In this document: one piece after another, positions 1-64,000 of the stretch
How positions within the stretch are numbered: position 1 is the stretch's first letter
How the letters are laid out: every line of letters begins with the position of its first letter
Source: a virus
Length of the DNA: 64,000 nucleotides
Direction: 5' to 3' (one strand)
IMG/VR virus record: IMGVR_UViG_3300023171_000011
Location: 1-64,000 of that record
Position numbers and translations under genes: made by a program
The notes under the pieces: model-generated
Databases searched by the model: none
Told to the model about the DNA's origin: nothing
What the model saw: only the letters and a program-made list of their open reading frames with translations

Positions 1-245
1 TTTTTCTGCACCCCTGTCTCCGTCGTTAATATGAGTTAAATCGGGATCGTTATCTTTTTTAAGTTCCCTAAAAATTGTAGATAATGATCTGGCTTCGTCA
101 GTTTCTTCCCTACCTGCGTAAGCACCACAATGACCGAATGCACAACAGTGACCATTATCGTCATTATAAACGCCCGTACCCCATTTATCTTCTGGAATAT
201 TATTGAACTTGTCAATATAATAATCCAATGTGTATTTAGTTTCCA
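1..245 (-). CDS. Partial CDS, conserved phage protein, C-terminus beyond window
   Basis: The minus-strand frame opens at the ATG complementary to 243-245 and stays open to the window edge (81 codons), so the C-terminus lies outside. The product starts METKYTLDYYIDKF and carries two closely spaced Cys-rich patches (HCCAFGHCG) followed by an acidic segment with THINDG. This pattern (YYIDKF, then GxCCAxGHCG, then INDG) is familiar to me from uncharacterised phage proteins. The Cys/His pairs could bind metal, but no function is known. It would be the most downstream gene visible of the leftmost minus-strand cluster. Confidence 0.7.
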
Positions 246-332
246 TTTCTTTGCTATTATAAGCCCTTCTCAGGCATTTTAATTGTTTTGTTGATTAATT
301 ACTTGTCTTTGGTTTTTGTGCTCGTACACAGG

Positions 333-518
333 CTAATTATTGTCTATCTGATCACTTACATCTCTTAAACCAAACATTACCCCAATAGCCATTGCAAGAG
401 ATAAAGAATACCCAATAAAACACCTGATGTAAACAAAGTAAACGAACGAGATCCCTAAAATAACCAGAGCTATTAAAAGCCAGGTTAATTGCTGTTTTTG
501 TTTTCGTGTTGGTTTCAT
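333..518 (-). CDS. Small membrane protein, 61 aa, unknown
   Basis: The N-terminus is basic (MKPTRKQKQQ), followed by about 35 hydrophobic residues that can form one or two membrane helices, then a short polar tail. A positively charged start followed by a hydrophobic stretch predicts an N-in inner-membrane protein. Its ATG overlaps the stop of the upstream 82-codon gene (ATGA-type junction), so the two are translationally coupled. No family recognised. Confidence 0.6.
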   Translation of the reverse strand: MKPTRKQKQQLTWLLIALVILGISFVYFVYIRCFIGYSLSLAMAIGVMFGLRDVSDQIDNN

Positions 519-763
519 AACGGTATGCTTGTTATTAGTTTGCTCAATGAAGCTAATGTTGTCTTTGGCTTATCCTGTTTAGTGTTGTCAAATGGATTAC
601 ATTCTCCTTGGTCTTCAAGAAATTCAAGCACATCTTGAAAATCATGTAATTTAGGGCCATTCCAATTATGTAGGATTAAATCTACTAAGTGAGCACGATA
701 TTTATCGGCATTGTCAATGATAATGTTTGCTATTATCAATTGATTTTTGTTGTTGTTAGTCAT
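515..763 (-). CDS. Hypothetical protein, 82 aa
   Basis: A soluble, acidic small protein beginning MTNNNKNQLIIANIIID, with no motif I recognise. It overlaps the downstream membrane-protein gene by 4 nt, so both are likely expressed from the same minus-strand transcript. The even codon-like composition and the tight junction support a real gene; function unknown. Confidence 0.6.
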   Translation of the reverse strand: MTNNNKNQLIIANIIIDNADKYRAHLVDLILHNWNGPKLHDFQDVLEFLEDQGECNPFDNTKQDKPKTTLASLSKLITSIPL

Positions 764-802
764 GGTTTTTGTGTTTATGTCGGCTAGTCGCCCTTGTTAG
801 AT

Positions 803-1036
803 TTATAAGTCATCCGCAGTATAAGCGAAGTCGCCCCATTCGTCTTGCTCTTCATATCGACCTCTGTATCTTTTTGGTAACTTGCCGTTATTGTATCCTA
901 ATGTTTTTGCGCTTATTACTTTACCTTCTGCTCGTTCGTTTGTATTACCGATGTATAAGGCATCACCTTCTTTTGTAACTCTTATTTTCTGACCTTCTTT
1001 TGTGATGTGTCGTAGGTTTGTTTTTTCTCTTTGCAT
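803..1036 (-). CDS. Hypothetical basic protein, 77 aa
   Basis: I chose the ATG at 1036 (MQREKTNLRHITKEG). An in-frame ATG at 1096 exists, but the added 20 residues would run into the 8-bp hairpin at 1082-1115. The N-terminal half is Lys/Arg-rich and the C-terminal half is acidic and aromatic (DEWGDFAYTADDL). No family recognised. The start is uncertain. Confidence 0.5.
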   Translation of the reverse strand: MQREKTNLRHITKEGQKIRVTKEGDALYIGNTNERAEGKVISAKTLGYNNGKLPKRYRGRYEEQDEWGDFAYTADDL

Positions 1037-1081
1037 GGTATGTTGTTTTGTTCTGTGACTGTTTTTAAGCCGATCTAATAA

Positions 1082-1115
1082 AGCGGAGGAGATCATCCGA
1101 CCGAGTGCCTCCGCT
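1082..1115 (-). terminator. Hairpin upstream of the 803-1036 gene
   Basis: A perfect 8-bp inverted repeat, AGCGGAGG (1082-1089) and CCTCCGCT (1108-1115), with an 18-nt loop. Read on the minus strand it is followed by TTTATTAG, so it may be a weak terminator or a translational control hairpin for the next minus-strand gene. The T-run is short. Confidence 0.4.
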
Positions 1116-1137
1116 ATCTAAATTAACGCTCTCAACG

Positions 1138-1180
1138 CCCTATATCCGCCCCGTAAATTAATACAGTCAGCGGATTAGGG
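1138..1180. repeat. Imperfect inverted repeat in intergenic DNA
   Basis: CCCTATATCCGC (1138-1149) pairs with GCGGATTAGGG (1170-1180), leaving one bulged base and a 20-nt loop. It lies in the 160-nt gap between two minus-strand genes, next to the 1082-1115 hairpin. It could be an RNA structure or a protein-binding dyad. There is no T-run, so it is not a classical terminator. Confidence 0.4.
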
Positions 1181-1198
1181 TTTCAACTTGCGATTGAA

Positions 1199-1477
1199 TT
1201 ATTTTGAAGATGCCTTATTGAGCTTCTCTTTAAATTTACCGTTGTGGAAACATTCGCTATCCCATTTTAACGTTTTGTCAGGGTTTCTAATGAAAATCGT
1301 AAAAATACCCTTTGAACTAGTACAGTATTTGTCTTTATGGGTAATGTACATTAAATGGATAGCGTAAAGTTTACGCATCCACATTGTTCTGTCAATACTT
1401 ACATAAAATGGGAAGTAAGGCTTAATCAAGTAAGATATTATACAGATATTCAAAATTAGATTTATGTATTGAATCAT
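1199..1477 (-). CDS. Hypothetical membrane-anchored protein, 92 aa
   Basis: The first ~28 residues are hydrophobic (starting MIQYINLILNICIISYLI), predicting one N-terminal membrane helix, followed by a soluble basic domain with Trp, Cys and His residues. The start codon overlaps the stop of the upstream secreted-protein gene by 4 nt, so the two are coupled and may act together in the envelope. No family recognised. Confidence 0.55.
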   Translation of the reverse strand: MIQYINLILNICIISYLIKPYFPFYVSIDRTMWMRKLYAIHLMYITHKDKYCTSSKGIFTIFIRNPDKTLKWDSECFHNGKFKEKLNKASSK

Positions 1478-1779
1478 GATTTTCTATTAAGTTTCTCAAA
1501 GAACTGATTAACTCTATTTAGATGCTCAGGTTTAAAGGGAATAGAGAACACTTGATATTTTCCATGCCTGTCAGATTTAATAGACATTGAGTATTTGGTT
1601 ATGATCTCTTTCAACTCTGTCTGCATCCGGTTAAAGATTTCCAGGTTCGAGGTTTCAATTTTAAACGAGGTCTTGAGCGTGACCAAATTGGTTTCATCCG
1701 CTACAAGTTTCGTCTGTTTTTGCGCTTGTGTAGTCAGTACTATAAAAGCTAATAGGGTGGTAAGAAGTAATGTTTTCAT
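1474..1779 (-). CDS. Putative secreted protein, 101 aa
   Basis: The N-terminus MKTLLLTTLLAFIVLTTQAQ is a textbook Bacteroidota Sec signal peptide with a signal peptidase I site after Gln-Ala and a mature Gln start. The remaining ~80 residues form a soluble, mixed alpha/beta-looking domain without Cys. It is translationally coupled to the membrane-anchored protein at 1199-1477. Seen: signal peptide. Inferred: periplasmic or secreted, perhaps an envelope modifier or superinfection factor. Function unknown. Confidence 0.7.
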   Translation of the reverse strand: MKTLLLTTLLAFIVLTTQAQKQTKLVADETNLVTLKTSFKIETSNLEIFNRMQTELKEIITKYSMSIKSDRHGKYQVFSIPFKPEHLNRVNQFFEKLNRKS

Positions 1780-1786
1780 GTGATTG

Positions 1787-1879
1787 TTATTTAAGTCCGT
1801 TTTTTATTTCTTCAATAGTCGCAGGTCTTTGTGTCCCGCTTGGTTTTGAAGTTTCGATTAATACAGTTATTGGATTCAT
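1787..1879 (-). CDS. Small hypothetical protein, 30 aa
   Basis: A short minus-strand frame with ATG at 1879 and TAA at 1787, placed 7 nt from the next gene in an otherwise gap-free cluster. It begins MNPITVLIETSKPSG and ends EEIKNGLK. Support comes only from its fit in the gene tiling and sensible composition. Confidence 0.4.
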   Translation of the reverse strand: MNPITVLIETSKPSGTQRPATIEEIKNGLK

Positions 1880-1882
1880 GTT

Positions 1883-1984
1883 CTAAAATGTTTCGTCTGT
1901 TGAATCAATTGTTTTTGTATTGAAAATTGCATCATAGATAAGCCAAGCCCATCCAATGATAAATAAAAATGCTAGTGTGTACAT
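1883..1984 (-). CDS. Single-pass membrane mini-protein, 33 aa
   Basis: ATG at 1984, TAG at 1883. The product starts MYTLAFLFIIGWAWLIYDAI, a single hydrophobic helix, followed by a short polar tail. It sits 3 nt upstream of the 30-aa gene and 5 nt downstream of the 104-aa gene, filling the space exactly. Small transmembrane proteins of this kind are common in phage early regions; function unknown. Confidence 0.5.
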   Translation of the reverse strand: MYTLAFLFIIGWAWLIYDAIFNTKTIDSTDETF

Positions 1985-1989
1985 AGGCT

Positions 1990-2304
1990 TTAAGAGTTAA
2001 TTAGGTTATACCATTTAATAAAATCAACAGTATCATCGTACGTGCATTCTATGTATCTTGGATTTAGATAAATACCTCCATCGCTAACAATACTAGCTGT
2101 TTCACTTATGTATCTGGGATATTCCGGCATATCGGTTATTTTGTCAATAACAGGCATTAGCCAATCCCAAGATGTTTTATAGTCATACCCACCGTATTTT
2201 AATGTATCAAAATCATACTTACTAAATGCCCAATCAGGAATTTGTCTTTTGGTATAATCAGGCCCCATAAACTCAGCTATCAATTTATTATTTTCTTCTT
2301 CCAT
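1990..2304 (-). CDS. Hypothetical protein, 104 aa
   Basis: A soluble acidic protein rich in Tyr, Trp and Asp (for example GGYDYKTSWDWLMPVIDKI). No transmembrane segment or recognised motif. It lies 2 nt from the next minus-strand gene. Proteins of this general look (an aromatic core and a WxWLMPVxxKI motif) occur in phage hypothetical families, but I cannot name one. Confidence 0.6.
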   Translation of the reverse strand: MEEENNKLIAEFMGPDYTKRQIPDWAFSKYDFDTLKYGGYDYKTSWDWLMPVIDKITDMPEYPRYISETASIVSDGGIYLNPRYIECTYDDTVDFIKWYNLINS

Positions 2305-2306
2305 GA

Positions 2307-2585
2307 TTAATAATTTCCATTAATTGATTCAAAAATACATTCTGCAATTATCCAGCGCCCTTCATCTGTTTTTAAAAACTCTTCAAAGTCTGCGTAACCA
2401 TAATAAGCGCAAACATGATGATACATTGAATCATTATCATACTCGCTAAGATCAATTGTCATTTGAACAAAATCACCTTCAAAGTCTTTTTCTTTAAACT
2501 CGTAAACATCAGTAGATATTTGTCTGCCGTATTGTTCGGTGCTTGAATCGGTTAAAGTCCAAGTTATTTCTGTTTCTGTATTCAT
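2307..2585 (-). CDS. Hypothetical acidic protein, 92 aa
   Basis: A strongly acidic, aromatic-rich soluble protein (starts MNTETEITWTLTDSST). Very acidic small early phage proteins are sometimes DNA mimics or inhibitors, but there is no specific evidence for that here. It is tightly packed between neighbours. Family not recognised. Confidence 0.6.
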   Translation of the reverse strand: MNTETEITWTLTDSSTEQYGRQISTDVYEFKEKDFEGDFVQMTIDLSEYDNDSMYHHVCAYYGYADFEEFLKTDEGRWIIAECIFESINGNY

Positions 2586-2590
2586 TGTCG

Positions 2591-2776
2591 TTAAGGTTGT
2601 ACGGTTAAGAAGTTAAAAGCTGTAGACGTTTCCTCTATCGCCCTCCCATTAATCACTACAAAGAAGTTTTCGTTCGTGTCGTAATAAAACCGGTAAAGTG
2701 TTTCATGCTTACACTCGCCATTGTCTGCGTCCTCTTCGGGTCTTAAAATGGCGTAGATTTTAATCTTCTTACTCAT
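2591..2776 (-). CDS. Hypothetical protein, 61 aa
   Basis: A small soluble protein beginning MSKKIKIYAILRPEEDAD, with alternating hydrophobic strands (YRFYYDTNENFFVVING) suggesting a beta-rich fold. Its ATG overlaps the stop of the upstream gene by 4 nt. No family recognised. Confidence 0.55.
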   Translation of the reverse strand: MSKKIKIYAILRPEEDADNGECKHETLYRFYYDTNENFFVVINGRAIEETSTAFNFLTVQP

Positions 2777-3045
2777 GATGGATAGTTGCCAAGTTCAAAT
2801 AATAGGGTTTCTTCAAGTTGAATTATTTCTCCGTCTCTAGGGTCTTTCATTTCATTAACATAGTATAGTCGGATGTTTCTTTTGCCCTCCTTGAATAACT
2901 TATCCGTACAATTATATGCTTCAAAACTAGCTTTATTGTAACTTTCTGTAACTGGAAAATGAAAGTCGTTTCCATCTGTAAATACATGAAAGTGAGCGAA
3001 CTCTTCGCCCTTAATCATTTGCGGAATTACATTGCTAGTTGTCAT
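2773..3045 (-). CDS. Hypothetical protein, 90 aa
   Basis: I chose the ATG at 3045 (MTTSNVIPQMIKGEEF), because the more upstream ATG at 3069 would overlap the neighbouring gene by 35 nt. The product is soluble, with His- and Phe-containing strands (EEFAHFHVFTDGNDFHF). It overlaps the downstream gene by 4 nt. No family recognised. Confidence 0.55.
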   Translation of the reverse strand: MTTSNVIPQMIKGEEFAHFHVFTDGNDFHFPVTESYNKASFEAYNCTDKLFKEGKRNIRLYYVNEMKDPRDGEIIQLEETLLFELGNYPS

Positions 3046-3334
3046 TGTTGTACTGGTTAAGGTTATCAATAAATTCTTTCAGTTTACTAAGCGTTATAAA
3101 GGCTTCTCCGCCTGTATCTACGCTATCAATGATATATCCGCTACCATAATAACTATCGTTCCTTACAAACGACCAATCATAACCCTGATAAGTACTTATA
3201 TCTTCGTTAATAGACGCTTTGATAAATTCAATTGATCTACCGTAATTGTCGGCAATTGCTTCTATATTACCGTTAAATTCAGTTTCTAATTCTGTCTTTA
3301 ACTCTTGTGCTGTTTTTTGTGAGTAAGTTTTCAT
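3035..3334 (-). CDS. Hypothetical protein, 99 aa
   Basis: Start taken at ATG 3334 (MKTYSQKTAQELKTELETEF); upstream in-frame ATGs would run into the previous gene. The N-terminal half looks helical and the C-terminal half ends in an Asn-rich tail. It overlaps its downstream neighbour by about 11 nt. Function unknown. Confidence 0.55.
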   Translation of the reverse strand: MKTYSQKTAQELKTELETEFNGNIEAIADNYGRSIEFIKASINEDISTYQGYDWSFVRNDSYYGSGYIIDSVDTGGEAFITLSKLKEFIDNLNQYNNDN

Positions 3335-3335
3335 A

Positions 3336-3818
3336 TTAATAAAGTCTGCCGTCAGATAAAAATTCATATTCATTATTCTCAATCATATCCAAAATACCTT
3401 TTTCGCTTATCTCATAGGCGTATTGATTTTGAAGCATATCTAAATAACACGAAGATAAACCTCTTTTGTATGATTGCATAAGTTCGTAGTCGTCGCCCTC
3501 ATATCTGTCTAAAATATCTAAGCTGTTTAATGTGTCTAATCTTTTTTTAAATTCAAATGCTACTTTGTACGTTTCGCATTCTTGACCATGATTAACTAAA
3601 ACCGCCTCGATACTGTCCGATAATGTTTTAGATAAAGTAGTTTTTAATATGTGATTATCTAAATCTATCTCATTTAACTCTAACCCTATTTGCTCGGCAT
3701 CCTCATTGAATTGCCAGTAGTTAAACTCTAGAGTATCTCTAAACATTTCAATTATTCTGTCCTGATAAACTTTTGATAACTCTTCAAATTTGTAAACTTT
3801 AGTTCTTACTGTTCTCAT
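3336..3818 (-). CDS. Hypothetical phage protein, 160 aa, antitoxin-like look
   Basis: The N-terminus (YKFEELSKVYQDRIIEMF) resembles the EELSxxxQxxAI opening of a phage family sometimes labelled antitoxin or antitoxin-like, and the C-terminus ends in the pattern IENNEYEFLSDGRLY seen in the same group. It is probably mainly helical and soluble. No partner toxin is recognisable nearby, so I do not claim a toxin-antitoxin role. Confidence 0.6.
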   Translation of the reverse strand: MRTVRTKVYKFEELSKVYQDRIIEMFRDTLEFNYWQFNEDAEQIGLELNEIDLDNHILKTTLSKTLSDSIEAVLVNHGQECETYKVAFEFKKRLDTLNSLDILDRYEGDDYELMQSYKRGLSSCYLDMLQNQYAYEISEKGILDMIENNEYEFLSDGRLY

Positions 3819-3860
3819 GTTGTTTTTGCGCCTGTTATGGTCTGCGCCTGACTTTAAGTA

Positions 3861-4115
3861 TTAGTAAATTGAAATATAAATTGCTAAATTATCGATGAAG
3901 TAAAATTCAAGTGTGTACATATTTCTAGCGATTGTTTCGCTGTTATCTCTATAGTCCTCTAAAACATCCTCTTTATCTAAAGATACGTACCATTGATTTA
4001 CGCCATTTTCTTCCATATTATCGCAGGCTTCGCTAAAATCCATATCTTTTGTTAATTCAGTGCCAAAAGAAGTATTAAAGCCCTCTATGCTTATAGTTGT
4101 AAATTCTGTGTTCAT
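3861..4115 (-). CDS. Hypothetical acidic protein, 84 aa
   Basis: A small acidic soluble protein (MNTEFTTISIEGFNTSFG) with alternating charged helices and a hydrophobic C-terminal end (FYFIDNLAIYISIY). No family recognised. The 112 nt between it and the next gene hold a short ORF without an ATG (see rejected items). Confidence 0.55.
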   Translation of the reverse strand: MNTEFTTISIEGFNTSFGTELTKDMDFSEACDNMEENGVNQWYVSLDKEDVLEDYRDNSETIARNMYTLEFYFIDNLAIYISIY

Positions 4116-4227
4116 GTTAATATGATTTATTTAGCCCTTAAAGCATTTTTAATCACTTCTAAGCGACTTTCTGTTAATTGATAGGTATTGTGTTGGTTAA
4201 TTAGTTTGAGAGCGTTAGAAGGGTTAA

Positions 4228-4629
4228 TTATGGATGTGCGCTAACGATAGTATAAGTGCTTAAACCCTGTAACTCTGCTATTTTTGTAATAGCCTCATTT
4301 GTTTGTCCTGTGCCTGATAAACCATCTACTTCAAACCCTGCGCTTGTCAATGCCTCTGAAAGTGCTGCGCTTTCTCTGTGATAACCGTATCCGCTTGCTT
4401 TACCGCTACCGTTAAAATGAGTGCCCTTAAGACTTCCCCATACGCAGCAATAAGTAGTACTTTGAGTAGAATAGAACCTAACTGATAATGGTTCGCTAAA
4501 GCCCTTCGCAAAGTCGTTTATTTTGTCAGCATCAAAAGACACGATAGTTTGTGAACCTGTAAAGTGATTTTCTTTTCTGTAAGAAGATTTGATGTTGTTG
4601 TCTGATAATTTGTTGATAGTAATTTTCAT
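4228..4629 (-). CDS. Hypothetical protein, 133 aa
   Basis: A soluble protein beginning MKITINKLSDNNIKSSYRKE, with a Gly/Ser-rich central segment (GTHFNGSGKASGYGYHRESA) and a CC pair at the end of a predicted strand. The SGYGYHRESAAL motif looks conserved-type and could be a ligand-binding loop. I cannot assign a family. Neighbours are equally uncharacterised accessory genes. Confidence 0.6.
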   Translation of the reverse strand: MKITINKLSDNNIKSSYRKENHFTGSQTIVSFDADKINDFAKGFSEPLSVRFYSTQSTTYCCVWGSLKGTHFNGSGKASGYGYHRESAALSEALTSAGFEVDGLSGTGQTNEAITKIAELQGLSTYTIVSAHP

Positions 4630-4647
4630 AATCGCAAGTATTTATAG

Positions 4648-5085
4648 TTAATTGTTTTTGTAGTTATTGATTGCTTGAATAGTTTGTGTTAATGTTAACC
4701 GTTCGCTCCCGATTTCATTACTCATATAACGCCAATCGGTGTCGTCTGCATCCATGTAACCAACGGTAAAGTGATTTAACTCTTTAGTCGGGAACCAAAC
4801 ACGAAGCGTAACCCCATATTCAAATTCATGAGAGATAGATAAACCTTCGTCGTTTCTTTCTGTACTCGTATAAAACTCTAGTCCTGTGCTCTCAAACAAC
4901 TTGTAAGCGATTGTAACGAGTCCGAACGGCTCAGCGTCTAAATAGTATTCAAACGTATATCCGAGGGCTTCACAACGCTTTAAAACGTCCTGTAATTGTT
5001 TGTAGTCTGCGCCCTCATTTAAGTCAGCTAAAACCGCCTGTACATTTGCAGGGATTAAATCGGGTGTTTCGAATAGGTCTTTCAT
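4648..5085 (-). CDS. Hypothetical protein, 145 aa
   Basis: A soluble acidic protein beginning MKDLFETPDLIPANVQAVLA. The N-terminal half is helical and the middle is beta-rich. The ATG abuts the stop of the upstream 68-aa gene (overlap 1 nt), indicating translational coupling. The C-terminus (LTLTQTIQAINNYKNN) is a short helix. Function unknown. Confidence 0.6.
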   Translation of the reverse strand: MKDLFETPDLIPANVQAVLADLNEGADYKQLQDVLKRCEALGYTFEYYLDAEPFGLVTIAYKLFESTGLEFYTSTERNDEGLSISHEFEYGVTLRVWFPTKELNHFTVGYMDADDTDWRYMSNEIGSERLTLTQTIQAINNYKNN

Positions 5086-5291
5086 TAGTTCTCAATTAAA
5101 TCAAGGTTATCACAATATTCATTTAGGTATTCTTTAGCTTGCTGAATAGTTTCAGGCGACCAATGTAATTCACTAGGGTATGGCTGACCATCTTCATTTT
5201 CGCTGTAGATAAGCTTTGTGTAAGTAAGCAATTCGGCATCTGTACTAAATTGCTTCTCAATTCCATCAATGTTTGTTACTGTGTATTTCAT
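5085..5291 (-). CDS. Hypothetical protein, 68 aa
   Basis: A small soluble protein beginning MKYTVTNIDGIEKQFSTDAE. It overlaps both neighbours by 1-4 nt, in a chain of coupled genes. It has no recognised motif. Confidence 0.55.
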   Translation of the reverse strand: MKYTVTNIDGIEKQFSTDAELLTYTKLIYSENEDGQPYPSELHWSPETIQQAKEYLNEYCDNLDLIEN

Positions 5292-5389
5292 GATTGTAAG
5301 TTTTGAATATTATTATGAGTAATGATTAATAAAACAACGAACAAAACGAATGCTGTTAATAAGACGAGGTTAAACCGTTTGCTAGTCAT
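5288..5389 (-). CDS. Single-pass membrane mini-protein, 33 aa
   Basis: ATG at 5389, TGA at 5288, overlapping the next start as ATGA. The product has a basic N-terminus (MTSKRFN), one strongly hydrophobic helix (LVLLTAFVLFVVLLIIT) and a short polar tail. It is the second such 33-aa membrane protein in this cluster (the other is at 1883-1984). Function unknown. Confidence 0.5.
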   Translation of the reverse strand: MTSKRFNLVLLTAFVLFVVLLIITHNNIQNLQS

Positions 5390-5582
5390 GGTTAGTTGAT
5401 TTTATATTATTGTTTAAAGTTTCGAATAAGGCTTCCCGTATGTTTTCTTCACTTGCATGCTGATTGTAAGCTAAGCTAATTGCACTAGCGATAACATTAA
5501 AATCATCTTGAAGCTGACCCTCATCACCATACAATATTTGAGATATAATCTGTTCTTTGGTTGTTAATTCGTAGTTTTTCAT
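5382..5582 (-). CDS. Hypothetical protein, 66 aa, first gene of left minus cluster
   Basis: A soluble, probably helical small protein (MKNYELTTKEQIISQILYGD). It is the promoter-proximal gene of the minus-strand cluster, so its upstream region (5583-5906) should contain the promoter that drives at least part of region 1-5582. It overlaps the mini-protein gene by 8 nt. Family not recognised. Confidence 0.55.
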   Translation of the reverse strand: MKNYELTTKEQIISQILYGDEGQLQDDFNVIASAISLAYNQHASEENIREALFETLNNNIKSTNHD

Positions 5583-5906
5583 AATGATTTAAGTTTACAA
5601 TTTAAGCTACTCTCTATTTATACTGGCTTGTAACAGTTCACCACAATGGTAAGCTAGATTGGCTTATATAATGCACATTTAGACTGTCGGAATGCATTTC
5701 CTTATCGGGTATTAATACCGCCCGTTGCGGAATGACCTTTATACAGTTGCCTATCTGTTTTGTTGAATCAAATATCAATCTAATAACAACACCAACCAAA
5801 TAAAAGACACGACTTTTTTAATTTCGCGTATAAATACCTGTAAGTGATTTAGGACACTTTTATGCTCACATACGTGTTATGTTAAATAAAGCCGTATATT
5901 AGCAAA
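5583..5906. other. Divergent intergenic region
   Basis: 324 nt between the first gene of the minus-strand cluster and the plus-strand HNH gene. No ORF is supported. Near 5774 the minus strand reads GATATTTG, one base off the TANNTTTG promoter box, and 5895-5902 reads TATATTAG on the plus strand just before the HNH start. Both are weak promoter candidates. No hairpin terminator is evident. Confidence 0.5.
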
Positions 5907-6410
5907 ATGGAAGATTTAATATTATATAAAGAAAAGCTAGATAAAAAGTCTATTTTAAATGAAAATACGAAATGTATTGAATGGACTGGCAGCAAAAGAA
6001 GAGGTTACGGAGCATTAAATTTTAGAGGCAAAAACAACTTTGCTCATAGAGTATCTTATATCGTTCATAAAGGAGAAATCCCAACAGGACTATTTATTTG
6101 TCATACTTGCGATAATAAAATTTGCGTGAACCCTGAACACTTATATGCTGGAACACCAAAACAAAACATGGAGGATAAAATGGAACGAGGCAGATTCTTT
6201 AACGGTCACTCCGCTAAAACACATTGCACTAATGGTCACGAATACACAGAAGAAAATACCCATTGGAGAAAGTCTGGTTCTAAAACATCAACACCATGGA
6301 GAGCGTGCAAAATATGCGCAGCAGAAAGAGGCAAGAAATGGAGAGATACACATGAGTATGTTAGACCAATTAAATCATGGTATATCAAAAAGAAAGATAG
6401 ACCACAATAG
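5907..6410 (+). CDS. HNH homing-type endonuclease (HNH_3 family)
   Basis: A 167-aa protein with the HNH_3 core typical of free-standing phage homing endonucleases: FAHRVSYIVHKGEIPTG at about 45-61, then CHTCDNKICVNPEHLYAGT at about 65-83, with the metal-binding His/Asn and the NPEHL motif, then a KxNMxDKxxRGR segment. A second Cys/His cluster (C107, H111, C134, C137) looks like an additional zinc finger for DNA binding. Such enzymes nick or cut DNA and drive their own spread. It stands alone between two oppositely oriented gene blocks, as expected for a mobile gene. Start: only in-frame ATG near the promoter-like TATATTAG. Confidence 0.9.
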   Translation: MEDLILYKEKLDKKSILNENTKCIEWTGSKRRGYGALNFRGKNNFAHRVSYIVHKGEIPTGLFICHTCDNKICVNPEHLYAGTPKQNMEDKMERGRFFNGHSAKTHCTNGHEYTEENTHWRKSGSKTSTPWRACKICAAERGKKWRDTHEYVRPIKSWYIKKKDRPQ

Positions 6411-6652
6411 CACTTAACGCATTTTAACCCCAAATCAAACAAGTATAAATCAACCCAAATAACAACAATAACTATACTATTAAAAAAAATCGAGCACTAA
6501 CTCACATAGAAAGAACAGAACCCCTCTATCAGCGATTCCTTAGTGAACAAAACCACATTATAACTATAACACACCATATAACCCACACAACACACCAAAA
6601 CAATAACCAATACATTATACGTAACAAAACCAAACAATACAACCAAAACAAC

Positions 6653-6694
6653 TTGTATATACAACCACCTAAATAACCAAACTTGTATACACAA
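6653..6694. repeat. Pair of dyad-symmetric sites 30 bp apart
   Basis: TTGTATATACAA (6653-6664) is a perfect 12-bp palindrome. TTGTATACACAA (6683-6694) is the same site with one changed base. Both are preceded by AC and start exactly 30 bp apart, about three helical turns, so proteins bound at both would lie on the same DNA face. They look like operator or initiator-binding sites. Confidence 0.5.
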
Positions 6695-7374
6695 CTTAAT
6701 ACATGTCAAGCAAGTTTACATAAAAGAGATTCGGTAAGAGAGGATAACCCTCATCTCATTCCCTTGAATACGTGTTGTTTGCTGTTTAAACGGTGTTTCT
6801 TTGGTGTTAGGTTGATTGCTTGTTAGGTAGCCTTTAATGTATGTTCATTTGTCTAGTTAAACTTGTCTCCATACGGTGGGCGTAGTGTATTCACGATACT
6901 TTAAATGCCGTTTTGCTACGAGGTCACACCATGAGTTGTAAGGCAGTTTAACTGTGTGCCTTGACTACTAGACTATATTAATGAGATAACTCCTTATAAG
7001 CTATGTAATCGCTTCACTTGACAGGCAGCAGCACACATCACTATAACTAAGCGTCAGTACACACCAACCCATCAAACCAAACTGAACTACATTGCATTTA
7101 CTTTAGAACGACAAGCAAGGCACAGCACCCAACACAAACCAATATCATTTGGCAAATCAAGCCACCCCCATCAAAAGCAAACGATTCTCTTTGACCAGGG
7201 CACAGGCTTATTCGGGAGGGGTAATCCTGCTTCCAAGTGTGTGTAAAATTTTTTTATAATTTTTATTGGTGTAAAGGTTTCTGTAAGCTCATTGGATTCT
7301 AAGGGAAGCTAAAAAATGATAAATTGGGTTTAAATAGTATGTGCGCAATAGTTGATAATATTTTAGAAAAGTTG

Positions 7375-7414
7375 ACCATCAGGGTGATGATTACGTGATA
7401 ACCGCCCTGATGGT
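7375..7414. promoter_or_regulatory. Perfect 10-bp inverted repeat upstream of early operon
   Basis: ACCATCAGGG (7375-7384) and CCCTGATGGT (7405-7414) are exact inverted repeats with a 20-nt spacer, lying just upstream of the promoter for the rightward early genes. It could be an operator (two half sites on the same helix face) or an RNA hairpin. No T-run follows, so a terminator is unlikely. Confidence 0.5.
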
Positions 7415-7437
7415 TACGGAAATTAGTTTTATTATTA

Positions 7438-7467
7438 TTGGTAATATTAAAAATAAGCGTATCTTCG
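7438..7467 (+). promoter_or_regulatory. Putative early promoter, Bacteroidota type
   Basis: TTG at 7438-7440 and TATCTTCG at 7460-7467 (a two-mismatch variant of TANNTTTG), with about 19 nt between. It lies 10 nt before the ATG of the first rightward gene and next to the 7375-7414 inverted repeat. Confidence 0.4.
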
Positions 7468-7476
7468 TTTTATAAA

Positions 7477-8013
7477 ATGATTAACAATAACGGAATATTG
7501 ATTATTATGGATAAAAAAGTAAAGAAGGTGAGTTATATTGATGGTCACCATTTGGATGGGGAGACGTTGATGCCTACGGTTAAGGATGTTGAGATAATGA
7601 TGTCTGGAACGAAGAGGTTTCATAACTGCTTGTATTTGATTTTGGGGTTAAGTAAATTGCAACGAGTTCTTATGGATTGGGTTAGTGAAGAAATGGACGA
7701 GAAGAATATTATCCGTAATGACAAATACGTTCGTGGGATGTTCATTAAGTTTATCGAGGATTTGATAATTGATGGTGAGAAGAAGACTTACAAGGATGAT
7801 AGCGTGAATAATGCGTTTCATGGGTTAAAGGTTGCTAATCTTTTGTTGCCTGTGGCTAAAGGTACATACCAGGTTAATCCTAATTATTACTGGAGTGGTA
7901 CGGATAAAGAGCGTATGGATGAAATAATGCTTAATATTCAATTTTCTAGTAAGGAGACTAATTTCAAGGTGTTGCCAGGAAGCAAGTATGAAGTAACAAG
8001 AAAAAAGAAATAA
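7477..8013 (+). CDS. Putative winged-helix DNA-binding protein, RepL-like
   Basis: 178 aa from the ATG at 7477 (an alternative ATG at 7507 gives MDKKVKKVSYIDG). The middle has the pattern of a replication/maintenance-type winged helix: predicted helices (SKLQRVLMDWVSEEMDE, VRGMFIKFIEDLII), then SVNNAFHGLKVANLLLPVAKGTYQVNPNYYWSG, reminiscent of the GxYxVNPxxYWxG wing of RepL-like proteins. It is the first gene after the candidate origin/control region, which fits a replication initiator or regulator. The family call is tentative. Confidence 0.45.
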   Translation: MINNNGILIIMDKKVKKVSYIDGHHLDGETLMPTVKDVEIMMSGTKRFHNCLYLILGLSKLQRVLMDWVSEEMDEKNIIRNDKYVRGMFIKFIEDLIIDGEKKTYKDDSVNNAFHGLKVANLLLPVAKGTYQVNPNYYWSGTDKERMDEIMLNIQFSSKETNFKVLPGSKYEVTRKKK

Positions 8014-8014
8014 T

Positions 8015-8380
8015 ATGGAAAAAAGACTATTTGAAAAAGCATTTGAATTGCCGTTACAATTAGATGTTTGGGGTAAATTTGTGTTTGATAACAGTTTCAA
8101 TATGACGCTACAGTTTCCGGGGTCGGACCCAGATAATGTTAAAATTCAAAGAAAAATTATTGATTTGATCAACGGATATGCAATTGTAGGGAATGATCTT
8201 GGGTTTAACAATTTATCCTACATAAATGGAGATATTTTGAATGATGGAAAGCTTATTATGTTGATGAGGGGGTGGGGATATCTAACTGGTACTGGCGGTA
8301 TGAATCTTCAAGAATCAGAGGCTGCAGCTATTCAAGATGACCTGGCTGAGTTTATAATAGAAAAATTAAAAACAATATAG
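8015..8380 (+). CDS. Conserved hypothetical phage protein, 121 aa
   Basis: A soluble protein with a beta-rich N-terminal half and a conserved-looking C-terminus (MRGWGYLTGTGGMNLQESEA, then AIQDDLAEFI). I know this RGWGxLTG...AxxIQDxxAxxI arrangement from uncharacterised proteins of Bacteroidota phages and prophages. The gene starts 1 nt after the preceding stop and ends 2 nt before the next, so it is in the early operon. No biochemical role known. Confidence 0.6.
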   Translation: MEKRLFEKAFELPLQLDVWGKFVFDNSFNMTLQFPGSDPDNVKIQRKIIDLINGYAIVGNDLGFNNLSYINGDILNDGKLIMLMRGWGYLTGTGGMNLQESEAAAIQDDLAEFIIEKLKTI

Positions 8381-8382
8381 AA

Positions 8383-8655
8383 ATGGAAAAATTAATAAGT
8401 TTAGCTAAAACATTATCTCATTTAAAAATCAGTACAGCCCAATTGGTTGCTGACCGTGAAACGATTAACGAGTATAGGGATGATATTGAAGCCTATAATG
8501 AAGAAACGAGTTTGGTTGTGTGTTGCAAGTACACTGCAGCTATATGGGAAGAAAACAAACCTCTAAAGCCAGTTCCGGTAACTTTATTTATCCAATTATA
8601 TGGAGTAAGTATTCTATTCACAGAAACAAAACAATTATGGGAAGTGGGAGAATAA
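8383..8655 (+). CDS. Hypothetical protein, 90 aa
   Basis: A small soluble protein: helical N-terminus (MEKLISLAKTLSHLKISTAQ), acidic middle and a CC pair before a hydrophobic strand. It overlaps the next gene by 19 nt if that gene starts at 8637. No family recognised. Confidence 0.5.
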   Translation: MEKLISLAKTLSHLKISTAQLVADRETINEYRDDIEAYNEETSLVVCCKYTAAIWEENKPLKPVPVTLFIQLYGVSILFTETKQLWEVGE

Positions 8656-9194
8656 TTGTTGAAATACCAAAAAACCAACAGATTAATCTTCATTTCCTAG
8701 ACTTTGATGGAAATCTTGAAGAGGGAACAATTCTTATGGGATATCACCTTAAGGATGCAGTTGAGCAATATTACGCTAACAACTTTAAAAATGGAGTAAC
8801 GATTACTTATAATGACTTAAACAACAATATGGAAAATCAAGAAACGCCTGAACAGGCACACGAAAACAAGTATCCGAAGACAGGTCAAGAATATTATGAT
8901 TACTTCGTTGAGCATGGGAGTCTTCCTCTTGAAGCGTTTAAAGAGGAAATGAAAACCATTTCGATAAGCGACAAAATTAGCCTCATAGACAGCTTATCTT
9001 TTATGGCTGGACAAGAGTTCACTGATGAGGTAAGTGGTGTCAGGAGAGGCTTGTTAAGCGTTGCTGAGCGTAAGAAACTGGCTGGTGTGGTAATCAAGTT
9101 GTCGGACCAGGTATTGGATGAGGTTTGTCCTGATGTTAATGCGCCTAAATATTCATCTGAGGACATTGCTAAAATCTTTAATGATGTTCAATAA
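8637..9194 (+). CDS. Hypothetical protein, 185 aa, possibly a fusion
   Basis: Start placed at ATG 8637 (MGSGRIIVEIPKNQQ). The first ~64 residues look beta-rich. From residue 65 (MENQETPEQAHENKYPKTG, ATG at 8829) an independent helical domain begins, preceded by AT-rich DNA suited to Bacteroidota initiation. The frame may be a fusion or may contain two in-phase starts. It ends inside the HU-like gene (14-nt overlap). Function unknown. Confidence 0.5.
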   Translation: MGSGRIIVEIPKNQQINLHFLDFDGNLEEGTILMGYHLKDAVEQYYANNFKNGVTITYNDLNNNMENQETPEQAHENKYPKTGQEYYDYFVEHGSLPLEAFKEEMKTISISDKISLIDSLSFMAGQEFTDEVSGVRRGLLSVAERKKLAGVVIKLSDQVLDEVCPDVNAPKYSSEDIAKIFNDVQ

Positions 9195-9558
9195 ACAGAC
9201 AAAGCGTTACAGTCCTAAGTCCAAGAAAACAAATCGGGATATTTTGTTCAAAAAAGTATGCAGCAAGACGGGTTATCCTTTGAGTGATGTGAGGGCTATT
9301 GGATTAGAGATTTTCAATACGATGCAGCAGGAGTTGTTGAATGGTAAGGCTATTTTGATTCCGAAGTTCTTTTATTTCTACCCATTTTATTATGTGGGGA
9401 GGACTTTAGTGAACATCAAGACAAAGGTGAACTTTGATATACCTTCCAGGTTTATACCTAAAGTGGTGTTTCATAAAGCTTTTTCGGGCAAGATGATCAC
9501 TTCATTAAAGCCCGTAGATCCGTTGGACTTAGATATGGAGGAGAATTATGGGAAGTAA
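9181..9558 (+). CDS. HU/IHF-like DNA-binding protein
   Basis: 125 aa from the ATG pair at 9181/9184. The layout follows the bacterial HU/IHF fold: basic start, helix-turn-helix body (KKVCSKTGYPLSDVRAIGLE, then FNTMQQELLNGKAILIPKF), then a strand region and beta-arm (NIKTKVNFDIPSRFIPKVVF) ending in the PKxxFxKAF signature. The arm lacks the canonical RNPxTG, so DNA bending may differ. Likely role: nucleoid-like protein aiding replication, recombination or packaging. It overlaps the preceding gene by 14 nt and the next by 11 nt. HU/IHF-type proteins are known in crAss-like and other Bacteroidota phages. Confidence 0.6.
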   Translation: MMFNKQTKRYSPKSKKTNRDILFKKVCSKTGYPLSDVRAIGLEIFNTMQQELLNGKAILIPKFFYFYPFYYVGRTLVNIKTKVNFDIPSRFIPKVVFHKAFSGKMITSLKPVDPLDLDMEENYGK

Positions 9559-9943
9559 TTTTATTGTACCAATGGTTGTGTATCCGTTTGATATTATGTT
9601 CTCTATAAATGAGACTGATAAACAGTTTAAAAAGTCTATTGAATCAAAACTACATCCGGAGCATTTTGATCAATTTATGACCGACACATCGATACCTAAA
9701 ATGGAGAATAGTATTCCTGGGACTGCAAGAACGGTTAGATTAAGCTCAGGTCAAACAATAGTCAGGATCAATCACTTTGAAAATACACCTCAAATGCATG
9801 GTGTGTTGGCTCATGAAATTTTTCATGCTATTGAATTTTTGTTCAGACGTATAGAAATAGTCCTTTGCAACAAAAGTGATGAGGCGTATGCATATGCGAT
9901 TGGGTATTTAACAGAACAATTTTATAAAAACTATAAATTTTAA
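9548..9943 (+). CDS. Putative zinc metalloprotease (HExxH)
   Basis: 131 aa with a clear zincin motif HEIFHAIEF (His89, Glu90, His93) preceded by QMHGVLA, and a downstream Glu112 in NKSDEAYAYAIGYL that can serve as third ligand, the usual gluzincin-type spacing. The N-terminal part resembles the strand region of phage metallopeptidases of unknown substrate. No signal peptide, so it acts in the cytoplasm or on virion proteins. It is just upstream of the GroES-like gene. A protease beside a co-chaperonin suggests a role in protein quality control or host protein degradation (inference). Confidence 0.65.
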   Translation: MGSNFIVPMVVYPFDIMFSINETDKQFKKSIESKLHPEHFDQFMTDTSIPKMENSIPGTARTVRLSSGQTIVRINHFENTPQMHGVLAHEIFHAIEFLFRRIEIVLCNKSDEAYAYAIGYLTEQFYKNYKF

Positions 9944-9946
9944 AAA

Positions 9947-10240
9947 ATGAGTGAACTAAATTTTATTCCTGTTGATGACAGGGTGGTAATCAAGCCGGAG
10001 GAGGGCGTAAACAAGACGGAGAGTGGGTTATATATCCCTGATACTTCTGTTCAGAGGCCTTTAAGGGGAGAAGTGGTAGCGATAGGCCCAGGTAGACAGA
10101 ATAGTGAGGGAGAAAGGCTTAAAATGCAGCTATCGATTGGCGACAGGGTATTGTATCCTAAGCATGGGTTTACTGCGGTTACTTTTGAAGATCAGGAGTA
10201 CTTGATCATTAAAGAGGGAGATGTTTTAAGTAAGTATTAA
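9947..10240 (+). CDS. GroES-like co-chaperonin
   Basis: 97 aa, the size of bacterial GroES. Hallmarks: PVDDRVVIKPEE at the N-terminus, the mobile loop KTESGLYIPDTS that docks on GroEL, RGEVVAIGPG, the roof/dome region, GDRVLYPKHG, and the C-terminal EYLIIKEGDVL. It would cap the host GroEL ring and adapt it to fold phage proteins, as T4 gp31 does for the capsid protein. No GroEL gene is seen in the window. A second, divergent GroES-like protein lies at 20873-21481. Confidence 0.93.
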   Translation: MSELNFIPVDDRVVIKPEEGVNKTESGLYIPDTSVQRPLRGEVVAIGPGRQNSEGERLKMQLSIGDRVLYPKHGFTAVTFEDQEYLIIKEGDVLSKY

Positions 10241-10285
10241 CCATTGGACCGGAGTGTAGTGCTTCGGTCTTTAAAATTGAAAACT

Positions 10286-10564
10286 ATGAGTAAGATTCAA
10301 AACAGGATTTTCAAGTATGAACTTAAAATCACAGACAGCCAAAAAATAGACATGCCTATTGGGGCTAGGTTATTGTCGGCCAAAGAACAGGATGGTAAAT
10401 TGATGGTGTGGGCCCTTGTTGATTTAAGGTGTGCAAACAAACCAAAAGAAATCATGATAGTAGGCACAGGTCATCCTATAGAATTTGCTGTAGGTGAATA
10501 CAGTCTGAATTTCGTGGATACTGTTGTTATGTCTAATGGTTTTGTTTGGCATATTTTCGCTTAA
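10286..10564 (+). CDS. Conserved hypothetical phage protein, 92 aa (DUF7352-like)
   Basis: Start at ATG 10286 (MSKIQNRIFKYEL). The pattern KYELKITDSQKIDMPIGARLLSAKEQDGKLMVWALVD, then IMIVGTGHP, matches a small beta-strand family found widely in phages and mobile elements (xxQxIxMPxGAxILSVQxQxGxxxLWALVD...GTGHP). Its function is unknown. It stands alone between the GroES-like gene and the next short gene. Confidence 0.7.
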   Translation: MSKIQNRIFKYELKITDSQKIDMPIGARLLSAKEQDGKLMVWALVDLRCANKPKEIMIVGTGHPIEFAVGEYSLNFVDTVVMSNGFVWHIFA

Positions 10565-10573
10565 AATTGAAAT

Positions 10574-10765
10574 ATGAAAACAGCAATAGAAATACTATTC
10601 GAAAAAACCAATGGAGACGCAGATTACATATCTGTAAACAATTGTCTTGAGGCCATGCAAGCCTACGCTCATCAGGCTTTGGATCTGGCGGCAGAGAGGC
10701 AGGTTAACCAATTTACGTTAGAGGCCACAAAAGATTCTATTTTAAAGCTAAAGGAGGAGATATAA
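10574..10765 (+). CDS. Hypothetical protein, 63 aa
   Basis: A helical small protein (MKTAIEILFEKTNG, then MQAYAHQALDLAAER) resembling short phage proteins with a YAxQALDxAAE motif of unknown function. Stop and next start overlap (TAATG), indicating coupling. Confidence 0.55.
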   Translation: MKTAIEILFEKTNGDADYISVNNCLEAMQAYAHQALDLAAERQVNQFTLEATKDSILKLKEEI

Positions 10766-10974
10766 TGACTATTTGGTTTAGCAGAAGATTTAATGGCAAA
10801 AAGAAGTATTGCAGCAAATCTATATCATTAAGATTTGTTCCTAGACATTGGGATAAATTCAGCTTAAGAAACAATGGGGCTCAGAAGGGAAATTTAAAGG
10901 ATACCTGTTTTGATTTTAACCTTCAATTCTTTGGTATTTGGTTCTCATACACTAATTGGGACTACAACAGATGA
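10765..10974 (+). CDS. Hypothetical basic protein, 69 aa
   Basis: A basic, aromatic-rich small protein beginning MTIWFSRRFNGKKKY and ending FGIWFSYTNWDYNR. The TNWDYN ending looks conserved. It is coupled on both sides (1-nt and 4-nt overlaps). Possibly nucleic-acid binding from its charge; unproven. Confidence 0.5.
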   Translation: MTIWFSRRFNGKKKYCSKSISLRFVPRHWDKFSLRNNGAQKGNLKDTCFDFNLQFFGIWFSYTNWDYNR

Positions 10975-11444
10975 AAAAGCAAACAATCGCCTTCGTTCGT
11001 GACGACTTGACTGGCTTGAGGATGTTGGATAAGCCATCATTCTTATCCTTTATAAGCGACTTTGGTGCAGGAACCAAGCTAAGACTAACAATTGAGAACT
11101 ATAGTCCTCAGAGAAGCCTTGAATTGAATGGTGTCATCCACTGGTATTGCCATGATCTTGCAGAAGAATGTGGTATGGATATGGAAGATTTCAAGATGAT
11201 GATGAAGATTAAATTCTTGAAGAGGGATGCGCTGGATAAACAGGGTAACATCATGTACGATCAGGACACAGGCGAAGTGTTAACTTACATTGAAAAGACT
11301 AGCAAGTTATCTGATGCGGAAGGGGCCAAGTTTGTTGAACAGATCAGGGACTTCGGAATTAATTTCCTTGGGTATACCTTACCTCTTCCAGATAAAAACT
11401 ACAAAATACATTTTTTAGAAGAACACAAAAAGACAATGAAATAA
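10971..11444 (+). CDS. NinB-like recombination protein (tentative)
   Basis: 157 aa from ATG 10971, which overlaps the previous stop. The central part SPQRSLELNGVIHWYCHDLAEECGM, then FLKRDALDKQGNIMYD, then TSKLSDAEGAKFVEQI, and the ending GYTLPLPD, follows the layout of the NinB/Orf family (xRSxxQNxxxHxxLxxIAxxxG...sTxxLxxxEFxxyIexIxxxg...LPxP). NinB/Orf binds SSB and replaces RecFOR in phage recombination. Spacing fits, but identity is only by pattern. Confidence 0.5.
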   Translation: MKKQTIAFVRDDLTGLRMLDKPSFLSFISDFGAGTKLRLTIENYSPQRSLELNGVIHWYCHDLAEECGMDMEDFKMMMKIKFLKRDALDKQGNIMYDQDTGEVLTYIEKTSKLSDAEGAKFVEQIRDFGINFLGYTLPLPDKNYKIHFLEEHKKTMK

Positions 11445-11752
11445 TGGAAGACCCTAAAAAAGAAGCAAGAACCTGGCATTATATTCAAAAGCCTAATCAC
11501 TTCGAGATTGTCTGTCCAAAATGTGGTAGCAATGAATGTGATTGGAGTGAATACGCTGGACATATCTGGTGTTATAAATGCAAGTTAGATATTTGGGATT
11601 ACGAATCTCCTATGAGCGGTCCCGTTCCTATTGGCATATCAAAAATACTAGGGATTGACTTGAGAATTTATAATATGGTCACAAAAGAAATTGAAGACCT
11701 TGAGGAGCATAAAGAAACACTTAAAAATGAAAGTAATAATAGCAGGAGGTAG
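11444..11752 (+). CDS. Zinc-ribbon protein, 102 aa
   Basis: Four cysteines in CPKCGSNECDW (Cys24, Cys27, Cys32) and IWCYKCKLDIW (Cys43, Cys46) form a zinc ribbon. The rest is acidic and helical at the C-terminus. It starts on the last base of the previous stop and overlaps the next gene by 26 nt. Zinc ribbons of this type usually bind nucleic acid; the target is unknown. A second zinc-ribbon gene lies at 14725. Confidence 0.6.
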   Translation: MEDPKKEARTWHYIQKPNHFEIVCPKCGSNECDWSEYAGHIWCYKCKLDIWDYESPMSGPVPIGISKILGIDLRIYNMVTKEIEDLEEHKETLKNESNNSRR

Positions 11753-12110
11753 AGATTTTAAGGACATTGATTTACTAATGGAGAGCTTAGATAAAATATT
11801 GTTCAATCAAGGTGAAGAAGTAGAGATAGTTTCAGGAGGACAAGTTACTGTAGATAAAGAAACAGGACAAAAGTATGGCGCTGACTATTTAGGTGAATGG
11901 TATGCAGCTACTGTCAGGCACTGCAAATTGACTATATTCCCTGCTGACTGGAATACGCATGGTAAATCAGCAGGTCCCAAGCGGAATAAACAAATGGCAG
12001 AATACTCAGATGCTTTAATAGCATTTTGGGATGGTAAAAGTAAAGGAACAGCTAACATGATTGAAGAAGCGAAAAAACAAAACTTAAAAATCAGAATAAT
12101 TTATTATTAA
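11727..12110 (+). CDS. YspA/SLOG-family nucleotide-binding protein (DUF2493-like)
   Basis: 127 aa from ATG 11727. The start KVIIAGGRDF is the SLOG/YspA signature (Rossmann-like nucleotide pocket). Then come EIVSGGQ, KYGADYLGEWYA, FPADWNTHGKSAGPKRNKQM and LIAFWDGKSKGTANMIEEA, all in family order. The family is thought to bind nucleotides or ADP-ribose-type ligands. Phages often carry it; its role in infection is not established. It overlaps the zinc-ribbon gene by 26 nt. Confidence 0.85.
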   Translation: MKVIIAGGRDFKDIDLLMESLDKILFNQGEEVEIVSGGQVTVDKETGQKYGADYLGEWYAATVRHCKLTIFPADWNTHGKSAGPKRNKQMAEYSDALIAFWDGKSKGTANMIEEAKKQNLKIRIIYY

Positions 12111-12140
12111 TTTTACATTTCACATTTAAACACTAACATT

Positions 12141-12671
12141 TTGAAAACAAAATTCAACAAAGTAAAGCTCGACAAGAGCGGACAGGCGGTAGTATTTGGA
12201 ATCACCCAAACAAGCCCATTAGGTAGCTCAGATGTATTGACTTCCAAAGCTCCGGCATTGACCATGGATAAGCCACCACATAAAGACTTATCAGACGCAT
12301 TTGTAGACCTTATACCGCACTTACTCTTTAGTTCCGAGTTATTCCCTATCATGACGACAAATAAGGACTGGTACGAAAGCAGAGAGTTCCTGGAAGAGAA
12401 AATCTTCACCGGCATTACGGTTCATGAGCTGCAGATTCTAAACCAAGAAGAGACGAAGATCAAGTTGATCGGCAGCAAGACGACTACGCTTGGAGAGGTT
12501 GTTCCTTTGCAGTCGGTGATCATTGACATGGAAGCGGATGGACCAGACAAGTATCTTTTGATTACAGTACTGTCAGAGGTCGTAGAAAGAGTGATCTCTG
12601 AGGCGGGGCTATATTACTCCAATCAGAAGTATGGATCGTTTGTAGAGCAGCAAGCATTAGATTTGGTTTAA
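12141..12671 (+). CDS. Hypothetical protein, 176 aa, TTG start
   Basis: The frame begins MKTKFNKVKLDKSGQAV from a TTG at 12141; no ATG is available before residue ~40. The preceding AT-rich stretch is typical of Bacteroidota initiation. The protein is soluble with mixed alpha/beta prediction (residues ~50-110 helical, ~110-150 beta). It ends 1 nt before the next gene. No family recognised. Gene position between the SLOG protein and a common phage protein suggests an accessory role. Confidence 0.65.
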   Translation: MKTKFNKVKLDKSGQAVVFGITQTSPLGSSDVLTSKAPALTMDKPPHKDLSDAFVDLIPHLLFSSELFPIMTTNKDWYESREFLEEKIFTGITVHELQILNQEETKIKLIGSKTTTLGEVVPLQSVIIDMEADGPDKYLLITVLSEVVERVISEAGLYYSNQKYGSFVEQQALDLV

Positions 12672-12672
12672 G

Positions 12673-12951
12673 ATGCCTAAATACAGAAGAATACCAAAAG
12701 AGTTTGACGCAGTTCAGTTTAGAGGAGGAGACTTTTCTACTGCTGTCATAGAAAAGTTTATGGGCGTTCAAGAATTAATGTGCAACAAAAATGGAACTAG
12801 TGAATGTCAGGAGTTAATTATTCCAACAGAAGAAGGGGAGTTAACAGCATCAGCCGGAGATTTCATAGTGAAAGGATACACAGAAGCTCTTGGATGGCAT
12901 TATTGGCCCGTAAAGGAAGACTTCTTTAACGAGAACTACGAAAAAGTATAA
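12673..12951 (+). CDS. Conserved phage protein of unknown function, 92 aa
   Basis: Matches a very widespread phage/prophage family: start MPKYRRIPKEFDAVQFRGG, the LIIPTEEGELTASAGDFIVKG segment, and the acidic end (KEDFFNENYEKV). In many phages this family reads MKYRKKPVVxEAxQF...GDYIIKGVxGExYPCKPDIFExTYExV. Function unknown. It is the last gene before a terminator. Confidence 0.8.
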   Translation: MPKYRRIPKEFDAVQFRGGDFSTAVIEKFMGVQELMCNKNGTSECQELIIPTEEGELTASAGDFIVKGYTEALGWHYWPVKEDFFNENYEKV

Positions 12952-12977
12952 CCCTGTCGAAATCGACACCTTTGGAA

Positions 12978-13003
12978 GCCCTGAGAGAAATCTTGGGGCT
13001 TTT
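12978..13003 (+). terminator. Intrinsic terminator after early operon
   Basis: GCCCTGAGA (12978-12986) and TCTTGGGGC (12991-12999) form a 9-bp stem including G-T pairs, with a GAAA tetraloop. A short T-run follows (TTTTGCTTTT). It ends the operon just before the promoter of the next gene. Confidence 0.8.
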
Positions 13004-13015
13004 GCTTTTAAAAAC

Positions 13016-13023
13016 TATATTTG
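13016..13023 (+). promoter_or_regulatory. Promoter box TATATTTG, leaderless gene
   Basis: A perfect TANNTTTG box directly after the 12978 terminator and only 3 nt before the ATG at 13027. The transcript would start at or very near the ATG, implying a leaderless mRNA. Confidence 0.65.
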
Positions 13024-13026
13024 AGT

Positions 13027-13404
13027 ATGAAATACATTTTACTAACCGCAGTGCTTTTATTCTGCCACTACCTAGCTGACTACACACACTTAAGCCGACC
13101 ATACATGCTTGCTGCAAAAAGATTTGGTAAACCACTATGGCCTATCTTTATCCACGCCTGTACTCATGGGACTTTAATGGGATGTGCTCTACTGCTTTTC
13201 AATGTCAAAACTGAAACAACGCTATGGTTAGTCTGCATGCAGGTCTTATCTCACTTCATTATAGACGTTTTAAAGGGCCGAATTAATATTTGGATACCAA
13301 TGGTCCAACAGCCGGCTAAAGTCTGGCATTGGGTCGTATTTGGTGCCGATCAGTACTTCCATCAGGTGATAATCCTTTGGATGGTTTTAATTGCTTTAAA
13401 TTAA
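13027..13404 (+). CDS. DUF3307-like membrane protein, 125 aa
   Basis: Four hydrophobic stretches and the motif FCHYLADYTHL near the N-terminus, followed by HACTHGTLMG and LSHFIIDVLK: His/Asp residues buried in membrane helices, as in the DUF3307 family of phage and bacterial membrane proteins (function unknown). I prefer ATG 13027 (MKYILLTAVLL) over the upstream TTG at 13021, because the TANNTTTG box covers the TTG. Expressed alone between a terminator and the tRNA control region. Confidence 0.75.
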   Translation: MKYILLTAVLLFCHYLADYTHLSRPYMLAAKRFGKPLWPIFIHACTHGTLMGCALLLFNVKTETTLWLVCMQVLSHFIIDVLKGRINIWIPMVQQPAKVWHWVVFGADQYFHQVIILWMVLIALN

Positions 13405-13432
13405 CGCTTGTTCGCAAATTAAAAACTTTTCG

Positions 13433-13440
13433 TATGTTTG
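13433..13440 (+). promoter_or_regulatory. Promoter box TATGTTTG upstream of tRNA region
   Basis: A perfect TANNTTTG match, with TTG 22 nt upstream (13408-13410). It would give a transcript with about 130 nt of leader before the mini ORF at 13578 and could drive the tRNA cluster. Confidence 0.55.
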
Positions 13441-13496
13441 CGAGGTAAATGTTTCGGACGTTCTGTCTGAGCTATTTCGTTAGTTTTGTTTTCATA

Positions 13497-13525
13497 GAAA
13501 GTCTGGACTGGTACTCCGGACTTTC
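13497..13525 (+). ncRNA. Stable hairpin in tRNA-operon leader
   Basis: GAAAGTCTGGA pairs with TCCGGACTTTC (11 bp, one G-T), loop CTGGTAC. No T-run follows, so it is not a terminator. It lies between the two promoters of the tRNA region and may be a stability or processing element. A 36-codon frame also crosses it (see rejected list). Confidence 0.5.
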
Positions 13526-13540
13526 ACATTTAAAAATAAA

Positions 13541-13573
13541 TTTGGCTGGATTAAAATAATTGTCTTATACTTG
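13541..13573 (+). promoter_or_regulatory. Promoter TTTG-N21-TATACTTG before leader ORF
   Basis: TTTG at 13541-13544 and TATACTTG at 13566-13573 (one mismatch to TANNTTTG), 21 nt apart. The mini ORF starts 4 nt downstream, so a transcript from here would be leaderless. Confidence 0.5.
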
Positions 13574-13577
13574 CATC

Positions 13578-13646
13578 ATGAAATTACTAAACATACATCA
13601 GTGGCCCAATCAATTTGACATTATTGTCGAGCGGTTTACTGTGTAG
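13578..13646 (+). CDS. Putative 22-aa leader peptide of tRNA operon
   Basis: A 22-codon ORF beginning MKLLNIHQWPNQ and ending in TAG at 13644-13646, lying between a promoter and an intrinsic terminator that precedes seven tRNA genes. Codons 6-10 are ATA CAT CAG TGG CCC (Ile-His-Gln-Trp-Pro), matching five tRNAs encoded downstream (Ile-TAT, His-GTG, Gln-TTG, Trp-CCA, Pro-TGG). Codon 4 is CTA, which Leu-TAG reads. It is too short to call by coding statistics alone. The support is its position and codon content. Inference: attenuator peptide whose stalled translation favours readthrough. Confidence 0.45.
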   Translation: MKLLNIHQWPNQFDIIVERFTV

Positions 13647-13680
13647 TTTTAATTATAAAATTATTTAGGCCTCTTGACAA
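13624..13680 (+). promoter_or_regulatory. Candidate antiterminator pairing
   Basis: TTGTCGAG (13624-13631, inside the leader ORF) pairs with CTC-TT-GACAA (13671-13680): 8 bp with TT bulged. The target includes most of the 5' arm of the terminator at 13669-13699, so the two structures exclude each other. A ribosome stalled at leader codons 6-10 would leave 13624-13631 free; one that reaches the stop would cover it. Confidence 0.45.
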
Positions 13681-13699
13681 AAATCAAGGGGCTTTTTTT
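13669..13699 (+). terminator. Intrinsic terminator upstream of tRNA genes
   Basis: GCCTCTTGA (13669-13677) pairs with TCAAGGGGC (13684-13692), 9 bp with one G-T, loop CAAAAA, followed by seven T. It sits only 6 nt upstream of tRNA-Trp, so transcripts from 13433 or 13566 must read through it to make the tRNAs. Confidence 0.85.
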
Positions 13700-13705
13700 A
13701 TGCAC

Positions 13706-13776
13706 AAGGGTTTACGATAATGGTAGTCTACGGGTCTCCAAAACCTAGAGTAATGGTTCGAATCCATTAACCTTTG
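13706..13776 (+). tRNA. tRNA-Trp (CCA)
   Basis: Acceptor AAGGGTT/AACCTTT (7 bp, one G-T), discriminator G73 as usual for Trp, T8 A9, a short D-arm with GG, anticodon loop CTCCAAA (anticodon CCA) with one mismatched base at the base of its stem, and a perfect T-arm (AATGG, TTCGAAT, CCATT). 71 nt, no encoded CCA end. The D-stem has three pairs only. Confidence 0.8.
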
Positions 13777-13781
13777 CAAAT

Positions 13782-13855
13782 AGTGCAATATATCAATTGG
13801 TTAGATTACCGCATTTGGGATGCGGAGGTTCCGAGTTCGAGTCTCGGTTGCGCTA
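13782..13855 (+). tRNA. tRNA-Pro (TGG)
   Basis: Acceptor AGTGCAA/TTGCGCT, anticodon stem CCGCA/TGCGG with loop TTTGGGA (anticodon TGG), T-arm CCGAG TTCGAGT CTCGG, discriminator A. A well-formed 74-nt cloverleaf without encoded CCA. Confidence 0.9.
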
Positions 13856-13931
13856 CGTAGTAGGAAGAGCGGTTCGAGTCCGCAGGATCTTTGATCTGAT
13901 AGTGTATCTGGCTAGCACACCTGCGTTATTT
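13856..13931 (+). ncRNA. tRNA halves in permuted order (3' half then 5' half)
   Basis: Exactly 76 nt between tRNA-Pro and tRNA-Gln. First comes a 3' half: GTAGG (13860-13864), variable AAG, T-arm AGCGG TTCGAGT CCGCA, then GGATC. Then, after TTT, a 5' half: GATCTGA, TA, a perfect D-arm GTGT ATCTGGCTA GCAC, A, and CCTGC (13920-13924). CCTGC can pair with GTAGG (5 bp, anticodon stem) and GATCT with AGGATC (5 bp, acceptor). The acceptor is two pairs short and the T-stem has an A-A mismatch. Either a permuted tRNA gene or decayed remnants. The anticodon would lie at the joint and cannot be read. Confidence 0.45.
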
Positions 13932-14003
13932 TACTGCCTAGTGTAATGGTAAGCACAACAGACTTTGATTCTGTTAGTCGGAGTTCGAATCTCTGGGTGG
14001 TAA
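13932..14003 (+). tRNA. tRNA-Gln (TTG)
   Basis: Acceptor TACTGCC/GGTGGTA (7 pairs, two G-T), D-arm GTGT/GCAC, anticodon stem ACAGA/TCTGT with loop CTTTGAT (anticodon TTG), T-arm CGGAG TTCGAAT CTCTG, discriminator A. 72 nt. Confidence 0.88.
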
Positions 14004-14005
14004 CG

Positions 14006-14077
14006 GTGATTCTGTCCGTAATGTAACGGAGCCGGTCTGTGAAATCGGTTATCAGGGTTCAAGTCCCTGGTTTCACA
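14006..14077 (+). tRNA. tRNA-His (GTG)
   Basis: Acceptor GTGATTC/GTTTCAC with two T-T mismatches, D-arm TCCG/CGGA, anticodon stem CCGGT/ATCGG with loop CTGTGAA (anticodon GTG), T-arm CAGGG TTCAAGT CCCTG. A G precedes position 1 (14005) and can supply the G-1 required by HisRS. Discriminator is A rather than the bacterial C. Confidence 0.85.
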
Positions 14078-14083
14078 CTAAAT

Positions 14084-14155
14084 ATTTCTGTACGTCAACG
14101 GATAGACTACGAAGCTACGAACTTCGGAATAAGGTTTCGAATCCTTTCAGAAATA
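14084..14155 (+). tRNA. tRNA-Arg (ACG)
   Basis: Perfect acceptor ATTTCTG/CAGAAAT, T8 A9, D-stem of three pairs with GG in the loop, perfect anticodon stem CGAAG/CTTCG with loop CTACGAA (anticodon ACG), T-arm AAGGT/CCTTT with a mismatch closing the loop, discriminator A. 72 nt. Confidence 0.85.
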
Positions 14156-14160
14156 CAAAT

Positions 14161-14240
14161 GCCCTGCTGACTTATGCAAACTGGTACAGCTACAAGTCTT
14201 AGAAACTTGGTTTTTCTCGGTTCGAGTCCGAGGTGGGGTA
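14161..14240 (+). tRNA. tRNA-Leu (TAG)
   Basis: Acceptor GCCCTGC/GTGGGGT (several G-T pairs), anticodon stem CAAGT/ACTTG with loop CTTAGAA (anticodon TAG), T-arm CTCGG TTCGAGT CCGAG, discriminator A. The D-arm is enlarged and the long class-II variable arm expected for tRNA-Leu is nearly absent, so this gene is structurally degenerate though the anticodon is clear. Confidence 0.75.
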
Positions 14241-14246
14241 CTAAAT

Positions 14247-14320
14247 ATGCTGTTAGCTCAGTCGGTTAGAGCGCCACTCTTATAAGGTGGAAGTCAAAGG
14301 TTCAAATCCTTTACGGCATA
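14247..14320 (+). tRNA. tRNA-Ile (TAT)
   Basis: Acceptor ATGCTGT/ACGGCAT, T8 A9, D-arm GCTC/GAGC, anticodon stem CCACT/GGTGG with loop CTTATAA (anticodon TAT), T-arm AAAGG TTCAAAT CCTTT, discriminator A. 74 nt, well formed. Anticodon TAT reads AUA directly; most bacteria use a lysidine-modified CAT tRNA instead. Confidence 0.9.
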
Positions 14321-14336
14321 CTTGTTAAATAGTCTG

Positions 14337-14368
14337 AGGCAGCAGTCGTGATGATAGCTGCCTTTTTA
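14337..14368 (+). terminator. Intrinsic terminator of tRNA cluster
   Basis: AGGCAGC (14337-14343) and GCTGCCT (14357-14363) form a perfect 7-bp stem, 13-nt loop, then TTTTT. It ends the tRNA transcript. Confidence 0.85.
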
Positions 14369-14604
14369 TTGTCGAAATAGATCGTAAATTATCCAAGAAA
14401 TCCCTTATTCCTACCAAAACGTCAAAATAAGCCTGTTTTCAAAAGCTTAATTCGACGAAATCTTATTTGATGGTCATTTGATAGACCTAAGTATTAAAGT
14501 GTCTTATATCGCTTTAAAATCACTTAAATGGGTAATTTTTATTTGATTGGCATTCGGAAAGAAAAGAAAGTGAAAATAAATGTTGACAGTATGAAAATTA
14601 AATT
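14369..14604. other. Non-coding spacer before replication operon
   Basis: About 235 nt without a supported ORF, hairpin or RNA gene. Its right end contains TTGACA (14583-14588), usable as -33/-35 element of the promoter at 14605. Confidence 0.4.
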
Positions 14605-14612
14605 TACATTTG
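14583..14612 (+). promoter_or_regulatory. Promoter TTG-N19-TACATTTG of replication operon
   Basis: A perfect TACATTTG box at 14605-14612 with TTG at 14583-14585. Transcription should start around 14618-14620, at the beginning of the structured leader. Confidence 0.7.
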
Positions 14613-14619
14613 TGATGTA

Positions 14620-14649
14620 ATGGCAAGATATTTGGAAGTAGTGAGCTGA
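14620..14649 (+). CDS. Possible 9-codon leader ORF
   Basis: ATG at 14620 encodes MARYLEVVS followed by TGA at 14647-14649. It spans the upstream strand (14635-14645) that pairs with the terminator loop, so its translation would block that pairing. ATG lies at the predicted transcription start. Very short, so coding status is uncertain. Confidence 0.3.
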   Translation: MARYLEVVS

Positions 14650-14718
14650 ATATCGTAAAGTCAATAAAGGCATTAAGAAACTGCCCCTGGAGAAACTCAC
14701 TACCTTCAGGGGTTTTTT
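14635..14718 (+). promoter_or_regulatory. Pseudoknot/attenuator leader with terminator before 14725 gene
   Basis: Terminator hairpin: CCCCTGGAG (14684-14692) with CTTCAGGGG (14704-14712), 9 bp, then six T (14713-14718), only 6 nt before the next ATG. Its loop holds CTCACTAC (14696-14703), the exact complement of GTAGTGAG (14638-14645). With one bulged C, pairing extends to GAAGTAGTGAG with CTCACTACCTTC, entering the terminator's 3' arm. Hence a pseudoknot or an antiterminator. Expression of the replication operon must depend on avoiding this terminator. Confidence 0.7.
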
Positions 14719-14724
14719 ATTTTT

Positions 14725-15012
14725 ATGGAAAATTTACAAGTAATCTGTCCAAAATGTAGTTCCTCTAATTATAGAGTTGAGCAAAGAGGTATTCACAAAA
14801 CAGCATTCTGCCAGGAATGTGATGCTTACATCAAGAATCTCCCACAAGGCGTACCGACAACACTTTTCTTTGGCAAGTACAAAGGCCGTACAATCGAATC
14901 TATGATGGAGAAGGATGAAGTGGGTTATCTTGTATGGTTGCTTACTAAGCCGGACTTAAAACCAAACTCCCTGCGTACAGCAATTGAGAAACATTTAATT
15001 AGCGGTAAGTAG
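14725..15012 (+). CDS. Zinc-ribbon protein with exoX-like C-terminal domain
   Basis: 95 aa. N-terminal zinc ribbon CPKC (Cys8, Cys11) and CQEC (Cys29, Cys32). The C-terminal part LFFGKYKGRTIESMMEKDEVGYLVWLL matches the small GKYKGxxIxE...DxxYLxWL module found at the end of exodeoxyribonuclease X-like and other DNA-processing proteins. It lies immediately after the terminator leader, first gene of the replication operon. Probably nucleic-acid binding; exact role unknown. Confidence 0.7.
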   Translation: MENLQVICPKCSSSNYRVEQRGIHKTAFCQECDAYIKNLPQGVPTTLFFGKYKGRTIESMMEKDEVGYLVWLLTKPDLKPNSLRTAIEKHLISGK

Positions 15013-15014
15013 TT

Positions 15015-15350
15015 ATGGCGGGTATACAAAAAAATAACGGATACATTTTCCCAAAATGGCTACCGCAAAAAATAAGTGCAAGCAGGATAAGATCAAGCAT
15101 GGATAAAAAAGATGCACTAAAGTGCTTTAGAAATTCATCAAGCGGTTTTATTAAAAAAAATGATCTTCGGGTTTATTTATTTGAAAAGTTTAAAAATAAA
15201 TGTGTTAAGTGCTCTTCAATGGATAAAATACAAATTGATCATATAATTTCGGTCAAGCGGTGTTTTGATAATCAATTATTCGATTTCTGCAATACTGAAG
15301 AAAATCTACAAGTTTTATGCATGAAGTGTAATACTACTAAATTACCCTGA
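15015..15350 (+). CDS. HNH endonuclease, small
   Basis: 111 aa, basic N-terminus, then the HNH core: KNKCVKCSSMDKIQIDHIIS (two Cys, Asp-His) and ENLQVLCMKCNTTKLP (Asn, two Cys). The zinc-stabilised beta-beta-alpha metal fold is complete. Such enzymes nick double-stranded DNA. Here it lies between two replication-operon genes with 2 nt spacing on its left and 1 nt on its right, as a mobile or recombination nuclease. Target unknown. Confidence 0.85.
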   Translation: MAGIQKNNGYIFPKWLPQKISASRIRSSMDKKDALKCFRNSSSGFIKKNDLRVYLFEKFKNKCVKCSSMDKIQIDHIISVKRCFDNQLFDFCNTEENLQVLCMKCNTTKLP

Positions 15351-15351
15351 T

Positions 15352-16086
15352 ATGGCTAGGCAAGAAAGAAATAGCGTAGATTATTTTCCGCACACAGTTA
15401 CTCACGGAAGAAAGATGTTTTATCTTAGGTCAAAGTATAAGAATGATGGTTATGCTGTATGGTTTATGCTGATTGAACAATTAGGTAGAACAGAGTATCA
15501 CTATCTTGATTTATCTGATGATATTCAACTTATGTATTTGTCAAGCGAATTTATGGTAAGCGAACAAGTGCTGAAAGATATTATTGATATACTTGTAAAA
15601 TTTGGTGATTTTGATGATGATTTATGGAATAATCATAAGGTTATTTTTAACGAAAAATTCAATCAAAGTATATCTGATGCTTACAAGAAAAGAAATAATG
15701 ACTGCATTTCAAAAGAGAACCTTTATAAGCTATTAGGGTTCCCTAATGAAAGTAAAAAAACCCCTAATAAGCCATTAAGTACAAGTGAAGTATCCGGTAG
15801 TACACAAAGAAAAGAAAAGGATATAAAAGAAGATAATATATATAGATTTTTTGATCATTTAAGTATAACTGTTGAGGAGGTTGAATCTCTGAAAAGTAAA
15901 GGTTATACTCAGATACAAATTGACGATATACTTGACGCAATCGAAAATAGTAAAAAAAATAAAAATTATAAGTCACTTCCTAAAACTGCTTTGATTTGGC
16001 TAAAGCGAAACGGAGAGCCGGCACAACAAAATGATAAACCCTTAAATCCACACGATGCAATTCTTAAAACCTTTAACCAACGATAG
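15352..16086 (+). CDS. DUF4373-domain protein, replisome-organiser-like
   Basis: 244 aa. The N-terminal ~130 residues match DUF4373 (Lin1244/Lin1753-type): YFPHTVTHGRKMFYLRSKYKNDGYAVWFMLIEQLG. This is a winged-helix domain found in phage replisome organisers and DnaD-like primosome proteins. The C-terminal half is linker plus a helical segment (EEVESLKSKGYTQIQIDDIL). It overlaps the PrimPol-helicase gene by 32 nt, strongly coupling the two. Likely role: bind the origin and load the helicase (inference). Confidence 0.75.
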   Translation: MARQERNSVDYFPHTVTHGRKMFYLRSKYKNDGYAVWFMLIEQLGRTEYHYLDLSDDIQLMYLSSEFMVSEQVLKDIIDILVKFGDFDDDLWNNHKVIFNEKFNQSISDAYKKRNNDCISKENLYKLLGFPNESKKTPNKPLSTSEVSGSTQRKEKDIKEDNIYRFFDHLSITVEEVESLKSKGYTQIQIDDILDAIENSKKNKNYKSLPKTALIWLKRNGEPAQQNDKPLNPHDAILKTFNQR

Positions 16087-18148
16087 CTCCTTACAGTTCA
16101 TGCCAGTAATGGCTGACAAGAAACCAATTCATCTTGAGTGGCAACACACAAAGAAAAACTATGATTTTTCTAGGGCCGAAGCTATCGGTTTAGTTTGTGG
16201 AAGCATCAGTGGTAACCTTGAGGCTATTGATTTGGATTTAAAATACGATCTAACCAAAACACTTTACGAAGAATACAAAAGAGCTATTCATGAGATAAAT
16301 CCAAAAATCCTTAAGAAGATAGTTGTTCAATCTACAGTAAGCGGAGGATATCATTTTATTTACCGATGTGAATATATTGAGGGGAACAAGAAGCTAGCTG
16401 AAAGACATACCACTAAGAACGAGAGACAACAAACTTATGATAAAACTTATGCAAAGTTAATCAGTGGTGATAAGCCGGAAAATTTAACTCAAGATCAGTT
16501 TATTTCTTTTTGTGAAGAGAAAGCTGCCAGAAGTAGAGATAACGACAGGACAAGAGTTTTACTAGAAACACGAGGTGAAAAAGGTTATATAGCTTGTGCT
16601 CCAACGAAAGGATACGAACTTAAACATCTTGACTTTGATAAAATAGAAACCATCACTAAAGATGAGAGGGAAGTTTTAATTAATGTTGCCTATAGTTTCA
16701 ACCAAGTTTTAAAGGAACCTCACCATGATCGCAAGATTGAAAGAAAAATTGTTAAAGGACTCACATCTATTGAAGACTATAACAATCGAGGAGACGTAGT
16801 TTCCTTGCTTGAGAACCATGGTTGGGAGCGAGTTGGTAAAAAGGGTAGCAAAATATTAATGAAGCGTCCTGGTGACACCAAAGCATCTCATTCAGGTAAT
16901 TTTGACGAGGAAAAGAATTGGTTTAGTGTTTTCAGTACCTCAACAGAATTTGAATCACAGACTCCTTATCAGCCTTATGCGGTTTACGCTATCCTTGAGT
17001 GTAACGGAAATTGGTCCGAGGTTCCTATAAAACTTTACGATCTAGGTTTTGGAGACAGAAGGGATGTTCTTGAGGCGAACACGATTGACGTTCCAACAAA
17101 TATTGATGCTACCGCAGATGCTACAGATTTTCTTGCTTCAAATATTGATTATGACGCTTACCTTGAGAAATGGAGAAACGGAACCTGGGAGAAAGGATTA
17201 ACAACCGGATCAAAATTATTGGATAATTATTTTTTGTTTAAAGAAGCGGATCTTGTTATTATAAATGGGATTGACAACGTTGGTAAATCTACTGTGATAT
17301 GGTATAAAGCAGTATTATCAGCAATGTATCACGATTGGAAATGGTTAATTTTTAGTTCTGAAAATAAGATTGGTGGTATTATCCGGAAGCTAATTGAATT
17401 TTATTGGTGCGAACCAATTGATAAAATGAGCTTAGAAAAATTCAAATATGCTAAGCAATGGGTAAGGGAACATTTTGATATTATAAAATCAAATGAAAAA
17501 CTATTCAATTACGAAGATATTTTGACAATTACTACTTTAGCAAAGACTAAAAAAGAATATAATGGTCTTTTGATAGACCCCTATAACTCTCTGAAAGTAG
17601 ATAGCCCATCAAAAAATAAAGGTGCTGGAAATTACGATTATCACTATGAGGCGGCAAGTAAGATTAAGCTTTATGGATCTTTAAATAATTTGAGTATCTA
17701 TATCAATACTCACGTAGGTACGGCTGCAGCAAAAAACAAAGACACGAAAACAGGATATACGAAAGCGCCTCAGAAAGAGGATAGTGAAATGGGAGTTATA
17801 TTCGCAAATAAGGCTGATGAATTTATCACAATACACAGGGTAACTCAACATGAAACCGAGTCTATTTTCACAGAGATACATATCCGCAAAGTTAAAGAAA
17901 CAGAGACAGGAGGAAATGTTACTAGGGCTAATGCGCCAATTATTATGCGGCCTAACGCTTTAGTTACCGGATTTGAAATATTACCTTATAAGTCTCATGC
18001 GGAGGTAGGAGAGAATCCTGTATTGATTTGGCATAACAAAATGCTAACAGAAAGTCAACAGTCGATATTCTCAGAACAAGTTTACGACAAACCGTCCCCT
18101 GTTGTACCTGAATATTCTAACCAACCTACAGCAGACTTACCTTTCTAA
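16055..18148 (+). CDS. Bifunctional PrimPol-like primase / replicative helicase
   Basis: 697 aa. N-terminal PrimPol-type domain: GLVCGSISGNLEAIDLDLKYD (about 45-65, the catalytic D-x-D pair) and VVQSTVSGGYHFIYRCE (about 90-106, the SGGxH motif). C-terminal RecA/DnaB-type ATPase: Walker A GIDNVGKST near residues 405-413, Walker B GLLIDPYNS near 502-510, and INTHVGTA further on. It synthesises primers and unwinds DNA at the fork, as T7 gp4 does with a different primase fold. An unusual acidic C-terminal tail ends TADLPF, like SSB-type tails. No DNA polymerase gene is seen in the window. Confidence 0.85.
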   Translation: MQFLKPLTNDSSLQFMPVMADKKPIHLEWQHTKKNYDFSRAEAIGLVCGSISGNLEAIDLDLKYDLTKTLYEEYKRAIHEINPKILKKIVVQSTVSGGYHFIYRCEYIEGNKKLAERHTTKNERQQTYDKTYAKLISGDKPENLTQDQFISFCEEKAARSRDNDRTRVLLETRGEKGYIACAPTKGYELKHLDFDKIETITKDEREVLINVAYSFNQVLKEPHHDRKIERKIVKGLTSIEDYNNRGDVVSLLENHGWERVGKKGSKILMKRPGDTKASHSGNFDEEKNWFSVFSTSTEFESQTPYQPYAVYAILECNGNWSEVPIKLYDLGFGDRRDVLEANTIDVPTNIDATADATDFLASNIDYDAYLEKWRNGTWEKGLTTGSKLLDNYFLFKEADLVIINGIDNVGKSTVIWYKAVLSAMYHDWKWLIFSSENKIGGIIRKLIEFYWCEPIDKMSLEKFKYAKQWVREHFDIIKSNEKLFNYEDILTITTLAKTKKEYNGLLIDPYNSLKVDSPSKNKGAGNYDYHYEAASKIKLYGSLNNLSIYINTHVGTAAAKNKDTKTGYTKAPQKEDSEMGVIFANKADEFITIHRVTQHETESIFTEIHIRKVKETETGGNVTRANAPIIMRPNALVTGFEILPYKSHAEVGENPVLIWHNKMLTESQQSIFSEQVYDKPSPVVPEYSNQPTADLPF

Positions 18149-18150
18149 CC

Positions 18151-18498
18151 ATGGACGAGACATACGCAATAAAAGTTTTAAGAAGCCTGGATACGCTACC
18201 AATTGATCAGTGGTATCCTTTTAAAAGCAACAACCATGCAGCCGACAAGCTGATGGAGGTGATTAAACTCAGAATAGACCTGTCAGGCGATTATCTCATC
18301 TCAAACGACTATACACACTTCAAAAGGATTGAACTACCTGAGAAGGTACCAAAATCAGTCGAAATGACTTATAAAATCGAATGGAAGCCGAACTCATACG
18401 AATTAAACGAATTTGAAAGAAACCTTCCTGATTTTGCTCCTAAAAAACTAACCAAAGAACAAGACAAAGCCTACCAAGCACGGAGGACAGATAAATAA
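18151..18498 (+). CDS. Hypothetical protein, 115 aa
   Basis: A soluble protein beginning MDETYAIKVLRSLDTLPIDQW, with a basic C-terminal tail (KKLTKEQDKAYQARRTDK). It starts 2 nt after the helicase stop, so it is part of the replication operon. No family recognised. Confidence 0.6.
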   Translation: MDETYAIKVLRSLDTLPIDQWYPFKSNNHAADKLMEVIKLRIDLSGDYLISNDYTHFKRIELPEKVPKSVEMTYKIEWKPNSYELNEFERNLPDFAPKKLTKEQDKAYQARRTDK

Positions 18499-18516
18499 AC
18501 TTAAAAACAAAACAAG

Positions 18517-18795
18517 ATGAAGAACACAATTTACCAATTACACGACACAGATAGTGTATTGGAACCAAACCCACACAAGATTGAATTTTATTGTTGCCAG
18601 ACAAATGAAATAGAACCATTGAGAGATGTTATGGAACTAGGGATAGTAATAACAGGAAAGGATTCGACAGGAGAGCATCTTCAAATTGATTTTAGTGCCG
18701 ACGAAGAGGAATTAGAAGAGTTGATGGAGTATCTTCGAAATTTACAACGTTACATTTCAAAATTTAATAAAGAAAGCAAACCTAAAGAACAATAA
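18517..18795 (+). CDS. Hypothetical acidic protein, 92 aa
   Basis: Beta-rich N-terminus, then a very acidic helix (DEEELEELMEYLRNLQRYIS). One Cys pair (FYCCQ). No recognised family. It is 1 nt upstream of the next gene, in the replication operon. Confidence 0.55.
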   Translation: MKNTIYQLHDTDSVLEPNPHKIEFYCCQTNEIEPLRDVMELGIVITGKDSTGEHLQIDFSADEEELEELMEYLRNLQRYISKFNKESKPKEQ

Positions 18796-18796
18796 C

Positions 18797-19132
18797 ATGA
18801 GAGATCAAAAATTTACAAAAGGACCATGGGAAATTAAACACTCTGAATCCAAAAATGCATTTAACATCGTAGGCACAATTCCGGGCGGTAAATACAAAAT
18901 AGCCCGACTGCCATATGAATCAGAGGAAAGATACAGCAAAATGATTAACGACATCTTCAAGAATGAATCGGAAGCCAATGCCAATCTTATATCTGCATCC
19001 CCTGAGCTTTTAGAAGCTCTACAAGGCATGATATTGGTCTGGGATAACCTAAGCGCCACATTCCCATTATTAATCGATGAGAAGGCTTATATTCAAGCAA
19101 AAGAAGTTGTATCTAAAGCATTAGGAGAATAG
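18797..19132 (+). CDS. Conserved phage hypothetical (TKGPWE / SPELLEAL family)
   Basis: 111 aa with two motifs common in phage and prophage proteins of unknown function: FTKGPWEIKHSESKN at the start and NANLISASPELLEALQGMI in the C-terminal half. The family is widespread among phages of many hosts. No enzymatic motif. It is located at the distal end of the replication operon with other accessory genes. Confidence 0.7.
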   Translation: MRDQKFTKGPWEIKHSESKNAFNIVGTIPGGKYKIARLPYESEERYSKMINDIFKNESEANANLISASPELLEALQGMILVWDNLSATFPLLIDEKAYIQAKEVVSKALGE

Positions 19133-19135
19133 GAC

Positions 19136-19573
19136 ATGGAACAAAGACAATTAATGTTCAGGGGCAAAAGCCTAGATACAGGAGAATGGGTTTATGGATA
19201 TGGAATTGTACAATGTACAGAATATAGCGAAGCTAGGATATTCAATCAGACAGGAGGTAATATGATGCACTCTTGGGCTGTTGATATAAACACAATTGGA
19301 CAATGGACGGGACTAGATGATAAAAATGGAACCAAAATATTTGAAGGTGATGTGGTTAAGTGGTCCACGACAAGATACCAAAGCTGCTATGAAGGTCACG
19401 ATCCTGATAAAAAGAATGAACTGATAACAATTGAATGGAAGTCTCCGGTAGAGTGGGATATGTGTTCTTTCTGTATTACAGAGTCATTTGATCTGTCTCA
19501 GAAAAACAACTCTTGTTTAACTGGTTCAGAAGACGGGTTATTAGTAATTGGCGATATTCACGAAGATAAATAG
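19136..19573 (+). CDS. YopX family protein
   Basis: 145 aa matching the YopX family of phage/prophage proteins: QLMFRGKSLDTGEWVYGYGI at the start, then VDINTIGQWTGLDDKNGTKIFEGDVVKW (the G-Q-x-T-G-L-x-D-x-N-G-x-x-I-F-x-G-D motif), and a C-terminal DGLLVIGDIHED. YopX proteins are small beta-barrel proteins of unknown function common in Firmicutes and Bacteroidota phages. Confident family call, unknown role. Confidence 0.9.
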   Translation: MEQRQLMFRGKSLDTGEWVYGYGIVQCTEYSEARIFNQTGGNMMHSWAVDINTIGQWTGLDDKNGTKIFEGDVVKWSTTRYQSCYEGHDPDKKNELITIEWKSPVEWDMCSFCITESFDLSQKNNSCLTGSEDGLLVIGDIHEDK

Positions 19574-19576
19574 GAG

Positions 19577-19747
19577 ATGACCTCTTTTGAAAAACATCTA
19601 GGTAGACCAATGAAACCAAACGAAGGAATACTTGAGAGAGAATACTATGTCTCCCTGGTTCTTAGTCCGGAGAAATTAAAAGCCAGATGGAAGTCCATGG
19701 GCCACCAACCAAAGCCCAAGCAGCTTGTTCTTTTTGAATCGGAATAA
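19577..19747 (+). CDS. Small protein, 56 aa, with possible beta-clamp-binding motif
   Basis: ATG 19577, TAA 19747. Begins MTSFEKHLGRPMKPNEG and ends PKPKQLVLFESE. The C-terminal QLVLFE fits the QL(S/D)LF consensus by which bacterial proteins bind the sliding clamp beta. A tail-located clamp motif in a tiny phage protein could anchor it to the replisome or inhibit the clamp (inference). It directly follows the YopX gene. Confidence 0.55.
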   Translation: MTSFEKHLGRPMKPNEGILEREYYVSLVLSPEKLKARWKSMGHQPKPKQLVLFESE

Positions 19748-19754
19748 TATTTGT

Positions 19755-19762
19755 TAGATTTG
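19755..19762 (+). promoter_or_regulatory. Promoter box TAGATTTG
   Basis: A perfect TANNTTTG 27 nt before the ATG at 19789, in the gap after the replication operon. Confidence 0.6.
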
Positions 19763-19788
19763 AATAGTTTAAACTAAAATTAAAAGTC

Positions 19789-20190
19789 ATGACAGCAACA
19801 AAAAAAGAAACAACTCCCCTAAAGGATGAAGCGGTATTGGATGCAAAAGCAGAAGCCTCTACTCAAGAAACTGAAAATCCAGAAGTAACTCCTTCAACAC
19901 CGGAAGATTACAAGAATGAAGTCGATGTTGCGGTAGAGTCTGCAAAAGGCCAAGACAGCCACATTGAAGCGAAAGACTTTGACGACAGCAAAGAGTCTAA
20001 GAAAATCATCAAAGACGATAAAGCTTTCCGTGAAGACTTAGAATCTGGTGATGCGAATACTTCGGGTTTGTCAGCTACACAATTGAGTGAGGTAAACAAA
20101 CCATTGGTTCCGGCACAAATTGGAGGTAAACCAGTATATGAGACTCAATCTCAATACCTATCTGCAATGGCAGCTCAAGGCAAGTTGTAA
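19789..20190 (+). CDS. Acidic protein, 133 aa, unknown
   Basis: Low-complexity, highly acidic and Lys/Glu/Asp/Ser/Thr-rich, with no hydrophobic core until the C-terminal QIGGKPVYETQSQYLSAMAA. It probably is disordered, perhaps a DNA mimic, scaffold-like or virion-associated protein. It has its own promoter and is followed by a terminator, so it is monocistronic. No family recognised. Confidence 0.6.
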   Translation: MTATKKETTPLKDEAVLDAKAEASTQETENPEVTPSTPEDYKNEVDVAVESAKGQDSHIEAKDFDDSKESKKIIKDDKAFREDLESGDANTSGLSATQLSEVNKPLVPAQIGGKPVYETQSQYLSAMAAQGKL

Positions 20191-20205
20191 AAAGTTAACT
20201 GCATT

Positions 20206-20240
20206 AAAAAAGCCCTGTATCAATCGACGCAGGGCTTTTC
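20206..20240. terminator. Bidirectional intrinsic terminator
   Basis: AAAAAGCCCTG and CAGGGCTTTT (20230-20239) flank a 12-nt loop. A-run on one side and T-run on the other allow termination of both the rightward acidic-protein gene and the leftward gene at 20247-20519. Confidence 0.85.
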
Positions 20241-20246
20241 TTGTTT

Positions 20247-20519
20247 TTAGGCTAGCGGTGCATTACCGAGAGCAAGTATAGCCGCCTGAGTCTCGGTACA
20301 AACCAGCGTGACCTGCAGGGTGGCCTCGTTTATGGGGTAGTTATAAGTCACATCTGTGATCCCTGTCGTTCTGTAGGCAGTAGGCCTTGTTTGAACAGCG
20401 ATAATTCGACTGGTACTGATAACTAATGTTTTTGCTGCTGTTGGAGCAGCAGAGTCCGCTAGGCCTGTTTCTGCTTTAGCTGGATTTGTGAAGGTTGTAA
20501 CTTGAATAAGGTTTCCCAT
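20247..20519 (-). CDS. Lone minus-strand gene, 90 aa, Ala/Thr-rich
   Basis: I chose ATG 20519 (MGNLIQVTTFTNPAKAETG) and not the further upstream ATG, whose extra residues cross promoter DNA. The product is Ala/Thr-rich and looks beta-structured (TAYRTTGITDVTYNYPINEA), reminiscent of small virion surface proteins. It is the only leftward gene between 5.6 and 60 kb. It has its own promoter box at 20592-20599 and shares a bidirectional terminator. Function unknown. Confidence 0.6.
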   Translation of the reverse strand: MGNLIQVTTFTNPAKAETGLADSAAPTAAKTLVISTSRIIAVQTRPTAYRTTGITDVTYNYPINEATLQVTLVCTETQAAILALGNAPLA

Positions 20520-20591
20520 TTCATAAAATTTTAAAGTATGGATTCTGTTAATTAACGGGAGTAAAAATAGGGAATAAAAAACCAACATTTG

Positions 20592-20599
20592 CAAATCTA
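20592..20599 (-). promoter_or_regulatory. Minus-strand promoter box TAGATTTG
   Basis: CAAATCTA on the plus strand reads TAGATTTG on the minus strand, about 73 nt upstream of the start of the lone leftward gene. Confidence 0.5.
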
Positions 20600-20680
20600 C
20601 TTTTTTCACCATAGCTTTGATACAGCTTATACCCTTAGATGCAACATCAAAAAACAAGTAGAAACGTCATTTAAAATAAT

Positions 20681-20744
20681 CTGAGGGGAGAAGTTTCTCT
20701 GGCTTTTGCTAGGGTATAAGCCACTTCAAACCTCAGTACTTTTT
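20681..20744 (+). promoter_or_regulatory. Three-way-junction leader of packaging operon
   Basis: CTGAGG (20681-20686) pairs with CCTCAG (20731-20736), enclosing two hairpins: GAGA/TCTC (20688-20699) and GGCTT/AAGCC (20701-20722). Five T follow (20740-20744), 5 nt before the ATG at 20749. A structured leader or weak terminator at the start of the late operon. Confidence 0.4.
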
Positions 20745-20748
20745 GGAT

Positions 20749-20889
20749 ATGAACGCAAAAAACGCAAGGAAGTTAAGGAAACACGCAGCCGAAGTAGCTG
20801 GGCCAAAAGATAGGGACCGGTGCTTAAAGGATTTAAAAATGTTGTGCAATAAGGGCCTGATTAAATTTAGCAATGGAAGCAATAAATAG
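20749..20889 (+). CDS. Small basic protein, 46 aa
   Basis: ATG 20749, TAG 20889. Begins MNAKNARKLRKHAAEVAGPK and is strongly basic, with two Cys in the C-terminal half (RCLKDLKMLCNKG). The start MNAKxARKLRKxA is seen in short phage proteins. It overlaps the next gene by 17 nt. Possibly nucleic-acid binding; function unknown. Confidence 0.6.
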   Translation: MNAKNARKLRKHAAEVAGPKDRDRCLKDLKMLCNKGLIKFSNGSNK

Positions 20890-21481
20890 TAACATAGGCG
20901 TTGTCTTCGATGAAGAAGATAAAAGGTTCTTTGATCTTGGTAACGGGGTCACATTAGAGAGAGCCGAAGCTTGGCGCTTCAATGAGGGATCGGAAGAAAA
21001 AAACACAAGGGTAGAAACAAACGTGAATCATTTGGAGGTAAACCCTCAATTCGCACGAGTAGTCGTAGCCAATCCCAATTTACCTTACGAGGTTGGGGAT
21101 ATTTTATTTCTTCACTACCTGGCTTATGAAACATTTGAAGAGTTATTCGAATTGCAGGGAGAGGATAAGGTTTGCTTTATTGAAGAGTCGTACGTGCTAT
21201 TTAAAATTAAGGATGGTCAATTTATTTTACCCAAAGGAGTTTACCTGGCAGAAGAAGTCTTAGAGGATGCTCCTAAAACAGCAAGCGGCATCTTTCTAAC
21301 GCCTTTCACCCATACGAAGGATGATTTGGTCATCAGAATAAAACACTGCCCTGTAGAGGCCCCTATCTACGCTGAGGGAGACTTGGTAATAAGCCTTGAT
21401 GTTCACAATTACCCTATAGAGGTTTATGATCAAAAATACTTTGTGATTAAAGAAGATGAGATTGTAGGAAAAAGAAAGTAA
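20873..21481 (+). CDS. Tandem GroES-fold-like protein, 202 aa
   Basis: The C-terminal half looks like GroES: VYLAEEVLEDAPKTASGIFLTP (mobile-loop-like TxSGIxL), GDLVISLDVHNYPIEVYD and YFVIKEDEIVGK at the end. The N-terminal half has related features (ARVVVANPNLPYEVGDILFLHYLAYE), suggesting a duplicated fold with the first mobile loop degenerate. It sits at the head of the packaging operon, separate from the canonical GroES-like gene at 9947. Inference: capsid-folding co-chaperonin or structural relative. Start overlaps the preceding gene. Confidence 0.5.
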   Translation: MEAINSNIGVVFDEEDKRFFDLGNGVTLERAEAWRFNEGSEEKNTRVETNVNHLEVNPQFARVVVANPNLPYEVGDILFLHYLAYETFEELFELQGEDKVCFIEESYVLFKIKDGQFILPKGVYLAEEVLEDAPKTASGIFLTPFTHTKDDLVIRIKHCPVEAPIYAEGDLVISLDVHNYPIEVYDQKYFVIKEDEIVGKRK

Positions 21482-21482
21482 T

Positions 21483-22280
21483 ATGTTACCTAAGCGACAA
21501 TTCTATGTTCCGGTTCCGGTTGTCAAAGAAGAACCGATTGTAAGGGCTAAACGGATAACAGTGAAAGCTCCCGTTATCGTAAAAACTATTGCTTTAGAAA
21601 AAGCAGAAGAGATTAAAGAAACATCCCAAGAGTTAAGAAAGACGATCACCAAATTAAAAGTTGAACTTAAAAAAGCAAACCTAAAATTAGAAAAGCTCAA
21701 AGAGAAACCTTCTTACGTACAAGAAAACAGAACTAGGTTAGCTAACTTCAAAAAAAGGTTAGAAGCTCAGTTAAGAGCAGAGTGGTACATAAGGATAAAG
21801 TGGGCAATGTTTGACGATAGGAATTTTGGAAAAGCAAGTCTCATGGCAGCTTTTATGGTCACTTACACAAGGATGAAAAAAATGGACTTGATTGACTATG
21901 CGGTATTTCATATTTGTGATAGGTTTACTTATATGAATTATACTGATCTTCGGGTTTACGGAATCTTAAAACTACAGGCAGAGAAATCCCTTAGAAACTT
22001 AGTTAAGAAAGGTTGGGTAACAAAAATAATGACAACCAATAAGGGCAAACAAAACAAAGCCGCTTTCTATGTTAGTGAGGAAGGAAAGAGTCAATACTTA
22101 TTATTTCTTCGTGCTTACAAAAAACACCTTAAGGATAAGCACGAAGACATAGAGCCCGAAGTAATTAAAACTGGACTAGATGTCATTATTGGACAAAGAG
22201 CTGCAATAACAAGAGTTAAACGACAAATCATAAGACCTTATGTTAATTATAGACCAAAAAAAGAGAAGTGGGAACAGTGA
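21483..22280 (+). CDS. Coiled-coil winged-helix DNA-binding protein, possible small terminase
   Basis: 265 aa. Residues ~30-100 form a long Lys/Glu-rich coiled coil. Residues ~125-215 look like a winged helix (VFHICDRFTYMNYTDLRVYG, then LQAEKSLRNLVKKGWVTKI). A DNA-binding protein placed two genes before the large terminase is a good candidate for the small terminase or packaging-site recognition factor, but there is no sequence signature for TerS. Overlaps the next gene by 41 nt. Confidence 0.5.
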   Translation: MLPKRQFYVPVPVVKEEPIVRAKRITVKAPVIVKTIALEKAEEIKETSQELRKTITKLKVELKKANLKLEKLKEKPSYVQENRTRLANFKKRLEAQLRAEWYIRIKWAMFDDRNFGKASLMAAFMVTYTRMKKMDLIDYAVFHICDRFTYMNYTDLRVYGILKLQAEKSLRNLVKKGWVTKIMTTNKGKQNKAAFYVSEEGKSQYLLFLRAYKKHLKDKHEDIEPEVIKTGLDVIIGQRAAITRVKRQIIRPYVNYRPKKEKWEQ

Positions 22281-22665
22281 GGTAGATGAATACATCACAG
22301 AGTTAGAAAATTCATGGCTGACCTTTGAGGCAAGTAATATCAAAAAGTTGATTATATCTTGCGATCATGTAGCCGGCATATTGGCTGATGACATATTGTT
22401 GCTTCCAAAACTTGGCGACGATGAAGATGAAACAAAGTTACAGATGCTTGGTAGCAGAAAGAATAAACATTTCATAGCATTCAAGAATGTAATTGCCGAT
22501 ATAAAGCATTTTAAGACGATATCAGACCTCTTGGAAGAGATGAAGCCTAAATTGCATGTACCAGAGGCCAAAGTCCCTGAGAAAGCCTTAAAACAAGAAA
22601 TAATTGAAGAGAAAACTACAATTAGAAAAAATATATCTGATATTGCATTAGGTAAAAAACAATGA
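22240..22665 (+). CDS. Hypothetical protein upstream of terminase, 141 aa
   Basis: Helical, charged protein (MLIIDQKKRSGNSEVDEYITELENSW), C-terminus rich in Glu/Lys. Its stop overlaps the TerL start (ATGA). From position and helical nature it is an alternative small-terminase candidate. A later start would reduce the 41-nt overlap with the previous gene, but no ATG follows soon. Confidence 0.5.
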   Translation: MLIIDQKKRSGNSEVDEYITELENSWLTFEASNIKKLIISCDHVAGILADDILLLPKLGDDEDETKLQMLGSRKNKHFIAFKNVIADIKHFKTISDLLEEMKPKLHVPEAKVPEKALKQEIIEEKTTIRKNISDIALGKKQ

Positions 22666-24653
22666 GAGAAAGGGATGCACTTCATTTAGCGATTAAGAAC
22701 TTTGAACGGGAGCGTATCATTGGCGAAATCATGGTGTATTTACCTAAGCCGCCAAACTTCACTAAAATAGCAAATTTCAATTTACGTATTGCTGACCAGA
22801 AGTTCCAGTATACTAAACAGCCCGACAAAGGAAAAGAACCAAGTGATGAGTTCTTGGCCCAAGAGTTTGATCGCTTCGAAAATGGTTATTGGTTTTTCAA
22901 CAATGGAAATGTAGAATGGATTTCTCCCAATCATTATTTCTTTCTGAACTACTGGAAGGATAAAGGGAAAAACATGAAGTTCATTGACTCACAAAGAGAA
23001 GCATTCCTTTGGTGGTGGCAAATAGAGCGGATGGAGTACATGGCCGGTGGTAATTTAATATCGAACCGGAGGTTTGGAAAAACTGTTTTTGGTACTTGTG
23101 TACTTTATTGGAGAAGTTCAACCAATGCTAATTTCAGGGGTGGTATCCAATCTAAGACTAATCCAGATAGTAAACTGGTATTCAATAAACTGATTAAGTC
23201 CTGGCAGAAACTACCAGATTGGTTGAAGCCGGTGGATAGTGGAGAGACAAGGCCGGCAACAGTACTCGACTTTACCGAACCACGTAGCTCAACTAAAAAG
23301 GGTAAAAAAGTTTACGAAGAGGTTCTTGACAGTTCGATAGATTTTCGATCATCTTCTGCAGATGCTTATGATGGTGATGAGCTTCATACGTACTACGAGG
23401 ATGAGTTTGGTAAGTCGGTCGAGGTAAATACTGACGAAAGATGGGGTGTGGTCCAGTTCTGTTTATTGATAGGATCTGATTTAGTTGGTAAGGCGCTACG
23501 GACCACTACCGTCGAGGAAATGGAGAAGAAGGGTGGTAAACATGCTAAGAAGACTTGGGACGACAGCGCCATTAAAACGCTAAATCCTGAGACGGGTATG
23601 ACCACTTCAATGCTAACTAATTTATTCATTCCTGCGGACTTTGGTTTTAAAGGTAGGCACCCTGTAACTAAACAACCTTTTGTTGACGAATATGGTATTT
23701 CTAATAGAAAGCTCGCCACAGAATACATTGAGTCTTTATGGACCAATCTTGAGGGTACAAAACTAGCAGCAGCACAGCGTAAAAACCCGTTAAAAATTAA
23801 ACACGCATTTCAGCTTCAAAATTTTGACTCTGTATTTGATAATGAGCTTTTGGAAGAGCAGAAAGAATATCTGGAAAACGAGGCGCCAAAAACATTAAGA
23901 CGTAGAGTAACTTTCGCTAAAGATGACGATGGACTTGTAAAATGGAGAGATGACCCAAGAGGTTATCATGAAATGGTTTGGGACTTTGAAAAACCTTCCG
24001 AATCAAACCGGAGGGTAGTGAATAGAGAAACCCAACTCTATATGCCAAATAACGTAGGTGGCTTTGCTGCTGGTGTCGATCCATTTGCCGCCACTATAAC
24101 AACAGGACCTGGTTCAATGGGTGTTTGTTACATCTACAAAAAAGGAGACCCCTTAGACCCTGAAAATAGCGGATTTTGCGTATTGAGGTATGCACAAAGA
24201 ACAAGGTACAAAGCTGACTTCCATAAGAACGTGATGCTTCTTTGCCAGTATTACGGATGTAAAGCCAATTACGAGAGTGATGTAGATGATTACTACGAGA
24301 AGTTCATTGAGAGTGGATTTAAGCATTACATCATGTGGAGGCCTAAATCTACGGTAGATCCTCAGAGAAGAAACGTCAAGACAAAATACGGCACTCCTTC
24401 TAAAGATCCTTTCGCTTTACAAAAACACACTGAGGTAATTGATGAGTATATCAAACTTCACCACCATAAGATTTACTTCCCTGAGCTCATTGATCAGCTT
24501 ATTGACTACGATGTAAATGACCGGACTAAGTTCGATGATGTGATCGCTTTTGGTATGTCTTTAATCGGAGGAATGGATGGTGCAGGTAAATCAAACGAAC
24601 CAGTAAAAGTGAAGAAATTCTTAGAGTTAAGGAGGACTAAAAGATATGCGTAA
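22662..24653 (+). CDS. terL: Terminase large subunit
   Basis: 663 aa. ATPase: Walker A-type SNRRFGKTVFG around residues 134-144 (arginine-containing deviant P-loop typical of TerL), Walker B plus catalytic Glu in ELHTYYEDEFG around 240-248. RNase H-like nuclease: first Asp in AAGVDPFAATITTG near 470, middle acidic residues in YESDVDDYYEKF near 545, last Asp in RTKFDDVIAFGMSL near 623. It cuts concatemers and pumps DNA into procapsids through the portal. It lies immediately before the portal gene; start overlaps the upstream stop. Confidence 0.93.
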   Translation: MRERDALHLAIKNFERERIIGEIMVYLPKPPNFTKIANFNLRIADQKFQYTKQPDKGKEPSDEFLAQEFDRFENGYWFFNNGNVEWISPNHYFFLNYWKDKGKNMKFIDSQREAFLWWWQIERMEYMAGGNLISNRRFGKTVFGTCVLYWRSSTNANFRGGIQSKTNPDSKLVFNKLIKSWQKLPDWLKPVDSGETRPATVLDFTEPRSSTKKGKKVYEEVLDSSIDFRSSSADAYDGDELHTYYEDEFGKSVEVNTDERWGVVQFCLLIGSDLVGKALRTTTVEEMEKKGGKHAKKTWDDSAIKTLNPETGMTTSMLTNLFIPADFGFKGRHPVTKQPFVDEYGISNRKLATEYIESLWTNLEGTKLAAAQRKNPLKIKHAFQLQNFDSVFDNELLEEQKEYLENEAPKTLRRRVTFAKDDDGLVKWRDDPRGYHEMVWDFEKPSESNRRVVNRETQLYMPNNVGGFAAGVDPFAATITTGPGSMGVCYIYKKGDPLDPENSGFCVLRYAQRTRYKADFHKNVMLLCQYYGCKANYESDVDDYYEKFIESGFKHYIMWRPKSTVDPQRRNVKTKYGTPSKDPFALQKHTEVIDEYIKLHHHKIYFPELIDQLIDYDVNDRTKFDDVIAFGMSLIGGMDGAGKSNEPVKVKKFLELRRTKRYA

Positions 24654-24663
24654 AAAATATCTA

Positions 24664-24671
24664 TATATTTG
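24664..24671 (+). promoter_or_regulatory. Promoter box TATATTTG before portal gene
   Basis: A perfect TANNTTTG 17 nt before the ATG at 24689, in the only gap between terminase and portal. Confidence 0.6.
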
Positions 24672-24688
24672 TTTAAAATTCTTATAAC

Positions 24689-27160
24689 ATGACTAACGAC
24701 AGTACGTATCCAAACCCACTAGCTTTAGATAGCGAAAAGAACTCTCCTGAATACGGATTAAGGGTTATGAAAGCAGCTTACGACCATTGGAACGGGGGGA
24801 ACGGGAAGGAATCTGCCAGTCAACGTAAACGTAGATTTGACTACAATAGAACGTATGCTTCTGGTCAACAGGATATGCAGGAGTTTAAAGATATTTTGGA
24901 TTTGGACGGTGATATGTCAGTTGTTAACCTTGACTATTCTCCAATTCCTATTGCTCCGGCATTTCTCGAAAGAATGGACGACAGGTTCATGCAAAGGATT
25001 GAAAAAATACAGTGCAATACTATAGATCCGCTAAGTCAAACTAAAAGAGAGAAAGCCAAAGCTGATCAGAAATTCAAGCTTAAGGAAAAAGAAAGAATCA
25101 TGGCGCTGCAGAATGAGTCAGGTGTCCAAGTAGAAGAGTTCAAAGAAGATGACCCTGCGGATGAAACGGAATTAGACCTTCGGTTTGGATTCACTTATAA
25201 GCAGCGTGAAGAGGTTATTATGGAACAGGGTATTGATCTTATCTTCTATGATAATAATTGGCCCATGGTCATTAAAAAGCGTATATTCAAAGATTTAAAG
25301 GAATGTGGTGTAGCTCAAGTTAAGCCTTTCATTGATCAGAACGGAAGAATTAAAATCAGGTTCTCTAAACCAGAAAATATCATTGCTTCTTATACGGATT
25401 GGGATGACTTTAGGGATTGTCAAATACAAGGCGAAATCTATGATATGAGCATCATGGCGATCCGGATGCTTTATCCTAAAAAGATCACTGAGGAAAAGCT
25501 TTTCGAGCTTGCTAAGTCTAAACGGGGAATCAACGGGAACCCCAATTCAGAGTTTGGTGATTGGAACCCCAATTTTAATACAGCGATTGCAAGGCCTTAT
25601 GATAACTTTAAAGTTCCTTGTGTAGAGTTAGACCTCAAAACAATTGCGAACCTCACCTACGAGAGCAAAGAGGACTCTTTTGGTAAAGAGATATTAAAGA
25701 AAGTCCAAGTTAAAAAAGAAGGAAAGAAATATATTGACAAACCATACGAAGTAGATTACACTGGTGTGTGGATTGTAGATACCGAATACTTGTTAGATTG
25801 GGGACTGTCAAAAAACATGATCAAGCCTAAAAATAATTTGACTGAGGTTAAGCTGCCATGGGTTACGTATATGTACAACAACGAGAAGATGTCTAATAAG
25901 CCTCTTGTTGAAACCATGATACCTTCGATCAAAATGATGCAGTTGATTTCTTTGCAAGAGCAAAAGATTATTGCAGCAGCAGCACCAGATGGGTTTAAGG
26001 TTGATATTTCTTCAATGAGCGATATCAATTTAGGAGACGGTATGGAAGATGTTTCTCCTTTTGATCTTTACAAGATTTACAAACAGACTGGTGTCCAGTA
26101 CTATAAAGGCATAGCTGACTCTGACGAACAAGGTATGAGTAGGCAAGAACCCATTCAGCCAATGAATGTTCCTTTCTCAGGAAAGCTTGAGCAATTGATG
26201 TCTAAATGGAACCAGGAGTATGATAAGTTGATGCGCATTATCGGGACTAACAATTTAGATTCCGGAAACATCCAGAACCAAGCGGTAGGAAAAGGAGTAT
26301 TACAAGAAGCCAGACAAACAGGAGAAAGTTCTACCAATTACCTTTACTTAGGGTACTTAAACATGATGGAGCGTACGGCTAAAATCTGCAAAGAGTTACT
26401 TTCTATTATTTTGTTCCATGGTAAGAAATATGGAATTGAATATTACGATGGATATCGCCATGCTTTAGATTCCGACAAAGTAGAGTACGTAAGAATTGAG
26501 GGTGATGAAGAATTAGAGAGAGCCGACTTTGATGTTAAAATTCAAGCAGTTGTTGACGACAAAGAGGCTGAGTTCCTGGAAAGAAACATTGAAATTGCTT
26601 TAGACAGAGAAACAATAGATTTGGATGATGCAATCAGAGTGAGACAATTGGCCCGTACAAATATCAAGTATGCGCTTTACGAGTTATCTTATGCTAAACG
26701 TAAAAGAAAACGTGACCGTATGGAAGAAGCTCAGGCTGCGAGTCAATCCAATACTGAGGCGGCAGTTGCGGCAGCTAACGCTAAAGCTGATGGAGATGCT
26801 AAATTGGAAGATCAGAAATTCCAGAATGCCATGGCGCTAATGAAAGAAGAAACTGAGGCCTTGAAAACAGAAGAGATAATAAAGTTTAACTCTATATTAA
26901 AAACAAAAGTTATCGAGGGTATGCTAACTCAAGGAGCAAACATACAGCAAATTCAAACTTCTGCGCCATGGGTATTCGCTGGAATAGGCCTAGTTACGCA
27001 AACGACAGAAGAAATAATGCAAGAACAATTACAAGATATGCAAGAACAAGGACGGATTGAACAACAACAAGCACTCCAACAGCAGCAATTACAAGCCCAA
27101 CAAGAAGAGCAAATGATGCAGCAGGGTAACTTACCCCAAGAACAAGAGATGGTCGCTTAA
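24689..27160 (+). CDS. Portal protein
   Basis: 823 aa, large for a portal but within the range of podoviruses. Located directly after TerL and before scaffold and capsid genes. Features: N-terminal acidic region, a mid-protein helical/wing region, and QEQKIIAAAAPDGFKV plus GKGVLQEARQTGESSTNYL near residues 405-560, consistent with portal stem/clip helices. The C-terminus is a long helical, very Gln-rich barrel-like tail. It forms the dodecameric DNA channel at one capsid vertex. Assigned from gene order, size and composition; no short diagnostic motif exists. Confidence 0.8.
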   Translation: MTNDSTYPNPLALDSEKNSPEYGLRVMKAAYDHWNGGNGKESASQRKRRFDYNRTYASGQQDMQEFKDILDLDGDMSVVNLDYSPIPIAPAFLERMDDRFMQRIEKIQCNTIDPLSQTKREKAKADQKFKLKEKERIMALQNESGVQVEEFKEDDPADETELDLRFGFTYKQREEVIMEQGIDLIFYDNNWPMVIKKRIFKDLKECGVAQVKPFIDQNGRIKIRFSKPENIIASYTDWDDFRDCQIQGEIYDMSIMAIRMLYPKKITEEKLFELAKSKRGINGNPNSEFGDWNPNFNTAIARPYDNFKVPCVELDLKTIANLTYESKEDSFGKEILKKVQVKKEGKKYIDKPYEVDYTGVWIVDTEYLLDWGLSKNMIKPKNNLTEVKLPWVTYMYNNEKMSNKPLVETMIPSIKMMQLISLQEQKIIAAAAPDGFKVDISSMSDINLGDGMEDVSPFDLYKIYKQTGVQYYKGIADSDEQGMSRQEPIQPMNVPFSGKLEQLMSKWNQEYDKLMRIIGTNNLDSGNIQNQAVGKGVLQEARQTGESSTNYLYLGYLNMMERTAKICKELLSIILFHGKKYGIEYYDGYRHALDSDKVEYVRIEGDEELERADFDVKIQAVVDDKEAEFLERNIEIALDRETIDLDDAIRVRQLARTNIKYALYELSYAKRKRKRDRMEEAQAASQSNTEAAVAAANAKADGDAKLEDQKFQNAMALMKEETEALKTEEIIKFNSILKTKVIEGMLTQGANIQQIQTSAPWVFAGIGLVTQTTEEIMQEQLQDMQEQGRIEQQQALQQQQLQAQQEEQMMQQGNLPQEQEMVA

Positions 27161-27170
27161 AACGGCTTAT

Positions 27171-27202
27171 TTTGCATTTAATTAAAAATTGATATACATT
27201 TG
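27171..27202 (+). promoter_or_regulatory. Promoter TTTG-N20-TACATTTG for capsid genes
   Basis: TTTG at 27171-27174 and TACATTTG at 27195-27202, with exactly 20 nt between: the best full match to the Bacteroidota consensus in the window, 29 nt before the scaffold start. Suits high expression of scaffold and capsid. Confidence 0.75.
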
Positions 27203-27231
27203 ATTAACAAATAGAAAAAAGAAAAAACAAT

Positions 27232-28296
27232 ATGAGTACAGAAACTGAAACACCCGTTGCTAATGAGGCTCCTGTCTCAGACAACAATGCTGTAAATCCA
27301 TGGGATAGTTCACCAGCACCAATAGAGACTCCTTCGCATGAACCGGAAGTAAACGGTGTGCCGATAAAAGATGTGACCGTAGAACCCGTTAAAACTACTG
27401 AGGTTAAAACATTTGAGTCTACTCCTGAGCCTGTAATCCAAGAAAAAGTAATTGAAAAAATTGTAGAGAAATACCCTGAGTTTAAAGACGAGTATTCTAA
27501 ACAATTGTTCGATGCTATTCAAAACGGTAAAGAGAACGAGCTGTATGATTACCTGTCTCGCAAAAACAAAGACTACAATACAATGTCTGATGTTGATGTG
27601 GTTAAGGAAAATCTAAAAATCACTAACCCAAGCTGGACAGATAAAGATATTGCCAACGAAATTAAATTCAAATACGGCAACATTCCAGAAAAAAAAGACT
27701 TGAGTCTTATTGATCGAGAAGAAGACCCGGAAGGTTACGAAAAAGCAGAGCGGTTCAATGATGACGTTGATCACAAAGAATTACTGTTAAGCAGAGATGC
27801 CAGGGATTCACGTATCGCTTTAGAGCAAACTAAAAAAACAATAGAGTTCCCCAAAATAGAAAATGTAAGCAATCAACCAGAAGGTCCTACGCAAGAACAG
27901 CTTGACGAAGAACAAAGGCAATGGGAGTTACAGGTTGATGCCGAGATGCCAAAACTATCAGATTTTAAATTCAAAATAGGTGATGAGGAAATCACTTACA
28001 GGATTACAAACGAAGATAAGGCTGATCAAACTGCTTACATGAAAAGCTTTACTCCGCAGAAACTGGCGAGTGAGTTAGGTTGGGTTAATGAAGATGGAAG
28101 TTACAATATTTCAAAACTTGCCGAGGATGTGCTTAAGTTAAAAAATATTGATAAAATCATTGCTTCATCAGCCACGCAAATGAAAACCTCAGCAACTAAA
28201 GAGGTAATTGCTGAGATTAAAAATGTAGACCTTACTCAAAAATCGACTTCACCTGAGTTAGCGCAAAAATCAATTGGGGAATTGCTTTGGACTTAA
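27232..28296 (+). CDS. Putative scaffolding protein
   Basis: 354 aa, acidic, Pro/Glu/Val-rich and low complexity in the first ~110 residues, then predicted helices with many charged residues and no Cys. It lies between portal and major capsid, the usual place of a scaffold. The sequence after residue ~200 (EQLDEEQRQWELQVDAEMP) is coiled-coil prone. It would guide procapsid assembly and leave or be cleaved before packaging. No separate prohead protease gene is visible. Confidence 0.75.
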   Translation: MSTETETPVANEAPVSDNNAVNPWDSSPAPIETPSHEPEVNGVPIKDVTVEPVKTTEVKTFESTPEPVIQEKVIEKIVEKYPEFKDEYSKQLFDAIQNGKENELYDYLSRKNKDYNTMSDVDVVKENLKITNPSWTDKDIANEIKFKYGNIPEKKDLSLIDREEDPEGYEKAERFNDDVDHKELLLSRDARDSRIALEQTKKTIEFPKIENVSNQPEGPTQEQLDEEQRQWELQVDAEMPKLSDFKFKIGDEEITYRITNEDKADQTAYMKSFTPQKLASELGWVNEDGSYNISKLAEDVLKLKNIDKIIASSATQMKTSATKEVIAEIKNVDLTQKSTSPELAQKSIGELLWT

Positions 28297-28325
28297 TCCT
28301 TAACCCAAATTAAAAACTTAAAATT

Positions 28326-29681
28326 ATGGCTATCACTATTCCAAATAGTACACCTGCAAATTATTCAGATCCATCGGTAACCCGTTACGGACTTATTTCA
28401 GGCCTAAACATCGTTAACATTCATGCTGCTAATACCTTCTATGACACTTACGGTTGGACTCCTTACACTTCGCTATCTGAATTGATGGGTGACGATGAGA
28501 AGGCTGACAACAAAGAGTTCAGATGGTATCAATCACATGGACGTGTTATGGGCTTTGTTACTGCTTCGGCTGATGTTACTGTAGCGAACAACGCTGCTGC
28601 AACGATCACTGTAGGAACAGGTTCTTACTCACAAGCAGGAACAAAATCTTTACCGGCTTTAGGTCTTGTATTCCACAATGCTCGTACTGGCGTAGATTCA
28701 AGAGTATCTGCTGTTCCAAACAAAGCTACACCTAATGCGCACACGTTTGCAATGACTCCGGTTGTTACTGGACAAAATGCTTCGGTATTGGCAGGAGATG
28801 AGTTGTTGTCTCGTGGTTTCATTTATCTTGGTGAGCAATCTGATAAAACAGATACGATCATCAGAAACATTGACCGTTACTCTAACTTCTGTACTGAGAT
28901 TCGTGCGGATGATACCATTGGAGATTTGTCTGATGCAGAAAGAATCGAGTTTCAAATCAATGGAAACTATTCTTACACTTACAAGCAAACAAGGGACACC
29001 AACTTACGTTTAATGCGTGAGAAAGATTTCTTGATCTTTGAGGGTACTCAAACCACCAACCTACCTTACGATGAGTCAGGTTCAAACGGTGTAATCAAAC
29101 AAGTTCAGGCGAATGGTATCAATATGGACTATGCAACCTGGAACATTGCTGCTTGGGCTACTTTAAACAGAGGCTTAAACTCGGTGGGTGCTCCAAAAGA
29201 GTACGATGTGTTGTCTGACGATACTGCTGCTGTAGAGATGCAAAACTCTCTTTCAACAGAGTTCAACAACGGTGCAATCGTTTATTCGGCTGCTGCTGGT
29301 ACAAGAGGTGGTATTGATCTTGAGCGTGACTTCCAGTCATTCAAAATCTACAAACGTAAATACAACTTCACCACTTACGGATTGTTCAATGAGCAAGAAG
29401 TATATGGTTCAAGCGGTTTAGGTACTCGTAACAGGTTCAGTTTGTTTATGCCTACAGGTAAAACATCTTCTGCTAAATCAAACGGTAGCACGATCACCAT
29501 GCCTCGTTTCTCAGTGATGTACCAAACTCCATTCGGAGGTAACAAATGGCATGCAGCTCAGAACGGTTTGTTTGCTGACACTCCTACTTCGACTAAAGCT
29601 GAAAAAATCTTCACAACCATTGGTTACTTCGGTTCTAGGGTTATTGGAGCTCAACAATACGCAATCGTTAAAGGAAACTAA
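28326..29681 (+). CDS. Major capsid protein
   Basis: 451 aa, balanced Ala/Thr/Gly composition and predominantly beta structure. It follows the scaffold gene and its codon use is the most uniform in the window (highly expressed type). Segments such as DRYSNFCTEIRADDTIGDLSD, RGGIDLERDFQSFKIYKRKYNF and the C-terminal SVMYQTPFGG region are consistent with an HK97-fold capsid subunit. A strong terminator follows directly, giving a short capsid transcript from the promoter at 27171. HK97 assignment is by context. Confidence 0.85.
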   Translation: MAITIPNSTPANYSDPSVTRYGLISGLNIVNIHAANTFYDTYGWTPYTSLSELMGDDEKADNKEFRWYQSHGRVMGFVTASADVTVANNAAATITVGTGSYSQAGTKSLPALGLVFHNARTGVDSRVSAVPNKATPNAHTFAMTPVVTGQNASVLAGDELLSRGFIYLGEQSDKTDTIIRNIDRYSNFCTEIRADDTIGDLSDAERIEFQINGNYSYTYKQTRDTNLRLMREKDFLIFEGTQTTNLPYDESGSNGVIKQVQANGINMDYATWNIAAWATLNRGLNSVGAPKEYDVLSDDTAAVEMQNSLSTEFNNGAIVYSAAAGTRGGIDLERDFQSFKIYKRKYNFTTYGLFNEQEVYGSSGLGTRNRFSLFMPTGKTSSAKSNGSTITMPRFSVMYQTPFGGNKWHAAQNGLFADTPTSTKAEKIFTTIGYFGSRVIGAQQYAIVKGN

Positions 29682-29685
29682 TACC

Positions 29686-29716
29686 AAAGCCCCTGTAGAA
29701 ATATGGGGGCTTTATT
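29686..29716 (+). terminator. Intrinsic terminator after capsid gene
   Basis: AAAGCCCC (29686-29693) pairs with GGGGCTTT (29706-29713), loop 12 nt, followed by ATTTAC. Positioned 4 nt after the capsid stop. Confidence 0.8.
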
Positions 29717-29740
29717 TACTTAACATATAGAAAAGAAAAA

Positions 29741-30640
29741 ATGACAGAAACAGTAGAAAAACCCAAAAGAAGGGGCAACCCCAATTTAGGAAAAAGAAAA
29801 GAAACAGTAAGCACTACGGGCCCAAAAAGAGGAATATATGTGTTTAAATTACTAAAGTCTCACGAGTCTCTTAAGCCAGTGAATAACATCACTCAGGAGA
29901 TCGACGACAACCCGTATCCACATATGTATATCGCTGCCAATTCTGGTGTTGCATGGGACGAAGAGCGGGGTGAGGAGCGCAGATGGAGATACCTTTACGG
30001 ATACTCAAGCATTTGGGAAGAAGATCAGGTTAATCCTAAGCCGGATGTTAACCGGTTAACGAATTCTGATGGTAAAAACGATATTGTGTTTTTGAAAGGA
30101 TTCTTAAAAGTTAGAGCTGGTGATACTGCTAAACTTAAAGCGCTTCAAGTAAACGATGGTTTTGAAGGAAACACCAATAAAGTAAACAATATTCCAGACG
30201 TGTTCGAATTGGTAGATGCAGATAAAGCTAAAATGGCTATCCGTAACGCTGCCGACAGATCGTTTGCTGCTGAGTCTGCTGCTCGTAAATTAGAGGGCGC
30301 TGAATTGCTTGGTGTTGCTTTGGCATTAGGTATTGATGTGAATGATCCTGATCTAATTGACGATGTAAGATCAGATGTTATCGCCAGGGCTAAGGCCGAA
30401 GCTGATAATTTCATGAAGATTGTCAACGACCCAAGACACAAAATTAAATACATGGCATTAAGAGGCCTTAACGAAGGGCTTATCACTACGGTTGGCACTA
30501 CGCTTTCCTACCAAGGAACGCCATGGTTGCAAATCAATCCTAACGTAGATGTTGCTCATCAAATATCAAGTCAGGTGCTTGGTGGAGATAAAAAGGCAAA
30601 GGAATTGTACGACTCCTTATTGGAGTACTATAACGTATAG
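29741..30640 (+). CDS. Virion-associated protein of unknown function, 299 aa
   Basis: Basic N-terminus (KPKRRGNPNLGKRKE), then a mixed alpha/beta body with the motif PHMYIAANSGVAWDEERGEERRWRYLYGYSSI split across residues ~60-90, and helical, Ala-rich residues 165-215. It sits alone between two terminators, after the capsid gene. Position suggests a head completion, decoration or internal protein. No family recognised. Confidence 0.65.
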   Translation: MTETVEKPKRRGNPNLGKRKETVSTTGPKRGIYVFKLLKSHESLKPVNNITQEIDDNPYPHMYIAANSGVAWDEERGEERRWRYLYGYSSIWEEDQVNPKPDVNRLTNSDGKNDIVFLKGFLKVRAGDTAKLKALQVNDGFEGNTNKVNNIPDVFELVDADKAKMAIRNAADRSFAAESAARKLEGAELLGVALALGIDVNDPDLIDDVRSDVIARAKAEADNFMKIVNDPRHKIKYMALRGLNEGLITTVGTTLSYQGTPWLQINPNVDVAHQISSQVLGGDKKAKELYDSLLEYYNV

Positions 30641-30661
30641 TTCTTTTTTCTATATTGTTAG

Positions 30662-30692
30662 TCCCTGTATCAGAAATGGTCAGGGATTTTTT
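30662..30692 (+). terminator. Intrinsic terminator
   Basis: TCCCTG (30662-30667) and CAGGGA (30681-30686), 13-nt loop, then a run of six T. 21 nt after the preceding stop. Confidence 0.8.
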
Positions 30693-30706
30693 AATTTAAT
30701 TTTTAA

Positions 30707-30714
30707 TACATTTG
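30707..30714 (+). promoter_or_regulatory. Promoter box TACATTTG for connector/tail operon
   Basis: A perfect TANNTTTG directly after the terminator and 16 nt before the ATG at 30731. Starts the operon that runs to 38098. Confidence 0.7.
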
Positions 30715-30730
30715 ACTAAATAATAAGCGA

Positions 30731-31372
30731 ATGGCAACTATTGATGAATGTTACAGGTTATTAAAGTACAGGGCTACTAAGAGTGGATTCAACGGCAATT
30801 TAAGTCCGGAAGATTTCAATTTGATTTGGAACAGAGCAGAACAGCGACACTTTAATAACGAATATAAAAGGTACTTGATCAATCAGGAAAGTGCAGATAG
30901 CCTTATACCCTTCAAAACAGACCCTCTAGCGATATCAATTACTTCTGATGGCAAATACACCAAGCCGGCAGGAGTTCTTCATGTAGACGCTGTTAGAGCG
31001 CCTTATTTGACAACAGAGGTAGAAGTGGTCAGGGTGGAAGACGACAGACTTGCTAACCACTTAAATTCGACTTATGATGCTCCAAACGCTGAGTTTCCGA
31101 TATACACCGAATACAAGGCCTACATTCAATTTAATCCCAAGAACCTGGCAAATGCCTTGCTAGTTTATTTAAAGGCGCTGACACCTGCTAAATGGGCTTA
31201 TACGCTTGTTAACAACAGACCTTTCTATGATAGCGATAATTCAGTTCAACCTTTATGGAGAGAGAATGATATTGATGAAATTATTTATATTGCAGGTTTG
31301 GACTTAGGCCTTAATTTAAGAGATCAGCAAACAATTCAGATGAGTGATAAACTAGCTAAAGAAAACGCATAA
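30731..31372 (+). CDS. Putative head-tail connector protein
   Basis: 213 aa. First gene after the capsid block. The N-terminus MATIDECYRLLKYRATKSGF and the C-terminal helix region (LWRENDIDEIIYIAGLDLGL) resemble the adaptor proteins that sit under the portal in podoviruses (T7 gp11-like layout: helical bundle plus C-terminal arm). Similar genes accompany tail nozzles in Bacteroidota phages. Assigned by context and layout only. Abuts the next gene (1-nt overlap). Confidence 0.5.
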   Translation: MATIDECYRLLKYRATKSGFNGNLSPEDFNLIWNRAEQRHFNNEYKRYLINQESADSLIPFKTDPLAISITSDGKYTKPAGVLHVDAVRAPYLTTEVEVVRVEDDRLANHLNSTYDAPNAEFPIYTEYKAYIQFNPKNLANALLVYLKALTPAKWAYTLVNNRPFYDSDNSVQPLWRENDIDEIIYIAGLDLGLNLRDQQTIQMSDKLAKENA

Positions 31373-32007
31373 TGGCAACAACGTATAAAAAATTAGCTGA
31401 GCTTACTAGAAACTCATATTTCAAAGTAATTCCATCAGATGACGCTTCGTTATCACTCCGATTTTTCGCTGAACTAATCGCACAAGAAGTAGCTGAAATG
31501 GCTACAATGAATGCGTTTGAGAATTCCAATCAGGGTGAAAGTACCTATAGTAATGATGCTTTCATTTCGGTGTTTAGAAACCTTGCTCTTTTAGTCAGGT
31601 CCAATGGAGAAAAATACATTAAGTTACCAAGTACACCAACGGCACTCCCTAATAATCAGGAAATTTCGGAAGTAGAGATAAACGGCACTAAATGTTTGCC
31701 GGCTATTCCTGTTACCGGAAGACAGATGTTTGCTTTGAAGCTGATTAACAAGACACAAACAGGCAGTTTATTGATGTTTAAGCGAGAAGGGAACGAAATT
31801 ATATTTCAGGGGCCAACTACTTTGCTTGAGGGAACTGCAGATATTAAAATGATTGGTGCTGTAAGTGGAGACGATTTACTGACTGCAGATTTGAATATTC
31901 CTAAAAACTTTGAGAGTCGGATCATGAATAAAATATTAGGTAAGCTGTTGCCTTTGAAAAATCAGCCAATAGATTACGTTAACGATTCAATATCTAACCC
32001 TGGGTAA
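31372..32007 (+). CDS. Putative virion connector/adaptor protein, 211 aa
   Basis: Coupled with the previous gene by a 1-nt overlap. Residues 1-75 are helical and the rest is beta-rich (CLPAIPVTGRQMFALKLINK). It lies in the connector cassette between capsid and nozzle genes. No sequence motif; structural role inferred from position. Confidence 0.5.
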   Translation: MATTYKKLAELTRNSYFKVIPSDDASLSLRFFAELIAQEVAEMATMNAFENSNQGESTYSNDAFISVFRNLALLVRSNGEKYIKLPSTPTALPNNQEISEVEINGTKCLPAIPVTGRQMFALKLINKTQTGSLLMFKREGNEIIFQGPTTLLEGTADIKMIGAVSGDDLLTADLNIPKNFESRIMNKILGKLLPLKNQPIDYVNDSISNPG

Positions 32008-32009
32008 TT

Positions 32010-32759
32010 ATGGACATGACACTTAGAAAAATAGTTGGTCAGTTTTTAATGAGTGCAGACCAATCTTCTCACCAATTCGTTAGGTTGTTTGAGATTGGTA
32101 AGTTCGGCTTAGAGACAGAGTTCAACCTAGATATTACTGGTACGTTTAAAACAGTCATTTTAGACGTTATGGCTAATAAAAACGTAAAGCTGCCATGTGA
32201 CTACATCTCTTATAAAAAGATTGGCCTACTGAACGCTAAAGGCGAGGTAGTGACACTGAAAAGGAACGATCAATTGAGTAAGTTACAAACCAACAACACA
32301 AGCGGAGTTAAAGTTACCGGAACAACTGAAGGGCTTTATTCGTACAATGACCTTTACTACAATAACTATTTTTTGAATGGAACTTCTTGGAAACTATTTG
32401 GGGCCAATAGCGGTACACCAAACAGGGGCGAATATACTGTAGATAAAAGAAACGGGGTTATTCGGTTAGATGCTAATTTCCATGGTACACAATTAGTGTT
32501 AGAATATTTGTGTGATGGATATGAAGAGGGTGAAGATGATTACTTTGTAGACGTAAGGGCCGCTAAATGTATGATGGCTTATTTAAGATGGCAAGATGCA
32601 ATTGATCAGAGAAAGAAATTCAGTGGTGGACAGGTAAATGCTTTCATGAAAGATTTCTACAGAGAGAAACGTCTGGCTAAAGTAAGGTTAAATCCTTTTG
32701 TATTGAACGAAATGGCAATCGCTACGAGAATCGGGACAAAATTAGTGGCTAAAGCATAA
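32010..32759 (+). CDS. Putative tail adaptor protein, 249 aa
   Basis: Starts MDMTLRKIVGQFLMSAD. The motif VKLPCDYISYKKIGLLNAKGEV near residues 55-75 occurs in tail adaptor-type proteins of Bacteroidota podoviruses (a strand preceding K-I-G-L). The C-terminal third is helical, with CMMAYLRWQDAIDQRKKFSG. It overlaps the nozzle gene by 1 nt. Together with the two preceding genes it likely builds the ring between portal and nozzle. Confidence 0.5.
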   Translation: MDMTLRKIVGQFLMSADQSSHQFVRLFEIGKFGLETEFNLDITGTFKTVILDVMANKNVKLPCDYISYKKIGLLNAKGEVVTLKRNDQLSKLQTNNTSGVKVTGTTEGLYSYNDLYYNNYFLNGTSWKLFGANSGTPNRGEYTVDKRNGVIRLDANFHGTQLVLEYLCDGYEEGEDDYFVDVRAAKCMMAYLRWQDAIDQRKKFSGGQVNAFMKDFYREKRLAKVRLNPFVLNEMAIATRIGTKLVAKA

Positions 32760-35700
32760 TGGAAGAACTAAAGAAATTTATCGGTGGAGGTATGGATTTT
32801 GAAACATCCTACTCAAAGATGGCTAGTAATGACTTTCCAGAGTCATTCAATTTAATTCTTAGTGGCGTAGAATTTAGCGAATTTGGTGACGGAACTAATC
32901 TCCCATCGAATCGTGAAATAACCGGCTACGCTTTACCTGCCGGAATAAATAAGTGTATAGGGGCTGAGAAGTTCGAGAATGAAAGAATTATTCTGGCGTT
33001 CATTTATAACTCATTTGGGTTTCATCAGTTCTTTGAGTACAACTACGATACTGATGTAAAAACACTTTTATTCACCAATAAAACCGATTCAGGTGGAGTA
33101 GACATTTTACCCCTTACAGTAAACAACTACATTTCTGATATTAAACTAGCTAACAGTACTGAGGTGATCTTCACTGACTCCAATATGGAGATCGGCTATA
33201 TCAATAAAGAACGACTTAAATCTGGCGCTTTAGGGGTTGTTACTCAGGATGACGTTAGATTGATTAAGGCTCAACCTTTAAAGCTCCCACAAGTGAGATA
33301 TGGAGACGACGCAGGGCGTGTGGTGAACTTAATGAAGAACAAGTTATTCCAGTACCGTTATCAGTATGGGTATTTGGATAATGAACCAAGTGCTTACTCT
33401 TCTATTTCTAAACGACAAGTTCCAACTAAAGAAAGTACAACTGCTATTGGGGAGGATGTAACCAAAAACAACAACCAAATTATTTCGGTAGATGCCGGCA
33501 CCAATAGGGTACTTGACATTAATATTGCAGCCCGTTATGACAACTTGGATTGGGAGACGATTAAGAGCGTTAAGAGGGCTTATGTGATTGCTTTACCAAA
33601 TACTGCCATAGATATACCCAACGAGGTATATGAGGCTTATAACCCCACTACAAACCAATATTCATTTGTTCACTACAACGATGGACTTTATGTAAACATT
33701 GACCCAAGAGAAACTGATTCAGTATTTGATAACGTTCCAAGAAAAGCAGAGACTTTAGAATTATTGGAGTCTAACATTTTAGCTGTAGCTGGACTGACTG
33801 AGGGATATGAAAGACCGGCGATCGACGTAAGAATGACTGTTAATGACTACGACCCAAAATTAGAAACAGCACCTTTAGACCCTAATCAGTTAAAGGTTAC
33901 GAATATGTACAATAGTGACCCTCCTGGAAAAGTTCACAAAAGAAGGATTCATGTAAACTTTTCTGGTATTGCAAAGACGGGTGATAAGATTACGATTGTG
34001 CTTAAGGACGTAAGGGAGGTTACAACTACCAAGACTTATTACTATGAGGTTGAGTCAACTTACAACAATAACACTTTAGGAGCCCTACAGAAGTTCGCTA
34101 CGAACATGGGTAACAGTGGAGGACCAGGTGGAGTAGGCGCTAGTGTGACTGCTATATCCGGAGGTTATCAACTTACCTGGATTGACTTTGAATACTATTG
34201 GGATGGTTACTCAGATGTAGAGAACTCTTCGGTTGGTTCTGGTCAACTAAGCTCTATTCATGCATTAAAATCAAATTCAGCTTATCAGGCTTGTATTATT
34301 CCTTTTGATCATTATGGAAGGCCACTTCCGGTGATTACAGGTAAAGACTTTATTTTCAAAACCAATTCCTACGCTCAAAGCAAGGGGCTTACTCCGAGGT
34401 TAAGTTGGCAGTTACTGAGTAATTTTCCGAAAGAAGTGGAGAGTTTTCAGTGGGGTCTATCGTTAAACACCACCCACCAAGCTACACTTTATATCAACGG
34501 GGCTTACATGCGTACCGATGGACAGTATATTGTTTTAAACATCAATCCGCTAAAAACCTTCAACGAGAGAAATGCAAGCTCGATTTTAAATTACGAGTAC
34601 TCTGAGGGAGATCGGGCGACATTTATGTACTACGACAATTCTGGGACTAAGGTTTACTTTGATAATCCGTTTATTGATGTCCAGGTTGCAGGATTTGATA
34701 TCGTAGTAGACACTACACCTGATCCTGATACGACTACTTACGAATTAAAAGTTAAACTAAACAGCTCAATTGATACTGCGGCTATTTCTGGTAAAAACAT
34801 TTACATTGAATTATACACCCCTAAGAAAAGAGTAACGGTAAGCGGTGGACAAACTACCTACTTAGAGAATTTATTCTTTGAGATTGGAGAGCAGTTTGAT
34901 GTGGTTGATGGAGTCCCTCAAGTAACAAGCGGAACGATTACCGATGGAGACGTTTATTTTCAGACCAGAGATTATGTAAGTGCGGTAAACGACACCGACT
35001 ATACTACTTACTTGGCTGAGGACTTCAACTTCTCTCCACTTTACAAATCGAACTACACTTCTTACGGTAGGGGATTTCAATACAACGAGAGGGATGGGAT
35101 TAAAATCAGAAAAGCTGGCATTAGGTACTCGGACAAATATGTGATCGACTCCAAACTTAATCTTTTGAATAGGTTTTATGCTGAAAGACTATATGGGGAC
35201 AACGACGGAGAAAGTTCAAGTAACTTCGGATGGATTAGAAAGATCCGTCAACGAGACAATTACTTAATCTGTATTCAGGAAGTAAAAGAAGGTCACATTC
35301 CTTTATTCCAATCTATCGTCGAGGATCAAGAGGCCCAAGCTCAGGCTTACCTTTCTGATAAGTTGTTTAATAAAATCCGCTATTCTAATACTGGTTCTTA
35401 TGGGATGGGTAATGCTCCGGAGAGTTATTCTGAGAGTCCAAATGGTTCAGTAGGTTTTGCAGATCCAAACAACTCTGTTCCGATGAGGGATGGGGCCAAT
35501 GGGTTAACAGACATATCTGGTAAGATGAGTAAGTTTTTCAAACAGACTTTTCAAGCTGCTAAACAAGCCGGCAAATCGATTATCTCTTATTGGGACAACT
35601 ACACACTTCAAAGGGTATTCAGTATCCAGGAAGACGAAGATACCGTATTTCAGGTTCCGGTAAATGAGAACAGTTTGGTTTACGAAGACCCGTACACTGT

Positions 35701-37156
35701 GAACCCAAGCGATATCACAATCACACAACAGCCTAGCAACGGTACAGTGACGTTTTCAGGGGGAAATTGGGTAGTTACCCCAAACACAGGCTTCACGGGC
35801 TCACAGACGTTTAAATTTAGTTTTACGGTAGCGGGTAATTTGATTGTGAAGAACGAATGCTTTACGGTAATTGCAGGAGACTCGACACCTATTCCTTTCT
35901 TGTTTCAAGATTTGGTTGGTCAGGAATTAAATGTAGAGGTGACTTCAAATGTGATCGGGGTAGACGGAATAAATATCCCTTCACCAATCAGCATTACAGG
36001 AGGTACTTTCGCTAAGAACGGTGGTTCATTTGGTTCAGCACCATCTACGGTAGTTCAAGACGATACGGTAGTAGTAAAGTTGATTACTTCTAACGTGGCA
36101 AATACGACTACAAGTGCAACTTTGACTATTGGAGGGTACTCCGATACATTTAGTGCAACGACTAAGACTGACGACACTCCTGATGCATTTACTTTTGAAA
36201 CTTTAAATGGTGTTGATTTAGATACTGATTACGTTTCTGAGGTTATTTATATATCAGGGCTGAATGTGGTAGTTTCTATTTCGGTTGTTGGAGGGGAATA
36301 CGCTAAAAATGGAGGTTTGTTTACTAATGTCGCAGGGACAGTGACTAACGGAGATGCGATAGAATTACAATTACATAGCTCAGATATGGAACAAACATCT
36401 ACTGACATGAGTGTGACTGTAGGAACATATACTACTACATTTACAGTCATAACAAAAGAATCGATTGGTAACGAAGAGAAACAAAGCACTTTTCAAAGAA
36501 ATAATTGTGCTGCTGGCAGTAGTGGAACTTTTTATACCTATATCGTTCCTGCGGACACTTACTTTGCAGGAACTTTAACTGAGGCTAATAACATGGCATT
36601 GGTAGATATAGCCGCCAATGGACAAACAGCAGCTAATACGAATGCTTCGTGTATACTTAATACAACTGTTTCTACTTTAGTTATCGACATAGACAACAAT
36701 GCCGCTTTAAGTTCATTCTTATACATTGATACCCCTGGTATTTCAGAGTCAGGAACCATAGTTAGAAGTGGACAGAATTTCTTCCCTTTTACCGAGCCAC
36801 CTGAAAACAATTATATGTTGGCTTCTGATGTTATTTCAGGAACTACCAACTGGAGGTATGAAACTAATATTGGAAAACTAATCAGTCTTTATCCTGACGC
36901 TACAGCTATACCAGAGTTTATTTATAGATTGAAAGGTAACTCAAGCATAGCCGGCACACTAAATGGTAACTACGCTTTGAAATTCCCTAATCAGAAAATG
37001 ATAATGAACGGAGATGAGGGAACATACGTACCGAGTGTTGACCCTCCTGGTGGACCTGCGGTAACTCCTTGGAGTGGAGTAGTAGCTACGGGCCCTGATG
37101 CGGTGATAGCTACCTTCACTTACAATAGGGCTTTAAATACAATAACAGTTTCTTAA
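32759..37156 (+). CDS. Giant tail nozzle-like protein with C-terminal adhesion domains
   Basis: 1,465 aa. The first ~900 residues have beta-propeller-like repeats as in podovirus nozzle proteins (T7 gp12): KLFQYRYQYGYLDNEPSAYS at about 195-214 and many 'WxxxD/N' strand patterns. From about residue 985 come Ig-like repeats (QPSNGTVTFSGGNWVVTPNTG; two copies of a 'GGxFAKNGGxF...NGD.V.L.L' module) and a DUF5977 domain at about 1240-1300 (QSTFQRNNCAAGSSGTFYTY). DUF5977 is frequent in Bacteroidota surface proteins. It is thus a fusion of the tail tip with receptor or glycan-binding modules. Very close to its neighbours on both sides. Confidence 0.75.
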   Translation: MEELKKFIGGGMDFETSYSKMASNDFPESFNLILSGVEFSEFGDGTNLPSNREITGYALPAGINKCIGAEKFENERIILAFIYNSFGFHQFFEYNYDTDVKTLLFTNKTDSGGVDILPLTVNNYISDIKLANSTEVIFTDSNMEIGYINKERLKSGALGVVTQDDVRLIKAQPLKLPQVRYGDDAGRVVNLMKNKLFQYRYQYGYLDNEPSAYSSISKRQVPTKESTTAIGEDVTKNNNQIISVDAGTNRVLDINIAARYDNLDWETIKSVKRAYVIALPNTAIDIPNEVYEAYNPTTNQYSFVHYNDGLYVNIDPRETDSVFDNVPRKAETLELLESNILAVAGLTEGYERPAIDVRMTVNDYDPKLETAPLDPNQLKVTNMYNSDPPGKVHKRRIHVNFSGIAKTGDKITIVLKDVREVTTTKTYYYEVESTYNNNTLGALQKFATNMGNSGGPGGVGASVTAISGGYQLTWIDFEYYWDGYSDVENSSVGSGQLSSIHALKSNSAYQACIIPFDHYGRPLPVITGKDFIFKTNSYAQSKGLTPRLSWQLLSNFPKEVESFQWGLSLNTTHQATLYINGAYMRTDGQYIVLNINPLKTFNERNASSILNYEYSEGDRATFMYYDNSGTKVYFDNPFIDVQVAGFDIVVDTTPDPDTTTYELKVKLNSSIDTAAISGKNIYIELYTPKKRVTVSGGQTTYLENLFFEIGEQFDVVDGVPQVTSGTITDGDVYFQTRDYVSAVNDTDYTTYLAEDFNFSPLYKSNYTSYGRGFQYNERDGIKIRKAGIRYSDKYVIDSKLNLLNRFYAERLYGDNDGESSSNFGWIRKIRQRDNYLICIQEVKEGHIPLFQSIVEDQEAQAQAYLSDKLFNKIRYSNTGSYGMGNAPESYSESPNGSVGFADPNNSVPMRDGANGLTDISGKMSKFFKQTFQAAKQAGKSIISYWDNYTLQRVFSIQEDEDTVFQVPVNENSLVYEDPYTVNPSDITITQQPSNGTVTFSGGNWVVTPNTGFTGSQTFKFSFTVAGNLIVKNECFTVIAGDSTPIPFLFQDLVGQELNVEVTSNVIGVDGINIPSPISITGGTFAKNGGSFGSAPSTVVQDDTVVVKLITSNVANTTTSATLTIGGYSDTFSATTKTDDTPDAFTFETLNGVDLDTDYVSEVIYISGLNVVVSISVVGGEYAKNGGLFTNVAGTVTNGDAIELQLHSSDMEQTSTDMSVTVGTYTTTFTVITKESIGNEEKQSTFQRNNCAAGSSGTFYTYIVPADTYFAGTLTEANNMALVDIAANGQTAANTNASCILNTTVSTLVIDIDNNAALSSFLYIDTPGISESGTIVRSGQNFFPFTEPPENNYMLASDVISGTTNWRYETNIGKLISLYPDATAIPEFIYRLKGNSSIAGTLNGNYALKFPNQKMIMNGDEGTYVPSVDPPGGPAVTPWSGVVATGPDAVIATFTYNRALNTITVS

Positions 37157-37165
37157 ATTAAACTT

Positions 37166-38098
37166 ATGAGCTTCACTATATTACAAAACACACCGACAAT
37201 AATCCCACTGGCAGACTACGCTAAGACTACTGGATGGACACTGGAAGACGGGGTTGCCAAGCACGAAGCCTGTAACGATGGCGAAATCAACGTGAAGGGC
37301 TCTACGATCTCTCCTGTGAGTGGACAAAGCTATACGGTGGCATATGAGATCACCAACTTGTCCGGAGGCTCTATAAGGCTTAGAATTGGTACTACACAAG
37401 GAGTATTGAGAACAACCAATGGTCAGTACGTGGAGACGCTTGTAGCCGGAGGTTCAAACCCTTTAGTGAGCTTCTTTGCTACAGGGGCCTTATGGCTAAG
37501 AACGATTGATGTAAAGTCTTCGGTTCCCAATGTAGCGACTAAAAAAAGAAACACGATTGTGTTCAGTGAGCAAACAGCCAAGTGGTCCACGTTCTTTTCA
37601 TTCACCAGTGATTACGGTTTGTCGCTTTTCAAGGACTTATTTACTTTCAAGGCAGGGAAGATGTATAGGCATGATCCGAGTCTACCGACAAGGAATAATA
37701 TTTATGGAGTTCAATATAAAACCATATTTAAGTTTGTTGCCAACGGTGGAGAAGGGATACCTAAAAGTTATATGGGGCTTTCGTATGAAGGGAATCAATT
37801 AATGGTGACAACAGCCAATGGGGTGGAGACTTCTTTAGGTCAGGTAAGCGAATTGATTGATCAGGACTTCTTAAAAGCATCACTAGATGATGGTATGGTA
37901 CAAATTGACGTTTATTCCGTTGAAGGGATTTATAGCAGTTCTTTCTTAAGAGATATTTCAAATGGAGGCGATATAAATAACGGAGATGTATTGAAAGGCT
38001 CTTACATAACAGTTGAACTCATTCAGGTAAACAACGCTACTTTAAGGTTAAGTAATATTAAAGTTCATTCAGAAAGCAGTCCAATTGGAAGTCGTTGA
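37166..38098 (+). CDS. Tail-tip/nozzle-associated protein, 310 aa
   Basis: Begins MSFTILQNTPTIIPLADYAK. The first ~110 residues are a beta-sandwich-like module (carbohydrate-binding-like). The rest contains KWSTFFSFTSDYGLSLFKDL and FKAGKMYRHD, the 'WSSxFSFxPE...SFKxGxLYxH' pattern found in tail-hub proteins of Bacteroidota phages. Gene order right after the nozzle supports a tail-tip role. Last gene before promoter 38108. Confidence 0.6.
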   Translation: MSFTILQNTPTIIPLADYAKTTGWTLEDGVAKHEACNDGEINVKGSTISPVSGQSYTVAYEITNLSGGSIRLRIGTTQGVLRTTNGQYVETLVAGGSNPLVSFFATGALWLRTIDVKSSVPNVATKKRNTIVFSEQTAKWSTFFSFTSDYGLSLFKDLFTFKAGKMYRHDPSLPTRNNIYGVQYKTIFKFVANGGEGIPKSYMGLSYEGNQLMVTTANGVETSLGQVSELIDQDFLKASLDDGMVQIDVYSVEGIYSSSFLRDISNGGDINNGDVLKGSYITVELIQVNNATLRLSNIKVHSESSPIGSR

Positions 38099-38107
38099 TT
38101 TAATTGA

Positions 38108-38115
38108 TACATTTG
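38108..38115 (+). promoter_or_regulatory. Promoter box TACATTTG for internal-virion operon
   Basis: A perfect TANNTTTG 16 nt before the ATG at 38132. Confidence 0.7.
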
Positions 38116-38131
38116 AATAAAATAAAACATA

Positions 38132-38596
38132 ATGGAACTCGCCGACAACCACAATACATACCATGATTTAGTAGATCAGATTGAGGCTGTTATTGTGAAT
38201 GAAGGTACACCTGTTGAGTGTCGGATTAAACACTTATTTACGAAGGGTGTTTATTGTAGGGAGATGTTTGTTCCCAAAGGGACGATACTTACCAGCAAAC
38301 TGCATAATATGCAGCACCCGTTTGTTTTGTCTATGGGTGCAGTAGGTGTGTTGGAGAACAATAAAGTGACAGAGGTGATGGAAGCCCCATATTTAGGAGT
38401 TACGGAACCTGGAACCAGAAGAGTGATTTATGCTTATGAGGATTCTATTTGGACCACATTTCATCCAGTATCTATTTATCCGGAGTCCGATAGCGAAGAG
38501 GATCTGCTTATTGCAGTTCAAAAAGTAGAAGACTTGGTGATTGACAATTACGATAATAATTTAATAACAGTTAAGAAAAAGGAGGAGTTAACATGA
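38132..38596 (+). CDS. Cupin-like phage protein, 154 aa
   Basis: Sequence CRIKHLFTKGVYCREMFVPKGTILTSKLHNMQHPFVLSMG follows a cupin barrel (CREMFxPxGxxLxxxxHxxxHPxxVxxG), with the two His usually found at the metal site (KLHNMQHP). The family is a known uncharacterised phage protein group near internal virion genes. The ending DSEEDLLIAVQKVEDLVIDN is acidic and helical. Overlaps the next gene (ATGA). Possibly virion component; chemistry unknown. Confidence 0.7.
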   Translation: MELADNHNTYHDLVDQIEAVIVNEGTPVECRIKHLFTKGVYCREMFVPKGTILTSKLHNMQHPFVLSMGAVGVLENNKVTEVMEAPYLGVTEPGTRRVIYAYEDSIWTTFHPVSIYPESDSEEDLLIAVQKVEDLVIDNYDNNLITVKKKEELT

Positions 38597-39279
38597 GTTT
38601 TGTATTAGCAGCCGCAGCAGCCCCAAGTGTGATCAAAGGAATCGCTGGTGTCGTCGACATCTTTGGTGGCAAACGAAGAGCAAGAAATAACGTAAGACCT
38701 GTAGCCCAGGTAAACGAGAACTATCTAAAGAATGTTGCTTTGGCTGAAAGTATGGGCCGTACAGGGCTTCCTCAAGAGCAGTACAATCGCTCCTTTCAAA
38801 ATATAGGCAGAAATCAGTCTGTGGCGCTTAATTCTCTTTCAAGGAGTGCAAACCCTGCGGCTGGACTTCAAGGTCTGCTACGGGCTTCTAATGACGCTAC
38901 AATGGGACTTGATGCACAAGATGCTAATGCCCGTATGCAGAATCAAAGGTTTTCTTTTGGACAACGTGCAAACTTAGCTCAAGATCAGCAACGGGTATGG
39001 AATTGGAATAAAAGAGACAAGTATAATGAAGAAGCAAGTGCAGCAGCTCAACAGATTGGTAGCGGAAAATCCAATGCTTTCGGGGCATTAAGTGATTTGA
39101 GTCAATTGGGGCAAGTGGCGGCAGGTGCTGGTGTTTTTGGTAGTGGTGGAGGTCAGGGAGGGTTTAATCAACCTGGGTCTAATGGTTATATTAACAATTA
39201 TCTTCCTAACGCTACAATGAATGCTCCTTCTCAATACGGTGTTCCTGCAAATAGGTTTTACAATAAATTTAAATTTTAG
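38593..39279 (+). CDS. Internal virion/ejection protein, gp14-like
   Basis: 228 aa. Starts with a hydrophobic Ala-rich segment (MSFVLAAAAAPSVIKGIAGV), then an Asn/Gln/Ala/Arg-rich helical body with little hydrophobicity (QNIGRNQSVALNSLSRSANP) and a Gly-rich low-complexity end. This is the composition of podovirus internal core proteins (T7 gp14) that are ejected into the envelope and form part of the conduit. It precedes two larger genes of the same type. Confidence 0.65.
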   Translation: MSFVLAAAAAPSVIKGIAGVVDIFGGKRRARNNVRPVAQVNENYLKNVALAESMGRTGLPQEQYNRSFQNIGRNQSVALNSLSRSANPAAGLQGLLRASNDATMGLDAQDANARMQNQRFSFGQRANLAQDQQRVWNWNKRDKYNEEASAAAQQIGSGKSNAFGALSDLSQLGQVAAGAGVFGSGGGQGGFNQPGSNGYINNYLPNATMNAPSQYGVPANRFYNKFKF

Positions 39280-39281
39280 GT

Positions 39282-40673
39282 ATGGCTATTTCGGGCGCAA
39301 ATCTTAATGGAGCTTTCCCAATATACGATACCTCAAGGTCGGTTAATACCTATACTTCGAATTTAGCAAAGCAAGCGGCCCAACGTGCAGCAGAACAAAA
39401 AGCTTTGCAGGATGATCTTGGTAAGATTAAAATTGATGGATTAAGGGATGCTGATAAAGAAGATTATTTCAAAGGCTTTGAGGATTGGAGAAGTACAGCT
39501 CAGGCAGCAGCAAAAGAAAGAGACTTTAGAACCAAGGCTCAATTGCAGTCTGACTCTGATCGAAAGTATTTGGAGTTACAATCCTTGGTTAATAAGTCGA
39601 AGGAATATGGCAAGATGCATCAAGATGTTTCCGGACGTTTCCTTGATAATAAATTCAGGGACCAATTTACTGATGATGCCGTAGAGGTTTGGCGAAAGTC
39701 AGGTCAATTGCCAATTTCAAGTAAGGATATTGTTTTAGACCCTACGGCTTTGAGTCGTCAATTGGATTTAAGTGGTATTCAAAAAAAGATCACTGATATT
39801 GATGAAGATTTACTAAAACAAGCCAAATATGCTAACCCTGTTACGAGAAGGGTAACTTCGAACAATAGGACAGGTACTGAGAGTATTTACAGCCGTTCTG
39901 TAGACCCCAAACAGCAAGCATTGGCTTATGGTATGGCTTACGACACAGACAGGGATTTGAGGGCTTATATGCATAAGCAATACGAGAATGAATTTGCTTC
40001 AATGCCAGAAGACCAAGCTAAAGCATTTGCTATTCAGGATATGGTTAAGCAACGTCCTGTAGCTAGACAAGATGCACCTAAAATGGATTGGGATCTAAAA
40101 GAGGATAACTGGAAAGAGAAAGCTTTATTTAATGATGCGCTTGCTAGGAAAAGAAAAGCTGATGGTTTGTCTGATGACGACATAGTTACTTATGACAGAA
40201 AAGATTGGGTAAAAGCAATCCTGAATAAAAAAGCAGGTAGCGGAGAGAGGTTAGGTGCTGTAGCTAAGGCTCGTGGTTATGACCACAACCTAAAGGTTAA
40301 ATGGGAAGGGGATATTTTAACAATAGATGTACCGCCAATTACTAATGAAAAAACTACCGTAAATGGCGATAAAGTAAATGCAACAGCAAGCACTACTCCT
40401 ACTAAGCGAATTAGAATAAACGCTAATGATCCAAATGCCGGCTCTCAGTTAAACACAATTATTAACGAGATTACCGGAGATAAAATATCTGAGACTAAAT
40501 TTAAGACCGGTAATGCTGCTGGTAAAATGAAAATAGGATCAACAGCACCTCAAACTAGGAAACAAGTACCACTGTCTAAAGTAAAAGGTCTTGTTGGTAA
40601 AAAAGGGTATGAGGGTTATACTGAAAAAGAACTAATTGACTATTACAAATCACAAGGATACGACGTAAAATAA
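39282..40673 (+). CDS. Internal virion protein, 463 aa
   Basis: Helical, Gln/Ala/Lys/Asp-rich with long coiled-coil-like stretches (NLAKQAAQRAAEQKALQDDL) and few Cys. Placed between the gp14-like protein and the giant ejection protein, in the position of T7 gp15. It may join the internal core and be delivered into the cell with the DNA. No enzymatic motif. Confidence 0.65.
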   Translation: MAISGANLNGAFPIYDTSRSVNTYTSNLAKQAAQRAAEQKALQDDLGKIKIDGLRDADKEDYFKGFEDWRSTAQAAAKERDFRTKAQLQSDSDRKYLELQSLVNKSKEYGKMHQDVSGRFLDNKFRDQFTDDAVEVWRKSGQLPISSKDIVLDPTALSRQLDLSGIQKKITDIDEDLLKQAKYANPVTRRVTSNNRTGTESIYSRSVDPKQQALAYGMAYDTDRDLRAYMHKQYENEFASMPEDQAKAFAIQDMVKQRPVARQDAPKMDWDLKEDNWKEKALFNDALARKRKADGLSDDDIVTYDRKDWVKAILNKKAGSGERLGAVAKARGYDHNLKVKWEGDILTIDVPPITNEKTTVNGDKVNATASTTPTKRIRINANDPNAGSQLNTIINEITGDKISETKFKTGNAAGKMKIGSTAPQTRKQVPLSKVKGLVGKKGYEGYTEKELIDYYKSQGYDVK

Positions 40674-40675
40674 CT

Positions 40676-40840
40676 ATGGCAGAATATCAAGATTTAGAGG
40701 ATGACTTATTGCCTCCTCCACCAAAGAAAAACACTTCAAAAAAACAAAGTTTAGGAGATGATGGCTTACTGCCGCCACCTCCTTTAAAAAAATATACCCC
40801 TCTCTACATCTGGCACAAATTCCTCAACTGGTTTAGATAA
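40676..40840 (+). CDS. N-terminal fragment of giant ejection protein (frameshifted)
   Basis: A 54-codon frame starting ATG 40676, two nt after the previous stop, with two Leu-Leu-Pro4-Lys modules (DDLLPPPPKK and DDGLLPPPPLKK). It ends at TAA 40838. From 40788 the +1 frame is open and continues without stop into the 40938-46205 gene, encoding a sensible sequence (GLDKEPTYETGQLEEVNITA). A run of seven A at 40786-40792 lies exactly in the overlap. Deleting one A would fuse the two into one protein of about 1,842 aa. Either a programmed +1 shift, a mutation or a sequencing error. Confidence 0.6.
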   Translation: MAEYQDLEDDLLPPPPKKNTSKKQSLGDDGLLPPPPLKKYTPLYIWHKFLNWFR

Positions 40841-40937
40841 AGAACCAACTTACGAAACAGGCCAACTTGAAGAAGTAAATATAACTGCAAGAAGAAATCC
40901 ATTAGACCCTAATAGACCACAAGATCAGCCGTTTAAT

Positions 40938-43900
40938 ATGGCTGATAACCAGCCTAAGACACGTTCTGGTTTTGATGAATGGAAAGCCTCGTTACCAAAA
41001 AGACTTCGTTACGAAGGGGATTATGACCTTAAAGGTTACTACAATAAATATGGTGCTTCCAAAGTAAAAGGTGAGGCGCATTTAACGGATGAGTTTAAGT
41101 TACCAAACCATCCTACGTTTTCTACGGAAAGTAAATACTTCAATGAAAATACTAAAATGCAGGGTGGAGAATGGGATGGAGATAGCTATGTGCCTTTTGA
41201 TCCATCTAAACCTATTTTTGATGAAAAGAATAATAAGTACCTTCCTAACACTAGAAGAGCGCCACAAGGTCAGGATTACGCTCAAAATGAAAATCCATTA
41301 GGTATGATGGTGCCTGAGCAGACTCCTTTTAACTTTGCTCAATCAAGTAATCCTGAACTATATAATGCTACGGTATCAAAACAACCTAACGTTCCAGAAG
41401 TAGAAACATCCAGGTTAAATAATTTAGGTAAAGGATTAAGTTCTTTATACGAGGGTCTTCTTAAAATACCTAGATATGCTTATGATGTAGCTGCAGCTCC
41501 GCAAAATGCTTTATCTAAACTTTTGGACAATCCCAATATAGCAACCGACTACGATTCATTCCTTAAACAAACAAGTATTGATGGATTACCTTCGAGTCCA
41601 CTTACTATGTTAGATCAGTTGGGTGACTACTATAAAGGTGAGGCTAAAAACTACGAGGCTAAAACCAAGAAGTACGATGACAATATCGTTGGTAGTATAG
41701 GTAAGGGTAAATGGGGTGAAGCAGGTAGTCAGGTTTTAGATCAGATTACAGAGAGCGCACCAAGTATCGCTACGATGGCTATGACTGCAGGTGCCGGACA
41801 GATTGCTAATGCAGGACAAGTAACTTCTACTCTGGCGAACGCTTTGCCTTTTATGAGTCAGAAGAACGCTCAACTACAAGATAGAACTGATGTACCGGAA
41901 TGGTTAAAGCCTGTCAACGCTACATTAAACGGATTGAGTGAAGTAATATTTGACCAAAAGTTTGGTACACAGGCGGCTATTCAGGGTATTGTTAACCGGT
42001 TCACCAATGAGGGAAGGGAAGTCGCTGTAGATGCTGCTAAAGAGTTTGCTAAGTCCTTTGTGAATAAAGCTATGAATGGCGCTAAAGTGATTAAGCCTTT
42101 CGCTACCGGAGCTATTGAAGAGGGTACAACACAATTGGCACAGAACATTGTAGACAAGTATACGACTGATCCGGACAAAGACTTGATGGAGGGTGTAGCA
42201 GACGCTATGATCGTGGGTAGTGCAATGACTGGTCCTATTGAGACTCTTGGGAAGATAGTTCAACCTAAAGCCCGTAAACAAGTCACAGAACTTCAAACTC
42301 AACAACAAAGTTTACTTAATGAATTAGGAAATCCTAACATCACTGAGGATGCAAGGAAAGGCGTTGAACAGTTATTGGAGAACAATCAAAATTCAATTGA
42401 GAGTATTGCTAAGGAAACCCAGGATGCAATTGCTAAGTTAAACCCTACACAGAAGAAAGAGGTAGAAGCGATAGGTGAAAAGATCACCACAGCCGAATCT
42501 ATTGTCAATGACCCTAATGCAAGTGAAGAAGTCAAGAAAGTTGCAGAAGCCCAAATAGATCAATTGGGTAAAGAGATTGACGCAATCAAACCTGAACCAG
42601 TTAGTGCAAAAAATGCACAGACTGATAAGTCGGAGATTATACCTGTTAAAAAAGGAACTGATGTGGCTGTGGACGACACAGTTGAATTGGTCAACGGGAA
42701 GACAGGTAAGGTAACTAATATTGAAGGTGACCAAATCACCATGACGATGGAAGATGGCGCTACGTTTATGGCTACACCTGACTTGGTGGAGATGAGCGTT
42801 GTGAAGCCAAAAGAAGCCGTACAAGAGACTCAAACTCCTGTAGAGGTAAAAGAGCCAGTCAAAGAAAAAGAAGTGATTGTAGAACCTAAAATAGAGTCTA
42901 ATGAAACTAAACTACCTGTACCTGAGAAAGAGAATGTGGTTACGGAGACTGTACCACAAGAAAAACCTAAAGAAGTAATTGAACCTACTCCTATTGAGGT
43001 AGTGAATGAAGCGGTTAAGGAGCCCACTGAACTACCTAAAAAGGAAACCACTACGTTCGATGACCTTGCTAACAAAAGACTACCCAATAAAGAAGTTCGA
43101 GATACCAAGAGTAATGTTGAGCGAGAAACAGGAGACACCCTTACTTCGGACATTAAAGAGTTTGACTCTGTAGATTTCAAACAAAGTATGCTCCATGGTG
43201 AAGATGTGGTAGAAGCGGCCAAAAAAGAGTTTGGCGACAATTATGTTACTGGAACTTTGGATTACGTAAAAGAGTCTAAGATGCCGTTCGAGAATAAGGC
43301 GGTGATCTTAGTTTCCCTGGAAAACAACTTACGTAAACAACTGCTTGAAGATCCGAAGAACAAGCAATTAAGAAAACAGATTGCGGCTGCTACTGCGGCT
43401 TCGGTTGCTCACTTGAGAAGTGGGGCCACGGCTGCGGCTACTGGTATATTCAGACAAGCGGCAAGAACAGCCTACGATACTAAGTTGGCTTTAGAGGCTA
43501 TTTTCAGCCCTAAACAACTGGAAGAGAGGGCGAAGGTCGAGGGTGCTGTTGCCGCTACCTCAGAGGACATACAAGAGTCTTATGAAGCAAGTCAGGCTGA
43601 TATTCAGGATGCAATAGATAAAGGTGTAGAGGAGCGTGTAAACGAGATTTACGAGAGTATGCCTACTGCCAGAAGACAACGTGCAGACAAAGCTATTGCG
43701 GCCCTTGACAGGATTCAAAAGAAACTTAGGGGTAAAACCTACGATGCTTCCATTGGAGTTCCTATTGCGATCATTGACGCTGGTATCACAACGATTAAAG
43801 CGGCTATTCGTGCAGGGGTGGATATTGCTGATGCAATTGAATTGGGGATTAAAAAAATCAGGGAACAGCATGGTAAGAATTGGGAGGAAGATGCTTTCCG

Positions 43901-46205
43901 TCAAGACATGCTTAATGGTTTTAGTGAGGAAGGAGTTAAAACCACAACTGTAGAGGCTTCATTAAAACAGGAACTGATTGACGCAGGGTATGGCAAAGAA
44001 ATCAATGTAAAAACCAAAAACGGTAAGGAGAAAAGAAATGTACTGGATTGGAGGAAGCTAACAGGTATTGAGGGAAGTTTTGATACGATGAAGGAAAACC
44101 TGAACCGTTCATTCAAAGGCAAGGGGTATTCTCAGGCAGAGATTGATGGGTTTGAAAAACAACTCCAAGAAGATTACAACGATATCCACGCTGGTATAAT
44201 TGAGAAGTCAATTAACGAGTTGAACCGAAGAAATACGATCAGGGGTAACCAAACTAAACCTTTGGCGAGAAGACTTGCTGAGCTTTATAATTTGGGATTG
44301 TACGACAGTGACCCTGCTACGTATGAGAATATCCTGAACAACGCTTTAGGTATCAACCAAATCAGTCAGGATGCGTTCAACGAGATTAAAGCCTTAAACA
44401 AGTCTTTAGCGCAACTGATGGATACGAGGAAGCCTGATGGCACCCGACTGTCTGATGTAGCTTTAGCTGCTCTTGAAACCGATATTAAAAACAGGATATC
44501 CGGAGTGATCAGAAAGGTTCAGTTTGCAGAGGGTAATATGTTCTTTAAAACCTCTGATGTACTTAAGAATCTGTTTAGTGCCATGCAGCGAATGATGTTG
44601 GTTAAAATGAGTCAACTTATAGAGAACCCGTTTTCCGGGAAGGTCAATGACCTTCAAGTTCAGTTGCAGGACGCTTTCAAAAAAGGCAAGTGGGATACGA
44701 AAGAATTGGCCCAAAGAAGATCACAAATATCTAAGATTATTTATCAGGACATTACTTTGAGAGGTGGTGATGAATATGGTGGTGTTGGTAATCCGTTCAC
44801 CAGTAAGAACACCGTTGAAGATTTTGTAAATGGTCTTTCTAAGAAACCTTTATACACTTTAGCTACAGCCGTACTGAGCGGTAGGATTTACCTGGATGCA
44901 GCCGATTCATTCTTTAAGATCAAAAGGACTGAAAAAGAGTTCACTCACAACCTTCTCAGGATACTTACTGACCCAAGCAACCCTAATGGTTCAATGACTC
45001 AAGAGAATGCCTTACAGTACGTGTCAGAAGCCTTGACAGGGCAGTCGTTTGAAGAGAGTAAAAAGGTAGCCAGACAAATCATAGAAGACGTGAATAAAGC
45101 AGGTGGCAAAGAGTTAATCCGTTCTACGGAGTCAAACGTTTTAAGGGTGGCTAATGACATTGTGAAAGACAATTTGGTAAATGGTGGTGCTATGGATGCA
45201 AAGACCATGGAGGCTGCTTTTAAAGCCGGCTACCACACCGCAGGTAAAAGTATCGGTCACGAGTCTAACAACATCATTACAGACGGTGTGGGTAAGATCA
45301 ATGAGCTCATTCAAGTCAGGCTTCAAGAGGCACTTAAACGCAAAGACTACAGCACTGCAGCTATCCTTAATTTAACAAGTATTCTTTCTAAAAACATTGT
45401 CAATCCTTTTGTTGGAGGGGGAACGAATTGGACTATCCTTGGACTTCAAAAAATCGGATTACCTACAGAATTTTTAAGAAGTGATGTTGGGGTATCTAAG
45501 AAACCAATCGACCTATCTACCAAAGAGGGGTTGAAAGATTTACAAAAGAACCTGGCTGCGAATGCAGAAAGAAGCAGGATGTATGGAAGGATGGCTATAG
45601 GGACGTTTGCAGGACTTTCAGCGTTACTAGCATTAAAAGCTATAGATGATGACGATGATTACCTTAAATGGCTTAAAAAGCATCCAGAAGCCCGTAAATT
45701 GATCAACAAACTACAACCTGTTCCGATCACGCTTGCTTTGGCTGCTGATGAAAGTGGAAAGGACTTGGTTAAAGCGGTGTTTGAGGTATTTGGTAGCAGA
45801 CAGAACTTTGACGCTTTAAAAGTGAAGACTGCAGCACAGAACTTCTACGAAGGATATGCGGAGGACAATGAGGCTGACAAAAAGAAGGCTTGGGGTGCTA
45901 TGGGAGAATTGATTGGTAGAAGAACAAACGTTCCTTACATATCTGCGCTATCAAACTTTGGTCAACAAGAACAGAAGCTAAAGAACGACTTTATTCAGAA
46001 CCCAAGCAAAGCAGACTTCAAGGCTTCCAAAGGATTTATTAATGGTTACTATAAAGGTGGCTTTGCTGATTGGTTGCTAGGTGCTACAGGGGTTAAAGAA
46101 GAAGGGACTCCTTTTATTGGTGATGAGAACCTTTCTCCGGCCGACATTAAAAAGGCGATCAAAAAAGCACAAGAAGATTTGAGGAAAAAAAGAAATTCAA
46201 AATAA
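40938..46205 (+). CDS. Giant internal virion / ejection protein (gp16-like), 1,755 aa
   Basis: ATG 40938 (MADNQPKTRSGFDEWKASLP), but the true reading probably begins at 40676 (see preceding feature). Residues ~10-120 include DYDLKGYYNKYG, TDEFKLPNHPTFSTESKYF and GGEWDGDSYVPFDPS, a motif set I recognise from large virion proteins of Bacteroidota phages. Residues ~150-500 are helical; ~630-720 form a Pro/Glu/Lys/Val linker; a hydrophobic helix pair lies near 1560 (IGTFAGLSALLALKAI). It would be ejected and may form the trans-envelope channel. No clear lytic transglycosylase motif. Confidence 0.75.
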   Translation: MADNQPKTRSGFDEWKASLPKRLRYEGDYDLKGYYNKYGASKVKGEAHLTDEFKLPNHPTFSTESKYFNENTKMQGGEWDGDSYVPFDPSKPIFDEKNNKYLPNTRRAPQGQDYAQNENPLGMMVPEQTPFNFAQSSNPELYNATVSKQPNVPEVETSRLNNLGKGLSSLYEGLLKIPRYAYDVAAAPQNALSKLLDNPNIATDYDSFLKQTSIDGLPSSPLTMLDQLGDYYKGEAKNYEAKTKKYDDNIVGSIGKGKWGEAGSQVLDQITESAPSIATMAMTAGAGQIANAGQVTSTLANALPFMSQKNAQLQDRTDVPEWLKPVNATLNGLSEVIFDQKFGTQAAIQGIVNRFTNEGREVAVDAAKEFAKSFVNKAMNGAKVIKPFATGAIEEGTTQLAQNIVDKYTTDPDKDLMEGVADAMIVGSAMTGPIETLGKIVQPKARKQVTELQTQQQSLLNELGNPNITEDARKGVEQLLENNQNSIESIAKETQDAIAKLNPTQKKEVEAIGEKITTAESIVNDPNASEEVKKVAEAQIDQLGKEIDAIKPEPVSAKNAQTDKSEIIPVKKGTDVAVDDTVELVNGKTGKVTNIEGDQITMTMEDGATFMATPDLVEMSVVKPKEAVQETQTPVEVKEPVKEKEVIVEPKIESNETKLPVPEKENVVTETVPQEKPKEVIEPTPIEVVNEAVKEPTELPKKETTTFDDLANKRLPNKEVRDTKSNVERETGDTLTSDIKEFDSVDFKQSMLHGEDVVEAAKKEFGDNYVTGTLDYVKESKMPFENKAVILVSLENNLRKQLLEDPKNKQLRKQIAAATAASVAHLRSGATAAATGIFRQAARTAYDTKLALEAIFSPKQLEERAKVEGAVAATSEDIQESYEASQADIQDAIDKGVEERVNEIYESMPTARRQRADKAIAALDRIQKKLRGKTYDASIGVPIAIIDAGITTIKAAIRAGVDIADAIELGIKKIREQHGKNWEEDAFRQDMLNGFSEEGVKTTTVEASLKQELIDAGYGKEINVKTKNGKEKRNVLDWRKLTGIEGSFDTMKENLNRSFKGKGYSQAEIDGFEKQLQEDYNDIHAGIIEKSINELNRRNTIRGNQTKPLARRLAELYNLGLYDSDPATYENILNNALGINQISQDAFNEIKALNKSLAQLMDTRKPDGTRLSDVALAALETDIKNRISGVIRKVQFAEGNMFFKTSDVLKNLFSAMQRMMLVKMSQLIENPFSGKVNDLQVQLQDAFKKGKWDTKELAQRRSQISKIIYQDITLRGGDEYGGVGNPFTSKNTVEDFVNGLSKKPLYTLATAVLSGRIYLDAADSFFKIKRTEKEFTHNLLRILTDPSNPNGSMTQENALQYVSEALTGQSFEESKKVARQIIEDVNKAGGKELIRSTESNVLRVANDIVKDNLVNGGAMDAKTMEAAFKAGYHTAGKSIGHESNNIITDGVGKINELIQVRLQEALKRKDYSTAAILNLTSILSKNIVNPFVGGGTNWTILGLQKIGLPTEFLRSDVGVSKKPIDLSTKEGLKDLQKNLAANAERSRMYGRMAIGTFAGLSALLALKAIDDDDDYLKWLKKHPEARKLINKLQPVPITLALAADESGKDLVKAVFEVFGSRQNFDALKVKTAAQNFYEGYAEDNEADKKKAWGAMGELIGRRTNVPYISALSNFGQQEQKLKNDFIQNPSKADFKASKGFINGYYKGGFADWLLGATGVKEEGTPFIGDENLSPADIKKAIKKAQEDLRKKRNSK

Positions 46206-46231
46206 AGTAGTGGGAATTTAAAAATAGTTCC

Positions 46232-46239
46232 TATGTTTG
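46232..46239 (+). promoter_or_regulatory. Promoter box TATGTTTG
   Basis: A perfect TANNTTTG 27 nt after the giant gene's stop. Transcription would begin about 46245, just before the pseudoknot leader. Confidence 0.65.
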
Positions 46240-46259
46240 AAGTGTAAGTAAAACATTGT

Positions 46260-46338
46260 GGGGTGAGAGACACAATTAAAAACATTAATAGGGCTTACTC
46301 GGCATCTGGACTCTCACCTCCTTTTGTCGGGTAAGCCT
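46260..46338 (+). promoter_or_regulatory. Large pseudoknot leader before second late operon
   Basis: Hairpin B: 46291-46304 pairs with 46325-46338 (14 bp including four G-T). Its 20-nt loop contains CTCTCACCTC (46311-46320), which pairs over 10 bp (one G-T) with GGGGTGAGAG (46260-46269) upstream. The two stems interleave, so this is an H-type pseudoknot, 11 nt from the ATG at 46350 and followed by ATTTTT. The topology matches the 14635-14718 element: upstream strand, spacer, hairpin with complementary loop, start codon. Confidence 0.65.
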
Positions 46339-46349
46339 TAATCATTTTT

Positions 46350-46961
46350 ATGAAAAAATTCATTTTATCTACATTATTGCATTATGCCAATAGGTCTGTG
46401 CCGTATCCAAAGGATGACTTTTATGCTTTAAAAAGCATGTTATTAGAAAGGTATGGTGATCGTGTAGATGACGACTATCAACACATAACAAAAAGCTGTT
46501 ATACTTGTGATGGTACGGGTAAGTATTATGGATATAGAGGGATAGATATTTGTTGGCATTGCTGTGGAACTGGAATATATTCTAATTTCTATGTGATACT
46601 TAAAAAGTACCAATTCGGCAAATATCAGTTTCATACTCCCAGTGAAAGAAAATACATTTATTCAGATAAAGATTTACCTAAAGTAAATTTTATACAAGGA
46701 TATATCACCCATAAAACGCCTAAATATTACTTAGCCACTGAATGTGGTTTGTGGTTGATGTTATTTTATAATCGAAGGGTTTTTATGAAGATGATGAGAT
46801 CATCGTGTGCTTGTGGGCCAATAATGACACCACTAGTTTTTATCCAAAAAATAGTCTGGTTTTTTAAATGGAAAGAGTACAGAAAATGGTTTATTAAAAA
46901 GCCAACTAAAACTATATACAAAAATCAAGATCACCAAGATATACATGAATTACCATTTTAA
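46350..46961 (+). CDS. Zinc-finger-like protein, 203 aa
   Basis: Two CxxCxGTG-type motifs (SCYTCDGTGKYY near 49-60 and CWHCCGTGIY near 68-77), like the DnaJ central zinc finger, plus a Cys pair near 152. The remainder is Tyr/Lys-rich with a hydrophobic aromatic helix around 165-180. DnaJ-type zinc knuckles in small phage proteins usually bind RNA or protein partners. It is the first gene after the pseudoknot leader. Function unknown. Confidence 0.6.
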   Translation: MKKFILSTLLHYANRSVPYPKDDFYALKSMLLERYGDRVDDDYQHITKSCYTCDGTGKYYGYRGIDICWHCCGTGIYSNFYVILKKYQFGKYQFHTPSERKYIYSDKDLPKVNFIQGYITHKTPKYYLATECGLWLMLFYNRRVFMKMMRSSCACGPIMTPLVFIQKIVWFFKWKEYRKWFIKKPTKTIYKNQDHQDIHELPF

Positions 46962-46975
46962 ACAAAACTAGTACC

Positions 46976-47218
46976 ATGACAAAAGAAGAAAAATTAAAAT
47001 TAGAAGCCGAAAAATGCTTGGAATATTTTGTTGATAGTCTACCTGCTTGGACTGAGAAAAGAAAAGAAGCCGTATTAAAAGCAATACTCTCCTTCGGTGA
47101 GAATTACAAAACTATATTGGCTACTATACCTTGTGAGTGTAAATATTCAATTAAAGATAAAAATTATAATCGTTGCTCTTCTTGCGGTGGTAATTGGAAA
47201 AACAGAATAAATAAATAG
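46976..47218 (+). CDS. Hypothetical protein with zinc ribbon, 80 aa
   Basis: Helical N-terminal half (KLKLEAEKCLEYFVDSLPAW) and a C-terminal CECKYSIKDKNYNRCSSCGG cluster of four Cys suitable for Zn binding. 1 nt before the helicase gene, so probably coupled. Possible accessory factor of the helicase (inference from adjacency). Confidence 0.5.
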   Translation: MTKEEKLKLEAEKCLEYFVDSLPAWTEKRKEAVLKAILSFGENYKTILATIPCECKYSIKDKNYNRCSSCGGNWKNRINK

Positions 47219-47219
47219 C

Positions 47220-50200
47220 ATGAGCTTATACGACAAATTACTCCAAAAAACATCCAAGTCAATTTACCTCAATCAAAAAAGAACAAGCGATCAGGCTTAT
47301 GTGGTGGATAAAGAAACAGGTAATTGGATTCCGATAGAAAAGACTTATGAAGCGGACTTGGGACTCAAAGGCGACTTCTACGTACACTTAGCTTTAAAAG
47401 GCAATGGATGGGTTGTAAGCGAGGGAATGAGCGGGAGCAGTCTTAGTACCGGAACAACGATGGAAGTGGCTGTAATGGCTGCAAAATCGAAAGTACAGGG
47501 CTATATCAAGAAGCATAGCGAAGAATTATTTTATGACCTCTTGTTAAAGGCTAAAGAAAAGCTAACCAAAAAGAACCCAAGATACATTCCTACGCTTGAG
47601 AAGTTGGAAGAGGTGGTGCCTGAACCTGTAATCGAACCTATACCTGGTGTCGGTAATCACGACGTTAGCCCCGAACCAATCACTTTAAAGTCAGTCGTCC
47701 GAGATTGCTTGAATTACAAGAACACCATTGATGTTGACTACATATCAGAAGCTTTAGGATTAGATTCAGAGGAAGTGGAGAACCAATTGCTTGCTGAGGA
47801 GTTAGTCTTCTACAACCCTGAAAACAACGTGTTAGAAGCACCTGATGAATACCTGTCAGGTAATGTAAGAGTCAAGTTGATTAAAGCCGAAGAAGCGGCT
47901 ATAAACAATCCTATGTTCCTTAGAAATGTAGAGAAGCTTAAAGAAGTTCAACCCGAACAGATACCCTCTGCTTTCATTCAATATTCACTTGGTGCAGCAT
48001 GGATTCCAAAAGAGGTGTTTGAGAAGTTCGCTACAGATATGTTCAAGACCAAAGTCAAGATTCAGTATTTGGAGTTGACAGGCAAATATTCAGCTACAGC
48101 TTACTTTAGTGGTGGACCACAAATTAAAATGACCTATGCAGCCGGAGGAAAGAACGGACTTGAAATTCTAAACGCTACTTTAAACAACCAGCAAATAACG
48201 ATCAGCGAGACTAAGAGCGGAAAGACAACCAAGAACCTCGATAAGACTGCAGCAGCTCAGGGAATGCAAGAGCAAATGCAAGATGAATTCCAGGCTTTTA
48301 TTCGAGCCAACAGGGATATTGAAGAGAGCACCGAGAAAGAGTACAACGAGATATTTAATTCCAGAGTCACCCGTAATTTTGTGATTCCAGATTTGGTTCA
48401 TTATCCAGGTGCTTCAACTCACATCTATTTACTCAAACATCAAAAGGCAGCAGTCATCAGAGGGTTAAATCACAGCACTTTATTTGCGCATGTTGTTGGT
48501 TCTGGAAAAACTCTAGTTATTATTACAACGGCAATGGAACTGCGTAGATTGGGCAAAGCGACCAAACCAATGATCGTAGTCCAAAACAAGACACGTGGAC
48601 AATTTATAGCCTCGTTCATGGATTTATACCCTGACGCAAATATCCTCGCTCCTACAGGCTTAGAATTGACTACAGCGTACAGGGCAGAGCTCTATTACAA
48701 GATACGTGATCAGGATTGGGATGCAATCATTTTACCTGCCTCTCAGTTTGATATGATACCTGATGACTTGGACAGACAAAAGAAAATACTTGCCGATCAG
48801 ATTAATGAAGTGCAGGAAGTTCTTTATAATATCGATAAGAGGGTAATGCCTCAAGAGTACGCTTCGGTCAACAGGCAGTTGCGTGGATTAAGAAAAGACT
48901 TAGGTGATATTGAGATAAATGAAGAACAGAGAAGAAATGCTAGAGAATTAGCTTCACAAGTTGACGGAAGCAAACCTTTATTGAACTTTGAAGACCTTGG
49001 TGTAGATGCTCTTTTAATTGACGAATTTCACCGTTATAAACGTTTAGGCGGAATTTATACCGCATTAGCAAACGTAAAGGGGATTGACGTACAGAAGAGT
49101 AATCGGAGTCAATCTACACTCCTAAAAATGCGTTGGGTACAGCAACATAATGAGGGAAGAAACACACTTGTCTATACAGGCACCCCAATCAGTAATACGA
49201 TGGCAGAGGCATGGACCATGATCAGATATGTTCGTCCTGATATTTTAAAGAAAATTGGTATTCAACACTTCGATCAATTCGCTAAGACATTCGGACAAGT
49301 GATACCTTCTTTAGAACAAACAGGTGGTGGTACGTTTAAAATTCAGAACAGGTTTGCTAAATTCCAGAACTTACCTGAGTTTATCGCAGCTTTTAGGGAA
49401 TGTACAGACGTAGTATTGAAAGAGGATATAGCTGAGTTCCATTTGAATGATATGATTCCTAAATTACATGGGGGCCAGATCAAACAAGAGATTATTAAAC
49501 AGTCAGAAGAGCTACGTTTACAAATTAAGGAGTTTAGAGAGCTTTTAGAGTGGTATGACGAACTGGAAGGTATGGATAGAAGAAAGTATAGCTACATTCC
49601 TTTGGTGGTCTTTGGAAGGGCTAAACAGGCCTCTATTGACTTACGGTTACTCAGTCCTGCAAACAAAGACGTTCCGAATAGTAAAGTCAACCAAGTAATC
49701 AGACACGCATTGAGGATTTACCATGAGACAGGACTTGTTCAAATGATATTCTCCGACCTTTACCAATCTCCGGAACCAAAAGAACCTTTTATAGACGAAG
49801 ATTGCCAAATACCCAACCCTGCGTATGGAATGCCAAGGTTCAACCTATTCAATGATATCAAACAAAAACTCATAGCACAGGGAGTAAAGCCTCACGAGAT
49901 CGCTATACTAACGGAACCTAAATACGACAAAGCCGAAAAAGCAGAACAATTATTTGCTGATGCCAACGCTGCCAGGATAAAGTTCTTACTTGGGAGCACA
50001 GAAAGAATGGGAGTGGGGGTGAATGCTCAAAAAAGATTGATTGGTCTTCACCATGTAGACGCACCGAACAGACCTATGGATTTCGAGCAACGTAACGGTC
50101 GTATAGAGCGTCAGGGAAACTTAAACAAAGAGATACACATATTTGCCTACGGAGTGGAGAAAACCCTTGACAGCGCAGCATTTCAACGTCTTGCAACCAA

Positions 50201-51038
50201 ACAAAGGTTCATTAACCAAATTATGAAAGGTGAGGGAGTAGATAGGGTTATGGAAGATGCTGCTGACGAAGCTCAAATGACTTTCGATGAGATGATGGCC
50301 CACTTATCTGATAGTCCTCATGCCATGACTAAATTGATGCTTGACAATCGCTTGAAATCTGAGCGCATGAAAAGAGACAACCACTTCGCAAAACAAGTTC
50401 AAACCCAAAGACAACTGAATTATGCTTTAGAAGACATTGGTAAATTAGAAATAGAACTTGCTGAACAACAAAAATATTCCTCAGTAGTGAAAGAGTTCTT
50501 CCCCAATAGGTTTGTCTTCATGCAAGCCGGCAAAGAAAAGTACGCAGAACAGTTTGGTACAGCTTGCGACACCTACGTTGACTCTTTGATGGAGCTTTAT
50601 ATCAACAGCCCAACAGGAGTCGTGATGGGTTCGTTTCTGATCAACGATGTGAAAGTAAACGTAAAGATCCACACAGCAGAAAAGTACAGCAAGAAAACAA
50701 AAGGCATGATTCCATATCCGGTATTGAGCTATACTTGTCCGGAGATCGGTATCTTTGAAAACATCCATGGTAGCGGAAGACAAGTGAACACCAATCAGGG
50801 AATGAGCATGATCAACGACATTCAATGGCAACTTGATTTGATTAAAGATGAACCCGATCAATTGAAAGACAAAATAAGACGCATTAGAGTCACTACAAGC
50901 GAACTTGAGCGCACAATGGATAAAGTATTCGATGAGACACGTTTGAATGGCTTAGAAGAAGAGATTGAGGTATTGAAAGGCAAGATGCTTGCGGAGAAGA
51001 ATAAAGTGGTAGAACAAGATGAATTAATAATAGAATGA
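47220..51038 (+). CDS. Giant SF2/SNF2-like helicase, 1,272 aa
   Basis: Helicase motifs in order: LLKHQKAAVIRGLNHSTLF (Q-like), Walker A AHVVGSGKT near 423-431, DALLIDEFHRYKRLGG near 597-612 (DEFH in motif II), VYTGTPISNT near 651-660 (motif III), and motif VI RNGRIERQGN near 957-966. N-terminal ~350 residues are a separate domain of unknown fold. The protein resembles the large phage helicases related to P1 DarB/Ddr and similar DNA methylase-associated SNF2 proteins, some of which are packed in virions to guard incoming DNA. No methyltransferase motif is seen. Location in a late operon supports virion association (inference). Confidence 0.85.
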   Translation: MSLYDKLLQKTSKSIYLNQKRTSDQAYVVDKETGNWIPIEKTYEADLGLKGDFYVHLALKGNGWVVSEGMSGSSLSTGTTMEVAVMAAKSKVQGYIKKHSEELFYDLLLKAKEKLTKKNPRYIPTLEKLEEVVPEPVIEPIPGVGNHDVSPEPITLKSVVRDCLNYKNTIDVDYISEALGLDSEEVENQLLAEELVFYNPENNVLEAPDEYLSGNVRVKLIKAEEAAINNPMFLRNVEKLKEVQPEQIPSAFIQYSLGAAWIPKEVFEKFATDMFKTKVKIQYLELTGKYSATAYFSGGPQIKMTYAAGGKNGLEILNATLNNQQITISETKSGKTTKNLDKTAAAQGMQEQMQDEFQAFIRANRDIEESTEKEYNEIFNSRVTRNFVIPDLVHYPGASTHIYLLKHQKAAVIRGLNHSTLFAHVVGSGKTLVIITTAMELRRLGKATKPMIVVQNKTRGQFIASFMDLYPDANILAPTGLELTTAYRAELYYKIRDQDWDAIILPASQFDMIPDDLDRQKKILADQINEVQEVLYNIDKRVMPQEYASVNRQLRGLRKDLGDIEINEEQRRNARELASQVDGSKPLLNFEDLGVDALLIDEFHRYKRLGGIYTALANVKGIDVQKSNRSQSTLLKMRWVQQHNEGRNTLVYTGTPISNTMAEAWTMIRYVRPDILKKIGIQHFDQFAKTFGQVIPSLEQTGGGTFKIQNRFAKFQNLPEFIAAFRECTDVVLKEDIAEFHLNDMIPKLHGGQIKQEIIKQSEELRLQIKEFRELLEWYDELEGMDRRKYSYIPLVVFGRAKQASIDLRLLSPANKDVPNSKVNQVIRHALRIYHETGLVQMIFSDLYQSPEPKEPFIDEDCQIPNPAYGMPRFNLFNDIKQKLIAQGVKPHEIAILTEPKYDKAEKAEQLFADANAARIKFLLGSTERMGVGVNAQKRLIGLHHVDAPNRPMDFEQRNGRIERQGNLNKEIHIFAYGVEKTLDSAAFQRLATKQRFINQIMKGEGVDRVMEDAADEAQMTFDEMMAHLSDSPHAMTKLMLDNRLKSERMKRDNHFAKQVQTQRQLNYALEDIGKLEIELAEQQKYSSVVKEFFPNRFVFMQAGKEKYAEQFGTACDTYVDSLMELYINSPTGVVMGSFLINDVKVNVKIHTAEKYSKKTKGMIPYPVLSYTCPEIGIFENIHGSGRQVNTNQGMSMINDIQWQLDLIKDEPDQLKDKIRRIRVTTSELERTMDKVFDETRLNGLEEEIEVLKGKMLAEKNKVVEQDELIIE

Positions 51039-51039
51039 T

Positions 51040-51423
51040 ATGAAAACTAACGAATTGAAAACCGGAAACCTTTTATTTAAAAATAACGAGGTAGTTACAG
51101 TGATGAATATATTTGGTCCAAGTGGGCTTGTTCAGTTTAAAGAAGAACCTTTTCAGCGTATCCCTTTATTGGTAGCTGAGATTGAAGGTATACCATTAAC
51201 CGAGGAATGGTTATTAAAATTTGATTTTGTACTCACAGATGTAACTTTAAAAAAACACTTAGATGTACCGACATATAATAACAGATGGCATGGTGTATTT
51301 TTAGAATACCACCTTTTAGGATGGTACATGGTAAAGCCGCATATAATAAACGAGATTCAGTGGGTACATCAACTACAAAACATTTATTTCGACGTAACAA
51401 GGGAGGAGTTAGTTTTGAAATAA
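51040..51423 (+). CDS. Conserved Bacteroidota phage protein, 127 aa
   Basis: MKTNELKTGNLLFKNNEVVTV, then GIPLTEEWLLKFDFVL, then the ending INEIQWVHQLQNIYFDVTREEL. This tripartite pattern (NELRIGNLVx, GIPLTEEWLLKFGF, IKYVHQLQNLYFALTGEEL) is very common in Bacteroidota phages and prophages and its function is unknown. It follows the helicase by 1 nt and closes the operon before the fibre genes. Confidence 0.75.
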   Translation: MKTNELKTGNLLFKNNEVVTVMNIFGPSGLVQFKEEPFQRIPLLVAEIEGIPLTEEWLLKFDFVLTDVTLKKHLDVPTYNNRWHGVFLEYHLLGWYMVKPHIINEIQWVHQLQNIYFDVTREELVLK

Positions 51424-51462
51424 AATTTCTACATTTACTGAAACTTTAATAATTCAGCTAAT

Positions 51463-51714
51463 ATGGCAACATACCCATCCTACACCTTTGATTCGTCAAC
51501 TAACTACGCTCAGGTTCGTGAGACGGTAATGGTTATGCTAAGCGACTTGATCAATCAATACGGTTGTTGTAAACCTAAATACGTAGAAGAGGCTATTAAC
51601 GAAGCATTGCCTTTTATTCAGTGCTTTGATTACGATGAGGCGACAAACACCGAAAGGTACAAGTCAGATGTAGAAACGAGTTACAAACTTTTATTTAATA
51701 TAGCAAATGGCTGA
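51463..51714 (+). CDS. Hypothetical virion-region protein, 83 aa
   Basis: Starts MATYPSYTFDSSTNYAQVRE. Cys pair GCCKPKYVEEAI, helical rest. Overlaps the next gene by 8 nt. A TACATTTA box lies 28 nt upstream (51428-51435), one base off consensus. Possibly fibre-assembly or baseplate-related; no family. Confidence 0.5.
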   Translation: MATYPSYTFDSSTNYAQVRETVMVMLSDLINQYGCCKPKYVEEAINEALPFIQCFDYDEATNTERYKSDVETSYKLLFNIANG

Positions 51715-52576
51715 GTTTCCTAGTGACGTTTTGTTGCAGGTACAGGCCGGCAATGAATATTTCAGCAATCTAGCTGATGAAAAGCTGAATGACTTAAAGC
51801 GAGGTTGCATAGATTGTGAGCCTCGCTCTTATCGTTGTCTTCAAACACTTATGATAGCAATCAACCATAAAGTGTTTATTGATTCTTATGATGATGCTGC
51901 AAAAGGAAATGTAGAACAGATGTTAACGATTATTGGGGACTACACGGTTAAAATTCCCCCCACAGTTAGCGCAGGAGCAGACCAAGTCGTAGAAGTCGGA
52001 ACACCTGCAGTATTCACCGCAAACATCACCCTTGGTTCCGGAACACTTGTCTCCGTTCTTTGGGAAAAGATCAGTGGTGGTTCAGCCAACCTATCGGGAG
52101 CCAATACAGCCGTTCTAACGGTATCAAATTTCTCAGACGGACAAATTAACCTCAAAGTCACTGTAGTGGATTCTAATGGGCTTACAGCCTCTGATACGGT
52201 TATGCTAACAGGCACTCAAGATACAGCTAGAGTTGCTTACTGGTCAAGTGGCCCTGATTTTACTATTCCTTCTTACGCAACAATAACCGGAACCTGGAAT
52301 CAAGTTGCTTTTCTTCCTAATGGTCAAATTAATTTTCCTTTTTTGGTAAACTCTTTAGCTATTTTGAAAGTTGCCTATCCGAGTGATGAACCGATTAAAA
52401 ACAGGTGGAGTGATATTGCGGACTTGAGTTTGTTTGGGCCTATTGGAACAGATGAGGATACTTGGGGAGCAGGGACAGTAGTCAGTGGCGCTATTCCTTT
52501 AAGAGTGCATACGACTAATTTTCTTACAACCTATAATAAAGCACAACCATCAGGTATTAGATTTCAAACAGTTTAA
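51707..52576 (+). CDS. Fibre-region protein with PKD/Ig-like domain, 289 aa
   Basis: N-terminal ~80 residues helical with CIDCEPRSYRCL. Residues ~84-175 form a PKD-like Ig domain (VSAGADQVVEVGTPAVFTAN, then SVLWEKISGGSANLSGANTA, then NLKVTVVDSNGLTASDTVML). The C-terminal part is beta-rich. Such domains mediate cell-surface or glycan contact in tail fibres. Located at the start of the fibre cassette; overlaps the previous gene by 8 nt. Confidence 0.7.
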   Translation: MAEFPSDVLLQVQAGNEYFSNLADEKLNDLKRGCIDCEPRSYRCLQTLMIAINHKVFIDSYDDAAKGNVEQMLTIIGDYTVKIPPTVSAGADQVVEVGTPAVFTANITLGSGTLVSVLWEKISGGSANLSGANTAVLTVSNFSDGQINLKVTVVDSNGLTASDTVMLTGTQDTARVAYWSSGPDFTIPSYATITGTWNQVAFLPNGQINFPFLVNSLAILKVAYPSDEPIKNRWSDIADLSLFGPIGTDEDTWGAGTVVSGAIPLRVHTTNFLTTYNKAQPSGIRFQTV

Positions 52577-52602
52577 TTTATAACCCTTTAATACAGTGTA
52601 CC

Positions 52603-54213
52603 TTGGCCCTTTCACCTTACAATGACAATCTCCAAATAAATTCTCCGAAGCCTGTCGATAATCGATGGGGCCGCTTTGTAGTCGCTACTGGCGGTTGGCG
52701 ACCATACCTAGATATGTCAGAGTTTATGACTGTCCAGGCTTTTGGTGCTAGATATGAAACGATGGTAGTTTTTGTCCGAAGCACCACTAACGCTGATAGA
52801 TCAGATATTTTTATTTTAGATAAGAATAAAGACCCTTATTTGTTGGTGCCTGAAGTTGATCTATCAAACTATTACGATAAGGATGATATAAATGGATTCA
52901 ACGCTGACCTACTTACTTTGATAAACACAGCTCAGTCAAGTGCAAATTCAGCTTTAAGCCAAGTATTAGATGTTAATGAGGCCTTACAAGATTTAGATCA
53001 AAGCCTGGCTGTTGTGGCTAAGACAGGTAGTTACAATGACCTTTCAGATAAACCCACCATACCGCCTACAGCTCCCGTACAGAGTGTAAACGGAAGAGTT
53101 GGCGCAGTAACAGGGTTAGCAGAACAAAGTAGCTTAGATGCCACTAATACGGCTGTAAGTCAGAAAGCTAATACAAGTGGTCAGGCGTTTACAGGAAATA
53201 TATCAGCACCAAATCTTTCAGGAACAAACACAGGAGATCAAACAAAGTCTTCTTTAGGCTTAGGAAACGTTGACAACACATCTGACGCTGATAAGCCCAT
53301 AAGTACAGCCCAAAATACAGCATTAGGACTAAAAGCACCACTAGCATCTCCTAACTTTCAGGGTTCACCAACAGCGCCAACACCAGCAAGTGGAGATAAT
53401 AGTCAAAGGATAGCCACTACTGCATTTGTAATCGAAGCCACAAGTACGGACATTACGCCTGATGCATCCACTGTAGTAAAAGGTAAAGTAAAGTTAGCAG
53501 GAGATTTATCTGGTACAGCCGATTTACCCACAGTTCCAGGATTAGCGAACAAGTCCAACATTAACGGACAGGTATTCACAGGAAACATATCTGCTCCTAA
53601 TTTGAGTGGGGTGAATACCGGAGATCAGGACTTAAGTTCTTTAGCGACCAAACTTGAGCTTCAAACAGAAAGAGAGACTCGTTCCAACAGGGATGAGAAT
53701 TTAGACGATAAAATAGATTTAGAGATCACAAATCGTCAAGCAGACACCACTTACACTCAGAACCAAATCAACCTGAATGACAGTAAACTCACAAATCAAG
53801 TTATAACCGCATCCGGAAGCTTTACAGTCACTTTAACACAATTGATAGGTCAATACACCAAAACGTTTTTTAAAGACGGTGTAGCGTATAGAATTAGCGG
53901 AGTGGCTGATGAGGCAACAAGAAAGGTAAGTTTAGATACGATAACAGGAGTGGTCACTTCTTCTGTTCCTTTTTATGGAGAAACTGTTTGGGGAGAATAT
54001 CAGGGGATATCTGGTGGAGTAGCATTCAGTGACTCTCCAATAGTTCAAAATTATTCAGACATAGTTACTCATCCAACATGGGGTGGAAATAGGGTTATTA
54101 CCTATTACGTATTAACAGATAATCAGAATATGGGTGGTAAAAAAGGTGCATATAGATATGTTCCTACATTTACACCTACACCTGCACAATTAGCAATTAA
54201 CTTTAATGATTAA
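52603..54213 (+). CDS. Tail fibre protein, 536 aa, TTG start
   Basis: Contains the tail-fibre boilerplate of Bacteroidota phages: two copies of QAFTGNISAPNLSGTNTGDQ (about 195-214) and QVFTGNISAPNLSGVNTGDQ (about 325-345), SSLGLGNVDNTSDADKPIST, and GSPTAPTPASGDNSQRIATT. The repeats form a shaft, and the C-terminal 150 residues are a distinct distal domain. The frame opens at TTG 52603; no ATG is in phase nearby. Recognises the host surface. It is followed by the SGNH gene. Confidence 0.8.
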   Translation: MALSPYNDNLQINSPKPVDNRWGRFVVATGGWRPYLDMSEFMTVQAFGARYETMVVFVRSTTNADRSDIFILDKNKDPYLLVPEVDLSNYYDKDDINGFNADLLTLINTAQSSANSALSQVLDVNEALQDLDQSLAVVAKTGSYNDLSDKPTIPPTAPVQSVNGRVGAVTGLAEQSSLDATNTAVSQKANTSGQAFTGNISAPNLSGTNTGDQTKSSLGLGNVDNTSDADKPISTAQNTALGLKAPLASPNFQGSPTAPTPASGDNSQRIATTAFVIEATSTDITPDASTVVKGKVKLAGDLSGTADLPTVPGLANKSNINGQVFTGNISAPNLSGVNTGDQDLSSLATKLELQTERETRSNRDENLDDKIDLEITNRQADTTYTQNQINLNDSKLTNQVITASGSFTVTLTQLIGQYTKTFFKDGVAYRISGVADEATRKVSLDTITGVVTSSVPFYGETVWGEYQGISGGVAFSDSPIVQNYSDIVTHPTWGGNRVITYYVLTDNQNMGGKKGAYRYVPTFTPTPAQLAINFND

Positions 54214-54216
54214 AAT

Positions 54217-55380
54217 ATGAGTTTTCCAGTAGACATAACAAAAACGGGTTTCACTGAAATCCAACTTTTAAAAGAATCAAATCCAGCGGCATTTGAACCT
54301 GCCACATATGATTTCGTTTATAATCCAGCCGGTACTCGTCCTACAATTACTAGGGGTACTATAATTTTTCAGTCGTTAAACGACCTAGGCACAGCAGGCG
54401 TTTCAAATCTAAGCCCATTTAAAACTTTATATAAAGGAAAAGTTATAGTTTCAGTTTCATCTGAGTGCATTATAACTGGTTTCTTTTCATCGTCATGGGG
54501 AGCTAATGCGGGTGCAACAACAGCTCAAAACGGGGGCTTATTTAAGTATTCTATGTTTTTAACAGCAGGTGAACATACTATCGATTTACCTGATTTTCTT
54601 TACGAAAGAGCTGCTTATCAATGGCAATTTACAGCAACAGTTGATGGTGTAGCGCCTATCTGTACTTTTAGAATCATAGGTGCCAATATTACTTCTGATT
54701 TTGATTTTGATGCCACCACTAATGTACTTTTGATGACCGACAGTACCGGTTGGTATGCAATGGGTACTGACCCTGATGGAAATCCATATACTAGTTGGTG
54801 GTTATGGGAGAGAGCTTTAAAGCGATTGTTAGAAAACAACGGAGTTAAAGCTAGAATGATAAATAAGGGCTTAGGTGGCACAAATACAAATTCATTATTA
54901 AGAAATATTCGTACAGGTTATTATGACACTAATAATGTTGATTGCATAATTGTTTCTTATGGGATGAATGATGCTGATACTGCTCAAGGGGCTATTCCGT
55001 TAGCTACTTTTACATCTAATCTTTTAGATGTAATAAGATATCGCAATTACAGATATAGGGGCGCCTCTTTAGTGTTTTTAGCTCCCTCTGTTTCTGATAC
55101 TCCAGGAAGAGTTTCAACACTTCAAAGTTATAGAGATGCGATTCAAGCTGTAGCAAATGATGCAACACTTGGCGGTACGAGTAGAAGAGTTTATTTTTAT
55201 GACCAATCTCAAGCCTTTTCATTAAGTGCTACCCCAACTACAGATATTAATTTTGCTAATACAGAAAGGTCAGCAGGCAATAGATTACATCCATCAGGTA
55301 GCGCAAGGACTAACCTTATTGCACCACAATTATTTTCAATTATTCAAACCACAAACTTCTACCAGACTAAAACTCCATAA
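54217..55380 (+). CDS. SGNH/GDSL-type esterase tail protein, 387 aa
   Basis: Residues ~160-375 form an SGNH hydrolase: block I LLMTDSTGWY (Ser nucleophile in TDST, replacing the usual GDS), block II NKGLGGTNTNSLL (Gly), block III SYGMNDADTA (the GxND Asn), and block V RLHPSGSART (His). The N-terminal ~150 residues are a beta-sandwich fibre-attachment domain. Likely deacetylates surface glycans or cleaves esters during adsorption. No signal peptide. Confidence 0.8.
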   Translation: MSFPVDITKTGFTEIQLLKESNPAAFEPATYDFVYNPAGTRPTITRGTIIFQSLNDLGTAGVSNLSPFKTLYKGKVIVSVSSECIITGFFSSSWGANAGATTAQNGGLFKYSMFLTAGEHTIDLPDFLYERAAYQWQFTATVDGVAPICTFRIIGANITSDFDFDATTNVLLMTDSTGWYAMGTDPDGNPYTSWWLWERALKRLLENNGVKARMINKGLGGTNTNSLLRNIRTGYYDTNNVDCIIVSYGMNDADTAQGAIPLATFTSNLLDVIRYRNYRYRGASLVFLAPSVSDTPGRVSTLQSYRDAIQAVANDATLGGTSRRVYFYDQSQAFSLSATPTTDINFANTERSAGNRLHPSGSARTNLIAPQLFSIIQTTNFYQTKTP

Positions 55381-55382
55381 TT

Positions 55383-55577
55383 ATGAAAAAATACAATGTA
55401 CAAGAGTTAAATCATGAAACTCTATTGGAATTAAAAAATGGCGATACTATTTTTAATAATGAAACAAAAGGGGGGCGTATTTCTGAACACATACAAGAGA
55501 GCGTTGATTTTGGAACTTGGGGTATTAGGCATGTTTTTATTTTGAATAATAATAAAAAAATAATAGTAGAAAGATGA
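55383..55577 (+). CDS. Hypothetical protein, 64 aa
   Basis: A small soluble protein (MKKYNVQELNHETLLELKNG) with a beta-rich C-terminus (WGIRHVFILNNNKKIIVER). Overlaps the following gene by 4 nt (ATGA). Could be a fibre chaperone or adaptor judging from position; no sequence evidence. Confidence 0.5.
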   Translation: MKKYNVQELNHETLLELKNGDTIFNNETKGGRISEHIQESVDFGTWGIRHVFILNNNKKIIVER

Positions 55578-56620
55578 AAAATAAAACACTCATATTCCTT
55601 TTACTCTTTTCAATAGGAGTTCAAGCACAGACGCCTAATAATACGCCTACAGATTTTGTTAACGGCATAAGAGTTCCTCGTAAAGACGTTCCGGCTGCTG
55701 TACAGAATACTTCTGGTAATCTTGACTATTTCCCTACTACAAATAAGTTAGGGGTTCACAACGGTACAGCATACCAATTAATCGCAACTGAGCCTTGGGT
55801 TCTTGGTAACTACGCACCTTTGTCGAGAACATTAACTATAAATGGGGTTACATTTGATTTAAGTGCAAACAGAACTTGGACAATTGCTACAGGAGTCACT
55901 TCCTTTGGAAAGGTTGATGGCTATGGTATTACCTCTAGTGTTGCGAACCCAACGACGACTCCTGTTCATACGGTTGCTGTGGATACTACCCAAGTAAGAT
56001 CAGTGTTAAACAGCTATACAAAAGCCCAAGTAGATGCAAAAACAGTGGGTGCATTTGTAGACCTTACAAGTGCTCAATCGGTATCGGGTAATAAATCATG
56101 GAACGGAACGAGTCTATTCACTAATCTTGTTAACATAAACACGAGTTCTTCATCATCAGTTGCTTTTTCTAGTAATAACGGAACAGGGACCTCAATGGAG
56201 TTTAGTAATACCTCTAATACGAATACGAGTCCTGTTGTTGTTCTTTCTCATTCTAATGCTTCCGCCCCTTTCTTAAGGTATTTCGGAGGCGCTAATAGTC
56301 TAAGCTTTAAGGCAGCTACAATAACAACTCCAAGGATACAGACTTTTCAAGATAAAGACGGTATAGTCGCTCTCACATCAGATTTTTACTCTTTTGAAAA
56401 CTACGCTGCTTCTGGTAATGGCTCATCTACGACTATATCTATTGCTCATGGAAAAACAGGTATATCGTCGGTAAGTGCATGTATTGTTCAAGCGAGAAAT
56501 GCTGCAAGTGCGGGCATAAGCTATGTCACTACGGATGCTACAAATGTGAATATTTTCTACACTGTTGCACCTGCATCAGGATTAACAAATCTATTATACT
56601 CTATACAATTAAGACCATAA
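55574..56620 (+). CDS. Secreted fibre-like protein, 348 aa
   Basis: N-terminus MKNKTLIFLLLFSIGVQAQ is a clear Sec signal peptide (basic, hydrophobic, Ala-Gln cut). The remainder resembles a tail-fibre shaft: DFVNGIRVPRKDVPA, RTLTINGVTFDLSANRTWTI, SYTKAQVDAKTVG, then a beta-rich C-terminus. Ordinary tail fibres have no signal peptide, so this fibre-like protein is probably exported to the host envelope. It is followed by a second one at 56625. Confidence 0.7.
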   Translation: MKNKTLIFLLLFSIGVQAQTPNNTPTDFVNGIRVPRKDVPAAVQNTSGNLDYFPTTNKLGVHNGTAYQLIATEPWVLGNYAPLSRTLTINGVTFDLSANRTWTIATGVTSFGKVDGYGITSSVANPTTTPVHTVAVDTTQVRSVLNSYTKAQVDAKTVGAFVDLTSAQSVSGNKSWNGTSLFTNLVNINTSSSSSVAFSSNNGTGTSMEFSNTSNTNTSPVVVLSHSNASAPFLRYFGGANSLSFKAATITTPRIQTFQDKDGIVALTSDFYSFENYAASGNGSSTTISIAHGKTGISSVSACIVQARNAASAGISYVTTDATNVNIFYTVAPASGLTNLLYSIQLRP

Positions 56621-56624
56621 AATC

Positions 56625-57140
56625 ATGAAAAAATTACTCTTCTCATTTTTATTATTCTTCCCTATTCTAGTAAATGCTCAAGTAACAGATGTTGCAAGCA
56701 AATCATTTGGTACACTAACTGATCTAAGGGCTATGGGTGGCAGTTCTAATGTCCAGGTACTACTCCAAGGCTTGACTGCTGTTGGAGATGGGAATGGTGG
56801 TTTATATTACTGGAACTCGACAAGTACTGATGCTGATGATTCGTTCATTACTATTAAGGTTACAAATATTACAACGGGGCGTTGGAAAAGGGCAGCTAAC
56901 AGCAATACTATTAAGGGTACAATCACGTTCAGCGCATTGACACTTACCACAGCATACAACATAAATCATGGGTTACCTTTTACTCCATCACAAGTTTACA
57001 TACAAGCTAGGTCTCCAAACGCTGCTGTGCCAAGTTGGGTATCTACGATTGATGGTACTAAATTTACAGTCAACTTTGCAAGCGTTCCATTGTTGGGTAC
57101 TTTGAACTTAACTATAGATTATCTGATTATAAAATTATAA
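56625..57140 (+). CDS. Secreted protein, 171 aa
   Basis: MKKLLFSFLLFFPILVNAQ is again a Bacteroidota-type Sec signal peptide. The mature part has VASKSFGTLTDLRAMGGSSN and GGLYYWNSTSTDADDSFITIK (a segment found in phage tail-spike heads: GGxYYWxxxSTxxDDxxxxI), then a beta-sandwich. Tail fibre-like domain combined with secretion. A terminator follows 19 nt after the stop. See the finding on secreted fibre-like proteins. Confidence 0.7.
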   Translation: MKKLLFSFLLFFPILVNAQVTDVASKSFGTLTDLRAMGGSSNVQVLLQGLTAVGDGNGGLYYWNSTSTDADDSFITIKVTNITTGRWKRAANSNTIKGTITFSALTLTTAYNINHGLPFTPSQVYIQARSPNAAVPSWVSTIDGTKFTVNFASVPLLGTLNLTIDYLIIKL

Positions 57141-57159
57141 AATACTCCGTCAGATTGTG

Positions 57160-57194
57160 GAGGTTCTATGGCTTAGGTTGTAGAACCTCTTTTT
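57160..57194 (+). terminator. Intrinsic terminator after fibre operon
   Basis: GAGGTTCTA (57160-57168) and TAGAACCTC (57181-57189) form a perfect 9-bp stem, followed by TTTTTATTTAT. Confidence 0.85.
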
Positions 57195-57211
57195 ATTTAT
57201 ATCTTTATTTC

Positions 57212-57219
57212 TATATTTG
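57212..57219 (+). promoter_or_regulatory. Promoter box TATATTTG for lysis region
   Basis: A perfect TANNTTTG, 22 nt before the ATG at 57242 and directly after the terminator. Confidence 0.65.
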
Positions 57220-57241
57220 GTAAACTTTAAAACAAATAGCT

Positions 57242-57376
57242 ATGTGTGTCACTAATAACGACTGCCCCCAAGGATTTAATTGTAATTCAGAGTCAGGACA
57301 ATGTGTCCCAAAGCCAGTGATCAAAGATCCAATCAAACCAGAACCCGTATCGGTAGTTAAATCTGAGGAAGACTAG
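57242..57376 (+). CDS. Cys-rich mini-protein, 44 aa
   Basis: ATG 57242, TAG 57376. Cys at positions 2, 8, 14 and 21, in the pattern MCVTNNDCPQGFNCNSESGQ, then a Pro/Lys-rich tail. The spacing resembles small disulfide-knot (Dickkopf/WAP-like) or metal-binding peptides. No signal peptide. First gene after the lysis-region promoter; its stop overlaps the next GTG start by 1 nt. Confidence 0.55.
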   Translation: MCVTNNDCPQGFNCNSESGQCVPKPVIKDPIKPEPVSVVKSEED

Positions 57377-57732
57377 TGAGGACTGCGGCTTGCTTTGCCT
57401 ATGTTCTATTGACAATCTTGTATTGCCTTTATACAGGGGATATGAGCTTGTTTATGTATGGAGTTGGGCAAATGACTATCCTAGTGTTTATTGTCGCTCT
57501 ATGCCTCTTTATATTAGTTCCTAAGCCAATGACAGAGATAGAGAGGTTATTCCTTCAATATTGTTGTTTAATGACTGCAGGAAGAGCTGTATACACGCTG
57601 TATTGCGTCTGGATGGAAAAGCCATGGATTGTATATAATACTGATTTGTTTGGAGGAATTACAGCGATCACATTTTCGGTATTCTTATTGTACTCGGCAT
57701 ATCAATTAACTTTCTCACAACCTAACAAATGA
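57376..57732 (+). CDS. Polytopic membrane protein, 118 aa, GTG start
   Basis: Starts GTG at 57376, overlapping the previous stop. Three or four hydrophobic helices (residues 4-20, 32-50, 60-80, 90-112) and little soluble part. It could be a holin-type or antiholin protein from its place upstream of the endolysin, but holins usually adjoin the endolysin and another candidate exists (59323). It overlaps the next gene by 4 nt. Confidence 0.55.
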   Translation: MRTAACFAYVLLTILYCLYTGDMSLFMYGVGQMTILVFIVALCLFILVPKPMTEIERLFLQYCCLMTAGRAVYTLYCVWMEKPWIVYNTDLFGGITAITFSVFLLYSAYQLTFSQPNK

Positions 57733-58136
57733 ACATCGTGGTGAAATTATGCTATTCTATTGCGAACTTCTTAATCCTTAATGCACTATTTACTTTTTCT
57801 GACGCAAAGGATATTAGATTTTATATTGGTTCAGGTTTGGCTGTTTTAATGGGTTTGTTGCTACGAATAGCGATAGAGTGGAACAATGATACCCTTACAT
57901 GGAAAAGATCGATTGTAGGGGCCCTATTTAGCTTGGGTTTATGCTATTTAAGTGTGCTTGTTTGGAGAGACTACACACCTCATGTAAAGTTAGAGTACTA
58001 TTTATTTTTTTGTTCTTTGTTTAGTGTATTCATAGTTGGTTTGCTTGAGAAGGTATTTAAAATGGGGTTGAGTGGTTACGCACGATTGTTGATACAAAGG
58101 GTTATTGCCGAGGACACAAAACCAAAGGAGGACTAA
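57729..58136 (+). CDS. Membrane protein, 135 aa, holin-like candidate
   Basis: Four hydrophobic segments (near 5-20, 30-50, 60-78, 85-108) and a basic, helical C-terminus (RLLIQRVIAEDTKPKED). The sequence DTLTWKRSIVGALFSLGLCYLSVL and the basic tail are similar to uncharacterised membrane proteins near lysis genes in Bacteroidota phages, so a holin role is possible. Coupled to neighbours. Confidence 0.5.
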   Translation: MNIVVKLCYSIANFLILNALFTFSDAKDIRFYIGSGLAVLMGLLLRIAIEWNNDTLTWKRSIVGALFSLGLCYLSVLVWRDYTPHVKLEYYLFFCSLFSVFIVGLLEKVFKMGLSGYARLLIQRVIAEDTKPKED

Positions 58137-58137
58137 T

Positions 58138-58488
58138 ATGACACTTTTAATCTGGCTACATATAATTAATATTACGGTTATCATGCTATTGATATTGCAT
58201 TTGATGATTAGAATTAAAAGAATGAAGTACGGAATTTATTGGAGTTTTGCCAGGTTAGCGTTCCATAAAGACTACAGGGGTATCAGGTGGTTAAAATCAA
58301 ATCCTGTTTATTTTCTTTACATACTTTTGGTTTTAGTTCTGTTTTTTATCAACATCACACTTATAGGACAGCTTATGCGAAATTCAATATTCAATAGGCC
58401 AATATTTCTTTTAATGTTGAGCCCTTTGGCTTGGAGTATGGTTCTTGCTTACTTCCGGTACACTGATAAAAAAATGAAAGAAGCTTAA
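58138..58488 (+). CDS. Membrane protein, 116 aa
   Basis: Start ATG 58138, 1 nt after the previous stop. Two or three hydrophobic helices (LLIWLHIINITVIMLLILHL; FLYILLVLVLFFINITLIGQ). No motif. Third in a row of membrane genes between fibres and lysis cassette. Confidence 0.5.
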   Translation: MTLLIWLHIINITVIMLLILHLMIRIKRMKYGIYWSFARLAFHKDYRGIRWLKSNPVYFLYILLVLVLFFINITLIGQLMRNSIFNRPIFLLMLSPLAWSMVLAYFRYTDKKMKEA

Positions 58489-58517
58489 TATGGAACTATA
58501 ATTTGTACTTTTATGGT

Positions 58518-58859
58518 ATGAAAATAAAACTTACCGTAACCGAAGTAAAACACAAGACACTACTTGCATCCTTTAAAAAGAGCAAAAGGAAAGTAAAATC
58601 TCCACCCGTAAAGAGAGAATATAAAGATTATAATGCATTTCTAAAAAGCAATTACTGGAAATCTGTTCGCAAATTGGTATTAATTAGAGATGGGTTTAGG
58701 TGTAGGGTTTGCTCTTCTATAGATAAACTCCATATACACCACGACACCTATATTCACCACACTAGGGAGCATGAACACTTAGGTGATTTACGGACGCTAT
58801 GTGAGTCCTGTCATAACAAATGGCATACAGGGAAGAAAAGAAACAAAAAACATAAATAA
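58518..58859 (+). CDS. HNH endonuclease, 113 aa
   Basis: ATG 58518. Basic N-terminus, then the HNH core: RDGFRCRVCSSIDKLHIHHD (Cys pair, His-His-Asp), HLGDLRTLCESCHNKWHTG (Asn-like position, second Cys pair, His). This is a third full HNH nuclease in the window besides those at 5907 and 15015. It ends 1 nt before the endolysin start, suggesting coupling. HNH genes beside lysis or terminase genes may assist packaging or are mobile. Confidence 0.85.
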   Translation: MKIKLTVTEVKHKTLLASFKKSKRKVKSPPVKREYKDYNAFLKSNYWKSVRKLVLIRDGFRCRVCSSIDKLHIHHDTYIHHTREHEHLGDLRTLCESCHNKWHTGKKRNKKHK

Positions 58860-58860
58860 T

Positions 58861-59310
58861 ATGGCAACACTAGGGCAAGCATCCTTAAAGAAACTTCAAG
58901 GCGTACATCCTGATCTGGTAAAAGTAATTAAGGAGGCGATCAAGGAGACTCCCGTGGACTTTTCAATAGTTTACGGAGTACGGACCACACAAGAACAAAA
59001 AGACCTATATGCATTGGGCAGGACGAAAGTTAATCCTGATGGTAAGAGTACAAATAAACCTCTTGGAAATATAGTTACTCAAAAAAACGGAACAACCAAC
59101 AAAAGTAATCACCAGGTTAAAGCAGATGGATACGGCCACGCAATAGACTTTGTACCGTATATTAATGGAAAGATAGACTGGAATGCCACCAATGAATTTA
59201 AAGTGATTGTAGCGCATATAATGGCTACTGCGAAGTGTTTAAACGTTCCGGTAGTTGCTGGCCTCTATTGGAAGACATTTCAGGACGCACCACACATCGA
59301 ATTAGCTTAA
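58861..59310 (+). CDS. Endolysin, M15-family peptidase
   Basis: 149 aa from ATG 58861 (MATLGQASLKKLQGVHPDLV). Peptidase M15 (VanY/T5 endolysin-like): SIVYGVRTTQEQKDLYALGR at ~36-55, the zinc site SNHQVKADGYGHAIDFVP (His, then GxAxD) near 81-98, and DAPHIEL near the C-terminus (His ligand). Predicted L-alanyl-D-glutamate or D,D-peptidase cleaving peptidoglycan stems. No signal peptide, so it needs a holin for release. Followed directly by holin and spanin candidates. Confidence 0.93.
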   Translation: MATLGQASLKKLQGVHPDLVKVIKEAIKETPVDFSIVYGVRTTQEQKDLYALGRTKVNPDGKSTNKPLGNIVTQKNGTTNKSNHQVKADGYGHAIDFVPYINGKIDWNATNEFKVIVAHIMATAKCLNVPVVAGLYWKTFQDAPHIELA

Positions 59311-59322
59311 AAAATATATACC

Positions 59323-59631
59323 ATGAACTTTAACAACGAAAACCTAACACCTCGTGCTATACTAGCGTACTTTTGGAGTGTTGTGACTGCTTTTCTTATT
59401 TATTACATTCTACGGAATTGGGGTGCAGAGAAAGAAATACTTACTCTCATTATTGGTTTGATTGGCGGTACTATACTTGGCGGCATATTTGGAGTTTACT
59501 TTGCAGGATCTCACAAGCTGCCACTCAATGATCAAAAGACAACGACAGAGGTAAGTCCTGATGGTTCCGCTACTGTTACGACTGAGCCGGTTACTTCACC
59601 AACTAAACCCACAGAAGATGCAAGTAAATAG
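59323..59631 (+). CDS. Putative holin, 102 aa
   Basis: Two hydrophobic helices (AILAYFWSVVTAFLIYYIL at ~12-30 and LTLIIGLIGGTILGGIFGVY at ~40-60), then a polar Thr/Pro/Ser/Lys tail. The two-helix class II holin pattern, size and position right after the endolysin support the call. Its 3' end overlaps the spanin gene by 14 nt. Confidence 0.7.
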   Translation: MNFNNENLTPRAILAYFWSVVTAFLIYYILRNWGAEKEILTLIIGLIGGTILGGIFGVYFAGSHKLPLNDQKTTTEVSPDGSATVTTEPVTSPTKPTEDASK

Positions 59632-60163
59632 AAACGTCTACATTGTTTGGATACTTTTATCTGGACTTGCTTTAGCTACGGCTTTTAGCTCTTGTGGGAC
59701 ACGAAAATCTAATCTTGCGACCACTTACTCCAAAGAGAAAGAAAAGTCCTCTACAGAGGCTAATATTGCGTCAAATGAAGAGTATAAAGGCGGAGAGGAC
59801 AGTAAGGAAACTAGTGAGCAACACAATGACGTGACCACTACGGAGTCGGTGAAGAAATATGGGCCTGACGGGAAGCTATTTGAAGACCGGACAACGACTA
59901 CAGTTGACAAGAGCAAGAAGTCAAGCACATCGAATAAAAAGACTTGGTGGAGTTACAAGATCAAAACCCGGCTAGATATCCGGACGACTACTTATGAACT
60001 TAAAATTGTGAAGACCAAGAGTAAATTAGTGGATGCAGATAAGACGGTGGCTAAAAACCTTGGATCAAAATGGATTCTCGCAGGGCTTTTATGTTTAGCT
60101 ATTATCTTGGCTTATGTGTATTGGAGTCGAAAGAATATTCGATCAGCGGATAGTAAGTTTTAA
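59618..60163 (+). CDS. Putative unimolecular spanin (u-spanin)
   Basis: 181 aa from ATG 59618. N-terminal lipoprotein signal with the lipidatable Cys26 (ALATAFSSCG), a long periplasmic-type hydrophilic Lys/Ser/Thr/Glu-rich region, and a C-terminal transmembrane helix (ILAGLLCLAIILAYVYW, about residues 150-166) with a basic end. A single protein with outer-membrane lipid anchor and inner-membrane helix is the architecture of T1 gp11-type u-spanins that fuse the membranes in the last lysis step. Follows endolysin and holin. A terminator comes after. Confidence 0.75.
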   Translation: MQVNRNVYIVWILLSGLALATAFSSCGTRKSNLATTYSKEKEKSSTEANIASNEEYKGGEDSKETSEQHNDVTTTESVKKYGPDGKLFEDRTTTTVDKSKKSSTSNKKTWWSYKIKTRLDIRTTTYELKIVKTKSKLVDADKTVAKNLGSKWILAGLLCLAIILAYVYWSRKNIRSADSKF

Positions 60164-60168
60164 ATTAG

Positions 60169-60194
60169 GGAGGTTTTAGGCCTCCTTTTTTATT
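60169..60194. terminator. Terminator at convergent gene junction
   Basis: GGAGG (60169-60173) and CCTCC (60181-60185) with a 7-nt loop, then TTTTTTATTTT. Lies between the spanin stop (60163) and the leftward secreted-protein gene, serving the rightward transcript; the leftward gene's stop is in the T-run. Confidence 0.75.
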
Positions 60195-60582
60195 TTACAG
60201 AGTAACCAAGCTTTTTGAGTATTGATAAGCTTTTCTTGTCATTTGGTTTTACTTCTAGCTTAAGGATTAACTTTTTGTACAGATCGATTGTGGCTCTTTC
60301 CTTGTCTATCTGCTTTAACAAACATCTGATGGTATTTAAGGAGTCATTTATTGTGGTATCATTCACGGCTTTACCGTTTCTTTCAACAGTAATAGTCATA
60401 TATGCTTTATTAAACCGGTATTCTGTACCACGAGGCGTTTTAAGTGTATCTATCTTTTGGTATGTGTGTTTATGGGTTTCTGTCCATGATCCAATTATTT
60501 TAAAGTTAGAACTAACTTGTGTTTGACTTTGGGCTTTAGCGCATAATACTAGGATTACGCATATAAGAATTATCTTTTTCAT
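60190..60582 (-). CDS. Secreted protein, 130 aa
   Basis: Begins MKKIILICVILVLCAKAQSQ: Sec signal peptide with Ala-Gln cleavage. The mature domain has a beta-hairpin pattern (TWTETHKHTYQ-like; YRFNKAYMTITVERNGKA) and Lys-rich helix. Overlaps the upstream membrane protein by 4 nt. Right-end minus-strand cluster, probably early or middle; a possible envelope factor. Family not recognised. Confidence 0.65.
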   Translation of the reverse strand: MKKIILICVILVLCAKAQSQTQVSSNFKIIGSWTETHKHTYQKIDTLKTPRGTEYRFNKAYMTITVERNGKAVNDTTINDSLNTIRCLLKQIDKERATIDLYKKLILKLEVKPNDKKSLSILKKLGYSVK

Positions 60583-60761
60583 GATTTGAATAAATTATAA
60601 ATAGTGATTATAGCTATGGTCATCATCAATGAAATGAATACTAGCGTTTCGTGTCCTCTCATTAGATTTACCATATCCTCAAGGAAGTAAATAAACAACA
60701 GCATAAAAATTGGATAGGATACAATTATGCCTTTATCTACTATGTCTTTACTTAGCTTCAT
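60579..60761 (-). CDS. Two-helix membrane protein, 60 aa
   Basis: Starts MKLSKDIVDKGIIVSYPIFM; two hydrophobic helices with a short loop (MVNLMRGHE). Coupled to the secreted protein gene (4-nt overlap), so a membrane and a secreted partner may act together, as with the pair at 1199-1779. Function unknown. Confidence 0.55.
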   Translation of the reverse strand: MKLSKDIVDKGIIVSYPIFMLLFIYFLEDMVNLMRGHETLVFISLMMTIAIITIYNLFKS

Positions 60762-60908
60762 ATGGCTTTAAATTGGTGGTAATAATATTCTATATATGAA
60801 TTTGAGGACTTGCCTATATAATTCATACGCAAGTGAAATAGATATTTTATTGACATATTCCTACTTAGCGACTTTGCTCTTTTTATGTTATTAAATTTCA
60901 TAGTAATA

Positions 60909-61148
60909 TTACTTATTATCTAGTGTATTTAAATGAATAAATCTTAGGTTCGCTATCTCTGAGTCTTTCATTTTACTGTGGGTTATAGCAAAGTTATAAG
61001 CAGCGTTAGAGGTGGCTATAAGATCGCATATCTGTTGATACTTGTTCCTGTCGTTTTCATCACTGTTCATAACTGCATATTGAGCGATATCCTCTGGCTG
61101 TACAGTTAACGGGTTGTCCATCATTTCTTGATAATCCCTATGCTTCAT
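60909..61148 (-). CDS. Hypothetical protein, 79 aa
   Basis: Soluble, helical (MKHRDYQEMMDNPLTVQPED, then SNAAYNFAITHSKMKDSEIA). Isolated by AT-rich gaps of about 150 and 100 nt. No family. In the 148-nt gap to its left (60762-60908) I see no gene or convincing hairpin. Confidence 0.55.
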   Translation of the reverse strand: MKHRDYQEMMDNPLTVQPEDIAQYAVMNSDENDRNKYQQICDLIATSNAAYNFAITHSKMKDSEIANLRFIHLNTLDNK

Positions 61149-61249
61149 TTCATTTTTCTTTTAAAGAGCCCCCACTATGGAGAGCTCTCTGGTTTATAGC
61201 CTATTTCGCAGTAGTCTATGATGATTAACTTATTTGCCTACTACTTTTG

Positions 61250-61423
61250 TTACTTTGAGTTCTTAGCCTCCGTTACCTGGGTTCTGATCAACTGAGCTAG
61301 AACCTTTACTTCTTGAAGGGACTTACGAATCCGGGTTCCTGCAGCTTTGTTTCCTTCTGAAAACTTTAATACATCCGCTTGCATAGAAGCTACTTTGTCT
61401 TTTAATTCCGTGAATTTTTCCAT
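61250..61423 (-). CDS. Histone H1-like protein (Hc1-like), 57 aa
   Basis: ATG at 61423, TAA at 61250; it begins MEKFTELKDKVASMQADVLK and continues EGNKAAGTRIRKSLQEVKVL. This matches the short Hc1-like histone H1 family of Bacteroidota (pattern FxELKxxVxxLxxDxxKFxEGNKAAGTRxRKxLQELKxLAQxIRxEV). These bind and compact DNA. A phage copy may organise its own or the host nucleoid. It is in the right-hand minus-strand cluster, near MazG-like and ASCH genes. Confidence 0.85.
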   Translation of the reverse strand: MEKFTELKDKVASMQADVLKFSEGNKAAGTRIRKSLQEVKVLAQLIRTQVTEAKNSK

Positions 61424-61455
61424 TGTTTTTGATTTAATTGTTATGATTGAATTGA

Positions 61456-61845
61456 TTAATACTTGTTACCACCGTCTTTATCACGGTTTTCTTTTTTGTG
61501 ATCGGCCCTTTGTTGATTGTATTTTAGTTTTTCAATCAAGGCACCACCTAAATCGTAACCTTCTATGCCGGCCAAGTCACACACCCGTATGATTACATCA
61601 GCAAGCTCTACTTCGGCCATTGGCCTGTTGGGTAGGTGATCGTCCATAAGTCCCTTACGGTGTCCTTCTAGGGCTTCTGATGCTTCGCTATGGATAAGTG
61701 CTATCCTTGTCCCGAACTCTACAGGCTTATCGTGCCAACCTGAGTCTTTTGATAGACCTGAGCAGAGTCTTACTAGGGTATTTAACTGATCGGCCATATA
61801 GGTCCCTAATACTCTTAACTCTTGCTGATTGTTTGTTTCTTCCAT
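61456..61845 (-). CDS. MazG-like nucleotide pyrophosphohydrolase
   Basis: 129 aa from ATG 61845 (MEETNNQQELRVLGTYMADQ). Typical MazG-family pattern: LIHSEASEALEGHRKGLMD (the EExxE helix region, acidic) and AEVELADVIIRVCDLAGIEG (second ExxD motif coordinating Mg). MazG hydrolyses NTPs or alarmones such as ppGpp in phage-infected cells. The metal-binding Glu/Asp pairs are visible. Overlap-free between a histone-like gene and a small protein gene. Confidence 0.85.
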   Translation of the reverse strand: MEETNNQQELRVLGTYMADQLNTLVRLCSGLSKDSGWHDKPVEFGTRIALIHSEASEALEGHRKGLMDDHLPNRPMAEVELADVIIRVCDLAGIEGYDLGGALIEKLKYNQQRADHKKENRDKDGGNKY

Positions 61846-61846
61846 G

Positions 61847-62122
61847 TTATTTGATTTTAAGTAAATTTTGATACTTGGCGACCGAATCAGAAAACCTCTT
61901 TCTATCTGATTTATGTCCATTCTGACTACTGTCTATATATACTTCCATAAAAGCCGTATAAGCGGCTAATTGTTCGTAAGTGAGGCAACGGCATGGTTCG
62001 GGTTGTTGGGTGGCTTGTGAGGGCTTAAAACGATGTGTTATATCCCACGCTGTACAGAATACAAAGTGACAAACCAATATTATGAGGACTGTATCCTTTA
62101 TTGGAGGTGAATAGTATTTCAT
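61847..62122 (-). CDS. Membrane-anchored hypothetical, 91 aa
   Basis: Starts MKYYSPPIKDTVLIILVCHF; one N-terminal hydrophobic helix, then a soluble Cys-containing segment (EPCRCLTYEQLAAYTAFMEV) and basic tail. Stop abuts the MazG-like start (1-nt gap) and the start overlaps the next gene. No family. Confidence 0.55.
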   Translation of the reverse strand: MKYYSPPIKDTVLIILVCHFVFCTAWDITHRFKPSQATQQPEPCRCLTYEQLAAYTAFMEVYIDSSQNGHKSDRKRFSDSVAKYQNLLKIK

Positions 62123-62331
62123 ATTTTGTTTTTAAGCATTAATGTAGAGGTAAGTGAATTTAAATATTCGACCAAAGATTTTGTGGACTTCACGAATGGT
62201 AAGCATCCCTTAAATCTGATCATAGCATATTTATCTTCTACAGCCATAACCGTAAGTATCACGTTATTTTCCGACTGACGCACCAAAAACTTCTGACCTT
62301 TTTTAAATTCAAAATCTTTAGTTATCATCAC
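62119..62331 (-). CDS. Hypothetical protein, 70 aa
   Basis: Small beta-rich protein with GQKFLVRQSENNVILTVMAV and a basic C-terminal region. Could be an SH3-like fold. ATG chosen at 62331 (tandem ATG). Overlaps neighbours by 4 and 14 nt. No family. Confidence 0.55.
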   Translation of the reverse strand: MMITKDFEFKKGQKFLVRQSENNVILTVMAVEDKYAMIRFKGCLPFVKSTKSLVEYLNSLTSTLMLKNKI

Positions 62332-62551
62332 TCAATAGTTTAGTAATATCAGTCATCACCTCGGAGTCGTCTTCAATATAGTAGTCTCCGTGTTTCTCTA
62401 CATTCAGCTTGATCTCTCTGAGAATGTCGGTTGCTTGCTTGAGTTTGGATTCAAGTTGATTGTTTCGAAGACTCAGATCATTGTTCTGATTCTTTACGCT
62501 GTCGTAGCCTAATACCTTAAGCTGATCGGTTGAGTTGTTTTGGTCTTTCAT
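62318..62551 (-). CDS. Hypothetical coiled-coil protein, 77 aa
   Basis: Asp/Asn-rich start, then a leucine-heptad helix (DLSLRNNQLESKLKQATDIL) and an acidic end (YIEDDSEVMTDITKLLSDDN). Overlaps both neighbours. No family. Confidence 0.55.
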   Translation of the reverse strand: MKDQNNSTDQLKVLGYDSVKNQNNDLSLRNNQLESKLKQATDILREIKLNVEKHGDYYIEDDSEVMTDITKLLSDDN

Positions 62552-62712
62552 ATATAGATTATTTGCCCTGTTTTAATCATTGAATTAATATGCTTAGGAT
62601 TTTTGTGAGGATTAATTGATGTCGGGTAGTGTTTTGCTAAAATTACATATTGGTCAGACCTCATCAACTTTAGCTTACCACGTATAGATATTTTTCTAAT
62701 AATATTTTTCAT
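62548..62712 (-). CDS. Hypothetical basic protein, 54 aa
   Basis: I use ATG 62712 (MKNIIRKISIRGKLKLMRSD), since the upstream ATG 62751 would overlap the next gene by 35 nt. Strongly basic with His residues; might bind nucleic acid. No family. Confidence 0.45.
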   Translation of the reverse strand: MKNIIRKISIRGKLKLMRSDQYVILAKHYPTSINPHKNPKHINSMIKTGQIIYI

Positions 62713-62716
62713 TTTG

Positions 62717-62905
62717 CTATCTAAGTTTATGATCGATTTGATCGAGTTCAAAAAGTAGTGTGTCTAATTGCGATAAATAAAGAGTTGGCACGTTAGTCAT
62801 TCCCCTTATATCTTCCTCTGATTCTTTTACAACTTTTGATGCCATTTCTACTATCTGGTCTTTTTTTAGCTGATGCTCTGCTTGTAATAATAATTTTTCT
62901 TGCAT
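62717..62905 (-). CDS. Hypothetical helical protein, 62 aa
   Basis: MQEKLLLQAEHQLKKDQIVE, then a long helix, with a hydrophobic C-terminal LDTLLFELDQIDH. Small acidic/basic amphipathic helix protein; possibly a regulator. No family. Confidence 0.5.
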   Translation of the reverse strand: MQEKLLLQAEHQLKKDQIVEMASKVVKESEEDIRGMTNVPTLYLSQLDTLLFELDQIDHKLR

Positions 62906-62908
62906 GGT

Positions 62909-63412
62909 TTATAAGATTATGATTTTTGATTTCAATGTATCAGGCACAGTGGACCATCCAAGTTTACCATGCCACGCAAAAGGTTCTATAGCCTGTACCT
63001 CTCCATATTCATGGCACCACAATTGTTTTTTAGTAGTTCCTTTTGCTCCTTCTTTATACCATGGACTTACGTACTGTACAAAACAATTCTCAGAGTCATT
63101 ACTGTTCATTGGTTGGCTATTTATAAGCTTACCGATGGCTATAGCGACTCCGGTTGGTTGAGTTGACCAATTAGAAGTATCGCCTTGAAAGGTGTCATAT
63201 ATCCTCTTAAATTGAGCGTCACCTGATATTTCTCTTAATTGCTTACTTGAGTAAGGTGCTTTGCTTGCGCAGATAAGAACCCAACCTAAATATTTTGAGC
63301 CCCATACCCTTGTTTCTACTTTTCCATGCAACATAAGTGATGCAAATGGTTGTTTCCAACTCAAAGCCTTTAAGGTTTCGTTTGGATACTTGTCGGTAAA
63401 TGTTGTTTTCAT
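62909..63412 (-). CDS. ASCH-domain protein
   Basis: 167 aa using ATG 63412 (MKTTFTDKYPNETLKALSWK); a longer frame begins further upstream inside the next gene. Residues ~15-60 match the ASCH/ASC-1 fold: LKALSWKQPFASLMLHGKVETRVW and ICASKAPYSSKQL. ASCH domains (PUA-like) bind RNA or act as RNA or modified-nucleobase processing enzymes in phages. The C-terminal FVQYVSPWYKEG region is also typical. Likely role: RNA-level take-over or base-modification recognition (inference). Confidence 0.8.
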   Translation of the reverse strand: MKTTFTDKYPNETLKALSWKQPFASLMLHGKVETRVWGSKYLGWVLICASKAPYSSKQLREISGDAQFKRIYDTFQGDTSNWSTQPTGVAIAIGKLINSQPMNSNDSENCFVQYVSPWYKEGAKGTTKKQLWCHEYGEVQAIEPFAWHGKLGWSTVPDTLKSKIIIL

Positions 63413-63414
63413 AT

Positions 63415-63807
63415 TTATACTTTTGATTTTAATGTGATTACTTCTGTTGTTTCGCTTTGTTTCTTTGGGAGGATGTGTTTGGTTATCCATTGGGTAATTG
63501 TGTAGACTGAAACATTGTGTCTGTCTCCGATAACCGTCATAGGGTCAAATGTAGTGCAGTAGTCTTCCATGACCTCAGCAACCTTAGCGTTGGAGTGTTG
63601 GTTAGACTGAAACTTTCTTGGTGGACTGTAGGGCTTCATTCCGTAGTCCCTGAGCTTCATATAGATTAAGAAGATACTAAAACCCAATGCTTTTGCCATA
63701 TGGATTGTAGTACAGGTTTTATGGTGCATCACAAGATATTCTAGGTCCTGTTGAGAGAACATCTTTCTGGTGGTGTTTTTTACACGTGTTTCCTTTAAGG
63801 TTAGCAT
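63415..63807 (-). CDS. Helix-turn-helix regulator-like protein, 130 aa
   Basis: Starts MLTLKETRVKNTTRKMFSQQ. Two helix-turn-helix-like segments: CTTIHMAKALGFSIFLIYMKL (about 32-52, with LRDYGMKP after) and DRHNVSVYTITQWITKHIL (about 95-113). The HTH pattern plus a basic C-terminus suggest a transcriptional regulator or homing-type DNA-binding protein. Promoter box upstream at 63836-63843. Overlap-free with the ASCH gene. Confidence 0.65.
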   Translation of the reverse strand: MLTLKETRVKNTTRKMFSQQDLEYLVMHHKTCTTIHMAKALGFSIFLIYMKLRDYGMKPYSPPRKFQSNQHSNAKVAEVMEDYCTTFDPMTVIGDRHNVSVYTITQWITKHILPKKQSETTEVITLKSKV

Positions 63808-63835
63808 TGGTTGGTGGTAATTTTGTTTTCTTAAT

Positions 63836-63843
63836 CAAATGTA
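63836..63843 (-). promoter_or_regulatory. Minus-strand promoter box TACATTTG
   Basis: CAAATGTA on the plus strand reads TACATTTG on the minus strand, 28 nt upstream of the HTH gene's ATG. Confidence 0.6.
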
Positions 63844-63880
63844 AACGTCGTGTCTTTTAAAACCTAGAGAAAGTTGATAT

Positions 63881-64000
63881 TTATTTTCTACTCCTTTCGG
63901 ACTTACTCTTTATTTTGTGGCAATCAACGCACATAAAGGTGAAATTAGATAGCCAACAAGCACCTCCACCTTGATGAACCGGAAGTGTGTGCTCTAAATG
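63881..64000 (-). CDS. Partial HNH endonuclease-like gene, N-terminus beyond window
   Basis: A minus-strand frame of 39 codons ending at TAA 63881 and open to the window edge. It encodes HLEHTLPVHQGGGACWLSNF, then FMCVDCHKIKSK: the second half of an HNH motif (H...L...QGGG...N, and CxxCH zinc/metal site). Only the C-terminal part is present. Confidence 0.7.
   Translation of the reverse strand, partial: HLEHTLPVHQGGGACWLSNFTFMCVDCHKIKSKSERSRK

Follow-up and report, generated by a model that had tools for sequence, protein, structure and literature searches.

A phage tRNA operon very likely governed by a leader-peptide attenuator whose codons match the encoded tRNAs

RESULTS

Organisation of the tRNA locus

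The stretch of DNA analysed here (the window) comprises 64 kb of the 74.9-kb record of a Bacteroidota virus, and partial DNA matches point to Cellulophaga phages as its nearest cultured relatives. Seven tRNA genes lie downstream of a gene for a membrane protein (phrog_2470) and upstream of genes for an HNH endonuclease, a replication initiation protein and a primase/helicase-like protein. Across 13566-13706, a -7 promoter box is followed, after 4 nt, by a 22-codon ORF, a terminator hairpin ending in seven T residues, 6 nt of spacer and the first of the tRNA genes. This is the single instance in the window of a promoter-ORF-terminator module of this kind. The features are as follows:

13541..13544, + strand: weak -33-like TTTG, 21-nt spacer (an inference)
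13566..13573, + strand: -7 promoter box TATACTTG, Bacteroidota sigma-A type TAnnTTTG with one mismatch, 4 nt 5' of the ATG
13578..13646, + strand: leader ORF, 22 codons plus TAG, peptide MKLLNIHQWPNQFDIIVERFTV, probably leaderless; the homolog in L036/G001 is MELRNIQQWPNQPDIIVKRFAV
13587..13613, + strand: control codons CTA (Leu) at codon 4, ATA CAT CAG TGG CCC (Ile His Gln Trp Pro) at codons 6-10 and CAA (Gln) at codon 12
13624..13637, + strand: antiterminator segment (segment 2) inside the ORF, TTGTCGAGCGGTTT, duplex with 13668-13680, -15.7 kcal/mol
13667..13699, + strand: intrinsic terminator, stem 13667-13692 (11 bp by scan), T-run (T7) 13693-13699
13706..13777, + strand: tRNA-Trp(CCA), default ARAGORN, 6 nt 3' of the T-run
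13782..13856, + strand: tRNA-Pro(TGG), default ARAGORN
13932..14004, + strand: tRNA-Gln(TTG), default ARAGORN
14006..14078, + strand: tRNA-His(GTG), default ARAGORN
14084..14156, + strand: tRNA-Arg(ACG), default ARAGORN
14169..14241, + strand: tRNA-Leu(TAG), weak score, relaxed ARAGORN settings only; Rfam 21.9 bits, partial
14247..14321, + strand: tRNA-Ile(TAT), default ARAGORN
14335..14368, + strand: hairpin and T-run closing the tRNA operon (AGGCAGC..GCTGCCTTTTT), from fold and sequence

A sequence-only reading had placed a short ORF with five tRNA-cognate codons at positions 6-10 between a promoter and a 9-bp terminator, had listed tRNAs for Ile, His, Gln, Trp, Pro, Leu and Arg downstream, and had noted that a segment of the ORF could pair with the 5' arm of the terminator. 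Most of this held. The ORF, which begins ATG AAA TTA CTA AAC ATA CAT CAG TGG CCC AAT CAA, and its codons 6-10 (13593-13607) had been given correctly; the promoter claim was borne out by the -7 box and the weak -33-like TTTG; and the tRNA list was confirmed, with Leu-TAG called under relaxed ARAGORN settings only. The terminator is present, but its stem is 11 bp long, and the pairing is real but longer than had been claimed, joining TTGTCGAGCGGTTT (13624-13637) to GGCCTCTTGACAA (13668-13680).

Two further tRNA-like features were seen. The interval between tRNA-Pro and tRNA-Gln (13857-13931) contains two tRNA halves, the 3' half coming first and the 5' half second; put together in reverse order, they fold into a cloverleaf that ARAGORN calls as a tRNA, for Asn or Arg according to where the cut is placed. 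The halves are likely left over from a tandem duplication; that they form a circularly permuted tRNA gene is not ruled out. In the same phage, outside the window, a lone additional tRNA gene scores 49 bits (G000:C1:70536-70607, - strand), with an anticodon that ARAGORN left unassigned.

Codon match within the window

Among 1,084 ATG starts followed by at least 14 open codons on either strand of the window, only the leader ORF has a run of five cognate codons together with representation of six of the seven tRNAs. The array tRNAs can read 16.8% of CDS codons, giving p ~1.3e-4 per site for five in succession. For the window alone, the codon match amounts only to a post-hoc p of ~0.001, and relatives were therefore sought.

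Related loci

The first relatives, two phage contigs with tRNA arrays that were reached through relatives of the portal protein, both have the same architecture. DNA-pattern scans specified the promoter box, the terminator end (GGCTTTTTT, no stem being demanded) and the tRNA T-loop, and neither an ATG nor codons; one further scan included the ATG and one was run on bacterial genomes. With the scans, the set grew to 36 leaders, 33 of them distinct, and 34 once L162 had been added. Together with two leaders that start with GTG (L086 and L153) and second leaders found by a relaxed finder in four of the same contigs, the 34 distinct arrays bring the number of leaders with this architecture to about 40. 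Cultured Cellulophaga phages phi4:1 and phi17:2 possess the module, and the phi4:1 record has no annotated feature at the leader position.

The -7 box lies exactly 4 nt 5' of the ATG in 28 of 34 leaders and 5-7 nt from it in the other 6. In 32 of 34 loci the T-run and the first tRNA gene are only 0-9 nt apart, which leaves no space for a separate tRNA promoter. Chromosomal examples are three and five tRNA-Trp genes near gldB in Chitinophaga, a Cys-Phe-Tyr array in Spirosoma oryzae and a Trp-Cys array in Emticicia agri (L117, L120, L121 and L115). Group searches of ~985 Bacteroidota genomes found the strict pattern in the query genomes only; hence the module is rare in chromosomes.

The relatives are a biased selection, as the scans require particular promoter-, terminator- and T-loop- or tRNA-like strings (not codons), and the set gives no prevalence. 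Relatives of the primase, the membrane protein and a small neighbour gene led to loci without tRNA arrays or to no loci. A viral scan for GTTCAA T-loop arrays, intended as a validation set, returned mostly chance matches and gained only L162 and L153, both of which fit. Some tRNA genes have promoter- and terminator-like strings upstream but no leader (L067/L090, L082, L094, L095, L100, L137, L164 and L194); an ORF reported at L137 by the relaxed finder was spurious. This finder detected no leader at arrays of crAss-like Kehishuvirus (L206 and L207) or at the tRNA-Trp of a Leeuwenhoekiella phage (L205).

Leader codons follow the tRNAs of their own array

In every array type the leader includes codons of its own tRNAs. 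Of leader codons 5-14, the first tRNAs of the same array can read 55.8%, as against 23.6% when arrays are swapped (z 8.5; 0 of 20,000 permutations), whereas codons 2-4 and 15 to the end stay at background level. The signal is restricted to the frame of the ORF (z 8.6, -1.4 and 0.0 for frames 0, 1 and 2), which lends indirect support to translation of the leader.

Given that the 34 leaders fall into some five array classes, they are phylogenetically structured rather than independent. With one leader drawn per class, the true pairing alone ranked first among 120 in 90% of draws; within-class permutation gave 1 of 20,000 at the codon level and 0 of 20,000 at the amino acid level. Arrays of the same class match almost as well as a leader's own (0.497 versus 0.559). 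In the Pro/Gln/His/Arg class, all five leaders whose array has tRNA-Glu contain a Glu codon, and none of the eight whose array lacks it does (p 0.0008). Four contigs have two arrays each, and there leaders match their own array at 0.3-0.9 and the other at 0-0.1.

Single cases illustrate this. The nearest relative, L036, has an array of Trp, Pro and Gln and a leader that reads ATG GAA TTA AGA AAC ATA CAA CAG TGG CCG AAT CAA CCT...; CAA and AGA take the place of CAT and CTA in the window, and tRNA-His and tRNA-Leu are absent from its array. L037, with Trp, Gln, two Ser, two CAT and Asn, has ...ATA CAA ATA TCA CAG AGT TCG AGT AAT TGG TCT..., and the second leader of L092 has CGT ACA CAT ACG CAA CAG TTT TGG TTC CCT ACA with an array of Pro, Thr, Phe, Gln, His, Arg and Trp. 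The match extends to the Arg isoacceptor: leaders whose arrays carry only Arg-ACG/TCG contain eight CGN and no AGR codons (CGN being 32% in the window CDS), and L053 has an AGA codon with tRNA-Arg TCT in its array.

Pro is encoded by CCG in 13 of 18 cases in the leaders, and CCG makes up 13% of Pro codons in the window CDS. Selective-charging theory expects rare, wobble-read codons to be sensitive in attenuators (PMC1183508), and the leader preference for such codons may perhaps reflect their use as sensitive control codons, an inference only. The match is not perfect: L036 has ATA without tRNA-Ile, and the window leader has no control codon for Arg (ACG does not read the CGG at codon 19). Scored by amino acid, the match is as strong as when scored by codon. 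In contrast to his or trp leaders with their runs, a leader here has most of its control codons once or twice, so that sensitivity would have to be high.

As a separate observation, tRNAs are grouped by sub-operon (L046, L058, L062, L053 and others): those for C-starting codons (Pro, Gln, His, Arg and Leu-TAG), those with long variable arms (Leu, Ser and Tyr), those for U-starting codons (Trp, Phe, Cys and Tyr) and those for A-starting codons (Asn, Ile and Arg-TCT). The grouping could conceivably reflect joint destruction of tRNAs.

The antiterminator covaries with the terminator

Each of the 34 loci has a segment, at about codons 16-21, that can pair with the 5' arm of its own terminator, with a mean of -13.5 kcal/mol; the duplex in the window reaches -15.7 kcal/mol, compared with -6.1 when shuffled. 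Pairing with the own arm (-13.5) is stronger than with swapped arms (-8.8; 0 of 20,000) or in shuffled leaders (-7.4 kcal/mol). The complementarity thus covaries across loci, as a switch requires, whereas exposure and masking of the segment by a ribosome are inferred. A ribosome covers ~12-15 nt past its A-site codon. Therefore, a stall up to about codon 13 would leave the antiterminator free, and a ribosome that has advanced to the stop codon would cover it. The codon signal fades at about codon 13, matching this limit.

Equilibrium folding with a stalled ribosome prefers the terminator (mean 0.78 versus 0.13), which means that the readthrough decision would be kinetic. Before synthesis of the 3' arm, the mean antiterminator pairing is 0.77 when the ribosome is stalled at codon 11. 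A 1:2 protector hairpin has no statistical support (own -6.7 versus shuffled -5.8, with a mean of 0.38 of shuffles equally good), and untranslated leader RNA might therefore read through.

A probable leaderless start

The TAnnTTTG box of Flavobacterium psychrophilum occupies positions -12 to -5 (PMC9723704). With the 4-nt gap between box and ATG in most leaders, transcription would therefore start on the A of the ATG, and the leaders are likely to be leaderless, as inferred from sequence alone. Leaderless transcripts are a small minority in F. psychrophilum (5.5%, PMC9723704).

DISCUSSION

The computation establishes the architecture of the module, a codon-array match that is specific to frame and position, covariation of antiterminator and terminator, and the lack of room for another promoter. 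A promoter directly 5' of a short ORF, control codons cognate to the product and an intrinsic terminator between the ORF and the tRNA genes are features of an attenuator that are met here; the antiterminator is met in pairing and position, its exposure and masking being inferred. We consider it very likely that the locus is a ribosome-mediated transcription attenuator through which a tRNA operon responds to shortage of the tRNAs that it encodes, a conclusion drawn from sequence alone, with no expression, translation or termination data.

In the proposed mechanism, transcription would begin at or near the AUG, and a ribosome would trail RNA polymerase along the 22-codon leader. If the tested tRNAs were all plentiful, the ribosome would reach codons 16-22 and cover the antiterminator segment; the terminator would then fold and halt transcription 6 nt 5' of the first tRNA. 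If Leu, Ile, His, Gln, Trp or Pro tRNA were scarce, the ribosome would wait at any of codons 4-12, the exposed segment would capture the 5' arm of the terminator, and polymerase would enter the tRNA genes. A single leader would act as an OR gate over several tRNAs, with negative feedback closing the loop. The natural trigger would be tRNA loss in infection, through host shut-off or defences that cleave tRNAs, and not a lack of amino acids. Leaderless translation, stalling, termination, readthrough and induction by tRNA loss are all inferred.

The rival that survives best keeps the attenuator and changes the signal: uncharged tRNA in amino acid starvation would be sensed, and tRNA output would be the by-product of a borrowed amino-acid attenuator. 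Leader-peptide attenuators have been reported for amino acid biosynthesis operons of Flavobacterium (PMC9723704), and the codon-array match is equally strong at the amino acid level. However, tRNA synthesis cannot relieve a lack of amino acids, up to seven amino acids are mixed in one leader, and Arg codons track the isoacceptor (CGN with ACG/TCG, and AGA with TCT in L053). We therefore regard this rival as unlikely.

Less likely still, and very unlikely in our view, is direct RNA sensing of the T-box type, in which anticodons of uncharged tRNAs would pair with specifier-like triplets without a ribosome. The leader does contain triplets complementary to the array anticodons, but the signal is limited to a single reading frame, which opens with an ATG placed at fixed spacing and runs up to a stop, and the many tandem specifiers would be unlike a T-box. 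By Rfam gathering scores, tRNA alone reached the cut-off in the window stretch and 13 relative loci, with no cis-regulatory family, and a search of the window stretch in Rfam to E 1 gave no T-box match.

A constitutive terminator or RNA-processing hairpin, with the ORF and its codon match due to chance or codon bias, is all but excluded: the window match was noticed after the fact and the terminator adjoins tRNA 5' ends, where it could also serve processing, but the 0 of 20,000 permutations, the frame and position specificity, the two-array contigs and the covarying antiterminator speak against it. A separate small RNA of ~115 nt or a functional micropeptide, coincidentally close to the tRNAs, is likewise virtually ruled out, since, although promoter and terminator alone would yield a short RNA, the peptide is unconserved (11 synonymous versus 26 non-synonymous codon differences in close pairs) while codon content tracks the array, and the short gap between T-run and tRNA genes leaves no promoter space.

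The preferred reading, attenuation by a translating ribosome, is that of the sequence-only reading, for which unconserved codon content would have been a refutation. Content follows the tRNA repertoire across unrelated arrays, so the refutation does not apply; the comparative data support attenuation, while translation, termination and induction remain inferences. To this we add the probable leaderless start, several tRNAs per leader, leaders for individual sub-operons in some large arrays, and occurrence in a few host chromosomes. The novelty suggested for a phage tRNA operon controlled in this way met no prior report: in the open-access literature searched, no title or abstract concerned phage tRNA operons under such control, which does not prove novelty.

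The class of mechanism is already known. Attenuators of amino acid operons (trp, his, leu and pheA in E. coli and others) share with the present system a promoter, a short ORF with product-cognate control codons, an antiterminator overlapping the 3' part of the ORF and an intrinsic terminator just 5' of the structural genes. In contrast to these, the product here is the tRNA itself, several amino acids are represented once or twice each, the system is phage-encoded and probably leaderless, and a 1:2 protector hairpin is not evident. The leader-peptide attenuators inferred for amino acid biosynthesis operons of F. psychrophilum (PMC9723704) resemble it in host phylum, in sigma factor box and in the logic of the leader peptide, but target biosynthesis mRNAs instead of tRNA arrays. 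In T-box riboswitches, too, the state of a tRNA decides between terminator and antiterminator, but the tRNA is read directly without a ribosome, and the loci compared with Rfam gave no T-box match. What sets the present system apart from described attenuators is the inferred control of tRNA genes, in phages, with several tRNAs per leader.

The purpose of phage tRNAs is debated, codon compensation being set against replacement of tRNAs destroyed by host defences. Host tRNA-cleaving defences and phage tRNAs as a counter-measure are established (PMC10264068, PMC13096335), and amplification of tRNA-Tyr in T6 counters Septu (PMC13096335). Such counter-defence tRNAs would share with our system the replacement of host-destroyed tRNAs and the importance of dosage, whereas those papers describe cleavage-resistant tRNAs or gene amplification; term searches within both found no leader or attenuator. 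Sensing of tRNA loss to defences is the most attractive purpose for the attenuator, albeit inferred and not shown. On a bolder reading, to which we lean only slightly, Bacteroidota phages carry multi-input sensors of tRNA depletion, one leader per sub-operon in large arrays, that would switch on missing tRNAs after their destruction by the host or by tRNA-cleaving defences, so that the arrays would be an inducible counter-defence and not constitutive codon compensation. If true, the output of the attenuator would be the sensed tRNA, with several tRNAs per leader; each leader would reveal which tRNAs the phage "expects" to run short and would be a ready-made reporter. With phi4:1 and phi17:2 as cultured carriers, the idea is testable now.

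Other noncoding features near the locus

The intergenic region 5' of the leader (13405-13530) contains three inverted repeats, including GAAAGTCTGGA..TCCGGACTTTC at ~13497-13525 without a T-run, for which we have no explanation. Beyond the tRNA operon, 14583-14725 holds a second promoter (TTG at 14583, -7 box TACATTTG) and a ~100-nt leader that has no leader ORF, then a terminator immediately 5' of a 95-aa gene at 14725. The loop of that terminator contains CTCACTAC, the complement of GTAGTGAG near 14640, and this is possibly another riboregulator.
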